Position numbers and translations under genes: made by a program. From Apostichopus japonicus (taxonomy: Eukaryota > Echinodermata > Holothuroidea > Aspidochirotida > Stichopodidae): DNA of 64,000 nucleotides. This document shows, piece by piece, positions 1 through 64,000 of the stretch. Every line of letters starts with the position of its first letter. The first letter of the stretch is position 1. The DNA lies in assembly GCF_037975245.1 (NCBI RefSeq), contig NC_092577.1:23090398-23154397 (forward strand). The letters run 5' to 3'. Under the pieces are notes generated by a model. That model was not told the DNA's origin. It was given only the letters and a program-made list of their open reading frames with translations, and did no database searches.

Positions 1-432
1 ATGTTGCCACGACGATGAGAAAGTGAAATGGCCTACATTGACCTCTTATGTAAACGGCCATATCACGTTGACTATACCGGTTCTCGTCCGATCACCGAAG
101 TCAAGCAAGGTAGAGCGCAGTCAGTACTTGGATGGGTGACCGCCTGGGAATACTGGGTGCCGTAGGCTTTTATTTTCCTAATTGATAACACTATGTTGCC
201 ACGACGATGAAAAATTGAAATGGCCTACATTGTCTTGCCACAAGGAAAGCGATTTGAAAATCGAATATATTAATAAATAACTACTTTGTTTTTATGTATT
301 AGAATTTTCTACATATATATGTAAAATATAGATTAACATAATATATATTAAATCCATTCATGTATAATATATATATTAAATCCACTCATCATAACCTACC
401 ACACAAGTAGCCTGCATTTCACCTCTTGTAAT

Positions 433-552
433 GTCTACGGCCACATCACGTTGACTATACCGGTTCTCGTCCGATCAGGTAAGTCAAGCAACGTAGAGCG
501 CAGTCAGTACTTGGATGGATGACCGCCTGGGAATACTGGGTGCCGTAGGCTT
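433..552 (+). rRNA. 5S rRNA variant with embedded CAGGTAAGT
   Basis: Nt 46-48 read GGT instead of CCG, turning CACCGAAGTC into CAGGTAAGTC. The rest of the gene looks normal, including helix I and the T-run. The same three-base block recurs in about 14 other copies in the window, on both strands, so it is a maintained variant and not a private mutation. It lies just 5' of the box A region. Whether it is transcribed or assembled into ribosomes cannot be told from sequence. Confidence 0.9.
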
Positions 553-627
553 TTATTTTCACAATTGGTAACACTATGTTGCCACGACGATGAGAAATTC
601 AAATGGCCTCCATTGACCTCTTGTTAT

Positions 628-747
628 GTCTACGGCCATATCACGTTGACTATACCGGTTCTCGTCCGATCACCGAAGGTAAGCAACGTAGAGCGCAGTC
701 AGTACTTGGATGGGTGACCGCCTGGGAATACTGGGTGCCGTAGGCTT
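628..747 (+). rRNA. 5S rRNA variant with GAAGGTAAGC
   Basis: This is an otherwise normal 120-nt 5S gene in which AAGTCAAGC is changed to AAGGTAAGC at nt 49-57, within the box A region. The change alters the internal promoter and independently creates another GGTAAG string. I saw only this one copy; the corresponding gene one 1355-bp repeat later (1983) is canonical. Confidence 0.85.
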
Positions 748-792
748 TTATTTTCACAATTGATAACACTATGTTGCCACGACGATGAGAAA

Positions 793-822
793 TTGAAATG
801 GCCTACATTGACCTGTTGTTAT
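793..822 (+). promoter_or_regulatory. conserved upstream element of 5S genes (representative)
   Basis: Upstream of 5S genes a GCCTACATT...CCTCTT stretch is kept about 8-28 bp before nt 1 in both main spacer types: GCCTACATTGACCTCTTGTT in short spacers, and GCCTGCATTTCACCTCTTGT or GCCTACATTTCACCTCTTAG in long ones, whose other sequence differs completely. This copy has ACCTGTTG. Conservation across otherwise unlike spacers suggests an external promoter element, as known for some invertebrate 5S genes. Recent common origin is the alternative. Confidence 0.55.
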
Positions 823-942
823 GTCTACGGCCATATCACGTTGACTATACCGGTTCTCGTCCGATCACCGAAGTCAAGCAAGGTAGAGCGCAGTCAGTAC
901 TTGGATGGGTGACCGCCTGGGAATACTGGGTGCCGTAGGCTT
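823..942 (+). rRNA. 5S ribosomal RNA gene (representative canonical copy)
   Basis: This is a consensus-like copy used as the reference for numbering. It has GTCTACGGCC at nt 1-10, CCGGTTCTCGTCCGATCACC at about 28-47, AAGTCAAGC at 49-57, GTACTTGGATGGGTGACC at 75-92, and GTGCCGTAGGCTT at the end. Nt 1-9 pair with nt 110-118 to close helix I. LINEs cut after nt 27 and the DNA transposon cuts at nt 97-102. This copy carries GGTAGAGCG where most others have CGTAGAGCG. The product is a large-subunit ribosomal RNA transcribed by RNA polymerase III. Confidence 0.95.
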
Positions 943-949
943 TTATTTT
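941..949 (+). terminator. RNA polymerase III terminator of 5S gene (representative)
   Basis: GGCTTTTATTTTC follows almost every 5S gene: a T4 run at the 3' end with a second T4 five bases later. In the genes at 8227, 9012, 15814 and 16796 the first run is broken (GGCTGTTATTTT), leaving only the second. Confidence 0.8.
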
Positions 950-2365
950 CACAATTGATAACACTATGTTGCCACGACGATGAGAAAGTGAAATGGCCTA
1001 CATTGACCTCTTGTTATGTCTACGGCCATATCACGTTGACTATACCGGTTCTCGTCCGATCACCGAAGTCAAGCAACGTAGAGCGCAGTCAGTACTTGGA
1101 TGGGTGACCGCCTGGGAATACTGGGTGCCGTAGGCTTTTATTTTCCTAATTGATAACACTATGTTGCCACGACGATGAGAAAGTGAAATGGCCTACATTG
1201 ACCTCTTGTTATGTCTACGGCCATATCACGTTGACTATACCGGTTCTCGTCCGATCACCGAAGTCAAGCAAGGTAGAGCGCAGTCAGTACTTGGATGGGT
1301 GACCGCCTGGGAATACTGGGTGCCGTAGGCTTTTATTTTCACAATTGATAACACTATGTTGCCACGACGATGAGAAAGTGAAATGGCCTACATTGACCTC
1401 TTATGTAAACGGCCATATCACGTTGACTATACCGGTTCTCGTCCGATCACCGAAGTCAAGCAAGGTAGAGCGCAGTCAGTACTTGGATGGGTGACCGCCT
1501 GGGAATACTGGGTGCCGTAGGCTTTTATTTTCCTAATTGATAACACTATGTTGCCACGACGATGAAAAATTGAAATGGCCTACATTGTCTTGCCACAAGG
1601 AAAGCGATTTGAAAATCGAATATATTAATAAATAACTACTTTGTTTTTATGTATTAGAATTTTCTACATATATATGTCAAATATAGATTAACATAATATA
1701 TATTAAATCCATTCATGTATAATATATATATTAAATCCACTCATCATAACCTACCACACAAGTAGCCTGCATTTCACCTCTTGTAATGTCTACGGCCACA
1801 TCACGTTGACTATACCGGTTCTCGTCCGATCACCGAAGTCAAGCAACGTAGAGCGCAGTCAGTACTTGGATGGATGACCGCCTGGGAATACTGGGTGCCG
1901 TAGGCTTTTATTTTCACAATTGGTAACACTATGTTGCCACGACGATGAGAAATTGAAATGGCCTCCATTGACCTCTTGTTATGTCTACGGCCATATCACG
2001 TTGACTATACCGGTTCTCGTCCGATCACCGAAGTCAAGCAACGTAGAGCGCAGTCAGTACTTGGATGGGTGACCGCCTGGGAATACTGGGTGCCGTAGGC
2101 TTTTATTTTCACAATTGATAACACTATGTTGCCACGACGATGAGAAATTGAAATGGCCTACATTGTCTTGCCACAAGGAAAGCGATTTGAAAATCTAATA
2201 TATTAATAAATAACTCGTTTGTTTTTATATATTATAATTTTATACATATATATGTCAAATATAGATTAACATAAAATATATTAAATCCATTCATGTATAA
2301 TATATATATTAAGTGCACTCATCATAACCTAGCAAACAAGTAGCCTACATTTCACCTCTTAGAAT

Positions 2366-2404
2366 GTCTACGACCATATCACGTTGAATATACCGGTTCT
2401 CGTC
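2366..2404 (+). rRNA. 5S gene 5' fragment, split by LINE copy 1
   Basis: The first 39 nt of a 5S gene (with GACC for GGCC and TTGAATATACC for TTGACTATACC) end in CGGTTCTCGTC, where LINE copy 1 begins. The rest of the gene resumes at 7743 with the same CGGTTCTCGTC, which is the target-site duplication. Confidence 0.9.
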
Positions 2405-2596
2405 GTTCTCGTGTTTGTTTGTATTTTTCACCCCTTTCCTTCCGTCCTTTTTCGGAATCGTGGCCATCGGCTAATGTGTTTGTGATCAGCGGACATTTTA
2501 GTTGTTCTATTTAGGATTTTTGGTGAATAATTTGTGTTTTGACTGCATTTTTCGTGTCACTCCGCTGCGTCTCCGACGCACGCGGTCTTCACCTCA

Positions 2597-3607
2597 ATGA
2601 GCATGGATTCCGCGAAATCCACTATCGCTGTTCAAAGCAGCACACAGAAACGCTGTGCGGTTATGAAAAACAACAGTGTACGTATCACCGATAATAAATT
2701 TGAAGCCCGTGATGTCCTTCGCGCGCTATCTGATGACATTGGAAAAGAAAACATTCTCGGTTGTGTGAATTCCAACGGGCAATGGATCGTAACACTTAAG
2801 GAAACAACAGATGTAGAGCTTCTACAGGAGACTGGCGTACTGATTGATGGTGTAGGATACGAGGTACGAGGGGCAACAAGGAACCTACTCACTGTCAGCT
2901 TCTTTGGGGTACCAGTTTTCATAGATGACAATGAACTGTCAGATAAGCTTAGAGAATTTGGGTGCATACTCAAGAGCGCATGGACCCACAAAACCTGTGA
3001 GGACTTTCCCAATGTAGAGAACGGGATAAGATATATTAGGTTAGAACTCCAGTCCAACGCAAACAGCCTTCCGTACTCCATTTTCATATCTGGAGTCCAT
3101 CTTCGATTGAAGCATAACGGACAATCCCGGGTATGCAACATTTGCCTTAGCTCGGACCATATCATGAGAGAGTGTAAGCAATATACTTGTAAAGAATGCG
3201 GTATGCAGGGTCACAGCGAAAGTAAATGCCCGCGGGTGAAATGTTACAGGTGCCAGCAAATCGGGCACAAAAGCTTCGACTGCCCTACTACTCCCCCTAC
3301 ACCCAAAGAGGACAACAATACCTCAGAAATGGAATCAAATGATTCGGCCTGCACAGAACAAGATAATACAACAATCCAAGATATCCAGACAACCCCCAGC
3401 CACGTGAAACGATCGAAACAGACATACAGACCCCAACAGAAAACGAAAACAAACCAAGCCGAAAGATTAATAGTTCCCAACCGAAACCGAGAAATAATGA
3501 AACCACAGACCCAGCGCCACAGAACACAGAGAAAGAAGACAACTCAACCTCGCAGAAACGGAACCTCTCTAGTGATGACGATTGGACTGTCCAAACGAGG
3601 AAAATGA
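2597..3607 (+). CDS. LINE copy 1 ORF1, RNA-binding protein with three CCHC zinc knuckles
   Basis: The 336-codon frame encodes the nucleic-acid-binding protein of the retrotransposon, expected to coat element RNA. Residues about 30-172 resemble the RRM-like region seen in the two other ORF1 copies here. Three CX2CX4HX4C knuckles follow at C180/C183/H188/C193, C198/C201/H206/C211 and C216/C219/H224/C229, then a polar tail. The C-terminus is shifted: from about position 3403 the ancestral reading continues in another frame, where an SSDDDW motif and a lysine-rich tail are found near 3570-3640, ending just before ORF2. The present stop therefore follows a frameshift. The start is the first ATG after the 5' UTR; a second ATG lies two codons later. 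Confidence 0.88.
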   Translation: MSMDSAKSTIAVQSSTQKRCAVMKNNSVRITDNKFEARDVLRALSDDIGKENILGCVNSNGQWIVTLKETTDVELLQETGVLIDGVGYEVRGATRNLLTVSFFGVPVFIDDNELSDKLREFGCILKSAWTHKTCEDFPNVENGIRYIRLELQSNANSLPYSIFISGVHLRLKHNGQSRVCNICLSSDHIMRECKQYTCKECGMQGHSESKCPRVKCYRCQQIGHKSFDCPTTPPTPKEDNNTSEMESNDSACTEQDNTTIQDIQTTPSHVKRSKQTYRPQQKTKTNQAERLIVPNRNREIMKPQTQRHRTQRKKTTQPRRNGTSLVMTIGLSKRGK

Positions 3608-3722
3608 AAAACAACAAAAAGAAAGCTGACCCTACACCCAACCTAGCCAAAGCGCGTCATTTTCAACCTCGCCAGCCATCACTAGAACAGCATTAACAAT
3701 GTATTTTTCACTCACCGTTACA

Positions 3723-6700
3723 ATGTTTTTACTCGCCTGCCTAAATTGCAACGGACTGATCAATCAAGATCAAAGAAGAGGACTATTCTCTGACGTTGTT
3801 AAAAACAGATTTGACCTTGTTTTATTACCAGAAACCTTTTGGGACCAGTCAATTCACGACCAGGCCTAACTTGAATGGGATGGCGATATTTTATCTTCCT
3901 TCTATTCTCCCGCGAGACGAAGGGGGAACGAGTTGCTTAATTAGGAAGGGTAGCGATATCGATGTACACCACTTGGAACCGGATATAAACGGTCGCTTTT
4001 GAAAATGAAGTATTACTGTGGATGGACAGTCTTTTACAGTTTTTAACATCTATGCTCCAAACACGCCGAGCGAACGAAAACAATTCCTAGAAGATATTTC
4101 AGGAAAACTCCGCAACGTGCCCGAACCAATTATTCTAGCGGGAGACTTCAATACCGTTCTTAATACTTACGTGGATAAATAGCCAACAACACCTAACCCG
4201 GACTCTTCTCGAAAATCTCTGAAACTTATAATGTCGGAATACGAGCTTGTCGATATTTGGAGAGAGCGCCACCCTTCTTTAATCCAATTTACAAGGACAG
4301 CCAGCAACCACAAAACCGCTTCCAGGATTGATAGATTTCTTTTAAAGAAACAGCTAGTTCGCTACGTGAAATCATGCTCTATATCTCGCTATCCCGATTC
4401 TGATCACGACATGATTGAACTTAAACTTGACTTTACCCTTTTACCTAGGGGCCCCGGTGTATGGATTTTGAATAACTCCATACTTGAGGACACATCCTTC
4501 TGTTCGGAAATAAGAGATCTCATCGAGCGAGAAAAACAGAAGACTTGTTACGACAATAATTTCCTCCAGTGGTATGACGTTTTGAAAGATTCACTAAAAA
4601 GGACTGCAATGAAATTTACCAAGGTCAAAAGCAGACTCTCGCGTACACATCAAAGAAAACTAAGGAAACAAATCAACCACGAAAGGGCGAAAGACTACGA
4701 CACTACAAGGCTACGGAATTTAGAATTTCAGCTAGACGAGACGACCCGCGCAGATATCAGAGGAGCCGCGCTTAGATCGAGAATCAAGTGGTTCGAAGAA
4801 GGAGAACGTTCGTAAAAAAATTTCCTCAATTTGGAAAAATCGCGACAAAGCAAAAAAGTAATGGCGCCAGATTCTCACCGACGAGGGCGCGATCATTAAC
4901 AATCAAGACGATATTATCCACGAACAGGCCAGATTTTACAAAACGCTTTACACCGCAGAACCGTCAGTGAGTATGCAGAGGGAAGTATTACTTAGGCAGC
5001 TTTCTAAAACGTTGTCCGAACCTGATTCTCAGTCATGTGTGGGGGACATTTCGGCTACAGAACTCCAAAAGTCACTTTTTGACATGGAGTCGAGTAAAAG
5101 CCCTGGTTTAGACGGACTCACTGTTGAGTTTTATAAAGAATTTTGGGATGTATTGGGGAGATTTTTCTGAAAGTCACGAAAAAAATTTATAAAACAAATG
5201 AAATGTCTAATTCAATGAAAACAGGTCTAATTACTTTCATACCCAAGACAGGGGATTTGAGAAAACTTCAGAATTGGAGGCCGATTAGTCTTTTCAACAC
5301 GGACTATAAAATAATCACAAAGGCTCTGGCCAATAGAATCTCTAGGGTGATCAATTGCCTTGTCTCTAGTAACCAGACCTGTTGTGTTCCCGGCAGAGAT
5401 ATTGCCGACAATGTTCTGGCTATGAGAAATATTATTAATTATGTCAACGAAAACAAACAAGAGGCCTATGTTCTTAAAATTGATCAATTAAAAGCCTTCG
5501 ATCGAGTAAACCATGAATATCTTATTAATGTTTTACAAAGGATGGGTTTCGGTACTAATTTCATTAACTGGGTTAAAATCCTTTACAACGATATTCAAGG
5601 TTGTATTAAACACAATGGTTATATTTCAGATACTTTTCATATTCAGAGAGGGGTTCGCCAGGGTTGTCCAATTTCTGCTATTTTATATGTACTATCTGCT
5701 GAACCATTTCATGACGCTATTTACAAAAGTAAGAGTATAATTGGTATTGATTTTTTATTTATTTCAACATGCAGATGATACCACTTTCTTTCTGTCTGAT
5801 ACTTCTAGTGTTAAGTCCGTACAAAATGTTATTAACCTGTACGAGGGCGCCTCTGGCTCTAAGTGTAATGTAGAGAAGACCGAGTTACTAGTGCTCGGAA
5901 AGGGCAAAGTACGAAAAGACGAGTTCAATTTTCCGATAAGGAACGATTTTATACAAGTGCTTGTTGTTTGTGTCGGCAATGATAAGGATGCTCTTGAAAG
6001 AGAAAAGTGGAAAACCAAGACTGCCTCTTGTTGCAATCTTCTCAAGAGGTGGAAAGGGCGGAACCTCTCCTTTAAAGGCAGAGCTCTTGTTGTAAATTCT
6101 CTAGTTGTCTCAAGACTGACATATCTTGCTACTATTATTCCGGTCCCTAAATGGGTAGGAGACTCTTTGAAAGAAAGTGTTATCGAATTTATATGGGGAG
6201 GTAAGAAACCTGGCATATCCTACAATGTTCTTCTTCAACCTGTAGACAAAGGTGGCCTTAACCTTTGTGACATTTTTCGGAAAAGAGACGCTTTACGTAT
6301 GAAGTACATCTGTAAACTACTTAGTATCAACAGTATCAATCCGATGTTGAAAAATTTAATGCTCTATTTTCTGAATCATTATGAATATATGAAACTAGGT
6401 TTACACGTATTTCGTATTTGACCTCATAGCAATTCTATGAGAAAACTTTGACCGTATTATTATGAGTTGTTGAGTGCCTGGAAAAAGCTAACGTATGAAA
6501 AGTTATGCCCTCCAGTGAACAGGGATGAAATTCTTATGCAACCGCTGTTCCATAATCCATTTATTGTTAATGAACCTGACGAAACCCTCTTTATCAGAGA
6601 TTTCATTGAAGGTGGTATTATTTTTGTAGGCGATCTTATGTACGAAATGATCCCAAGACGGCTTCCCGCGGAGGGTATCCATGAAGCCATTACTATGGCC

Positions 6701-7570
6701 AACCCAAATTGTAAACTTAATATTGATGACGTACATGATTACGTCACATCTATTTTGAAGGCTTTCCCAAAAGATTTGCTTGAACAAATATATTCGGGCG
6801 ATAAAATTGTTAGTCAAAATGACAATGAGTCACTTTCACTCACTCTCTCTTGTGGTGATACCACGCTAGATGCGTCCACCGTTAGTGTCAGGAATGCAAC
6901 TGATCTCCTAAGGGAGGCCGTCTCTACAATTCCAAAAGGCGAAATCCACTGGAAACACGTTTTTAACGATATCTCTTTTGAACATAGGTGGACCAATGTC
7001 TACAAAGGTCTAAAAGCTTTTCACGATAGTGACCTCGATTTCCGTCTTCTTCATAATATTTTATTCTGTAACGATAAGTTGTATCTTTTTAAGCTAGTTG
7101 ACTCTCCTTTATGTACCTTATGTAAGAACCATAATGAAACTGTCTTGCATCTTTTTGTCGATTGCAAAACCGTAAATCTTCTCTGGAGAGATATTATCAA
7201 GAAGCTTCAGAAAATCTGTAAAATCAACAACAATGATAAATGGAGGCAAATAACTCTCTTAGGTATGGATCTCAATCATAGGAGGCATGAGACAATTTCG
7301 ATTGATTTTATTCTAAACACTTTCCAAAAAGTTGTTTGGACCACTCGTGTTAGCCTCCTGAACGGGGAAAAACACATTAATATTCGAAACTTCTTTCATT
7401 ATTCACTACGAAAGAAAATTGATTTCTTATTCCACTATTTTGTAAAGAAAAAAGAAATTTCTACATTTTGGGAGTTGTTTACTCGAGGTGACTCATTCTC
7501 AATCCTCTTGAAGATGGCTCTTACGAGTACAAGTTTGACACTTAATTTTCTCTTGCCTTCCCCTTTCTAG
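3723..7570 (+). pseudogene. LINE copy 1 ORF2 (endonuclease-reverse transcriptase), broken
   Basis: Order of parts: AP endonuclease start (CLNCNGL near 3740, GDFNTV near 4141, SDHD near 4400), reverse transcriptase (KSPGLDGL near 5100, RPISLFNTDYK near 5280, RQGCPISA near 5660, HADD near 5768), and the C-terminal CX2C...HLFVDC zinc finger near 7110-7165. Stops and shifts interrupt the frame at many places, for example in-frame stops near 3867 and 4180, frame changes near 4810, 5165 and 5760, and a stop near 6419. I estimate eight or more breaks. The HADD catalytic pair is still present. It cannot encode a full protein. Confidence 0.9.
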
Positions 7571-7690
7571 GATTACTCCTTTATCGTTGTGCATGATTGT
7601 ATTGATAGTGTTGTATTATTGTTATAGTTTTATATATATTCTCTTTCTTTATTTCATGTAACCATGTTAATATCTGTACATTCAATCGGA

Positions 7691-7704
7691 GAACCAGTGG
7701 GTTC
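7691..7704 (+). promoter_or_regulatory. LINE copy 1 3' UTR hairpin
   Basis: GAACC-AGTG-GGTTC forms a five-pair stem with an AGTG loop, about 10 nt before the A-rich tail. The same loop and a covarying stem occur at the 3' end of all four LINEs in the window. Its likely role is recognition of element RNA by the reverse transcriptase. Confidence 0.75.
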
Positions 7705-7732
7705 TTCCGTCAATAAAAAAAAACAAAAAAAC

Positions 7733-7766
<34 letters not shown>

Positions 7767-7909
7767 CAAGCAACGTAGAGCGCAACCAGTACTTGGATGG
7801 GTGACCGCCTTGGAATGCTGGGTGCCGTAGGCTTTTATTTTCATAATTGATAACACTATGTTGCCACGACGATGAAAAATTGAAATGGCCTACATTGACC
7901 TCTTCTTAT

Positions 7910-8022
7910 GTCTACGGCCATATCACGTTGACTATACCGGTTCTCGTCCGATCACCGAAGTCAAGCAACGCAGTCAGTACTTGGATGGGTGACCGCCTGG
8001 GAATACTGGGTGCCGTAGGCTT
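7910..8022 (+). pseudogene. 5S rRNA pseudogene with 7-nt deletion
   Basis: CAAGCAACGCAGTCAG replaces CAAGCAACGTAGAGCGCAGTCAG, removing seven bases between box A and the intermediate element. The gene is 113 nt instead of 120. The deletion should disturb both the internal promoter spacing and helix II/III folding. Confidence 0.8.
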
Positions 8023-9537
8023 TTATTTTCCTAATTGATAACACTATGTTGCCACGACGATGAGAAATTGAAATGGCCTACATTGTCTTGCCACAAGGAA
8101 AGCGATTTGAAAATCGAATATATTAATAAATAACTACTATATGTAAAATATAGATTAACATAATATATATTAAATCCACTCATCATAACCTACCACACAA
8201 GTAGCCTGCATTTCACCTCTTGTAATGTCTACGGCCACATCACGTTGACTATACCGGTTCTCGTCCGATCACCGAAGTCAAGCAACGTAGAGCGCAGTCA
8301 GTACTTGGATGGATGACCGCCTGGAAATACTGGGTGTCGTAGGCTGTTATTTTCATAATTGATAACACTATGTTGCCACGACGATGAGAAATTGAAATGG
8401 CCTACATTGTCTTGCCACAAAGAAGGTGTCTTGCCACAAGGAAAGCGATTTGAAAATCGAATATATTAATAAATAACTAGTTTGTTTTTATATATTATAA
8501 TTTTATACATATATATGTCAAATATAGATTAACATAATATATATTAAATCTATTCATGTATAATATATATATTAAGTGCACTCATCATAACCTAGCAAAC
8601 AACTAGCCTACATTTCACCTCTTAGAATGTCTACGGCCACATCACGATGACTATACCGGTTCTCGTCCGATCACCGAAGTCAAGCAACGTAGAGCGCAGT
8701 CAGTACTTGGATGGGTGACCGCCTGGGAATACTGGGTGCCGTAGGCTTTTATTTTCACAATTGATAACACTATGTTGCCACGACGATGAGAAATTGAAAT
8801 GGCCTACATTGTCTTGCCACAAGGAAAGCGATTTTAAAATCGAATATATTAATAAATAACTACTTTGTTTTTATGTATTAGAATTGTCTACATATATATG
8901 TAAAATATAGATTAACATAATATATATTAAATCCATTCATGTATAATATATATATTAAATCCACTCATCATAACCTACCACACAAGTAGCCTGCATTTCA
9001 CCTCTTGTAATGTCTACGGCCACATCACGTTGACTATACCGGTTCTCGTCCGATCACCGTAGTCAAGCAACGTAGAGCGCAGTCAGTACTTGGATGGATG
9101 ACCGCCTGGGAATATTGGGTGCCGTAGGCTGTTATTTTCATAATTGATAACACTATGTTGCCACGACGATGAGAAATTGAAATGGCCTACATTGTCTTGC
9201 CACAAAGAAGGTGTCTTGCCACAAGGAAAGCGATTTGAAAATCGAATATATTAATAAATAACTAGTTTGTTTTTATATATTATAATTTTATACATATATA
9301 TGTCAAATATAGATTAACATAATATATATTAAATCTATTCATGTATAATATATATATTAAGTGCACTCATCATAACCTACCAAACAACTAGCCTACATTT
9401 CACCTCTTAGAATGTCTACGGCCACATCACGATGACTATACCGGTTCTCGTCCGATCACCGAAGTCAAGCAACGTAGAGCGCAGTCAGTACTTGGATGGG
9501 TGACCGCCTGGGAATACTGGGTGCAGTATCAGTGGGG

Positions 9538-9568
9538 TAGTGTTATCAATTAGGAAAATAAAAGCCTA
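9538..9568. other. 31-bp in-place micro-inversion of the 5S 3' flank
   Basis: Other plus-strand units read TAGGC then TTTTATTTTCCTAATTGAT then AACACTA, followed by TGTTGCC. Here the reverse complement of exactly that stretch precedes TGTTGCC. The inverted segment begins TAG and ends CTA, and about 18 bp of altered sequence sits on its left (GCAGTATCAGTGGGG). The 5S terminator of the gene at 9414 is therefore inverted. Confidence 0.85.
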
Positions 9569-9898
9569 TGTTGCCACAACGATGAAAAATTGAAATGGCC
9601 TACATTGACCTCTTCTTATGTCTACGGCCATATCACGTTGACTATACCGGTTCTCGTCCGCTGTCAACTGCTGTCGTGCTATCAACTGCTGTCGTGGCGC
9701 GGTTGGCTGTGCTCTTTGTTAGCTGTTTTCTTTGTTACTTTTTTTCGAACTTTCTTGTTCCACTTTTTCTTCAACCTACAACATCCAAGTTCTTGGATGA
9801 AAGCGGTTTTTTTTTTACTGTGTTTCAATTTGGTCCGTTAAACTATAAGAGTTTCGTAGGTCATTTTTGAAGTCGCCAAGGCGTGTGCTAGTGCGAAC

Positions 9899-10924
9899 AT
9901 GGGTTCCGCGAAACCATCAATACAACGTTTGAAAACTAACAGTGTTAGGGTATTTGACAATGGACATAGCTATGGAGACGTACTGAAATCGATATCCGAG
10001 GATCTTGGGAATAATAGAATTGTGGGATGTGTTAAGACGTCAGGGCACTGGATTGTGACATTGAAGAATGAATCTGATGCGGAACTTATCCAGGAAACCG
10101 GCCTTAATATTAAAGGCGACCATTGTAGTGTTACCGGAGTGGAAAAATTTATACTAACGGTGAGTCTTTTTGGGGTACCCTGTTACATTTCTGACGAAGA
10201 ACTTTCGGCTAAGTTAGAGGAATACGGATGCTCAATTAAATCCAAATGGACGCGAAAATACTATTCCGACTATCCAGACGTGGAAAACGGTATTCGATTC
10301 GTAAGAGTACAGTTGCCAAATAATGCCAAAAGCCTACCCTACGCAATTACGATTGCTGGTGTACATCTAAGACTTAAACACAACAGCCAATCTAAAGTCT
10401 GTAACAACTGCTTGAGCGACACCCATGTCATGAAAGAATGTCCCCAGTACGTATGTAGAGAATGTAATTACCAGGGCCACACGGAGAGCCGTTGCCCTAG
10501 GGTAAAGTGCTTTAGATGCCAAAACTTTGGTCATAAAAGTTTCCTATGCACGGAGCAACCACCTGAGGAAGATAACGATGTCGAACCAGAGAAGCCTTCA
10601 GACAATGGTGAGATGGACACAGAAACTGAACCTTCTAACGTCACTGAGAGCGTCAAGAAGGAAACAGTTCCCGGGGTCCCACCAGCTCAACCCACAGTGC
10701 AACCTCCTGACACGGTAGATCAAGCCAATAGGAACAAGGACCAAATTGAGGAGACTCAAATGCGACATGAAAATGACACCGACGCTGCCGCACCTGGTTC
10801 AATTACTGATACAAAACTTGAACGAAACTCGACAAAAACTAAATCTACTGTGATATTAGGCAATGCTAAAGGTAAAGAAAAATGGAGAAGCCAACCCCTA
10901 ATCGCAGCCATGTACCAACATTAA
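9899..10924 (+). CDS. LINE copy 2 ORF1, RNA-binding protein with three CCHC zinc knuckles
   Basis: The 341-codon frame starts at the first ATG after the 5' UTR (MGSAKPS). The RRM-like region spans about residues 15-162. Zinc knuckles are C168/C171/H176/C181, C186/C189/H194/C199 and C204/C207/H212/C217, followed by an acidic and polar tail. As in copy 1, the reading frame is shifted near the C-terminus: the conserved SSDDDW and lysine-rich tail lie in another frame at about 10960-11030. Expected role: binds element RNA as part of the retrotransposition particle. Confidence 0.87.
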   Translation: MGSAKPSIQRLKTNSVRVFDNGHSYGDVLKSISEDLGNNRIVGCVKTSGHWIVTLKNESDAELIQETGLNIKGDHCSVTGVEKFILTVSLFGVPCYISDEELSAKLEEYGCSIKSKWTRKYYSDYPDVENGIRFVRVQLPNNAKSLPYAITIAGVHLRLKHNSQSKVCNNCLSDTHVMKECPQYVCRECNYQGHTESRCPRVKCFRCQNFGHKSFLCTEQPPEEDNDVEPEKPSDNGEMDTETEPSNVTESVKKETVPGVPPAQPTVQPPDTVDQANRNKDQIEETQMRHENDTDAAAPGSITDTKLERNSTKTKSTVILGNAKGKEKWRSQPLIAAMYQH

Positions 10925-11100
10925 CAAGGGAATCGAAACAGGAGGCTTAAAGAGAGCTGTCTCCAGCGATGACGATTGGAACATACACCTTTCCCGAAAG
11001 AACAGAGCAGTACAAAAGAAGAAAATAGCCACGCCGAAATTACATACTGCAAGGAACTTTAGCCCCAAAGCACCAAATTCAACAACTAACTATAATAACA

Positions 11101-14100
11101 CTAAACTGTAATGGGTTGAGAAACGGCGAAAAGAGGAGGGAACTTTTCAATATGTTAAACAAGAAACGATACGACATTGTTATTCTACAGGAAACATTTT
11201 GGGATGATCAATGCCACCAAGACGCCCAGCATGAATGGGGTGGTGAAGTTTTTTCTTCCCTTTATGCAAAGGACAAAAGGAGAGGGGTGTCGTGTTTAAT
11301 TCCACGCGATGCAGACATTGATACTATCAAACATAGAATCGACGATGAGGGAAGGGTTGTAATGTTGGATGTCACTATGGATCAGCGACCACTTATTATT
11401 ATCGGAGTTTATGCTCCCAACATAATTTCGGAAAGGAAACAATTCTACCTTGACCTGAACCACTATCTTAATCTGACTCAAAATCCGATAATTCTAACCG
11501 GAGATTTTAATAACGTTTTAAACGTTTACAAAGACAGATACCCACCGAAAACGCATTCAGATAGCTCGAGAAAACCGTTAAAAGATATAATGCTCAATTT
11601 TGACCTTATAGATATTTGGCGATATCGAAACCCAAACAAAATCGAGTTTACATGGACCAGAAACACCGTAGACGGGTCCTTTTCATCGAGAATAGATCGG
11701 TTTCTTATCTCCAAAAGCCTTGCCTACAATGTTAATGTAAGCCAACACATAACATACCCCCGGTCGGATCATAATAAATTAATGTTACGCCTGGATTTTG
11801 AAAATCTACCTCGGGGACCAGGCTATTGGATTTTTAACAATTCTCTCCTACTGGACGACGAGTACTGTGAGGGTATTAGAGAACTTATACAAAATTCCAA
11901 AAACGACAGCCACTACGAAACTGATTTTTTCACCTGGTACGACAATCTAAAACATTCGATACAGTCAACAACTATCAAATACTCTAAGAGGAAGCAAAAA
12001 AAGCAACGCCGGGTCAAAACGAAATTAGTAAAACAATTCAACTATGAAAGAGTGAAGGCTCAGAAATTCCCTGACTATGATATTACTTTGTTGAAGCGCC
12101 TTGAAAGCGAACTGAATGAGATTGAACTTGACGAACTCAAAGGAATTTCACTCAGAGCCAAACTACAGTGGTACGAAAACGGCGAAAAATCAACAAAGTT
12201 TTTTCTCAATCTGGAGAAAAGTACACAAAAACGAAAAGTCATGAGACAACTGACGACCGAGAATGGATATGTTCTTACAGAACAAGAGGACATTATCACC
12301 GAACAGGTTAATTTCTATAAGGAGCTATATACTGATCACCCAATAGACGACAAATCAAAAACTGAACTACTCGAGAATATTTCCAGAACACTGTCCTCCC
12401 CTTCGGCAGATCTATGCGACGAACATCTCCCAGTTGCCGAACTTAAAGCTGCTCTCGATTCAATGGAGAACAACAAAAGCCCAGGACTCGATGGCCTAAC
12501 CGTCCAGTTTTTCAAAACATTCTGGTATGATCTTATTAACATTTTAGAGAAACTTATCACCGAAATTTTCAATTGTAATATGCTTTGTGACTCTATGAAA
12601 ACTGGAGTACTCACGTTGATTCCTAAGAAAGGTGACCTTAGTTATATCACTAATTGGAGGCCCATAAGTCTTCTCAACACCGACTACAAAATTATTAGTA
12701 AATCTCTAGCCAATAGAATGTCAAAGGTTATCAGCGAACTCATCTCCGATGACCAGTCGTGCTGTATACCTAATAGGGACATATCTGAAAACGTCATTAC
12801 TATGCAGAATATTATTAACTTTATCAACGATAACAACTCTAACGGCTTGATACTTAAGATTGATCAGTACAAGGCTTTTGATAGAGTTAATCACAGTTAC
12901 CTCTTTAGTGTTATGGAAAAAATGGGTTTTGGTCCTCTATTACAAAAGTGGATTCAAATCCTTTACAATGATATTTCCTGTTGTATTAAGCATAACGGGC
13001 ACATCTCTAATTCATTCCCCGTCTCAAGAGGTGTCCGTCAAGGTTGCCCAATTTCTGCCATTTTATATGTGTTAAGCTGTGAACCCTTCCATGACGCTAT
13101 TCAAAATTGCCCCTCCATTTCTGGGATCATTTATTGTGATATTGAGGCAAAAATTTTCCAACACGCCGAGGACACTACATTTTTGGTATCGAATACTTCT
13201 AGTACCAGTTCAATTTTTCGTGTTATTGAGTTGTACGAAAGAGCGTCAGGCTCAAAGTGCAACTACAACAAAACAGAAGCCCTTGCCCTCGGTCGTTGAC
13301 CCTTGGCCGACCATCAGTTCAAATTCCCGGTTAGACACGACTATATTACAATTTTAGGTGTCGCTATTGGAAATGACCACTACAAATTAGAAACTACTAA
13401 TTGGGAAGAAAAGGTCAATAAATGCGGACTGGTCTTGCGGCGGTGGAAATTCCGAAAACTATCTTTCAAGGGTAAAGTTTTGGTGATTAATTCACTGGTG
13501 AATTCCCGCCTTGTTTATCTAATGTCTATCCTCGCCACCCCGATTGGGTTATCAGTACTATCCGCAATAGTGTTATCGAATTCCTTTGGAACGGTAAAAA
13601 ACCACTGATTAAGTACGGGACACTGTTGCTCCCAGTACAACAAGGGGGCCTCAAGCTTTGCGACCTTGAAATTCTTCGAGACTCTCTCAGAATCAAAACT
13701 GTCAGTAAACTTATTAAAGGTACTATAAGTCAAAAGCTTCGCCACATTATGTTATATAACCTAAACCATTACGAAAATATGCTTCTAGGCACATATATCT
13801 TCCAAATTGTTCCGAATTGCAAATCATTGCGTAATCTATACCCCTACTACAGGGAAATTTTGCTTGCCTGGAAGAGAATTACACAAGGGCAATTTTGCCG
13901 GCCCATTACGAGGAAGGAAATTTTATTACAACCTTTATTCCAAAACCCACTGATTTGTGAAGATCAGGACAAAACCTTTTTCAATAGAAATTTCATTGAT
14001 GGTGGCATTATACGGGTGGGTGATCTTATGTACGAGATTATACCAACACACCTCCCGGCCGAAGCCGTTTATGAATGCATTGCATTGGCAAATCCTGATA

Positions 14101-14953
14101 ATACACTTAGTGTGAAAAAGGTACAAGATGTAATCTCCAACCTAATTAAAGCCTTCCCATCCGAATGGCTGGAAGCCATTTATTCATCCGATGTCATTGT
14201 GTCGTCGCAACCTGACCCTAATTGCGGCATTCGTTTAATGAATGGGAGCAAACACATCGATGCATCTGGAATTACATGTCAAATTGCCTCTAATCTGCTC
14301 CGTTCTGTTAACACTTCCATACCTAAAGGTGAAAGTTACTGGAATACTACTTTTCCAGATACCGACTTTGAAAATAGATGGTCAAATATCTATAGATTTC
14401 CTAAAATGTTTCATGATGCAGATCTTGATTTCAAAGTTATGCATAATATCTTGTATACCATTGAGAAGCTATATAAATTTGTATCATCGACTCACCTAGC
14501 TGTGTTTTATGTAGAACAGCCAGCGAGTCATTAAGCCACCTGTTTATCGATTGTGTTAAGGTAAATACAATGTGGAATTGCATCGTTACTAAACTGGGGA
14601 AAGTTTATAAGGCCAACGACCTAAGACAGTGGCGTATTGCTACTCTGCTTGGGACCGGGCTTAACCGTAAGAAACTCGAGGGAAATTTAATCGACTACAT
14701 CTTTAACTTGTACAAAAATACAATATGGAGCTATAGATGTTTTCAAGTTTGTAATAGTAGCGACACAATTAATAACTACAGCGTCAACTTGTTGACTCTT
14801 TTTCATGTTTCACTTAAAAAGAAACTTAACACTATTTTCCAGGTTTATAAAAAGATGCATCGTACACAGTTTTTCTTTGATATGTTCGGGCAAGAAAATG
14901 TTGTAATAAGATACAGAACCGAGAACGATTTTAACTACAACTTCGACAGTTGA
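11101..14953 (+). pseudogene. LINE copy 2 ORF2 (endonuclease-reverse transcriptase), broken
   Basis: One frame stays open from the endonuclease motif TLNCNGL (near 11098) to 13299, covering AP endonuclease (TGDFNNV near 11500, SDHNK near 11770) and most of the reverse transcriptase (KSPGLDGL near 12480, RPISLLNTDYK near 12660, RQGCPISA near 13040). The catalytic box reads HAEDTTF near 13160, where the other two copies have HADD: the first catalytic Asp is Glu. Downstream pieces are open at 13303-13608, 13626-14534 and 14570-14953 in changing frames, so there are at least three breaks. The C-terminal zinc finger is damaged near 14500. No ATG lies close to the conserved start. Confidence 0.9.
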
Positions 14954-15209
14954 CAGCGTTGTTTTTTGACTCAAGGCATCCTCTATTAGCCTCGACTGAA
15001 AATTATTCTTTTTTAGTATTATTTGTATAGTCTACGTCTGTTCTCATTTCTGTGTTAGTTAAATTTTCAGTAATCCTGGTTCAATATCGTATTTACTCTA
15101 TTTCATACTATTAATTCTCTGTTCATTGAACTTGCTATATAGCCTCATATTTTTTTTAATCTACTTTTAAATCTTTGTATACTACTCTCATTACTGTTTG
15201 CGTATGGGT

Positions 15210-15223
15210 GAGCCAGTGGGTTC
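15210..15223 (+). promoter_or_regulatory. LINE copy 2 3' UTR hairpin
   Basis: GAGCC-AGTG-GGTTC forms the conserved hairpin with one G-T (G-U in RNA) pair, about 18 nt before the A-tail. The loop is the same as in copies 1, 3 and 4. Confidence 0.72.
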
Positions 15224-15250
15224 ATCTTTCAATAACAGAGAAAAAAAAAA

Positions 15251-17149
15251 CCCGGTTCTCGTCCGATCACCGAAGTCAAGCAACGTAGAGCGCAGTCAGT
15301 ACTTGGATGGGTGACCGCCTGGGAATACTGGGTGCCGTAGGCTTTTATTTTCCTAATTGATAACACTATGTTGCCACGACGATGAAAAATTGAAATGGCC
15401 TACATTGACCTCTTCTTATGTCTACGGCCATATCACGTTGACTATACCGGTTCTCGTCCGATCACCGTATTCAAGCAACGTATTTTTAGCGCAGTCAGTA
15501 CTTGGATGGGTGACCGCCTGGGAATACTGGGTGCAGTAGGCTTTTATTTTCCTAATTGATAACACTATGTTGCCACGACGATGAAAAATTGAAATGGCCT
15601 ACATTGACCTCTTCTTATGTCTACGGCCATATCACGTTGACTATACCGGTTCTCGTCCGATCACCGTATTCAAGCAACGTAGAGCGCAGTCAGTACTTGG
15701 ATGGGTGACCGCCTGGGAATACTGGGTGCAGTAGGCTTTTATTTTCCTAATTGATAACACTATGTTGCCACGACGATGAAAAATTGAAATGGCCTACATT
15801 GACCTCTTCTTATGTCTACGGCCATATCACGTTGACTATACCGGTTCTCGTCCGATCACCGTAGTCAAGCAACGTAGAGCGCAGTCAGTACTTGGATGGA
15901 TGACCGCCTGGGATTACTGGGTGTCGTAGGCTGTTATTTTCATAATTGATAACACTATGTTGCCACGACGATGAGAAATTGAAATGGCCTACATTGTCTT
16001 GCCACAAAGAAGGTGTCTTGCCACAAGGAAAGCGATTTGAAAATCGAATATATTAAAAAATAACTCGTTTGTTTTTATATATTATAATTTTATACATATA
16101 TATCTAAAATATAGATTAAAATAATATATATTAAATCTATTCATGTATAATATATATATATTAAGTGCACTCATCATAACCTACCAAACAACTAGCCTAC
16201 ATTTCACCTCTTAGAATGTCTACGGCCACATCACGATGACTATACCGGTTCTCGTCCGATCAGGTAAGTCAAGCAACGTAGAGCGCAGTCAGTACTTGGA
16301 TGGGTGACCGCCTGGGAATACTGGGTGCCGTAGGCTTTTATTTTCCTAATTGATAACACTATGTTGCCACGACGATGAAAAATTGAAATGGCCTACATTG
16401 ACCTCTTCTTATGTCTACGGCCATATCACGTTGACTATACCGGTTCTCGTCCGATCACCGAAGTCAAGCAACGTAGAGCCCAGTCAGTACTTCGATGGGT
16501 GACCGCCTGGGAATACTGGGTGCAGTAGGCTTTTATTTTCCTAATTGATAACACTATGTTGCCACGACGATGAGAAATTGAAATGGCCTACATTGTCTTG
16601 CCACAAGGAAAGCGATTTGAAAATCGAATATATTAATAAATAACTACTTTGTTTTTATGTATTAGAATTTCATACATATATATGTAAAATATAGATTAAC
16701 ATAATATATATTAAATCCATTCATGTATAATATATATATTAAATCCACTCATCATAACCTACCACACAAGTAGCCTGCATTTCACCTCTTGTAATGTCCA
16801 CATCACGTTGACTATACCGGTTCTCGTCCTATCACCGAAGTCAAGCAACGTAGAGCGCAGTCAGTACTTGGATGGATGACCGCCTGGGAATACTGGGTGT
16901 CGTAGGCTGTTATTTTCATAATTGATAACACTATGTTGCCACGACGATGAGAAATTGAAATGGCCTACATTGTCTTGCCACAAAGAAGGTGTCTTGCCAC
17001 AAGGAAAGCGATTTGAAAATCGAATATATTAAAAAATAACTCGTTTGTTTTTATATATTATAATGTTATACATATATATGTAAAATATAGATTAACATAA
17101 GATATATTAAATCTATTCATGTATAATATATATAAGTCAAGCAACGTAG
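15251..17149 (+). rRNA. 5S rRNA tandem array, plus-strand block 3
   Basis: The 3' part of the LINE 2-split gene lies at 15251-15344. Genes begin at 15420, 15619, 15814, 16218, 16413 and 16796. The gene at 15420 carries a 4-nt insertion (ACGTATTTTTAGC) that places a T5 run inside the gene, which could stop pol III early. The gene at 16218 carries CAGGTAAGT. The gene at 16796 lacks about 8 nt at its 5' end (GTCCACATCACG). Only a 16-bp 5S fragment (AAGTCAAGCAACGTAG, near 17134-17149) remains at the strand switch. Confidence 0.93.
15420..15543 (+). pseudogene. 5S rRNA pseudogene with internal T5 insertion
   Basis: The gene is 124 nt. TTTTTA replaces GA after CAAGCAACGTA, so a T-run long enough to terminate RNA polymerase III sits in the middle of the gene near nt 63-67. 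The 3' end is also changed (GTGCAGTAGGC for GTGCCGTAGGC), which breaks a helix I pair. Confidence 0.75.
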
Positions 17150-17160
17150 TTACTCCCAGG
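17134..17160. other. strand-switch junction of the 5S array
   Basis: To the left, 5S genes read rightwards; to the right they read leftwards, so the two halves converge. The junction joins a plus-strand 5S fragment ending CAACGTAG to a minus-strand gene starting TTACTCCCAGGCGG, with the 3' end of that minus gene missing. A long AT-rich spacer is truncated immediately to the left. This looks like an inversion breakpoint or an end-joining event between opposite arms. Confidence 0.85.
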
Positions 17161-18563
17161 CGGTCACCCATCCAAGTACTGACTGCGCTCTACGTAGCTT
17201 GACTTCGGTGATCGGACGAGAACCGGTATAGTCAACGTGATATGGCCGTAGACATAACAAGAGGTCAATGTAGGCCATTTCAATTTTTCATCGTCGTGGC
17301 AACATAGTGTTATCAATTAGGAAAATAAAAGCCTACGGCACCCAGTATTCCCAGGCGGTCACCCATCCAAGTACTGACTGCGCTCTACGTTGCTTGACTT
17401 ACCTGATCGGACGAGAACCGGTATAGTCATCGTGATGTGGCCGTAGACATTCTAGGAGGTGAAATGTAGGCTACTTGTTTGGTAGGTTATGATGAGTGCA
17501 CTTAATATATATATTATACATGAATGGATTTAATATATATTATGTTAATCTATATTTTACATATATATGTATAAAATGATCATATATAAAAACAATCGAG
17601 TTATTTACTAATATATTTGATTTTCAAATCGCTTTCCTTCTGTCAAGACACTTTCCTTGTGGCAAGACAATGTAGGCCATTTCAATTTCTCATCGTCGTG
17701 GCAACATAGTGTTATCAATTAGGAAAATAAAAGCCTACGGCACCCAGTATTCCCAGGCGGTCACCCATCCAAGTACTGACTGCGCTCTACGTTGCTTGAC
17801 TTCGGTGATCGGACGAGAACCGGTATAGTCAACGTGATGTGGCCGTAGACATAACAACAGGTCAATGGAGGCCATTTCAATTTCTCATCGTCGTGGCAAC
17901 ATAGTGTTATCAATTAGGAAAATAAAAGCCTACGGCACCCAGTATTGCCAGGCGGTCACCCATCCAAGTACTGACTGCGCTCTACGTTGCTTGACTTCGG
18001 TGATCGGACGAGAACCGGTATAGTCAACGTGATATGGCCGTAGACATAACAACAGGTCAATGTAGGCCATTTCACTTTCTCATCCGCGTGGCAACATAGT
18101 GTTATCAATTAGGAAAATAAAAGCCTACGGCACCCAGTATTCCCAGGCGGTCACCCATCCAAGTACTGACTGCGCTCTACGTTGCTTGACTTCGGTGATC
18201 GGACGAGAACCGGTATAGTCAACGTGATATGGCCGTAGACATAACAACAGGTCAATGAAGGCCATTTCAATTTTTCATCGTCGTGGCAACATAGTGTTAT
18301 CAATTAGGAAAATAAAAGCCTACGGCACCCAGTATTCCCAGGCGGTCACCCATCCAAGTACTGACTGCGCTCTACGTTGCTTGACTTACCTGATCGGACG
18401 AGAACCGGTATAGTCATCGTGATGTGGCCGTAGACATTCTAGGAGGTGAAATGTAGGCTACTTGTTTGGTAGGTTATGATGAATGCACTTAATACATATA
18501 TTATACATGAATGGATTTAATATATATTATGTTAATCTATATTTTACATATATATGTATAAAA

Positions 18564-18740
18564 TGATCATTCATTCATTCATTCATTTATTTGTTTTTTC
18601 ACATAAATATTACAATGTGAATGGAAGTCTTCTGAAAAGCCTATGCTGGCTTAACAAAACAGAAGACTCCCATGAAGAAAAGATAGAAAATAGTGAAAGT
18701 AATGTTAATAACAATACATAAACGCTTCAATATGTGATCA
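18564..18740 (-). repeat. 170-bp insert in long 5S spacer, copy 1
   Basis: An insert flanked by TGATCA on both sides splits ATGATCATATATAAAA of the ordinary long spacer. Read on the minus strand it ends in AAATAAATGAATGAATGAATG, a tetranucleotide tail typical of some LINE or SINE 3' ends (RTE, CR1 or L2 types). Identical copies sit at the same spacer position elsewhere, so a single insertion was spread by array amplification. The family is not identified. Confidence 0.75.
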
Positions 18741-20299
18741 TATATAAAAACAATCGAGTTATTTACTAATATATTTGATTTTCAAATCGCTTTCCTTCTG
18801 TCAAGACACTTTCCTTGTGGCAAGACAATGTAGACCATTTCAATTTCTCATCGTCGTGGCAACATAGTGTTATCAATTGTGAAAATAAAAGCCTACGGCA
18901 CCCAGTATTTCCAGGCGGTCACCCATCCAAGTACTGACTGCGCTCTACGTTGCTTGACTTCGGTGATCGGACGAGAACCGGTATAGTCAACGTGATATGG
19001 CCGTAGACATAACAAGAGGTCAATGGAGGCCATTTGAATTTCTCATCGTCGTGGCAACATAGTGTTATCAATTGTGAAAATAAAAGCCTACGGCACCCAG
19101 TATTCCCAGGCGGTCATCCATCCAAGTACTGACTGCCCTCTACGTTGCTTGACTTCGGTGATCGGACGAGAACCGGTATAGTCAACGTGATGTGGCCGTA
19201 GACATTACAAGAGGTGAAATGCAGGCTACTTGTGTGGTAGGTTATGATGAGTGGATTTAATATATATATTATACATGAATGGATTTAATATATATTATGT
19301 TAATCTATATTTTACATATATATGTAGAAAATTCTAATACATAAAAACAAAGTAGTTATTTATTAATATATTCGATTTTCAAATCGCTTTCCTTGTGGCA
19401 AGACAATGTAGGCCATTTCAATTTCTCATCGTCGTGGCAACATAGTGTTATCAATTAGGAAAATAAAAGCCTACGGCACCCAGTATTTCCAGGCGGTCAC
19501 CCATCCAAGTACTGACTGCGCTCTACGTTGCTTGACTTCGGTGATCGGACGAGAACCGGTATAGTCAACGTGATGTGGCCGTAGACAGACCAAGAGGTCA
19601 ATGGAGGCCATTTGAATTTCTCATCGTCGTGGCAACATAGTGTTATCAATTAGGAAAATAAAAGCCTACGGCACCCAGTATTCCCAGGCGGTCACCCATC
19701 CAAGTACTGACTGCGCTCTACGTTGCTTGACTTCGGTGATCGGACGAGAACCGGTATAGTCAACGTGATATGGCCGTAGACATAACAAGAGGTCAATGTA
19801 GGCCATTTCACTTTCTCATCCGCGTGGCAACATAGTGTTATCAATTAGGAAAATAAAAGCCTACGGCACCCAGTATTCCCAGGCGGTCACCCATCCAAGT
19901 ACTGACTGCGCTCTACGTTGCTTGACTTCGGTGATCGGACGAGAACCGGTATAGTCAACGTGATATGGCCGTAGACATAACAACAGGTCAATGAAGGCCA
20001 TTTCAATTTTTCATCGTCGTGGCAACATAGTGTTATCAATTAGGAAAATAAAAGCCTACGGCACCCAGTATTCCCAGGCGGTCACCCATCCAAGTACTGA
20101 CTGCGCTCTACGTTGCTTGACTTACCTGATCGGACGAGAACCGGTATAGTCATCGTGATGTGGCCGTAGACATTCTAGGAGGTGAAATGTAGGCTACTTG
20201 TTTGGTAGGTTATGATGAATGCACTTAATACATATATTATACATGAATGGATTTAATATATATTATGTTAATCTATATTTTACATATATATGTATAAAA

Positions 20300-20476
20300 T
20301 GATCATTCATTCATTCATTCATTTATTTGTTTTTTCACATAAATATTACAATGTGAATGGAAGTCTTCTGAAAAGCCTATGCTGGCTTAACAAAACAGAA
20401 GACTCCCATGAAGAAAAGATAGAAAATAGTGAAAGTAATGTTAATAACAATACATAAACGCTTCAATATGTGATCA
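20300..20476 (-). repeat. 170-bp insert in long 5S spacer, copy 2
   Basis: Same insert and same TGATCA flanks as at 18564, exactly 1736 bp later; it was copied with the surrounding higher-order repeat. Confidence 0.75.
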
Positions 20477-21599
20477 TATATAAAAACAATCGAGTTATTT
20501 ACTAATATATTTGATTTTCAAATCGCTTTCCTTCTGTCAAGACACTTTCCTTGTGGCAAGACAATGTAGACCATTTCAATTTCTCATCGTCGTGGCAACA
20601 TAGTGTTATCAATTGTGAAAATAAAAGCCTACGGCACCCAGTATTTCCAGGCGGTCACCCATCCAAGTACTGACTGCGCTCTACGTTGCTTGACTTCGGT
20701 GATCGGACGAGAACCGGTATAGTCAACGTGATATGGCCGTAGACATAACAACAGGTCAATGGAGGCCATTTCAATTTCTCATCGTCGTGGCAACATAGTG
20801 TTATCAATTGTGAAAATAAAAGCCTACGGCACCCAGTATTCCCAGGCGGTCATCCATCCAAGTACTGACTGCGCTCTACGTTGCTTGACTTCGGTGATCG
20901 GACGAGAACCGGTATAGTCAACGTGATATGGCCGTAGACATAACAAGAGGTCAATGGAGGCCATTTGAATTTCTCATCGTCGTGGCAACATAGTGTTATC
21001 AATTGTGAAAATAAAAGCCTACGGCACCCAGTATTCCCAGGCGGTCATCCATCCAAGCACTGACTGCGCTCTACCTTGCTTGACTTCGGTGATCGGACGA
21101 GAACCGGTATAGTCAACGTGATATGGCCGTAGACATAACAAGAGGTCAACGTAGGCCATTTCAATTTTTCATCGTCGTGGCAACATAGTGTTATCAATTG
21201 TGAAAATAAAAGCCTACGGCACCCAGTATTCCCAGGCGGTCATCCATCCAAGTACTGACTGCGCTCTACGTTGCTTGACTTCGGTGATCGGACGAGAACC
21301 GGTATAGTCAACGTGATGTGGCCGTAGACATTACAAGAGGTGAAATGCAGGCTACTTGTGTGGTAGGTTATGATGAGTGGATTTAATATATATATTATAC
21401 ATGAATGGATTTAATATATATTATGTTAATCTATATTTTACATATATATGTAGAAAATTCTAATACATAAAAACAAAGTAGTTATTTATTAATATATTCG
21501 ATTTTCAAATCGCTTTCCTTGTGGCAAGACAATGTAGGCCATTTGAATTTCTCATCGTCGTGGCAACATAGTGTTATCAATTAGGAAAATAAAAGCCTA

Positions 21600-23140
21600 C
21601 GGCACCCAGTATTTCCAGGCGGTCACCCATCCAAGTACTGACTGCGCTCTACGTTGCTTGACTTCGGTGATCGGACGAGAACCGGTATAGTCAACGTGAT
21701 GTGGCCGTAGACATAACAACAGGTCAATGTAGGCCATTTCAATTTCTCATCCGCGTGGCAACATAGTGTTATCAATTAGGAAAATAAAAGCCTACGGCAC
21801 CCAGTATTCCCAGGCGGTCACCCATCCAAGTACTGACTGCGCTCTACGTTGCTTGACTTCGGTGATCGGACGAGAACCGGTATAGTCAACGTGATATGGC
21901 CGTAGACATAACAACAGGTCAATGAAGGCCATTTCAATTTTTCATCGTCGTGGCAACATAGTGTTATCAATTAGGAAAATAAAAGCCTACGGCACCCAGT
22001 ATTCCCAGGCGGTCACCCATCCAAGTACTGACTGCGCTCTACGTTGCTTGACTTACCTGATCGGACGAGAACCGGTATAGTCATCGTGATGTGGCCGTAG
22101 ACATTCTAGGAGGTGAAATGTAGGCTACTTGTTTGGTAGGTTATGATGAGTGCACTTAATACATATATTATACATGAATGGATTTAATATATATTATGTT
22201 AATCTATATTTTACATATATATGTAGAAAATTCTAATACATAAAAACAAAGTAGTTATTTATTAATATATTCGATTTTCAAATCGCTTTCCTTGTGGCAA
22301 GACAATGTAGGCCATTTCAATTTCTCATCGTCGTGGCAACATAGTGTTATCAATTAGGAAAATAAAAGCCTACGGCACCCAGTATTTCCAGGCGGTCACC
22401 CATCCAAGTACTGACTGCGCTCTACGTTGCTTGACTTCGGTGATCGGACGAGAACCGGTATAGTCAACGTGATGTGGCCGTAGACATAACAACAGGTCAA
22501 TGTAGGCCATTTCAATTTCTCATCCGCGTGGCAACATAGTGTTATCAATTAGGAAAATAAAAGCCTACGGCACCCAGTATTCCCAGGCGGTCACCCATCC
22601 AAGTACTGACTGCGCTCTACGTTGCTTGACTTCGGTGATCGGACGAGAACCGGTATAGTCAACGTGATATGGCCGTAGACATAACAACAGGTCAATGAAG
22701 GCCATTTCAATTTTTCATCGTCGTGGCAACATAGTGTTATCAATTAGGAAAATAAAAGCCTACGGCACCCAGTATTCCCAGGCGGTCACCCATCCAAGTA
22801 CTGACTGCGCTCTACGTTGCTTGACTTACCTGATCGGACGAGAACCGGTATAGTCATCGTGATGTGGCCGTAGACATTCTAGGAGGTGAAATGTAGGCTA
22901 CTTGTTTGGTAGGTTATGATGAGTGCACTTAATACATATATTATACATGAATGGATTTAATATATATTATGTTAATCTATATTTTACATATATATGTAGA
23001 AAATTCTAATACATAAAAACAAAGTAGTTATTTATTAATATATTCGATTTTCAAATCGCTTTCCTTGTGGCAAGACAATGTAGGCCATTTCAATTTCTCA
23101 TCGTCGTGGCAACATAGTGTTATCAATTAGGAAAATAAAA
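21600..23140. repeat. 773-bp higher-order repeat of the 5S array
   Basis: Gene triplets 21712/21907/22102 and 22485/22680/22875 are offset by exactly 773 bp and share the private variant ATCCGCGTGGCAAC (21749 and 22522) and a CAGGTAAGT-type third gene. Limits are approximate. Confidence 0.8.
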
Positions 23141-24939
23141 GCCTACGGCACCCAGTATTCCCAGGCGGTCACCCATCCAAGTACTGACTGCGCTCTACGT
23201 TGCTTGACTTCGGTGATCGGACGAGAACCGGTATAGTCAACGTGATATGGCCGTAGACATAACAAGAGGTCAATGGAGGCCATTTGAATTTCTCATCGTC
23301 GTGGCAACATAGTGTTATCAATTGTGAAAATAAAAGCCTACGGCACCCAGTATTCCCAGGCGGTCATCCATCCAAGTACTGACTGCGCTCTACGTTGCTT
23401 GACTTCGGTGATCGGACGAGAACCGGTATAGTCAACGTGATATGGCCGTAGACATAACAAGAGCTCAATGCAGGCCATTTCAATTTCTCATCGTCGTGGC
23501 AACATAGTGTTATCAATTGTGAAAATAAAAGCCTACGGCACCCAGTATTCCCAGGCGGTCACCCATCCAAGTACTGACTGCGCTCTACGTTGCTTGACTT
23601 CGGTGATCGGACGAGAACCGGTATAGTCAACGTGATATGGCCGTAGACATAAGAAGAGGTCAACGTAGGCCATTTCAATTTTTCATCGTCGTGGCAACAT
23701 AGTGTTATCAATTATGAAAATAAAAGCCTACGGCACCCAGTATTCCCAGGCGGTCATCCATCCAAGTACTGACTGCGCTCTACCTTGCTTGACTTCGGTG
23801 ATCGGACGAGAACCGGTATAGTCAACGTGATATGGCCGTAGACATAACAAGAGGTCAATGGAGGCCATTTCAATTTCTCATCGTCGTGGCAACATAGTGT
23901 TATCAATTGTGAAAATAAAAGCCTACGGCACCCAGTATTCCCAGGCGGTCATCCATCCAAGTACTGACTGCGCTCTACGTTGCTTGACTTCGGTGATCGG
24001 ACGAGAACCGGTATAGTCAACGTGATGTGGCCGTAGACATTACAAGAGGTGAAATGCAGGCTACTTGTGTGGTAGGTTATGATGAGTGGATTTAATATAT
24101 ATATTATACATGAATGGATTTAATATATATTATGTTAATCTATATTTTACATATATATGTAGAAAATTCTAATACATAAAAACAAAGTAGTTATTTATTA
24201 ATATATTCGATTTTCAAATCGCTTTCCTTGTGGCAAGACAATGTAGGCCATTTCAATTTCTCATCGTCGTGGCAACATAGTGTTATCAATTAGGAAAATA
24301 AAAGCCTACGGCACCCAGTATTCCCAGGCGGTCACCCATCCAAGTACTGACTGCGCTCTACGTTGCTTGACTTCGGTGATCGGACGAGAACCGGTATAGT
24401 CAACGTGATATGGCCGTAGACATAACAAGAGGTCAATGTAGGCCATTTCACTTTCTCATCCACGTGGCAACATAGTGTTATCAATTAGGAAAATAAAAGC
24501 CTACGGCACCCAGTATTCCCAGGCGGTCACCCATCCAAGTACTGACTGCGCTCTACGTTGCTTGACTTCGGTGATCGGACGAGAACCGGTATAGTCAACG
24601 TGATATGGCCGTAGACATAACAACAGGTCAATGAAGGCCATTTCAATTTTTCATCGTCGTGGCAACATAGTGTTATCAATTAGGAAAATAAATGCCTACG
24701 GCACCCAGTATTCCCAGGCGGTCACCCATCCAAGTACTGACTGCGCTCTACGTTGCTTGACTTCGGTGATCGGACGAGAACCGGTATAGTCATCGTGATG
24801 TGGCCGTAGACATTCTAGGAGGTGAAATGTAGGCTACTTGTTTGGTAGGTTATGATGAGTGCACTTAATACATATATTATACATGAATGGATTTAATATA
24901 TATTATGTTAATCTATATTTTACATATATATGTATAAAA

Positions 24940-25116
24940 TGATCATTCATTCATTCATTCATTTATTTGTTTTTTCACATAAATATTACAATGTGAATGG
25001 AAGTCTTCTGAAAAGCCTATGCTGGCTTAACAAAACAGAAGACTCCCATGAAGAAAAGATAGAAAATAGTGAAAGTAATGTTAATAACAATACATAAACG
25101 CTTCAATATGTGATCA
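24940..25116 (-). repeat. 170-bp insert in long 5S spacer, copy 3
   Basis: Same insert and same flanks as at 18564. It belongs to the 2516-bp higher-order repeat and matches the copy at 27456. Confidence 0.75.
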
Positions 25117-27455
25117 TATATAAAAACAATCGAGTTATTTACTAATATATTTGATTTTCAAATCGCTTTCCTTCTGTCAAGACACTTTCCTTGTGGCAAG
25201 ACAATGTAGACCATTTCAATTTCTCATCGTCGTGGCAACATAGTGTTATCAATTGTGAAAATAAAAGCCTACGGCACCCAGTATTCCCAGGCGGTCACCC
25301 ATCCAAGTACTGACTGCGCTCTACGTTGCTTGACTTCGGTGATCGGACGAGAACCGGTATAGTCAACGTGATATGGCCGTAGACATAACAAGAGGTCAAT
25401 GGAGGCCATTTCAATTTCTCATCGTCGTGGCAACATAGTGTTATCAATTGTGAAAATAAAAGCCTACGGCACCCAGTATTCCCAGGCGGTCATCCATCCA
25501 AGTACTGACTGCGCTCTACGTTGCTTGACTTCGGTGATCGGACGAGAACCGGTATAGTCAACGTGATATGGCCGTAGACATAACAAGAGGTCAATGGAGG
25601 CCATTTGAATTTTTTATCGTCGTGGCAACATAGTGTTATCAATTGTGAAAATAAAAGCCTACGGCACCCAGTATTCCCAGGCGGTCATCCATCCAAGTAC
25701 TGACTGCGCTCTACGTTGCTTGACTTCGGTGATCGGACGAGAACCGGTATAGTCAACGTGATATGGCCGTAGACATAACAAGAGGTCAATGGAGGCCATT
25801 TCAATTTCTCATCGTCGTGGCAACATAGTGTTACTAATTGTGAAAATAAAAGCCTACGGCACCCAGTATTCCCAGGCGGTCATCCATCCAAGTACTGACT
25901 GCGCTCTACGTTGCTTGACTTCGGTGATCGGACGAGAACCGGTATAGTCAACGTGATATGGCCGTAGACATAACAAGAGCTCAATGCAGGCCATTTGAAT
26001 TTCTCATCGTCGTGGCAACATAGTGTTATCAATTGTGAAAATAAAAGCCTACGGCACCCAGTATTCCCAGGCGGTCACCCATCCAAGTACTGACTGCGCT
26101 CTACGTTGCTTGACTTCGGTGATCGGACGAGAACCGGTATAGTCAACGTGATATGGCCGTAGACATAAGAAGAGGTCAACGTAGGCCATTTCAATTTTTC
26201 ATCGTCGTGGCAACATAGTGTTATCAATTATGAAAATAAAAGCCTACGGCACCCAGTATTCCCAGGCGGTCATCCATCCAAGTACTGACTGCGCTCTACC
26301 TTGCTTGACTTCGGTGATCGGACGAGAACCGGTATAGTCAACGTGATATGGCCGTAGACATAACAAGAGGTCAATGGAGGCCATTTCAATTTCTCATCGT
26401 CGTGGCAACATAGTGTTATCAATTGTGAAAATAAAAGCCTACGGCACCCAGTATTCCCAGGCGGTCATCCATCCAAGTACTGACTGCGCTCTACGTTGCT
26501 TGACTTCGGTGATCGGACGAGAACCGGTATAGTCAACGTGATGTGGCCGTAGACATTACAAGAGGTGAAATGCAGGCTACTTGTGTGGTAGGTTATGATG
26601 AGTGGATTTAATATATATATTATACATGAATGGATTTAATATATATTATGTTAATCTATATTTTACATATATATGTAGAAAATTCTAATACATAAAAACA
26701 AAGTAGTTATTTATTAATATATTCGATTTTCAAATCGCTTTCCTTGTGGCAAGACAATGTAGGCCATTTCAATTTCTCATCGTCGTGGCAACATAGTGTT
26801 ATCAATTAGGAAAATAAAAGCCTACGGCACCCAGTATTCCCAGGCGGTCACCCATCCAAGTACTGACTGCGCTCTACGTTGCTTGACTTCGGTGATCGGA
26901 CGAGAACCGGTATAGTCAACGTGATATGGCCGTAGACATAACAAGAGGTCAATGTAGGCCATTTCACTTTCTCATCCACGTGGCAACATAGTGTTATCAA
27001 TTAGGAAAATAAAAGCCTACGGCACCCAGTATTCCCAGGCGGTCACCCATCCAAGTACTGACTGCGCTCTACGTTGCTTGACTTCGGTGATCGGACGAGA
27101 ACCGGTATAGTCAACGTGATATGGCCGTAGACATAACAACAGGTCAATGAAGGCCATTTCAATTTTTCATCGTCGTGGCAACATAGTGTTATCAATTAGG
27201 AAAATAAATGCCTACGGCACCCAGTATTCCCAGGCGGTCACCCATCCAAGTACTGACTGCGCTCTACGTTGCTTGACTTCGGTGATCGGACGAGAACCGG
27301 TATAGTCATCGTGATGTGGCCGTAGACATTCTAGGAGGTGAAATGTAGGCTACTTGTTTGGTAGGTTATGATGAGTGCACTTAATACATATATTATACAT
27401 GAATGGATTTAATATATATTATGTTAATCTATATTTTACATATATATGTATAAAA

Positions 27456-27632
27456 TGATCATTCATTCATTCATTCATTTATTTGTTTTTTCACATAAAT
27501 ATTACAATGTGAATGGAAGTCTTCTGAAAAGCCTATGCTGGCTTAACAAAACAGAAGACTCCCATGAAGAAAAGATAGAAAATAGTGAAAGTAATGTTAA
27601 TAACAATACATAAACGCTTCAATATGTGATCA
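27456..27632 (-). repeat. 170-bp insert in long 5S spacer, copy 4
   Basis: Same insert, 2516 bp after the copy at 24940. Confidence 0.75.
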
Positions 27633-29072
27633 TATATAAAAACAATCGAGTTATTTACTAATATATTTGATTTTCAAATCGCTTTCCTTCTGTCAAGACA
27701 CTTTCCTTGTGGCAAGACAATGTAGACCATTTCAATTTCTCATCGTCGTGGCAACATAGTGTTATCAATTGTGAAAATAAAAGCCTACGGCACCCAGTAT
27801 TCCCAGGCGGTCACCCATCCAAGTACTGACTGCGCTCTACGTTGCTTGACTTCGGTGATCGGACGAGAACCGGTATAGTCAACGTGATATGGCCGTAGAC
27901 ATAACAAGAGGTCAATGGAGGCCATTTCAATTTCTCATCGTCGTGGCAACATAGTGTTATCAATTGTGAAAATAAAAGCCTACGGCACCCAGTATTCCCA
28001 GGCGGTCATCCATCCAAGTACTGACTGCGCTCTACGTTGCTTGACTTCGGTGATCGGACGAGAACCGGTATAGTCAACGTGATATGGCCGTAGACATAAC
28101 AAGAGGTCAATGGAGGCCATTTGAATTTTTTATCGTCGTGGCAACATAGTGTTATCAATTGTGAAAATAAAAGCCTACGGCACCCAGTATTCCCAGGCGG
28201 TCATCCATCCAAGTACTGACTGCGCTCTACGTTGCTTGACTTCGGTGATCGGACGAGAACCGGTATAGTCAACGTGATATGGCCGTAGACATAACAAGAG
28301 GTCAATGGAGGCCATTTCAATTTCTCATCGTCGTGGCAACATAGTGTTACTAATTGTGAAAATAAAAGCCTACGGCACCCAGTATTCCCAGGCGGTCATC
28401 CATCCAAGTACTGACTGCGCTCTACGTTGCTTGACTTCGGTGATCGGACGAGAACCGGTATAGTCAACGTGATATGGCCGTAGACATAACAAGAGCTCAA
28501 TGCAGGCCATTTGAATTTTTCATCGTCGTGGCAACATAGTGTTATCAATTAGGAAAATAAAAGCCTACGGCACCCAGTATTCCCAGGCGGTCACCCATCC
28601 AAGTACTGACTGCGCTCTACGTTGCTTGACTTCGGTGATCGGACGAGAACCGGTATAGTCAACGTGATGTGGCCGTAGACATTACAAGAGGTGAAATGCA
28701 GGCTACTTGTGTGGTAGGTTATGATGAGTGGATTTAATATATATATTATACATGAATGGATTTAATATATATTATGTTAATCTATATTTTACATATATAT
28801 GTAGAAAATTCTAATACATAAAAACAAAGTAGTTATTTATTAATATATTCGATTTTCAAATCGCTTTCCTTGTGGCAAGACAATGTAGGCCATTTGAATT
28901 TCTCATCGTCGTGGCAACATAGTGTTATCAATTAGGAAAATAAAAGCCTACGGCACCCAGTATTTCCAGGCGGTCACCCATCCAAGTACTGACTGCGCTC
29001 TACGTTGCTTGACTTCGGTGATCGGACGAGAACCGGTTTTTTTTATTTTTTTATTTTTTTTTTTTATTTGAC

Positions 29073-29090
29073 GGTAACCCACTGGTTACC
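29073..29090 (-). promoter_or_regulatory. LINE copy 3 3' UTR hairpin
   Basis: On the minus strand GGTAACC-AGTG-GGTTACC forms a seven-pair stem with the invariant AGTG loop, just before the A-tail. The stem bases differ from copies 1, 2 and 4, but pairing is kept. Confidence 0.78.
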
Positions 29091-29188
29091 CATAAACTTT
29101 ACAAGTACAAAAATTATATATTATGATCAAACTGAAAAGAGATAAACATCAAGTTAAGCAAGTCAAAAACAAAGTTAAAAAGAAAAGT

Positions 29189-32100
29189 TCACTGGTCTAA
29201 TGTATATACATAGGAGTCATTGTCTGCCTCACACGACGTCGGAATGTCATTTTGACTGAACGTTTCCCAAAATCTGTCAATCTTATTTTTGCTTCTCAAG
29301 GAATTGTAAACAATCTTGAGTTTCTGCTGCACTGAGTTGTGAAAGAATCTTTCCAAATCGACAGGACGCTCAAGATTTATGACACTCACTCTGCTATTCC
29401 AGACAATGTTTTTGTAGCAATTGAGGAGAAAATCAAACAAGAGGTTACTTTGTTTGTTCGCCGATTTGTTTGTTTCTGGTTCACAGTCTCCGAAGAGAGT
29501 GACCTTCCTCCATCGCTGGACGTCGTGTGAGGCGTTGACACGTGAAAGCTTATCTATAAGTCGTCTCCAAACAGGATAGGTTATATTACAATCTAGAAAG
29601 AGGTGGGAAGTGGTTTCTACCTCGGACTTACAAAATGTACAAAGAGGTGAATCAATCATTTTACACACATACATCTTATGATTCGTAAAAAGAACATTGT
29701 GTCTGATCTTAAAATCTATGTCGGCATCACTAAACAACTTAAAACCCGAGTACACACTCTTCCAAATTTTGTTAAAATCGAGCTCTGGGTAGATCTTTAA
29801 CCAGTATACTTCGCCATTGGGTTTGACGGTAGCGCGTTGGTGAAACAGTTGAATCGCGCTTTTTGTGTTAAGTGTGGTTGAACTAACCCAGTAATTTTCT
29901 CTCTCGCCTTGAAAATCCAACTGAAAGCTCTCCTCGTTGTCAATGGCAACAAGGGTGTCGCTTTCTAGAATTGTCGGGAGCCAGTGATCGGGGAGTGCTT
30001 TGCACAGTTTGTCGGTTAATTCTCTCACTTCGTCAATGGTCATCGAATTATCCGGATCACTTACCAAAATGAGCTCATGAATTGCCTCACTAGGCATTCT
30101 TCTCGGCAATATTTCGTACATAAGGTCCCTTACACAGAGAATTCCCCCCGAAATGAAAGACTTATCAAGAAACATTTTACCTTTCGAATCCCGCAGAAGG
30201 TGATTATGAAAGAGGGGTTGGGACAGAATTTCCTCCCTGTTGTCAGGTGGGCGGAGTCTGTCCTCGGTCAGCTTTCGCCAAGCAAGTAACAGTTCCCCGA
30301 CATAACCTGGTAATTTACGTAATGACTTAAAGTCCGGTAACATTTTCAAAACTTGCAGCCCCATGTTCATGTTTTCATACTGGTTAAAGTTATAAACAAG
30401 TAAAGCTTTCAACATTTCATTGATTTCGTTTCCTTGAATTTTGCCAATAATTTTTAATCTGAGTGCATCTCTTCTCTGTTTGAGGTCAAAAAGATTGAGT
30501 CCCCCTTTCTCAACGGGGAGCGTTAACACATCGTAACTAATGAGGTGTTTTCCATGACCCCAAAAAAAATCAATAACATTCTTACGATAATCAGTACAAA
30601 CCCAATCTGGTACACAGACAACGGTCGCCATATAAATAAAACGTGACGCCACCAGGACGTTTACAACAAGCGTTTTGCCTTTGAAGGACAATTTGCGCCC
30701 CTTCCAGCGCTTCAGAACCGTTCCGCGCTTAGCACTAAGTTCTTCCCAATTTTCTCTTTCGACAATGCGGTCGTCATTCCCTACCGCAACCCCAAGTACC
30801 GTTAGGTAATCATATCTCACGGGGAATGGATAAGTCATTTTGAGATTTTTGGATTTGCCAATTAGGAGCAACTCAGTTTTATCGTAATTACATTTAGATC
30901 CGGATGCTCTTTCATAATTTTTGATAGTTTGGAAGACGTGATCAATGCTTTCGGTATTGGCTAGCATAAAAGTAGTATCGTCAGCATGCTGAAACATGCG
31001 AGGCTCAAAATGGAGAAATTTGATACCCGAAATATGGTTGTTCTTATAAATTGCTTCGCGGAACGGTTCTGCACTAATTACATACAACAGTGCCGAAATA
31101 GGGCACCCTTGCCTCACACCTCTTTTGATTTCAAAAATATTAGACAAGTAACCGTTATGCTTAATATGACTGTTGATATCTGTGTACAAAATTGCAACCC
31201 AGTTACGAAAATACTGGCCGAAACCTACTTTCTTCAAGACATTAAACAAATACTGGTGATCAACCCTATCGAAGGCCTTTAATTGATCAATTTTAAGGAG
31301 TAAACCGTCACAATTTGTTTGATTTACGTAACGGATAATATTACGAATAACCATAATATTATCAGCAATGTCTCTTCCAGGAATGCAACAGGTCTGGTCA
31401 CTAGAAACAATTGAACTTATAACTTTTGAAATTCTGTTAGCTAAAGCTTTCGTAATGATTTTATAATCAATATTTAGGAGGCTAATTGGTCTCCAATTTG
31501 AAAGTTTCCTAAGGTCCCCTTTTTTGGGAATAAGAGAAATCATACCTGTTTTCATGGAATCGCACATCTCGTTCGATTCAAAAATAGCGCTACAAATACG
31601 AATAAGAATAGGTCCAAGCACATCCCAAAAATGTTTAAAAAATTCAACAGTCAGCCCATCAAGTCCAGGGCTTTTATTAGTTTTCATTGCAACGAGGGCA
31701 TTGGAAAGTTCCTCTAAGGTGATCTCTTCTTCACACAACTTGATTTCCTCTTCCGAAAGAGTTTTGTCCAAATGGTGCAAAAATTCACGCTGAATATTTT
31801 CCTGAGTGTGTTCGAGCGAATAAAGATTTTTATAAAATAAGGCCTGCTCACGAAGAATTAATTCTTCATCCGTGACGATTTCACCTCTGTCCGTAAGAAC
31901 CGATCTCATTACTTTCTTTTTTTGTCTCGAGGTCTCTAGGTTTAGAAAGAATTTCGTCGACTTCTCACCTTCCTCATACCACAGTACCTTGGAACGAATA
32001 GCTGCCCCGTTAATTTCGTGCCGCAGTAAAACATTAAGACGGCTACGCAGTTCGAGAAGCCTTGTGGTGTCGTAATCACCAAATTTGTGAGCTTTAATTT

Positions 32101-33070
32101 GTTCGTAATTTATCTTCTTCAGCAGCAGCTTTTTCTCTTTTTCACGCCTCGATTTTTGGCGTTTGCCGAATGTAGCACTCCTAATTCTAATCTCCTTTTT
32201 AAGGTTGTCATACCATAATTTAAGTGCTGTAGAGTCAGAATGCGACGTATTTAACCAACTGTCCAAAATAAATTGTCTGATTCCTTGGCAAAAAGTATCG
32301 TCTTCTAAAAAGGAATTGTTGAAAATCCATGTACCCGGACCTCTAGGAATTAGAGTAAGGTCAAGGTATAACTCCACAATATCGTGGTCTGACGCTGGGT
32401 AATGCGAAATTTCGCATTTAACTACGTGCGGTAAAAGTTCTTTACTAATTAAAAATCTGTCAATCCTGGATCCCGAAGACATGTTACTAGATGTACGCGT
32501 AAACTGAATTTTCGAGGGATGTTTATCCCTCCATACATCAATCAAATTAAATTTGTCCATGAGATCTTTAAGGACTTTTCTTGAAGAGTCCGGTCTAGGG
32601 CCGGGTGGAAACCTGTTTTGGTATGGGTTAATTACATTGTTAAAATCCCCGGTGAGCACAACAGGTCCGTGACAGGAGGTAATAATTCTGTCTAAATCCG
32701 AAAAGAAAGCTTTACGCTCCGCCGGCACATTGCACGGCGCATATATATTAATTACGCTAATTATCTTGCCATCAATATCTATCTCCAGAACTTGTGTCCT
32801 CCCTTTGTAAGGAGTTGTATGGGAAATAACATCGAAATCACTATTATGTCTAAATAAGGAGGCAGTGCCTCTTCTTCTTGCGTCAGGGAAATTAGAAAAC
32901 AAGATTTCCCCTTCCCAATCGAGATTTGCCGTTTTAGAAATATCGTCGTCCCAAAACGTTTCTTGAAGGAGCGTTAAATCATAATTGTTCTTTCTTAACA
33001 ATGCAAATAAATCTGTCCTTTTTTCTCTACCGACCAAGCCATTACAATTGAGTGTGGCGAGCTTGATCAT
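29189..33070 (-). CDS. LINE copy 3 ORF2, AP endonuclease-reverse transcriptase
   Basis: From the Met of MIKLATLNCNGL the product is 1293 aa. The frame is open further upstream to 33187, overlapping ORF1 by 88 bp, but conserved endonuclease sequence begins at MIKLA. AP endonuclease, residues about 2-235: NCNG at 8-11, QETFW around Glu37, TGDFNN with D142 and N144, and SDHD with D228/H229. Reverse transcriptase, about 460-760: KSPGLDGL, WRPISLLNIDYK, LKIDQLKAFDRV, RQGCPISA, and catalytic HADD (D697, D698). The C-terminal zinc finger is C1144/C1147/H1156/C1161 (CTFC...HLFLDC), as in Tx1/L1 proteins. The endonuclease presumably nicks the 5S gene after TATA, and the RT primes from that nick. All catalytic residues I can locate are present. 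Confidence 0.94.
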   Translation of the reverse strand: MIKLATLNCNGLVGREKRTDLFALLRKNNYDLTLLQETFWDDDISKTANLDWEGEILFSNFPDARRRGTASLFRHNSDFDVISHTTPYKGRTQVLEIDIDGKIISVINIYAPCNVPAERKAFFSDLDRIITSCHGPVVLTGDFNNVINPYQNRFPPGPRPDSSRKVLKDLMDKFNLIDVWRDKHPSKIQFTRTSSNMSSGSRIDRFLISKELLPHVVKCEISHYPASDHDIVELYLDLTLIPRGPGTWIFNNSFLEDDTFCQGIRQFILDSWLNTSHSDSTALKLWYDNLKKEIRIRSATFGKRQKSRREKEKKLLLKKINYEQIKAHKFGDYDTTRLLELRSRLNVLLRHEINGAAIRSKVLWYEEGEKSTKFFLNLETSRQKKKVMRSVLTDRGEIVTDEELILREQALFYKNLYSLEHTQENIQREFLHHLDKTLSEEEIKLCEEEITLEELSNALVAMKTNKSPGLDGLTVEFFKHFWDVLGPILIRICSAIFESNEMCDSMKTGMISLIPKKGDLRKLSNWRPISLLNIDYKIITKALANRISKVISSIVSSDQTCCIPGRDIADNIMVIRNIIRYVNQTNCDGLLLKIDQLKAFDRVDHQYLFNVLKKVGFGQYFRNWVAILYTDINSHIKHNGYLSNIFEIKRGVRQGCPISALLYVISAEPFREAIYKNNHISGIKFLHFEPRMFQHADDTTFMLANTESIDHVFQTIKNYERASGSKCNYDKTELLLIGKSKNLKMTYPFPVRYDYLTVLGVAVGNDDRIVERENWEELSAKRGTVLKRWKGRKLSFKGKTLVVNVLVASRFIYMATVVCVPDWVCTDYRKNVIDFFWGHGKHLISYDVLTLPVEKGGLNLFDLKQRRDALRLKIIGKIQGNEINEMLKALLVYNFNQYENMNMGLQVLKMLPDFKSLRKLPGYVGELLLAWRKLTEDRLRPPDNREEILSQPLFHNHLLRDSKGKMFLDKSFISGGILCVRDLMYEILPRRMPSEAIHELILVSDPDNSMTIDEVRELTDKLCKALPDHWLPTILESDTLVAIDNEESFQLDFQGERENYWVSSTTLNTKSAIQLFHQRATVKPNGEVYWLKIYPELDFNKIWKSVYSGFKLFSDADIDFKIRHNVLFTNHKMYVCKMIDSPLCTFCKSEVETTSHLFLDCNITYPVWRRLIDKLSRVNASHDVQRWRKVTLFGDCEPETNKSANKQSNLLFDFLLNCYKNIVWNSRVSVINLERPVDLERFFHNSVQQKLKIVYNSLRSKNKIDRFWETFSQNDIPTSCEADNDSYVYTLDQ

Positions 33071-33099
33071 AAGTATAAGTCCAATTAGACAGTAATACA

Positions 33100-34191
33100 T
33101 TATCGGTTCGCAGGTGTGAACAATCTTGCCGTACTTGTATTGGGCACAAACTTCTTTTTGTTTTGCTTCGTTCTGACCACCTGCCATGTGGTCTCATTCA
33201 CCGATAATTCTTCTCCACTCGACTCTCTCCCTCGTTTACCCGTCTCGCTTACTGTATCGACTTCTGCTGTGGTATTTATGGGGCTGCTCGTACTTGTTTC
33301 TTCTTTCTCTTCTGGTTGTGTAGGACTGCTTTTGCTTAACGTTTTTTCTGTATTTGTAGACTCCGGTTCTACAGATTCAGTAGGGTCAGTACAGGGCGGG
33401 GGGTCAGGAACGGCGTCGATAGTCTGAGGGTTCACAGAGTGATCGTTTTGCGACCCCTCCTCCATCTTTGTCGCATCGCTGTCTTTTGCTTCACAGTGAA
33501 AACTTTTATGTCCACGTCCTTGGCATTTGTAACATTTCACGTTGGGACACTTGTTTTCAGAGTGTCCTTGCTGGTTACACTCCTTGCAAACGTATTGTGC
33601 ACATTCTCTCATCAAATGGTTTTCCCCCAGACATAAATTACACACACGAGTTTGTCCGTTATGCTTTAATCTCAGGTGGCTGCCGGAAACCAAAATTGAG
33701 TACGGCAGACTCTTCTTGTTCGATGGGAGTTCAATACGGGCGTAGCGAATCCCATTTTCGACCGTAGGATGTTCCTCATAAGTTTTATGTGTCCATTCAC
33801 TTTTCATGGCGCAACCGTAAGCCACTAACTTTTCCGAGAGTTCCTCATCAGAAATGAAAGCAGGAACGCCAAATAAACTCACTGTAATCAAGCTCTTGGT
33901 GACTCCTCTAACATCACACGGTTTCCCAGCGATTACAAGACCCGTATTCTGCAGTAATTCTGCGTCACTCTTCGACTTAATGGTTAGCACCCACTCTCCT
34001 CCTACCTTAACACAACCAAGAATATTTTCTACTCCAATGTCCTCCACTGCGGCACCCAGCACGTCTAGTGCGCTAAACGTGTGGTCGACGATCTTCACAC
34101 TGTTCTCTCGTAACTCACTGTACACACTGGTACCATCGCTGCCCGCTCTCACACGTGAGGCGGGGTCAGCCATTGTTCCTACCGCTACCAA
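33100..34191 (-). CDS. LINE copy 3 ORF1, RNA-binding protein with three CCHC zinc knuckles
   Basis: The 363-codon protein has an RRM-like region at about residues 30-175 and zinc knuckles at C184/C187/H192/C197, C202/C205/H210/C215 and C220/C223/H228/C233. A Ser/Thr/Glu-rich linker follows, then a conserved tail containing TTWQVV and a basic NKKK cluster. Copies 1 and 2 carry the equivalent SSDDDW tail out of frame, so this copy shows the full-length form. Translation may start at the first Met or at Met7 (MADPAS). It ends 29 bp before the likely ORF2 start. Expected role: binds element RNA in the retrotransposition particle. Confidence 0.92.
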   Translation of the reverse strand: MVAVGTMADPASRVRAGSDGTSVYSELRENSVKIVDHTFSALDVLGAAVEDIGVENILGCVKVGGEWVLTIKSKSDAELLQNTGLVIAGKPCDVRGVTKSLITVSLFGVPAFISDEELSEKLVAYGCAMKSEWTHKTYEEHPTVENGIRYARIELPSNKKSLPYSILVSGSHLRLKHNGQTRVCNLCLGENHLMRECAQYVCKECNQQGHSENKCPNVKCYKCQGRGHKSFHCEAKDSDATKMEEGSQNDHSVNPQTIDAVPDPPPCTDPTESVEPESTNTEKTLSKSSPTQPEEKEETSTSSPINTTAEVDTVSETGKRGRESSGEELSVNETTWQVVRTKQNKKKFVPNTSTARLFTPANR

Positions 34192-34378
34192 AGAGGCAGG
34201 CGATAAACGTTATTTTTTCAACTTGTCTGAATAGAAAGGTTTTCCAGGTAAATGAATAAACAAGTAGTCCACAACGGTCAGAACATAGTTGCAATCCTGA
34301 CAAACACTTTTTGAAGTAGAAAAAACGGCTCAGAACGGCCGAAACAGTGAAAAATCGAGAGCACAGAAAAACACGTCT

Positions 34379-37300
34379 ACGAGAACCGGTATAGTCAACG
34401 TGATATGGCCGTAGACATAACAACAGGTCAATGTAGGCCATTTCAATTTTTCATCGTCGTGGCAACATAGTGTTATCAATTGTGAAAACAAAAGCCTACG
34501 GCACCCAGTATTCCCAGGCGGTCACCCATCCAAGTACTGACTGCGCTCTACGTTGCTTGACTTACCTGATCGGACGAGAACCGGTATAGTCATCGTGATG
34601 TGGCCGTAGACATTCTAGGAGGTGAAATGTAGGCTACTTGTTTGGTAGGTTATGATGAGTGCACTTAATAAATATATTATACATGAATGGATTTAATATA
34701 TATTATGTTAATCTATATTTTACATATATATGTATAAAATGATCATATATAAAAACAATCGAGTTATTTACTAATATATTTGATTTTCAAATCGCTTTCC
34801 TTCTGTCAAGACACTTTCCTTGTGGCAAGACAATGTAGGCCATTTCAATTTCTCATCGTCGTGGCAACATAGTGTTATCAATTAGGAAAATAAAAGCCTA
34901 CGGCACCCAGTATTCCCAGGCGGTCACCCATCCAAGTACTTACTGCGCTCTACCTTGCTTGACTTCGGTGATCGGACGAGAACCGGTATAGTCAACGTGA
35001 TATGGCCGTAGACATAACAAGAGGTCAATGGAGGCCATTTCAATTTCTCATCGTCGTGGCAACATAGTGTTATCAATTGTGAAAATAAAAGCCTACGGCA
35101 CCCAGTATTCCCAGGCGGTCATCCATCCAAGTACTGACTGCGCTCTACGTTGCTTGACTTCGGTGATCGGACGAGAACCGGTATAGTCAACGTGATATGG
35201 CCGTAGACATAACAAGAGGTCAATGGAGGACATTTCAATTTCTCATCGTCGTGGCAACATAGTGTTACTAATTGTGAAAATAAAAGCTTACGGCACCCAG
35301 TATTCCCAGGCGGTCATCCATCCAAGTACTGACTGCGCTCTACGTTGCTTGACTTCGGTGATCGGACGAGAACCGGTATAGTCAACGTGATATGGCCGTA
35401 GACATAACAAGAGCTCAATGCAGGCCATTTGAATTTTTCATCGTCGTGGCAACATAGTGTTATCAATTAGGAAAATAAAAGCCTACGGCACCCAGTATTC
35501 CCAGGCGGTCACCCATCCAAGTACTGACTGCGCTCTACGTTGCTTGACTTCGGTGATCGGACGAGAACCGGTATAGTCAACGTGATATGGCCGTAGACAT
35601 AACAAGAGGTCAATGTAGGCCATTTCAATTTTTCATCGTCGTGGCAACATAGTGTTATCAATTAGGAAAATAAAAGCCTACGGCACCCAGTATTCCCAGG
35701 CGGTCACCCATCCAAGTACTGACTGCGCTCTACCTTGCTTGACTTCGGTGATCGGACGAGAACCGGTATAGTCAACGTGATATGGCCGTGGACATAACAA
35801 GAGGTCAATGGAGGCCATTTGAATTTCTCATCGTCGTGGCAACATAGTGTTATCAATTGTGAAAATAAAAGCCTACGGCACCCAGTATTCCCAGGCGGTC
35901 ACCCATCCAAGTACTGACTGCGCTCTACGTTGCTTGACTTCGGTGATCGGACGAGAACCGGTATAGTCAACGTGATATGGCCGTAGACATAACAAGAGGT
36001 CAATGTAGGCCATTTCAATTTTTCATCGTCGTGGCAACATAGTGTTATCAATTAGGAAAATAAAAGCCTACGGCACCCAGTATTCCCAGGCGGTCACCCA
36101 TCGAAGTACTTACTGCGCTCTACCTTGCTTGACTTCGGTGATCGGACGAGAACCGGTATAGTCAACGTGATATGGCCGTAGACATAACAAGAGGTCAATG
36201 GAGGCCATTTGAATTTCTCATCGTCGTGGCAACATAGTGTTATCAATTGTGAAAATAAAAGCCTACGGCACCCAGTATTCCCAGGCGGTCATCCATCCAA
36301 GTACTGACTGCGCTCTACGTTGCTTGACTTCGGTGATCGGACGAGAACCGGTATAGTCAACGTGATATGGCCGTAGACATAACAAGAGCTCAATGCAGGC
36401 CATTTCAATTTTTCATCGTCGTGGCAACATAGTGTTATCAATTAGGAAAATAAAAGCCTACGGCACCCAGTATTCCCAGGCGGTCACCCATCCAAGTACT
36501 GACTGCGCTCTACGTTGCTTGACTTCGGTGATCGGACGAGAACCGGTATAGTCAACGTGATGTGGCCGTAGACATTACAAGAGGTGAAATGCAGGCTACT
36601 TGTGTGGTAGGTTATGATGAGTGGATTTAATATATATATTATACATGAATGGATTTAATATATATTATGTTAATCTATATTTTACATATATATGTAGAAA
36701 ATTCTAATACATAAAAACAAAGTACTTATTTATTAATATATTCGATTTTCAAATCGCTTTCCTTGTGGCAAGACAATGTAGGCCATTTCAATTTCTCATC
36801 GTCGTGGCAACATAGTGTTATCAATTAGGAAAATAAAAGCCTACGGCACCCAGTATTTCCAGGCGGTCACCCATCCAAGTACTGACTGCGCTCTACGTTG
36901 CTTGACTTCGGTGATCGGACGAGAACCGGTATAGTCAACGTGATATGGCCGTAGACATAACAAGAGGTCAATGGAGGCCATTTCAATTTCTCATCGTCGT
37001 GGCAACATAGTGTTATCAATTGTGAAAATAAAAGCCTACGGCACCCAGTATTCCCAGGCGGTCATCCATCCAAGTACTGACTGCGCTCTACGTTGCTTGA
37101 CTTCGGTGATCGGACGAGAACCGGTATAGTCAACGTGATATGGCCGTAGACATAACAACAGGTCAATGTAGGCCATTTCACTTTCTCATCGTCGTGGCAA
37201 CATAGTGTTATCAATTAGGAAAATAAAAGCCTACGACACCCAGTATTCCCAGGCGGTCACCCATCCAAGTACTGACTGCGCTCTACGTTGCTTGACTTAC

Positions 37301-40300
37301 CTGATCGGACGAGAACCGGTATAGTCATCGTGATGTGGCCGTAGACATTCTAGGAGGTGAAATGTAGGCTACTTGTTTGGTAGGTTATGATGAGTGCACT
37401 TAATATATATATTATACATGAATGGATTTAATATATATTATGTTAATCTATATTTTACATATATATGTATAAAATGATCATATATAAAAACAATCGAGTT
37501 ATTTACTAATATATTTGATTTTCAAATCGCTTTCCTTCTGTCAAGACACTTTCCTTGTGGCAAGACAATGTAGGCCATTTCAATTTCTCATCGTCGTGGC
37601 AACATAGTGTTATCAATTGTGAAAATAAAAGCCTACGGCACCCAGTATTCCCAGGCGGTCATCCATCCAAGTACTGACTGCGCTCTACGTTGCTTGACTT
37701 CGGTGATCGGACGAGAACCGGTATAGTCAACGTGATGTGGCCGTAGACATTACAAGAGGTGAATGCAGGCTACTTGTGTGGTAGGTTATGATGAGTGGAT
37801 TTAATATATATATTATACATGAATGGATTTAATATATATTATGTTTTTCTATATTTTACATATATATGTATAAAATGATCATATATAAAAACAATCGAGT
37901 TATTTACTAATATATTTGATTTTCAAATCGCTTTCCTTCTGTCAAGACACTTTCCTTGTGGCATGACAATGTAGGCCATTTCAATTTCTCATCGTCGTGG
38001 CAACATAGTGTTATCAATTGTGAAAATAAAAGCCTACGGCACCCAGTATTCCCAGGCGGTCACCCATCCAAGTACTGACTGCGCTCTACGTTGCTTAACT
38101 TCGGTGATCGGACGAGAACCGGTATAGTCAACGTGATATGGCCGTAGACATAACAACAGGTCAATGTAGGCCATTTCACTTTCTCATCCGCGTGGCAACA
38201 TAGTGTTATCAATTAGGAAAATAAAAGCCTACGGCACCCAGTAATCCCAGGCGGTCACCCATCCAAGTACTGACTGCGCTCTACGTTGCTTGACTTCGGT
38301 GATCGGACGAGAACCGGTATAGTCAACGTGATATGGCCGTAGACATAACAAGAGGTCAATGTAGGCCATTTCACTTTCTCATCGTCGTGGCAACATAGTG
38401 TTATCAATTGTGAAAATAAAAGCCTACGGCACCCAGTATTCCCAGGCGGTCACCCATCCAAGTACTGACTGCGCTCTACGTTGCTTGACTTACCTGATCG
38501 GACGAGAACCGGTATAGTCATCGTGATGTGGCCGTAGACATTCTAGGAAGTGAAATGTAGGCTACTTGTTTGGTAGGTTATGATGAGTGCACTTAATATA
38601 TATATTATACATGAATGGATTTAATATATATTATGTTAATCTATATTTTACATATATATGTATAAAATGATCATATATAAAAACAATCGAGTTATTTACT
38701 AATATATTTGATTTTCAAATCGCTTTCCTTCTGTCAAGACACTTTCCTTGTGGCAAGACAATGTAGGCCATTTCAATTTCTCATCGTCATGGCAACATAG
38801 TGTTATCAATTGTGAAAATAAAAGCCTACGGCACCCAGTATTCCCAGGCGGTCACCCATCCAAGTACTGACTGCGCTCTACGTTGCTTAACTTCGGTGAT
38901 CGGACGAGAACCGGTATAGTCAACGTGATATGGCCGTAGACATAACAACAGGTCAATGAAGGCCATTTCAATTTTTCATCGTCGTGGCAACAAAGTGTTA
39001 TCAATTAGGATAATAAAAGCCTACGGCACCCAGTATTCCCAGGCGGTCACCCATCCAAGTACTGACTGCGCTCTACGTTGCTTGACTTCGGTGATCGGAC
39101 GAGAACCGGTATAGTCAACGTGATATGGCCGTAGACATAACAAGAGGTCAATGAAGGCCCTTTGAATTTTTCATCGTCGTGGCAACATAGTGTTATCAAT
39201 TAGGAAAATAAAAGCCTACGGCACCCAGTATTCCCAGGCGGTCACCCATCCAAGTATTGACTGCGCTCTACGTTGCTTAACTTCGGTGATCGGACGAGAA
39301 CCGGTATAGTCAACGTGATATGGCCGTAGACATAACAACAGGTCAATGAAGGCCATTTCAATTTTTCATCGTCGTGGCAACATAGTGTTATCAATTAGGA
39401 AAATAAAAGCCTACGGCACCCAGTATTCCCAGGCGGTCACCCATCCAAGTACTGACTGCGCTCTACGTTGCTTGACTTCTGTGATCGGACGAGAACCGGT
39501 ATAGTCAACGTGATATGGCCGTAGACATAACAAGAGGTCAATGGAGGCCACTTGAATTTCTCGACGTCGTGGCAACATAGTGTTATCAATTGTGAAAATA
39601 AAAGCCTACGGCACCCAGTATTCCCAGGCGGTCATCCATCCAAGTACTGACTGCGCTCTACGTTGCTTGACTTCGGTGATCGGACGAGAACCGGTATAGT
39701 CAACGTGATGTGGCCGTAGACATTACAATAGGTGAAATGCAGGCTACTTGTGTGGTAGGTTATGATGAGTGGATCTAATATATATATTATACATGAATAA
39801 ATTTAATATATATTATGTTAATCTATATTTTACATATATATGTAGAAAATTCTAATACATAAAAACAAAGTAATTATTTATTAATATATTCGATTTTCAA
39901 ATCGCTTTCCTTGTGGCAAGACAATGTAGGCCATTTCAATTTCTCATCGTCGTGGCAACATAGTGTTATCAATTAGGAAAATAAAAGCCTACGGCACCCA
40001 GTATTTCCAGGCGGTCACCCATCCAAGTACTGACTGCGCTCTACGTTGCTTGACTTCGGTGATCGGACGAGAACCGGTATAGTCAACGTGATATGGCCGT
40101 AGACATAACAAGAGGTCAATGGAGGCCACTTGAATTTCTCATCGTCGTGGCAACATAGTGTTATCAATTAGGAAAATAAAAGCCTACGGCACCCAGTATT
40201 CCCAGGCGGTCACCCATCCAAGTACTGACTGCGCTCTACGTTGCTTGACTTACCTGATAGGACGAGAACCGGTATAGTCATCGTGATATGGCCGTAGACA

Positions 40301-43300
40301 TTCTAGGAGGTGAAATGTAGGCTACTTGTTTGGTAGGTTATGATGAGTGCACTTAATATATATATTATACATGAATGGATTTAATATATATTATGTTAAT
40401 CTATATTTTACATATATATGTATAAAATGATCATTCATTCATTTATTTGTTTTTTCACATAAATATTACAATGTGAATGGAAGTCTTCTGAAAAGCCTAT
40501 GCTGGCTTAACAAAACAGAAGACTCCCATGAAGAAAAGATAGAAAATAGTGAAAGTAATGTTAATAACAATACATAAACGCTTCAATATGTGATCATATA
40601 TAAAAACAATCGAGTTATTTACTAATATATTTGATTTTCAAATCGCTTTCCTTCTGTCAAGACACTTTCCTTGTGGCAAGACAATGTAGGCCATTTCAAT
40701 TTCTCATCGTCGTGGCAACATAGTGTTATCAATTGTGAAAATAAAAGCCTACGGCACCCAGTATTCCCAGGCGGTCACCCATCCAAGTACTGACTGCGCT
40801 CTACGTTGCTTGACTTCGGTGATCGGACGAGAACCGGTATAGTCAACGTGATATGGCCGTAGACATAACAAGAGGTCAATGTAGGCCATTTCAATTTTTC
40901 ATCGTCGTGGCAACATAGTGTTATCAATTAGGAAAATAAAAGCCTACGGCACCCAGTATTCCCAGGCGGTCACCCATCCAAGTACTTACTGCGCTCTACC
41001 TTGCTTGACTTCGGTGATCGGACGAGAACCGGTATAGTCAACGTGATATGGCCGTAGACATAACAAGAGGTCAATGGAGGCCATTTCAATTTCTCATCGT
41101 CGTGGCAACATAGTGTTATCAATTGTGAAAATAAAAGCCTACGGCACCCAGTATTCCCAGGCGGTCATCCATCCAAGTACTGACTGCGCTCTACGTTGCT
41201 TGACTTCGGTGATCGGACGAGAACCGGTATAGTCAACGTGATGTGGCCGTAGACATTACAAGAGGTGAAATGCAGGCTACTTGTGTGGTAGGTTATGATG
41301 AGTGGATTTAATATATATATTATACATGAATGGATTTAATATATATTATGTTAATCTATATTTTACATATATATGCAGAAAATTCTAATACATAAAAACA
41401 AAGTAGTTATTTATTAATATATTCGATTTTCAAATCGCTTTCCTTGTGGGAAGTCAATGTAGGCCATTTCAATTTCTCATCGTCGTGGCAACATAGTGTT
41501 ATCAATTAGGAAAATAAAAGCCTACGGCACCCAGTACTCCCAGGCGGTCACCCATCCAAGTACTGACTGCGCTCTACGTTGCTTGACTTCGGTGATCGGA
41601 CGAGAACCGGTATAGTCAACGTGATATGGCCGTAGACATAACAAGAGGTCAATGAAGGCCCTTTGAATTTTTCATCGTCGTGGCAACATAGTGTTATCAA
41701 TTAGGAAAATAAAAGCCTACGGCACCCAGTATTCCCAGGCGGTCACCCATCCAAGTACTGACTGCGCTCTACGTTGCTTGACTTCGGTGATCGGACGAGA
41801 ACCGGTATAGTCAACGTGATATGGCCGTAGACATAACAAGAGGTCAATGTAGGCCATTTCAATTTTTCATCGTCGTGGCAACATAGTGTTATCAATTAGG
41901 AAAATAAAAGCCTACGGCACCCAGTAATCCCAGGCGGTCACCCATCCAAGTACTGACTGCGCTCTACCTTGCTTGACTTCGGTGATCGGACGAGAACCGG
42001 TATAGTCAACGTGATATGGCCGTAGACATAACAACAGGTCAATGGAGGCCATTTGATTTTCTCATCGTCGTGGCAACATAGTGTTATCAATTGTGAAAAT
42101 AAAAGCCTACGGCACCCAGTATTCCCAGGCGGTCATCCATCCAAGTACTGACTGCGCTCTACGTTGCTTGACTTCGGTGATCGGACGAGAACCGGTATAG
42201 TCAACGTGATATGGCCGTAGACATAACAACAGGTCAATGTAGGCCATTTCAATTTCTCATCGTCGTGGCAACATAGTGTTATCAATTGTGAAAATAAAAG
42301 CCTACGGCACCCAGTATTCCCAGGCGGTCACCCATCCAAGTACGGACTGCGCTCTACGTTGCTTGACTTCGGTGATCGGACGAGAACCGGTATAGTCAAC
42401 GTGATATGGCCGTAGACATAACAAGAGGTCAATGGAGGCCATTTCAATTTCTCATCGTCGTGGCAACATAGTGTTGTCAATTAGGAAAATAAAAGCCTAC
42501 GGCACCCAGTATTTCCAGGCGGTCACCCATCCAAGTACTGACTGCGCTCTACGTTGCTTGACTTCGGTGATCGGACGAGAACCGGTATAGTCAACGTGAT
42601 ATGGCCGTAGACATAACAAGAGGTCAATGTAGGCCATTTCAATTTCTCATCGTCGTGGCAACATAGTGTTGTCAATTAGGAAAATAAAAGCCTACGGCAC
42701 CCAGTATTCCCAGGCGGTCACCCATCCAAGTACTGACTGCGCTCTACGTTGCTTGACTTCGGTGATCGGACGAGAACCGGTATAGTCAACGTGATATGGC
42801 CGTAGACATAACAAGAGGTCAATGAAGGCCCTTTGAATTTTTCATCGTCGTGGCAACATAGTGTTATCAATTAGGAAAATAAAAGCCTACGGCACCCAGT
42901 ATTCCCAGGCGGTCACCCATCCAAGTACTGACTGCGCTCTACGTTGCTTGACTTCGGTGATCGGACGAGAACCGGTATAGTCAACGTGATATGGCCGTAG
43001 ACATAACAAAAGTTCAATGAAGGCCATTTCAATTTTTCATCGTCGTGGCAACATAGTGTTATCAATTGTGAAAATAAAAGCCTACGGCACCCAGTATTCC
43101 CAGGCGGTCACCCATCCAAGTACTGACTGCGCTCTACGTTGCTTGACTTCGGTGATCGGACGAGAACCGGTATAGTCAACGTGATATGGCCGTAGACATA
43201 ACAAGAGGTCAATGTAGGCCATTTCAATTTTTCATCGTCGTGGCAACATAGTGTTATCAATTAGGAAAATAAAAGCCTACGGCACCCAGTATTCCCAGGC

Positions 43301-43893
43301 GGTCACCCATCCAAGTACTGACTGCGCTCTACGTTGCTTGACTTACCTGATCGGACGAGAACCGGTATAGTCATCGTGATGTGGCCGTAGACATTCTAGG
43401 AGGTGAAATGTAGGCTACTTGTTTGGTAGGTTATGATGAGTGCACTTAATATATATATTATACATGAATGGATTTAATATATATTATGTTAATCTATATT
43501 TTACATATATATGTATAAAATGATCATATATAAAAACAATCGAGTTATTTACTAATATATTTGATTTTCAAATCGCTTTCCTTCTGTCAAGACACTTTCC
43601 TTGTGGCAAGACAATGTAGGCCATTTCAATTTCTCATCGTCGTGGCAACATAGTGTTATCAATTGTGAAAATAAAAGCCTACGGCACCCAGTATTCCCAG
43701 GCGGTCACCCATCCAAGTACTGACTGCGCTCTACGTTGCTTGACTTCGGTGATCGGACGAGAACCGGTATAGTCAACGTGATATGGCCGTAGACATAACA
43801 AGAGGTCAATGTAGGCCATTTCAATTTTTCATCGTCGTGGCAACATAGTGTTATCAATTAGGAAAATAAAAGCCTACGGCACCCAGTATTCCC
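34379..43893 (-). rRNA. 5S rRNA tandem array, minus-strand block 2 (39 genes)
   Basis: Minus-strand gene 5' ends: 34416 (split by LINE copy 3), 34611, 35013, 35208, 35403, 35598, 35793, 35988, 36183, 36378, 36573, 36956, 37151, 37346, 37748, 38149, 38344, 38539, 38941, 39136, 39331, 39526, 39721, 40104, 40299, 40864, 41059, 41254, 41637, 41832, 42027, 42222, 42417, 42612, 42807, 43002, 43197, 43392, 43794. The final 23 bp or so (about 43871-43893) are the 3' end of a gene cut by the DNA transposon; its 5' part resumes at 54802. Spacers are of the 195, 383 and 402 bp unit types, plus one 565-bp unit with the insert at 40428. Confidence 0.96.
40428..40596 (-). repeat. 170-bp insert in long 5S spacer, copy 5
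   Basis: Same insert as at 18564 with a shorter tetranucleotide tail (two ATTC units fewer). It has the same TGATCA flanks and the same spacer position. Confidence 0.72.
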
Positions 43894-43920
43894 AAGCAAA
43901 TACCCTTCCAAGTACTTATC
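43894..43920 (+). repeat. left terminal inverted repeat of the DNA transposon
   Basis: The end begins AAGCAAATACCC and contains CCAAGTACTTATC at positions 15-27. Compared with the right end in reverse complement, 16 of 27 bases match without gaps. Compared with the 5S sequence that would follow the target duplication, about 18 of the first 26 bases match in the same register, including CCAAGTACT. Confidence 0.72.
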
Positions 43921-43921
43921 T

Positions 43922-44057
43922 GGTGCTCAACAGACCAATGGTTGAGCGACGTTGAGCGCTGAACAGACCAATCACTGCTCAACTTTCTCGTTGACAGTGC
44001 TCAACAGACTAATGGTTGAGCGCCGTTGAGCGTTCAACAGACCAATGGTTGAGCACC
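43922..44057. repeat. subterminal palindromic repeat cluster of the DNA transposon
   Basis: A 136-bp segment begins GGTGCTCAAC and ends with its reverse complement GTTGAGCACC. Inside, GCTCAACAGACCAATGGTTG-type units recur several times, each itself partly palindromic (GCTCAAC...GTTGAGC), with spacers GACGTTGAGCG and GCCGTTGAGCG. Such clusters near one end of DNA transposons usually bind the transposase; here the two C2H2 fingers are candidates. No matching cluster is seen near the right end. Confidence 0.75.
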
Positions 44058-44172
44058 ATTTAAACTACGTAAATTACGTCATCTGCTGGTCTACTTAAAA
44101 CTTTTTTGCGAACGACCAACCCACTGCGTGCAAGTCACATATAAAGCACAATTTTATCATAAAGCAAGAAAT

Positions 44173-45185
44173 AGACACCTGTCGCAGATTTTATCGTTGA
44201 ATCGAACCTCGCCAAAGCTGAAAGTTAATCAGAAATCCATGTAACATAAATCGTAAGTATTCTTATCGCGCGTTTAGACCTAACTTAGCTTCATTCTAGC
44301 CGACAAGTCTTAGGCCTTAACTATAGGCATAAGTACCAGTTACGCGAAGAACCATCGAACGACTCCGCTTTTTTGCCTAAAATTTCGCCTTGCGCAGGTA
44401 AAATTGCAAATCGGTTCTTGCAATTCTAATTCAAATGTTCTTATGTTTGAATTTATTGACCTAAATTACTGAAAATTCATGCATTAAATGTTTTTAAATT
44501 AGCTTTTTGCCAATCTAGCCCCCTAGCCTAAGGAACACACTTCTGACTGAGTAGGCTAGTGACAACAGTACGGTTAGGTCTATCTAAGTCTGTAAAAGAT
44601 TTAAATGTGTTTAAAATCAAGGTAAGGGTTCAGAAAACAGGTTAGGGGTACCTCTCCCAGGAGGGATTGGATGCCGTTGATCATATGGTGATGAAAACTT
44701 AGAGGAAAATTCCATGGAATGTTTTCTTCAAAATTGTTACATGACCCAAAATATCAATGGCAGCATTTATTATCACAAGAGTAGCAGCTTACAATGCGGC
44801 AGACAGAGCGTCACTCTCAAGCTGCGTAAAAAGTACAGTATTGTAGTAACAATTAAAAGCGACAGTCAAGACACTTGTTGCAGTTTCTGCCATTGAATTG
44901 AACCTCCAGTCGCCATAACTGAAACAGAATTCCATGTAACATAAATCATATGTATATTTTTCGCATCTATTTACATAGCCTCAGACTACTACAAGTTTTA
45001 GGCCGGCTATTCCATAAGTACCGGTTATGCAAAAACCCTCACTCGGCAACGTTCCTGATTTGGCACTCTGCATTTTTTGCATCATATTTTGCCTTGTGCA
45101 TGAATATGTGCAAAATTGCAAATCAAGTACATGTCATGAATTCTAGTTTAAATGTTCTCATCTTTAATATTAACCTAAATTCATA
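44173..45185 (+). repeat. diverged internal duplication of the transposon 5' region; first-exon candidate
   Basis: Sequence at about 44173-44471 recurs in diverged form at about 44869-45185, an offset of about 696-714 bp. Shared landmarks in order are AGACAC, CCATGTAACATAAATC, a pyrimidine-rich stretch with GTCTTAGGCC or GTTTTAGGCC, AAAATTGCAAATC, and ACCTAAATT. The first copy has ATCGTAAGTATT (near 44249), a good 5' splice site that could end a non-coding first exon and join the acceptor at 45785. The second copy reads ATCATATGTATA there, so the donor is lost. Short open frames here show no recognisable protein and are not called as genes. Confidence 0.6.
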
Positions 45186-45791
45186 ATCAATTATGTTCAA
45201 ATATATAACCTTTTTATTTTACCACAACTTCCCCATGCCGGTGAAAAATAACTGACAATAAGTGACAATTACATCCATGTGGAAGTACTGACAGTGCTAC
45301 AGCCTACATGACAGGGAATTTTGTCACAATATTAATGAAAGTCATATAAGCAACAATTTTGAGGGTCATACTGTATATCCCCATCTAGGCTTTAAGGCCA
45401 GCCTTGGTTGTTGTCAGACACAGCCTAGCCTCCATAGTTATTTTTTGAAAATGCAAGAGTGGCTACATGCTAGAACAAAGAAGGCTAAGTAGGTTTCAAG
45501 TTTAAACCAAAACCATTACATTAACACTGACTCAGTTATTCAGATACTGTACAAAGGCAGGGCGCTATACTTGTACCATTGACTTTAGTCCTAGGGGTCA
45601 AATTATTGCCAAAAAATGGAAGTTTGCATAGGTATCACTCATTTGTATTTGTTTTAAAAGGTGAACATTAACTCAACTTTCCACTTAGTTTCCAGACCTG
45701 TGTAGATTACCCATTATTGAAAACCAATACCCACTACTGCAGCTAATTGCTTTAATAGAGTGTTTTAATTGTGTGTTTTTTTCAGGTGAAC

Positions 45792-47096
45792 ATGGAGCTG
45801 GGTCACAGATGCCAGGTGTGCCGTCAGACATTCAACGTGAAATCCAATTTGACACGGCATATGAAGAGTCACCAAACACACAGTTTTGAATGCCAAGTCT
45901 GTAACAAAACATTTGCATTGAAACAGTCACTAACAAAACATAAGCAACAGCACCAGTATCCTGTGATTCGCTTGTTCTCACGCGGTGAAGCAAAACTCAA
46001 GTGCACTGAACACGCTTCTCAGGTAGCAAAGCGCCAAAGTGAACCAGTTGATGATGTCTGGCTGAATCCAGGCACTGCTGAGGCTGCAGCCAAAAAAACA
46101 GGAGGGACTCTATGGACATGTAACATTGTCATCAACTTTGGAAAGTATGCCGGCCAAACCTTCAAATGGCTTCTGGAAAATGACGTTGGATGGGTTGTGT
46201 TCATTCTGTCAGAATTCAAGCGAACTGGGGAAACCATCCCATTGCTCAAGTGGCAGAAAGAAAGACTATGGGACCTGGCTGAACAGTTTCCGGAGGTTAT
46301 GGTGCTGATTGACAGACGCTTGAAGGTAAAGGAATAAGGAGTAAACAAAATATTGTGTACAATGTATGATGTTCAAGTTCTTATATTTGACTGCTAGCAC
46401 TACACAAAAAATGTAGCAGTCTAAGCAATGTAGCAAATTTAAGTAGCATTTTGCAATGTCATGTGATGAAATTTATTCTCTGGTAACCTGTTATTATCAT
46501 TTTGCTCTCTTCTTTTCCTTTCATGACAGTTGATTTCATTTTCTGTGTAGTTTAGAGATAACTTAAACTGTTGATACCATTGTTGACAGAAAATCAATTG
46601 CCCCTTAAGTTTCCCTTGAGGATATTTCCTAGGAATCATCGCAGGTGGCATTGTCCGAGTGCCCCCAGACATACCTGCGAACCACCCCTCCAGAATAAAA
46701 TACTCCCAACGGTCCAACCCCCAACAGACTCGCCTGCCTTACACTAATATGCACAAATAAATTGGTAGTGGCTGCACTGGAAGTAAGTACCGTGTAGAAT
46801 GTAGACCTGTTTAACGACACATCAGCATGTGTGTTATAAATTGTCGTTCAAATTGTCTTTCTAATATTGTTCAAGTACCCCCATTAGTTGCCTCCTACCA
46901 CAGGCAGGGTATATTCTGGGCATATTCTGATAAGCCAATCAGATCTAATGGCCTATGCCTCTTTCATTCTTTGATTGCAGAAGCAGGAAAGAGAGAAGGC
47001 TCAGGCCAGTGCAGAATCTGATCCGTTTGCACAAGACTATCTGGAAGATGCTGATCTGCTGGCTGCTGCAGGTATGATAATTTTATTTTGTTTATT

Positions 47097-47155
<59 letters not shown>

Positions 47156-50100
47156 TGTATTTATTTATTATTTTTTTATTTTATTTTATTTTTTATTTTA
47201 TTTTATATTTTATTTATTATTTATTTATTTATTTATCATAATTTTTATATATTTTTATTTATTATTTTTTATTTATTTATACAACTCTTAAATTATCACT
47301 CCTGTTAGGACATTAGGTTTAATTAGTCAGAGGCCTGACTTGATTTGCCATTGACCAGGTGTAACTTGAGAGGACACAGCCTTTTTTCCTGGAACGCTAG
47401 CTCAAATGTGGATAAATTTACCAATCAGAAGCTGATAATGCCTTACACTCCACCTCTATCCCACACAATGTTACACAATTGTCTGTCGGGGAGGTAATAT
47501 GTGTAACCTACTGAACACAGAGTCCGCTATTAATTACACACATTTCATTCAAATACATAAAACACTTGTCTTATTATTGTCTTTTCAGAGAATGTTCTCC
47601 AACAGTCAGAGGTTGCTGTATCAACAGAGATAACCACAGTTGGGAAACTTGTTACACCATCAGCTGCGGCCACAAGGAGCTCAGACGACTCTGCATCTTC
47701 ATCCGCTGCTCAAACATCTTCCTCGCCAGGAGAAGCTATTCTTCTGGAGGGCTGGCAGACGTTCTGGGATGATCCCCCCCAACATGTGCAGGGCATCTGC
47801 GCTCCAAACATCAAATGGATCAAAGGTGATGATCAGTTTGGAATTTTTCAGCCCGCAAAGCCATATCAGAATGCCAAGGGTGTGTTGGTGCAGCGCAAGG
47901 TGTTCAAGGACAAAATACAGTTCAACCCCCCGCCTGTCCCTACATCAATCAAGGGATTACTACCAAACATGCTGTCCTTCTTCACAACACCTGTTATCTT
48001 CTGGAGGCCTGTTGGTGTCTTGGAAGTGAAAATAAGGTGTCCAAACCCCAACTGCCCTGCTCCACCTGGTAGCTACTTGGCAAAAAGCGGTTTTGGTAAC
48101 TACGCCAGGCAAGTATGTGGCCTCAGTTACCATTACACTTTGCTGACAGAGCGATTGCAGTGTATCCATTGCATGAAGCAGCGTAAGGCAATTGGAGAGA
48201 ATGTGGACCCTGACACTGATGAAGAGGAGACAACACAACAGCAGCAGTACAGGTGGCATGCATACAGTCCACATATCTTACTGTCCCTTGCACCGGCTGT
48301 TCGAAGCATGTTCCCTGCAGTTATTTGTGGAAAGAGGGCAATTGATAAGAGTGTAGTTACCCTTCTCAGTGACAGACTCAATGCTGTGTCCATGGCCAAG
48401 GTCCACAGGCTGATACAACAGGGCCATGATGAGTGGTATGCTGGAAGGAGGGACCTGTACCAGACTCTCTTGTACCAGGCTCATACAGCCAGCACTGCCT
48501 CTCAGCAAGGGATCTTGTCCTATTTGAAACCTCCAGGCAGCTACACTCCACCACTCCCTCAGACTCCCGTACCCTCTCCCAGAGTGCTGCGCCGGGCCCA
48601 TTTGGTCATGGAGATGGAGAGGATGCCGGACTACAGAGCCTCCATTCTCAGTGTCACTGGAGAAATCCTGTGCATTGATGGGACTAAACAGGTAACTTCT
48701 TTTTAAAGTATGTGCTTAACGGTTTGTCAACAAAAAATTCCATTATGGTAGTGTGTTGGTTCCAGCTATGCTTATCTTCTTTTGTGGACAAGGTAAACGG
48801 TTCATACCGATGGAGTATAATGATCACATATATGCATAAGCTGCTAAGCCACAAAACTCCATTCAGTGTTTATATGCTTAAATGTAGCTATTCCTTAGTC
48901 CCATCCATGTGTGCTGCACAAGTGCTTTCTGTGATGTCTGACCATATAACTGAATTTGTGCTAATTTGCAATGGTGACACCAATCCGGCACTGGTACAGA
49001 TAAAGAAAGCAACAGTTTTATGTAAGAATTGCATTAAAAGGCCATGCTGGACTGAAACTCGCCTGCAAGGAGTTATATATTTATATAGTTATATAGTGAC
49101 TCGTCTGCTAACTCATTGTTTCCTCACACAGCATGAATCTGGAACAAACAGGCCTTCTTCAACTGTCCTTGCCTCCCCTTTAAACGATCTTCAGAAATTA
49201 CATATCATCAAACTGGATTTAATTCTCTTATCTCTCTTCCTTTAGCTTTTAATTTTTCTCTTCTCTCCTTCATGTCAGGAGGATATTGATGGTTCATTTC
49301 CAATAGCAGTTGGGGGGGGGGGTCTCACCCTTCCCCATTCAACATCTCCCACATTGCTTGAAATATTAACTCTGTTAATGTTATTTTTTACAGATCCTAA
49401 AGAAAATACACGGTGATGGCCAGGGTACCATGCAGTATGTGACAAGCGTTCTGAATGAGTGGGGTCAGTTCTTGACGACGGTAGTGGTTGCATCTGAATC
49501 AGAAGGAAGCTACGAAAGAATGGCAAGTGGACTGGTGGCACGTTTCAAGCGGGCTAATGCTCCTGCCCCGAAGATTCTTTACGCAGACAACAACTGCTGT
49601 AGGTGGGTAAAATGCCTTCGTGGAATGAAACTCCTGACTGTGATGCACCCATTCACACATACTGTGTCATTAGGCATGTTTGGCTACTGCCATACCAGCT
49701 GTTGCATTGGATGTCACACTGGGTGCTATATGGGGTTGTCGTAAGTGGTGACTAAAGGGGAGAGATGTTCCCGTCTTGACATGTGCCGTACAACATGCCT
49801 GGTCATCGTATCTCAAATAGGTGCTCTGTAACATTGGTGTGTGGTGATGGGTCATCTGCTGCTATATCAGCTGTTGCATTTGGGTATGTTTCACCAGGAG
49901 CTATTTTGGGTTGTCATTAGAGGTGACAAATTACATCTTGTCGGCATGTGCTTTGTCAATAAACAAACATGGGTATCGTATCTCAAGTACATGCATTGCA
50001 GAGTAGTGTCGCTGATGAACACATCTGTGATCACGATAAGTTCACAATATTGACCGACAGAAATCGCTAAATTTCTTGATAATGCAGGCAGATGTTAATG

Positions 50101-53100
50101 ATTCATAATTTCTGTAATTTAAGCTGTCATTTCGAAATTTTATTACAACTCAAACCACCCTAAAAGCTAATGCAACCCAGTCTACAGTGTCCCCGCAGAC
50201 TGGAAATTCAGTTATTACACTCATGGCATTCTACATCGTCCTGATATATTTTATTCAGGTTGTATGTCAGTCCACAAAGACATTTTAGAATAAGATAAAA
50301 TGTTGGTTAATTAAATTAAAGAATTAATATATGTACAGAAATGAAATTGCCCTGGATAAAGAAATGTTCTGAATGATCTGTAATTTTTTTTTCTGTTCTA
50401 GAGATGGTGGGACTTCGTGGCTGGAATCCTTATTTCAAGACTGGACAGACGAGGGAATGGTGGTGCGCCTAGATATCAGACACTGGCTCCATCGATGGGA
50501 CACAGTAGTGATTAAACAAACACACTCCAAGTATGGTATGTTTATGTCTGCACTCGCCGGGGCCATCCTAGCCTACAATAAAGAGGACATGCTGCTGCTG
50601 GTCCGAGCAATTCGTAATGGCAATGAGATTTATTCCCAGTACTCAGATGAACAGATGCTGCCTTTTGTGAAGCCACACCAGCTGAAGTCGTATGTTCGAC
50701 GCATAACCCGAGGGGTAGAGGTAAGCTGCTTTTATTGTGCATGGATAAACAGTGTCCATAACAAAGCTGAAGGAGGGCAGTGTCACCTGATATGCAATTG
50801 ATACTGACATCGTAAATGACATCATAAATCTAAAGTGGCAATCGTTTCTTTTGTTTACATTGTCATTAGAATTAGACCAGTGAGTCTTGATCTGAATTAT
50901 CTTTAAGGCTCTTTTTTTTAATTTGAACATTTATTATTTTGCAGGAGAGTGCGTGTGCCATAGAGGCCATTTTGCAGGAGTTCAAGGGACCAGCTGGCCT
51001 GGATATTGATGGCATACCTCTGTTCAAGTCCACAGAAGCAGTTGATGCTCAATGGGCGACGGCCAGTAAACATCTTAGTTGTATGCAGGTGAGCTCATTG
51101 TTTATAGGTACAAAACAGTCATCAGTTGTTGGTGATGCAAGAAAGTTGCACCAAAAGGAGAGACCAAAGGTTGCCAGAGATCAATCTGTTATGATTGATC
51201 AACATGCCCCTCCCTCGTGAAGGAGGGGAGGGGAATTCTACTGACTGAGCTAATCTGATCAAAAATATTTAAATATCACAAATAATAAGAAATCATTTAT
51301 TAGTGAATTCATTCATTCTTTTTATTTTCAGGACCCACCTAACATTTCACTCTACGTCACTACTAGAGAGGTGACTCTAAATGGCATCCAGTTGAACAAG
51401 TACAGGTGTCGGAGAGGAAGCAACTCGTTGGAGGGCCTACATGCTCACATGGTGAATGCAGTCCCATCACAGAGGTGTGGCATTATGCCTTTCCAGGTAA
51501 GAAAAAACCTTGTAGCATTCTAGATTACTGTCAGTCAATGCCAGTCATGTGAATCTAGCTTTTGTTAGATTAAGCTATTTATGCAGCAGCAGTGCTAAAA
51601 TTATGTGTGACATACTTGACAATTTGTTTCCCAAATCACATAAAGTTCTGGAACACTTGTTGTGACATAACTTGACAAACCTTTAGCGAACCTCCATCAC
51701 ATCAACTAGTCCCATACTGTGTGGTAAGTTTAAAAATGAAATTAATGCCCATGTCATTCTAGTGACATGGCTTTCATTCACCCAAGCCGAAAAGGTGTGA
51801 GCTTATATTTGTTATTTATTTTTTTATATAATATAAAATATTTTTATATTTTTTTAACACAGGCCGCAATAAAATGTGCCTCTAGCATAACACGTGTTAT
51901 CATGTTATAACACATATGCATATAAGTGCGCAATATATTCAAGTCGAAAACGCTATTATAAGCAACTGTACAATTCGGTTCAGGTGTTTCATTACACCTA
52001 CTTTTTTATTTGAAATTCAGCATCATGTTCAAAGTCAGTCAAAGCACCTATTTGTACCCAACTTCTTTGAATGACCCAATACACTCATTTATTCATTTGA
52101 TTCATTGGTAGTTTTTTTTTTTTATTTGCAGGTGTACCTAATCACCTTTGCAGTTCAATGGAATACAAGAATGGAGACACTGAAGGTAGCTGGTGGCCAA
52201 GGACGTAAGACAACATGTCTGGACCCCCGCCAAATCCAGCGCTTAAACCAGCAGTCGGAATTCCTATTCGGGAAGGAGCACCTCTTTGAACCAAACTTCG
52301 CTGCACCCATGCCCAATCCTGGGAGGCATGATGAAGGCCCTGAAGAGCTGCTGGGGGTGGAGTATGCCTACTACCAGTCAACAGATTTCAGATCCAGAGA
52401 CTACTACATTCAGAAAGGTACAGTAAATTCAATATATCATGAGGATGTGGCAAACTAGTTGGTGACCGTATAAAATCATGTAAACGTTAAGGGCAGCAGG
52501 TAAGGTTAGAAGTGGGAGAATAAGCATTTCTCTCATTGCAGAGGGACTGTCATGGGGATTGGCAGCTCAGTAGGACAATTGATAGTAACAGGCGTTGTTG
52601 AGATGTGTGCTAAAGCTTAGTAGGATTAGTGCTTGCATATAAAAAGATGATATATATATATTTTTTTATTCCAGTTGATGAAGAAGCGTCTCAGGAGCTT
52701 GATGAGCCTCATCAGGACCAGCAGAGTGACTCAGAAGAGTGTGAAGATGAAGGGGTTGGAGACCTGGCCTCTGAGGAAGACCATGGGGATCCTATTGATT
52801 CATTGAGTATAGAGCATTCTGTGCTGAGTGCATCAAGGCAAGTCGAAGAGGAAGAGAGTCCTGCTTTACAGGATGTGCTCATGTCTCCCCGCCATCTTCA
52901 TCTCCCCGGGTTTGAGGAAGTCGAGCGACTGGCCCTGCTGCTACTGCAACTTGCTGATGACAGTAACAGACACATTGTGCCTCCTTCTCTGAGACGGGAG
53001 ATTGCAACAGCTGCTAGTTTGCTCCACGAACATGACAAATCGGCTCGAAAGTTTGTGAAAAGGTACCAGTCTAAATGGGGGTACACCTTGTTTGGGAGAT

Positions 53101-54077
53101 GTCTAGGTCCAGAAAACCCACAGAGCAGTGCTGCTCAGAAAACAAAATTTGCGCAGATGAGGTACGCACAGGCGTCTCAAATAACAGAAGAGTCCCGTCT
53201 CCTGTACATATTAATCAAAATGTTAAAGAACAGACCTTCTGTCAGTCACTACTCCTCACCCACGAAGACGGCTAGCATGGTGTTAGGCCATTACAAAAGA
53301 ATTGTGGATAGGCTAAGGGATGATCCACTTTTGTCAAATGTAGAGATACCTCTGCCCAACATCAATGCCAAGTCTGTCACAAACATGCTTTCAAAGGAAG
53401 CTAAGAGTGCAAACTTGAGGGCCACTTGCCAGCCAAAAGTCAAACCACACAAACGGGTCTTCTCAGACGAAACTATGCCTGATGCCCCCTCCCTCCCTTC
53501 ATCACTTCCACCTCTAGACAGACCTCAAGTTCAGTACCCGTCGGTTGACCTCATTACTGGAAAGAGGCGACATGAAAAAAGGAGATTGGATTTTGATGTT
53601 GAGGAAACCGAACATGTTGCTTCATCATCCACTGGTGCAATCGCGTCACCTTCAACTTTGCGACAACTGCAACCTCGACCAACCTCTGCACAGGTTATGC
53701 CATCAGGTTCATCCAATGCACCTATACTATTGGTTGTACCTTCACAGCCCCAGGCACCATCTGTGCTGCTACAACCTTCAACCAGCCAAGTAGCATTTAC
53801 ATATAAATCGAAACCATCACAATCCCATACTCCAAAACCAGTGATGCCAAACAAATCAAGAAAGCCATGTTCTGCGTGTAAGATAGCACAGTGTGGTGGG
53901 CTAAAAAAGCGCTACACACCTTCAAAAGAAAAATGTGCTGCCAGCAACCAAAAAATGTTCACATTTTGCCCAAGAACTAGAAAGTCCACAACCCCGGGAT
54001 TTGGAGGCGTATTCAATGACTTTGAACATTTTAAAAGAGTCGTAGACGAAGAACTGCAGAGGAGAAAAGGCAAATAA
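45792..54077 (+). CDS. DDE transposase of the 5S-targeted DNA transposon, nine coding exons
   Basis: Proposed exons: 45792-46325, 46981-47071, 47589-48691, 49394-49602, 50402-50720, 50945-51088, 51332-51496, 52132-52417, 52675-54077. All introns are GT-AG, phases agree, and the total is 1417 codons plus stop. The ATG has a good context (AACATGG). Residues 7-54 are two C2H2 fingers (C7/C10/H23/H27, C34/C37/H50/H54). About 107-143 holds INFGKYAGQTFKWLL, like the GKY fold seen in ExoX-type C-termini. About 264-405 is a W-rich, cysteine-containing region (C359, C364, C385, C400, C403) resembling DUF6729 proteins. The candidate DDE triad is D572 (ILCIDGT), D641 (ILYADNN) and E834 (RGSNSLEGLH), with a long insert between the second Asp and the Glu as in hAT/MuDR/P-like enzymes. 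An acidic linker follows 951, and a terminal Cys cluster (C1349, C1352, C1357, C1371, C1382). Likely role: binds the element ends and 5S genes and moves the element. A domesticated host gene is less likely, given the TSD and ends. Confidence 0.82.
47083..47285. repeat. (ATTT)n microsatellite in transposase intron
   Basis: About 200 bp of TTTA/ATTT tetranucleotide repeats degrade into T- and AT-rich sequence, inside the intron between 47071 and 47589. Frames open through it are low-complexity artefacts. Confidence 0.9.
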
Positions 54078-54232
54078 AATGGGCTCTTCCTCATGTGCTT
54101 GCCATAGTTGCATACCAGACAACATACATGTAACCATTTATGGTTCCTGGGCTGCAGTGAAAAACACTTGCCCATTGTCACAGTATAAAAAATTGTAAAT
54201 GTAGTACATACTATGAGCTAGCCAAGAGGTAC

Positions 54233-54238
54233 AATAAA
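54233..54238 (+). terminator. polyadenylation signal of the transposase gene
   Basis: AATAAA lies 156 bp after the stop codon in GGTACAATAAATGCC. It fits the 3' end of the spliced transposase mRNA. Between here and the right inverted repeat (54239-54774) I see only anonymous AT-rich sequence. Confidence 0.6.
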
Positions 54239-54774
54239 TGCCACTTTGAACAGTCAGCAACATGTTCTTGAGTCGTTTTTAGCGCTATTGGCTACTATAA
54301 TACTATACCTAAGCATATCATTCTCTCTGTCCCTCAATCTGTCTGTCTTGTCTGCTAATTACTTAAATACTAATCCCTTAAAGACCCTCTTTTTAAAGTT
54401 GGTCTGATTTTGTTTATATTTCATAAATGTGGTCAAATCCTCACATGAATGTTATTCAAATTTCATAAATGCTGGCTACATCAACAAAGGAGGCAGCGAG
54501 CACCTATGTGTGCAAAGCTAAAGGATTGAAGGTTACTTTATAACCTCCAGGATTTAATATAATTGTCTACCAGCTGAAGTTGAATCTTGGAAATGCAACT
54601 TTCTTGAAACATTTTTAAGCAAGTTTTAGAGAGAAGAATAATCTCATGATTATAATTAAACTGCAGAAATACAGAGAATGGGGCTCTATTTTATCGCCGC
54701 TCCGATTGATGGCGCTATTGCGAATCTAATTTTTTTGCAAATTCGCACATTCCTGCGCTGTGATCGGTAAAGGG

Positions 54775-54801
54775 GATTAGTACTTGCGGGGGTCGTGAGC
54801 C
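54775..54801 (-). repeat. right terminal inverted repeat of the DNA transposon
   Basis: Read inwards on the minus strand it begins GGCTCACGACCCCC and contains GCAAGTACTAATC at positions 15-27, the same spacing as in the left end. On the plus strand TTAGTACTTGCGGGGGTC resembles the box C region of 5S genes, facing away from the neighbouring array. Confidence 0.7.
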
Positions 54802-56270
54802 AATCCCAGGCGGTCACCCATCCAAGTACTGACTGCGCTCTACCTTGCTTGACTTCGGTGATCGGACGAGAACCGGTATAGTCAACGTGATATGGCCGTA
54901 GACATAACAACAGGTCAATGGAGGCCATTTGAATTTCTCATCGTCGTGGCAACATAGTGTTATCAATTGTGAAAATAAAAGCCTACGGCACCCAGTATTC
55001 CCAGGCGGTCATCCATCCAAGTACTGACTGCGCTCTACGTTGCTTGACTTCGGTGATCGGACGAGAACCGGTATAGTCAACGTGATGTGGCCGTAGACAT
55101 TACAAGAGGTGAAATGCAGGCTACTTGTGTGGTAGGTTATGATGAGTGGATTTAATATATATATTATACATGAATGGATTTAATATATATTATGTTAATC
55201 TATATTTTACATATATATGTAGAAAATTCTAATACATAAAAACAAAGTAGTTATTTATTAATATATTCGATTTTCAAATCGCTTTCCTTGTGGCAAGTCA
55301 ATGTAGGCCATTTCAATTTCTCATCGTCGTGGCAACATAGTGTTATCAATTAGGAAAATAAAAGCCTACGGCACCCAGTATTCCCAGGCGGTCACCCATC
55401 CAAGTATTGACTGCGCTCTACGTTGCTTGACTTCGGTGATCGGACGAGAACCGGTATAGTCAACGTGATATGGCCGTAGACATAACAATAGGTCAATGTA
55501 GGCCATTTCACTTTCTCATCGTCGTGGCAACATAGTGTTATCAATTAGGAAAATAAAAGCATACGACACCCAGTATTCCCAGGCGGTCACCCATCCAAGT
55601 ACTGACTGCGCTCTACCTTGCTTGACTTCGGTGATCGGACGAGAACCGGTATAGTCAACGTGATATGGCCGTAGACATAACAACAGGTCAATGTAGGCCA
55701 TTTCAATTTCTCATCGTCGTGGCAACATAGTGTTATCAATTGTGAAAATAAAAGCCTACGGCACCCAGTATTCCCAGGCGGTCACCCATCCAAGTACTGA
55801 CTGCGCTCTACGTTGCTTGACTTCGGTGATCGGACGAGAACCGGTATAGTCAACGTGATATGGCCGTAGACATAACAAGAGGTCAATGTAGGCCATTTCA
55901 ATTTTTCATCGTCGTGGCAACATAGTGTTATCAATTGTGAAAATAAAAGCCTACGGCACCCAGTATTCGCAGGCGGTCATCCATCCAAGTACTGACTGCG
56001 CTCTACGTTGCTTGACTTCGGTGATCGGACGAGAACCGGTATAGTCAACGTGATATGGCCGTAGACATAACAAGAGGTCAATGAAGGCCATTTCAATTTT
56101 TCATCGTCGTGGCAACATAGTGTTATCAATTAGGAAAATAAAAGCCTACGGCACCCAGTATTCCCAGGCGGTCACCCATCCAAGTACTGACTGCGCTCTA
56201 CGTTGCTTGACTTACCTGATCGGACGAGAACCGGTTTTTTTTTTTTTTTTTTTCTCTTTTATTGGGAGAT

Positions 56271-56284
56271 GAGCCCACTGGCTC
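56271..56284 (-). promoter_or_regulatory. LINE copy 4 3' UTR hairpin
   Basis: On the minus strand GAGCC-AGTG-GGCTC is a perfect five-pair stem with the invariant AGTG loop. Relative to copy 1 (GAACC/GGTTC) both sides of one pair have changed together. Confidence 0.78.
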
Positions 56285-56518
56285 ACCCATTGACAACATT
56301 ATTTACAAGGGTATTTTTTACAGAAATAAAACTTAAGTATGGTTTGTTTTAACTAGAACATTAAATAATAATTACCTTAGCATTTACTCATGTTTAAGTT
56401 AAGAGAAAACTAAATTGCTAAACACCACAGACTCAAGAAATTATATACAAAGACAACAATGTCTAAAGCAAAGTCAAAAGACCAGACCCTGATTACGTCA
56501 ACACGTACTGTATACAAG

Positions 56519-56658
56519 TTAACCCCTATCCAGATGGTAAGTATAGCTGTTCGATTCTTTCTTAGAGAGCACAATATCGTTCTGTGAAAATATATTAAAA
56601 AACCGTGAGGTATTGTTTTTGTGATAGTACACATCAAAGAGTAACCGAATTTTCTTCT
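56519..56658 (-). pseudogene. LINE copy 4 ORF2 C-terminal remnant
   Basis: An open stretch of about 46 codons on the minus strand ends at the stop TAA (complement of 56519-56521). It includes RFFNIFSQNDI and NSYTYHLD, aligning with RFWETFSQNDI and DSYVYTLD at the end of ORF2 in copy 3. There is no start and no catalytic domain; it is the 3' remainder of a truncated insertion. Confidence 0.85.
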
Positions 56659-59600
56659 TGAGAACCGGTATAGTCATCGTGATGTGGCCGTAGACATTCT
56701 AGGAGGTGAAATGTAGGCTACTTGATTGGTAGGTTATGATGAGTGCACTTCATATATATATTATACATGAATGGATTTAATATATATTATGTTAATCTAT
56801 ATTTTACATATATATGTATAAAATGATCATATATAAAAACAATCGAGTTATTTACTAATATATTTGATTTTCAAATCGCTTTCCAGTATTCCCAGGCGGT
56901 CATCCATCCAAGTACTGACTGCGCTCTACGTTGCTTGACTTCGGTGATCGGACGAGAACCGGTATAGTCAACGTGATGTGGCCGTAGACATTACAAGAGG
57001 TGAAATGCAGGCTACTTGTGTGGTAGGTTATGATGAGTGGATTTAATATATATATTATACATGAATGGATTTAATATATATATTATGTTAATCTATATTT
57101 TACATCTATATGTAGAAAATTCTAATACATAAAAACAAAGTAGTTATTTATTAATATATTCGATTTTCAAATCGCTTTCCTTGTGGCAAGACAATGTAGG
57201 CCATTTCAATTTCTCATCGTCGTGGCAACATAGTGTTATCAATTAGGAAAATAAAAGCCTACGGCACCCAGTATTCCCAGGCGGTCACCCATCCAAGTAC
57301 TGACTGCGCTCTACGTTGCTTGACTTCGGTGATCGGACGAGAACCGGTATAGTCAACGTGATATGGCCGTAGACATAACAAGAGGTCAATGGAGGCCATT
57401 TGAATTTCTCATCGTCGTGGCAACATAGTGTTATCAATTAGGAAAATAAAAGCCTACGGCACCCAGTATTCCCAGGCGGTCACCCATCCAAGTATTGACT
57501 GCGCTCTACGTTGCTTGACTTCGGTGATCGGACGAGAACCGGTATAGTCAACGTGATATGGCCGTAGACATAACAAGAGGTCAATGGAGGCCATTTTAAT
57601 TTCTCATCGTCGTGGCAACATAGTGTTATCAATTGTGAAAATAAAAGCCTACGGCACCCAGTATTCCCAGGCGGTCATCCATCCAAGTACTGACTGCGGT
57701 CTACGTTGCTTGACTTCGGTGATCGGACGAGAACCGGTATAGTCAACGTGATGTGGCCGTAGACATTACAAGAGGTGAAATGCAGGCTACTTGTGTGGTA
57801 GGTTATGATGAGTGGATTTAATATATATATTATACATGAATGGATTTAATATATATTATGTTAATCTATATTTTACATATATATGTAGAAAATTCTAATA
57901 CATAAAAACAAAGTAGTTATTTATTAATATATTCGATTTTCAAATCGCTTTCCTTGTGGCAAGACAATGTAGGCCATTTCAATTTCTCATCGTCGTGGCA
58001 ACATAGTGTTATCAATTAGGAAAATAAAAGCCTACGGCACCCAGTATTTCCAGGCGGTCACCCATCCAAGTACTGACTGCGCTCTACGTTGCTTGACTTC
58101 GGTGATCGGACGAGAACCGGTATAGTCAACGTGATATGGCCGTAGACATAACAACAGGTCAATGTAGGCCATTTCAATTTCTCATCGTCATGGCAACATA
58201 GTGTTATCAATTGTGAAAATAAAAGCCTACGGCACCCAGTATTCCCAGGCGGTCACCCATCCAAGTACTGACTGCGCTCTACGTTGCTTGACTTCGGTGA
58301 TCGGACGAGAACCGGTATAGTCAACGTGATATGGCCGTAGATATAACAACAGGTCAATGTAGGCCATTTCACTTTCTCATCGTCGTGGCAACATAGTGTT
58401 ATCAATTAGGAAAATAAAAGCCTACGGCACCCAGTATTCCCAGGCGGTCACCCATCCAAGTACTGACTGCGCTCTACGTTGCTTGACTTCGGTGATCGGA
58501 CGAGAACCGGTATAGTCAACGTGATATGGCCGTAGACATAACAACAGGTCAATGACGGCCATTTCAATTTTTCATCGTCGTGGCAACATAGTGTTATCAA
58601 TTAGGAAAATAAAAGCCTACGGCACCCAGTATTCCCAGGCGGTCACCCATCCAAGTACTGACTGCGCTCTACGTTGCTTGACTTCGGTGATCGGACGAGA
58701 ACCGGTATAGTCAACGTGATATGGCCGTAGACATAACAACAGGTCAATGAAGGCCATTTCAATTTTTCATCGTCGTGGCAACATAGTGTTATCAATTAGG
58801 AAAATAAAAGCCTACGGCACCCAGTATTCCCAGGCGGTCACCCATCCAAGTACTGACTGCGCTCTACGTTGCTTGACTTACCTGATCGGACGAGAACCGG
58901 TATAGTCATCGTGATGTGGCCGTAGACATTCTAGGAGGTGAAATGTAGGCTACTTGTTTGGTAGGTTATGATGAGTGCACTTAATATATATATTATACAT
59001 GAATGGATTTAATATATATTATGTTAATCTATATTTTACATATATATGTATAAAATGATCATATATAAAAACAATCGAGTTATTTACTAATATATTTGAT
59101 TTTCAAATCGCTTTCCTTCTGTCAAGACACTTTCCTTGTGGCAAGACAATGTAGGCCATTTCAATTTCTCATCGTCGTGGCAACATAGTGTTATCAATTG
59201 TGAAAATAAAAGCCTACGGCACCCAGTATTCCCAGGCGGTTACCCATCCAAGTACTGACTGCGCTCTACGTTGCTTAACTTCGGTGATCGGACGAGAACC
59301 GGTATAGTCAACGTGATATGGCCGTAGACATAACAACAGGTCAATGAAGGCCATTTCAATTTTTCATCGTCGTGGCAACATAGTGTTATCAATTAGGAAA
59401 ATAAAAGCCTACGGCACCCAGTATTCCCAGGCGGTCACCCATCCAAGTACTGACTGCGCTCTACGTTGCTTGACTTCGGTGATCGGACGAGAACCGGTAT
59501 AGTCAACGTGATATGGCCGTAGACATAACAAGAGGTCAATGTAGGCCATTTCAATTTTTCATCGTCGTGGCAACATAGTGTTATCAATTAGGAAAATAAA

Positions 59601-61585
59601 AGCCTACGGCACCCAGTAATCCCAGGCGGTCACCCATCCAAGTACTGACTGCGCTCTACCTTGCTTGACTTCGGTGATCGGACGAGAACCGGTATAGTCA
59701 ACGTGATATGGCCGTAGACATAACAACAGGTCAATGGAGGCCATTTGATTTTCTCATCGTCGTGGCAACATAGTGTTATCAATTGTGAAAATAAAAGCCT
59801 ACGGCACCCAGTATTCCCAGGCGGTCATCCATCCAAGTACTGACTGCGCTCTACGTTGCTTGACTTCGGTGATCGGACGAGAACCGGTATAGTCAACGTG
59901 ATATGGCCGTAGACATAACAACAGGTCAATGTAGGCCATTTCAATTTCTCATCGTCGTGGCAACATAGTGTTATCAATTGTGAAAATAAAAGCCTACGGC
60001 ACCCAGTATTCCCAGGCGGTCACCCATCCAAGTACGGACTGCGCTCTACGTTGCTTGACTTCGGTGATCGGACGAGAACCGGTATAGTCAACGTGATATG
60101 GCCGTAGACATAACAAGAGGTCAATGGAGGCCATTTCAATTTCTCATCGTCGTGGCAACATAGTGTTGTCAATTAGGAAAATAAAAGCCTACGGCACCCA
60201 GTATTTCCAGGCGGTCACCCATCCAAGTACTGACTGCGCTCTACGTTGCTTGACTTCGGTGATCGGACGAGAACCGGTATAGTCAACGTGATATGGCCGT
60301 AGACATAACAAGAGGTCAATGTAGGCCATTTCAATTTCTCATCGTCGTGGCAACATAGTGTTGTCAATTAGGAAAATAAAAGCCTACGGCACCCAGTATT
60401 CCCAGGCGGTCACCCATCCAAGTACTGACTGCGCTCTACGTTGCTTGACTTCGGTGATCGGACGAGAACCGGTATAGTCAACGTGATATGGCCGTAGACA
60501 TAACAAGAGGTCAATGAAGGCCCTTTGAATTTTTCATCGTCGTGGCAACATAGTGTTATCAATTAGGAAAATAAAAGCCTACGGCACCCAGTATTCCCAG
60601 GCGGTCACCCATCCAAGTACTGACTGCGCTCTACGTTGCTTGACTTCGGTGATCGGACGAGAACCGGTATAGTCAACGTGATATGGCCGTAGACATAACA
60701 AAAGTTCAATGAAGGCCATTTCAATTTTTCATCGTCGTGGCAACATAGTGTTATCAATTGTGAAAATAAAAGCCTACGGCACCCAGTATTCCCAGGCGGT
60801 CACCCATCCAAGTACTGACTGCGCTCTACGTTGCTTGACTTCGGTGATCGGACGAGAACCGGTATAGTCAACGTGATATGGCCGTAGACATAACAAGAGG
60901 TCAATGTAGGCCATTTCAATTTTTCATCGTCGTGGCAACATAGTGTTATCAATTAGGAAAATAAAAGCCTACGGCACCCAGTATTCCCAGGCGGTCACCC
61001 ATCCAAGTACTGACTGCGCTCTACGTTGCTTGACTTACCTGATCGGACGAGAACCGGTATAGTCATCGTGATGTGGCCGTAGACATTCTAGGAGGTGAAA
61101 TGTAGGCTACTTGTTTGGTAGGTTATGATGAGTGCACTTAATATATATATTATACATGAATGGATTTAATATATATTATGTTAATCTATATTTTACATAT
61201 ATATGTATAAAATGATCATATATAAAAACAATCGAGTTATTTACTAATATATTTGATTTTCAAATCGCTTTCCTTCTGTCAAGACACTTTCCTTGTGGCA
61301 AGACAATGTAGGCCATTTCAATTTCTCATCGTCGTGGCAACATAGTGTTATCAATTGTGAAAATAAAAGCCTACGGCACCCAGTATTCCCAGGCGGTCAC
61401 CCATCCAAGTACTGACTGCGCTCTACGTTGCTTGACTTCGGTGATCGGACGAGAACCGGTATAGTCAACGTGATATGGCCGTAGACATAACAAGAGGTCA
61501 ATGTAGGCCATTTCAATTTTTCATCGTCGTGGCAACATAGTGTTATCAATTAGGAAAATAAAAGCCTACGGCACCCAGTATTCCC

Positions 61586-64000
61586 AAGCAAATACCCTTC
61601 CAAGTACTTATCTGGTGCTCAACAGACCAATGGTTGAGCGACGTTGAGCGCTGAACAGACCAATCACTGCTCAACTTTCTCGTTGACAGTGCTCAACAGA
61701 CTAATGGTTGAGCGCCGTTGAGCGTTCAACAGACCAATGGTTGAGCACCATTTAAACTACGTAAATTACGTCATCTGCTGGTCTACTTAAAACTTTTTTG
61801 CGAACGACCAACCCACTGCGTGCAAGTCACATATAAAGCACAATTTTATCATAAAGCAAGAAATAGACACCTGTCGCAGATTTTATCGTTGAATCGAACC
61901 TCGCCAAAGCTGAAAGTTAATCAGAAATCCATGTAACATAAATCGTAAGTATTCTTATCGCGCGTTTAGACCTAACTTAGCTTCATTCTAGCCGACAAGT
62001 CTTAGGCCTTAACTATAGGCATAAGTACCAGTTACGCGAAGAACCATCGAACGACTCCGCTTTTTTGCCTAAAATTTCGCCTTGCGCAGGTAAAATTGCA
62101 AATCGGTTCTTGGAATTCTAATTCAAATGTTCTTATGTTTGAATTTATTGACCTAAATTACTGAAAATTCATGCATTAAATGTTTTTAAATTAGCTTTTT
62201 GCCAATCTAGCCCCCTAGCCTAAGGAACACACTTCTGACTGAGTAGGCTAGTGACAACAGTACGGTTAGGTCTATCTAAGTCTGTAAAAGATTTAAATGT
62301 GTTTAAAATCAAGGTAAGGGTTCAGAAAACAGGTTAGGGGTACCTCTCCCAGGAGGGATTGGATGCCGTTGATCATATGGTGATGAAAACTTAGAGGAAA
62401 ATTCCATGGAATGTTTTCTTCAAAATTGTTACATGACCCAAAATATCAATGGCAGCATTTATTATCACAAGAGTAGCAGCTTACAATGCGGCAGACAGAG
62501 CGTCACTCTCAAGCTGCGTAAAAAGTACAGTATTGTAGTAACAATTAAAAGCGACAGTCAAGACACTTGTTGCAGTTTCTGCCATTGAATTGAACCTCCA
62601 GTCGCCATAACTGAAACAGAATTCCATGTAACATAAATCATATGTATATTTTTCGCATCTATTTACATAGCCTCAGACTACTACAAGTTTTAGGCCGGCT
62701 ATTCCATAAGTACCGGTTATGCAAAAACCCTCACTCGGCAACGTTCCTGATTTGGCACTCTGCATTTTTTGCATCATATTTTGCCTTGTGCATGAATATG
62801 TGCAAAATTGCAAATCAAGTACATGTCATGAATTCTAGTTTAAATGTTCTCATCTTTAATATTAACCTAAATTCATAATCAATTATGTTCAAATATATAA
62901 CCTTTTTATTTTACCACAACTTCCCCATGCCGGTGAAAAATAACTGACAATAAGTGACAATTACATCCATGTGGAAGTACTGACAGTGCTACAGCCTACA
63001 TGACAGGGAATTTTGTCACAATATTAATGAAAGTCATATAAGCAACAATTTTGAGGGTCATACTGTATATCCCCATCTAGGCTTTAAGGCCAGCCTTGGT
63101 TGTTGTCAGACACAGCCTAGCCTCCATAGTTATTTTTTGAAAATGCAAGAGTGGCTACATGCTAGAACAAAGAAGGCTAAGTAGGTTTCAAGTTTAAACC
63201 AAAACCATTACATTAACACTGACTCAGTTATTCAGATACTGTACAAAGGCAGGGCGCTATACTTGTACCATTGACTTTAGTCCTAGGGGTCAAATTATTG
63301 CCAAAAAATGGAAGTTTGCATAGGTATCACTCATTTGTATTTGTTTTAAAAGGTGAACATTAACTCAACTTTCCACTTAGTTTCCAGACCTGTGTAGATT
63401 ACCCATTATTGAAAACCAATACCCACTACTGCAGCTAATTGCTTTAATAGAGTGTTTTAATTGTGTGTTTTTTTCAGGTGAACATGGAGCTGGGTCACAG
63501 ATGCCAGGTGTGCCGTCAGACATTCAACGTGAAATCCAATTTGACACGGCATATGAAGAGTCACCAAACACACAGTTTTGAATGCCAAGTCTGTAACAAA
63601 ACATTTGCATTGAAACAGTCACTAACAAAACATAAGCAACAGCACCAGTATCCTGTGATTCGCTTGTTCTCACGCGGTGAAGCAAAACTCAAGTGCACTG
63701 AACACGCTTCTCAGGTAGCAAAGCGCCAAAGTGAACCAGTTGATGATGTCTGGCTGAATCCAGGCACTGCTGAGGCTGCAGCCAAAAAAACAGGAGGGAC
63801 TCTATGGACATGTAACATTGTCATCAACTTTGGAAAGTATGCCGGCCAAACCTTCAAATGGCTTCTGGAAAATGACGTTGGATGGGTTGTGTTCATTCTG
63901 TCAGAATTCAAGCGAACTGGGGAAACCATCCCATTGCTCAAGTGGCAGAAAGAAAGACTATGGGACCTGGCTGAACAGTTTCCGGAGGTTATGGTGCTGA
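61586..64000 (+). mobile_element. second copy of the 5S-targeted DNA transposon, partial
   Basis: Begins at the same base of the 5S gene (ATTCCC then AAGCAAATACCC) and continues to the window end, with the subterminal repeats at 61614-61749. The 5S flank on its left is the same as that of the first copy, including private variants. It therefore arose by duplication of the region and not by an independent insertion. Confidence 0.9.
63484..64000 (+). CDS. transposase first coding exon, second copy (partial)
   Basis: Equivalent to 45792-46308: ATG, two C2H2 zinc fingers, then the GKYAGQTFKWLL region. The window ends 17 bp before the expected exon end. No difference from the first copy was noticed in this exon. 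The acceptor TTTTTTCAG precedes it, as in the first copy. Confidence 0.88.
   Translation, partial: MELGHRCQVCRQTFNVKSNLTRHMKSHQTHSFECQVCNKTFALKQSLTKHKQQHQYPVIRLFSRGEAKLKCTEHASQVAKRQSEPVDDVWLNPGTAEAAAKKTGGTLWTCNIVINFGKYAGQTFKWLLENDVGWVVFILSEFKRTGETIPLLKWQKERLWDLAEQFPEVMVL

Follow-up and report, generated by a model that had tools for sequence, protein, structure and literature searches.

Dada is a superfamily of DNA transposons whose published traits are a 6-7 bp target-site duplication and one insertion site in a multicopy small RNA gene. Described elements are 4666-10979 bp long and have introns in all except the Perkinsus elements. In the sections of Kojima and Jurka 2013 used here, CCCC and CCHC motifs are named in Dada, the CCCC motif at C389, C394, C429, and C432, and the catalytic positions of Dada-U6_DR are D567, D635, and E811 (PMC3706591). 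Dada-U6 and Dada-U1 have subterminal, not terminal, inverted repeats, which are found in the target at an equal distance, and this target-like motif was suggested to help target recognition (PMC3706591). The sections of Kojima 2022 drawn on here describe Dada-5S in ray-finned fish, with the target ATTCCCAGGCGGTC, place fish Dada-5S and Dada-U1 in one branch, and report dDada of carps and minnows as a domesticated Dada (PMC8869645).

Here, we analysed a stretch of 64,000 nucleotides of Apostichopus japonicus (the window, C17:23090398-23154397) and searched the genome (671.6 Mb, 35 contigs). The window is a 5S rRNA array with 131 Rfam 5S matches, including the larger part of a split gene. Its 5S genes lie mostly on the minus strand, often at 195-bp spacing and with mobile elements between them. 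We confirmed that a Dada-5S element splits one of these genes. The element is 10,908 bp long (window positions 43894-54801) and interrupts the gene at nt 97-102 of the gene strand, which we take to sit just past the internal promoter, box C. The block is almost certainly an autonomous DNA transposon that belongs to the 5S-directed type within the Dada superfamily. Its features, in window coordinates, are as follows.

43871-43893, minus strand: 3' remnant of the 5S rRNA gene (nt 97-119) that terminates in the left target duplication (sequence; joined gene 118/119)
43888-43893, no strand: left target-site duplication ATTCCC (sequence)
43894-54801, plus strand: Dada-5S element, 10,908 bp, with the transposase on the strand opposite the 5S gene (junctions, exon model)
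43909-43916, plus strand: left subterminal motif CAAGTACT, at positions 16-23 counted from the junction, as in the 5S target (end comparison)
45792-46325, plus strand: exon 1, encoding the GKYAGQTFKWLLENDVGW motif and a pair of C2H2 zinc fingers (exon model, Pfam, pattern scan)
46981-47071, plus strand: exon 2 (exon model)
47589-48691, plus strand: exon 3, DUF6729 with CCCC zinc motif (C359, C364, C400, C403) and first catalytic D572 (Pfam, exon model)
49394-49602, plus strand: exon 4, second catalytic D641 (exon model)
50402-50720, plus strand: exon 5, DxxH motif D670-H673 (exon model)
50945-51088, plus strand: exon 6 (exon model)
51332-51496, plus strand: exon 7, catalytic E834 (exon model)
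52132-52417, plus strand: exon 8 (exon model)
52675-54077, plus strand: exon 9, C-terminal cysteine motif from C1349 and stop at 54077 (exon model)
54779-54786, minus strand: right subterminal motif CAAGTACT, at equal distance from the junction (end comparison)
54802-54807, no strand: right target-site duplication AATCCC (sequence)
54802-54903, minus strand: 5' portion of the interrupted 5S rRNA gene, nt 1-102 (Rfam match 54781-54903, 67.2 bits)
61586-64000, plus strand: copy 2, left 2.4 kb, extending beyond the window end (99.96% identical, offset ~17.7 kb)

The left junction (43893/43894) reads ...CCCAGTATTCCC / AAGCAAATACCC and the right junction (54801/54802) ...GTCGTGAGCC / AATCCCAGGCGGTC, both exactly where the first-pass annotation had set them. 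The left flank reads ...CACCCAGTATTCCC and the right flank starts AATCCCAGGCGGTC. Joined minus one hexamer, the flanks give a 5S gene identical to the neighbouring gene at 118/119 nt, so the claim that the 5S sequence is continuous once the block is removed holds, as does that of a 6-bp duplication, ATTCCC/AATCCC, of which 5/6 positions are identical. In the third copy (C17:17.53 Mb), the duplication is ATTCCC/ATTCCC (6/6), and the flanks joined minus one duplication likewise match the neighbouring 5S gene at 118/119 nt. The duplicate of the window copy (copy 2) has ATTCCC/AATCCC too. The duplication length in all three copies falls within the 6-7 bp of Dada, and the element length and the presence of introns are both within the published Dada range. 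The right junction of copy 3 and the intact 5S genes nearby carry all 14 nt of ATTCCCAGGCGGTC. The larger part of the split gene scores 67.2 bits in Rfam, compared with ~80-107 for most other 5S genes of the window.

Elsewhere in the array, the 5S genes change strand between 16908 and 17135, being plus before and minus after, tail-to-tail. Non-LTR retrotransposons or pieces of them lie at ~2.4-7.7, ~9.6-15.25 (start not mapped), ~29.04-34.38, and ~56.24-56.66 kb. Their ORF1 carries CCHC knuckles (by eye); Pfam, applied to two of them, detected endonuclease and reverse transcriptase in ORF2, and one frame of 1334 aa occupies 29189-33193 on the minus strand. Five non-LTR junctions are at or within a few bases of CCGGTTCTC/GAGAACCGG, a second fixed 5S site; the part of Kojima and Jurka 2013 used here mentions zebrafish Mutsu in connection with 5S genes (PMC3706591). 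Outside the array, C29:14745-31219 holds five COX1-like matches besides the mitochondrial gene on C35, perhaps a nuclear copy or an assembly remnant. The C35 COX1 gene scores higher against solved cytochrome oxidase subunit 1 when translated with the echinoderm/flatworm mitochondrial code (table 9, 835.5 bits) than with the invertebrate one (table 5, 795.9 bits for the same chain), and its alignment of 447 residues is gap-free; flatworm COX1 being more divergent, this reads as an echinoderm gene.

Searching the genome with the left end (807 bp) gave at least 10 matches. Of those found, three are full ends, each inserted at the 5S site; three fragment matches lie on C13 and a 45-bp fragment on C7, and three are repeats within the element itself. 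The right end (722 bp) gave at least six: one internal fragment of 70 bp on C8 and five full ends, which all sit at one identical 5S nucleotide. These copy counts are lower bounds; among the matches found, 5/5 full right ends and 3/3 full left ends are at 5S nt 97-102, and unrelated sites yielded no copy with full ends, in line with the target specificity first proposed for the element. The flanks of copy 2 are colinear with those of the window copy and 98.0% and 99.5% identical to them, indicating a segmental duplicate and not a separate insertion. Copy 3, 5.6 Mb away on the same contig, is 99.3-99.6% identical to the window copy within the element, whereas its flanks are just 90-93% identical; it is therefore not the window copy duplicated with its surroundings. 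Apart from this, the intron that follows exon 4 differs in length by ~0.3 kb between the two. Copies 2 and 3 retain the full frame, that of copy 3 being an intact 1417-aa frame. Two older copies, at C17:22.65 and 23.41 Mb, lack the left end, with the right end still at the 5S site; their right-hand hexamers, TTTCCC and TTCCCC, differ from ATTCCC. Copies are few overall, and all full-ended ones found lie on C17, indicating that array duplication and conversion contribute to the copy count.

Exon and non-exon positions were then compared between copies. The window copy and copy 3 differ at 5/4254 exon positions and 35/6344 other positions, the coding changes being 4 synonymous and 1 non-synonymous (pN/pS 0.07, raw counts). 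Against the C17:22.65-Mb copy, the differences are 50/3890 in exons and 153/4206 outside them (pN/pS 0.20), and against the decayed C17:23.41-Mb copy 75/2668 and 129/3279 (pN/pS 0.46). These comparisons show purifying selection on the coding exons and support the exon model as well as recent function. They also bear on whether the element has moved recently at all. A single old insertion that multiplied solely as part of the 5S array, through gene conversion and unequal exchange, would fit the segmental duplication of the window's two copies and the confinement of full-ended copies to C17. We nevertheless consider it improbable, given the selection on the exons and the distant copy 3, in which an almost unchanged element with an intact frame and a perfect duplication sits between diverged flanks; a conversion tract ending precisely at both element ends is unlikely. 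The Dada-5S family is apparently intact, single-site, and recently mobile, and from its sequence we infer that the element may be active at present.

The nine exons, with all introns GT-AG, encode a protein of 1417 aa with a terminal stop. DUF6729 (PF20499) was matched in exon 3 with E = 2.3e-23 by Pfam. The DDE triad D572, D641, and E834 is close to D567, D635, and E811 reported for Dada-U6_DR (PMC3706591), and DxxH follows the second D at 670-673. These residues are also found in the C12, C20, and C5 relatives where covered, the first D being outside the C5 coverage. The N-terminal CCCC zinc motif is present as C359-x4-C364 and C400-x2-C403. In the C-terminal motif, C1349, C1352, and C1371 keep the published CCHC spacing (0, 3, 22) with K1362 at the histidine position; the additional cysteine C1357 could serve in this zinc motif. 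The C12 and C20 relatives retain the C-terminal CxxC-H-C motif. The missing histidine, the 5/6 duplication of the window copy, the deviating hexamers of the older copies, and the small copy number on one contig weigh against the Dada-5S assignment. Together with the restriction of full-ended copies to 5S genes, the spliced gene, its DUF6729 match, and its DDE and DxxH residues nevertheless bear out the first-pass annotation, which had read the block as a 5S-directed element with a spliced DDE transposase gene of nine coding exons and had suggested Dada as its superfamily. A profile search of the protein, as that annotation had proposed, returned DUF6729 and listed no hAT, MULE, Kolobok, or KDZ family at E up to 1 in the eight ORFs searched (exons 1 and 3-9).

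It is hardly credible that the block belongs to a different DDE superfamily (hAT, MuDR, Kolobok, P, or KDZ) and reached the 5S gene by accident. The zf-BED domain is often seen in hAT, and a zf-BED match covers the C2H2 fingers, but at E 0.98, which is chance level; we rejected this membership on the DUF6729 match, the homology to a Dada-U1 copy in the same genome, and the repeated use of one 5S site. Equally improbable is a domesticated Dada-derived host gene, comparable to dDada of carps and minnows (PMC8869645), that came to lie in the array by chance: the long conserved frame under purifying selection and the known domestication in Dada would suit it, but it was rejected since the catalytic residues and DxxH are intact, both ends and the target duplications are retained, and there are several copies, of which copy 3 is evidence for an independently inserted intact one.

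The ends of the element resemble its target. CAAGTACT is found at positions 16-23 from the junction in the left end, the right end (as reverse complement), and the 5S target, and ACCC at 9-12 is also common to all three. This is the subterminal-repeat trait of Dada-U6 and Dada-U1. The left and right ends are identical at 16/30 positions, CAAGTACT among them. As a control, 21,356 interior windows of the element on both strands were used. Compared with the 5S target, the left end is identical at 19/30 positions, above all 21,356; for the right end the figure is 15/30, and at least 15 was reached in 38/21,356. Eight of the 21,356 reached 16/30, and none went higher. The ends are subterminal target-like repeats and not true terminal inverted repeats. 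Of the imperfect inverted ends in register noted at first, the shared positions and the registered CAAGTACT stand, whereas the ends are not terminally inverted in the true sense. Off C17, at C13:4.32 Mb and C13:6.48 Mb, Dada left-end fragments are fused to 5S-like 3' sequence. These fusions run through the shared CAAGTACT and could hint at the way in which the end of the element acquired its likeness to the target.

PF20499 has 27 matches in the genome, on C1, C5, C10, C12, C16, C17, and C20. The C20 copy (C20:29.03-29.04 Mb) sits inside a U1 snRNA array; 42 U1 matches were scored of 8935 first-look candidates, and all 42 are on C20. At one junction, the C20 element adjoins a remnant of U1 whose sequence opens at nt 90 with CTGCGATT, which corresponds to the Dada-U1 site given for zebrafish, CTGCGAAT or CTGCGAAC (PMC3706591). 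GTGCAAT, the published Dada-U1 motif, begins 20 nt inside the C20 element; judged by eye, this differs by one base from its spacing in the U1 gene. The U1 5' half was not found in four C20 loci by a 15-mer search. The protein part of the Dada-U1 element in this U1 array (C20:29.019-29.087 Mb) has two in-frame stops, and related copies on C10, at 9.37 and 9.39 Mb, are in opposite orientation. A DUF6729 match on C1 is next to a U6 remnant of nt 1-67 that breaks off close to the published site (GCGCA), and the copy there looks truncated. The U6 remnant was the sole gene found by Rfam and tRNA scans of 13/27 PF20499 loci, and scans of two further flanks of the C12 relative showed no gene. Scanning viral contigs with 329 aa of the DUF6729 exon matched four stretches, none of which was confirmed as a relative.

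The 5S protein is 40-44% identical to the C20 Dada-U1 copy over aligned columns. In the catalytic core, its identity is 43.7% to C20, 45.0% to C12, and 34-40% to the C1/C5 rows, and the C12/C20-side proteins are 70-76% alike among themselves. In an unrooted in-genome tree of the 5S, U1-side, and C1/C5 groups, the 5S protein stands alone between the two others. The 5S and U1 target segments (~40 nt each, picked around the insertion sites) align with a score of 11, which was reached by 0/2000 shuffles of one of the two segments. That the 5S protein is closer to the U1 side and that the two targets resemble each other would agree with the branch uniting fish Dada-5S and Dada-U1 in Kojima 2022 (PMC8869645), without amounting to proof.

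The element shares with Dada-U1 of fish (PMC3706591) and with the C20 copy a DUF6729-DDE protein and a subterminal motif common to the target near the insertion, whereas its target gene is 5S and the C20 Dada-U1 is without a C2H2 finger in the stretch scanned from the junction to the GKY exon. With Dada-U6 (fish, Daphnia, oyster, and Capitella), it shares the superfamily but not the U6 target, and the C1/C5 proteins are the more distant ones. With Dada-5S of fish as described in PMC8869645, it shares the superfamily and the identical 14-nt target; unlike there, the host is an echinoderm. The two C2H2 fingers of exon 1 match PF00096 with 38.2 bits. A pattern scan of the window element returned these two and, in a non-coding frame, one further match. 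When eight loci of the C12, C20, C10, C5, and C1 relatives were scanned, no C2H2 finger was found on the coding strand, and the three matches are all opposite the transposase strand; the scanned DNA spans target junction to GKY exon for C20 only, and it is for that copy that the absence holds. 'Zinc finger' and 'C2H2' are absent from the main text of Kojima 2022 (PMC8869645), and C2H2 fingers are unmentioned in the Dada description of Kojima and Jurka 2013 in the part used here (PMC3706591). As far as the literature searched goes, the N-terminal C2H2 pair, not found in the genome's Dada-U1 copy, is new.

These data suggest how the element may move. The spliced gene would yield the DDE transposase, which may bind a motif around CAAGTACT, 16-23 bp inside each end and common to the ends and the 5S target, and excise the element. 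Joining would then take place at 5S nt 97-102 with a 6-bp stagger (ATTCCC in the coding-strand sense of the element), and residence in a multicopy array would limit host harm. More tentatively, and less likely than not, the 5S lineage of Dada might be ancient and have kept to identical 5S nucleotides in ray-finned fish and in echinoderms; its transposase might have gained the C2H2 pair, which might read CAAGTACT, and its ends might have been shaped into target copies, one reader serving both steps.

A 5S-directed Dada, which the first-pass annotation took to extend the known picture of snRNA and tRNA targets, had already been described in ray-finned fish with the same target (Kojima 2022, PMC8869645). 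In the open-licence PubMed Central literature, Repbase being beyond its scope, neither Dada-5S outside fish nor any paper on DUF6729 was found, the papers devoted to Dada being Kojima and Jurka 2013 and Kojima 2022; as far as that literature goes, what is new is Dada-5S outside fish, in an echinoderm. The known range of Dada-5S would extend from ray-finned fish to another deuterostome phylum. Moreover, Dada-5S, a Dada-U1 copy, and Dada-U6-like remains in one genome would allow a within-species comparison of target specificities, a route to the part of the protein that sets the target.
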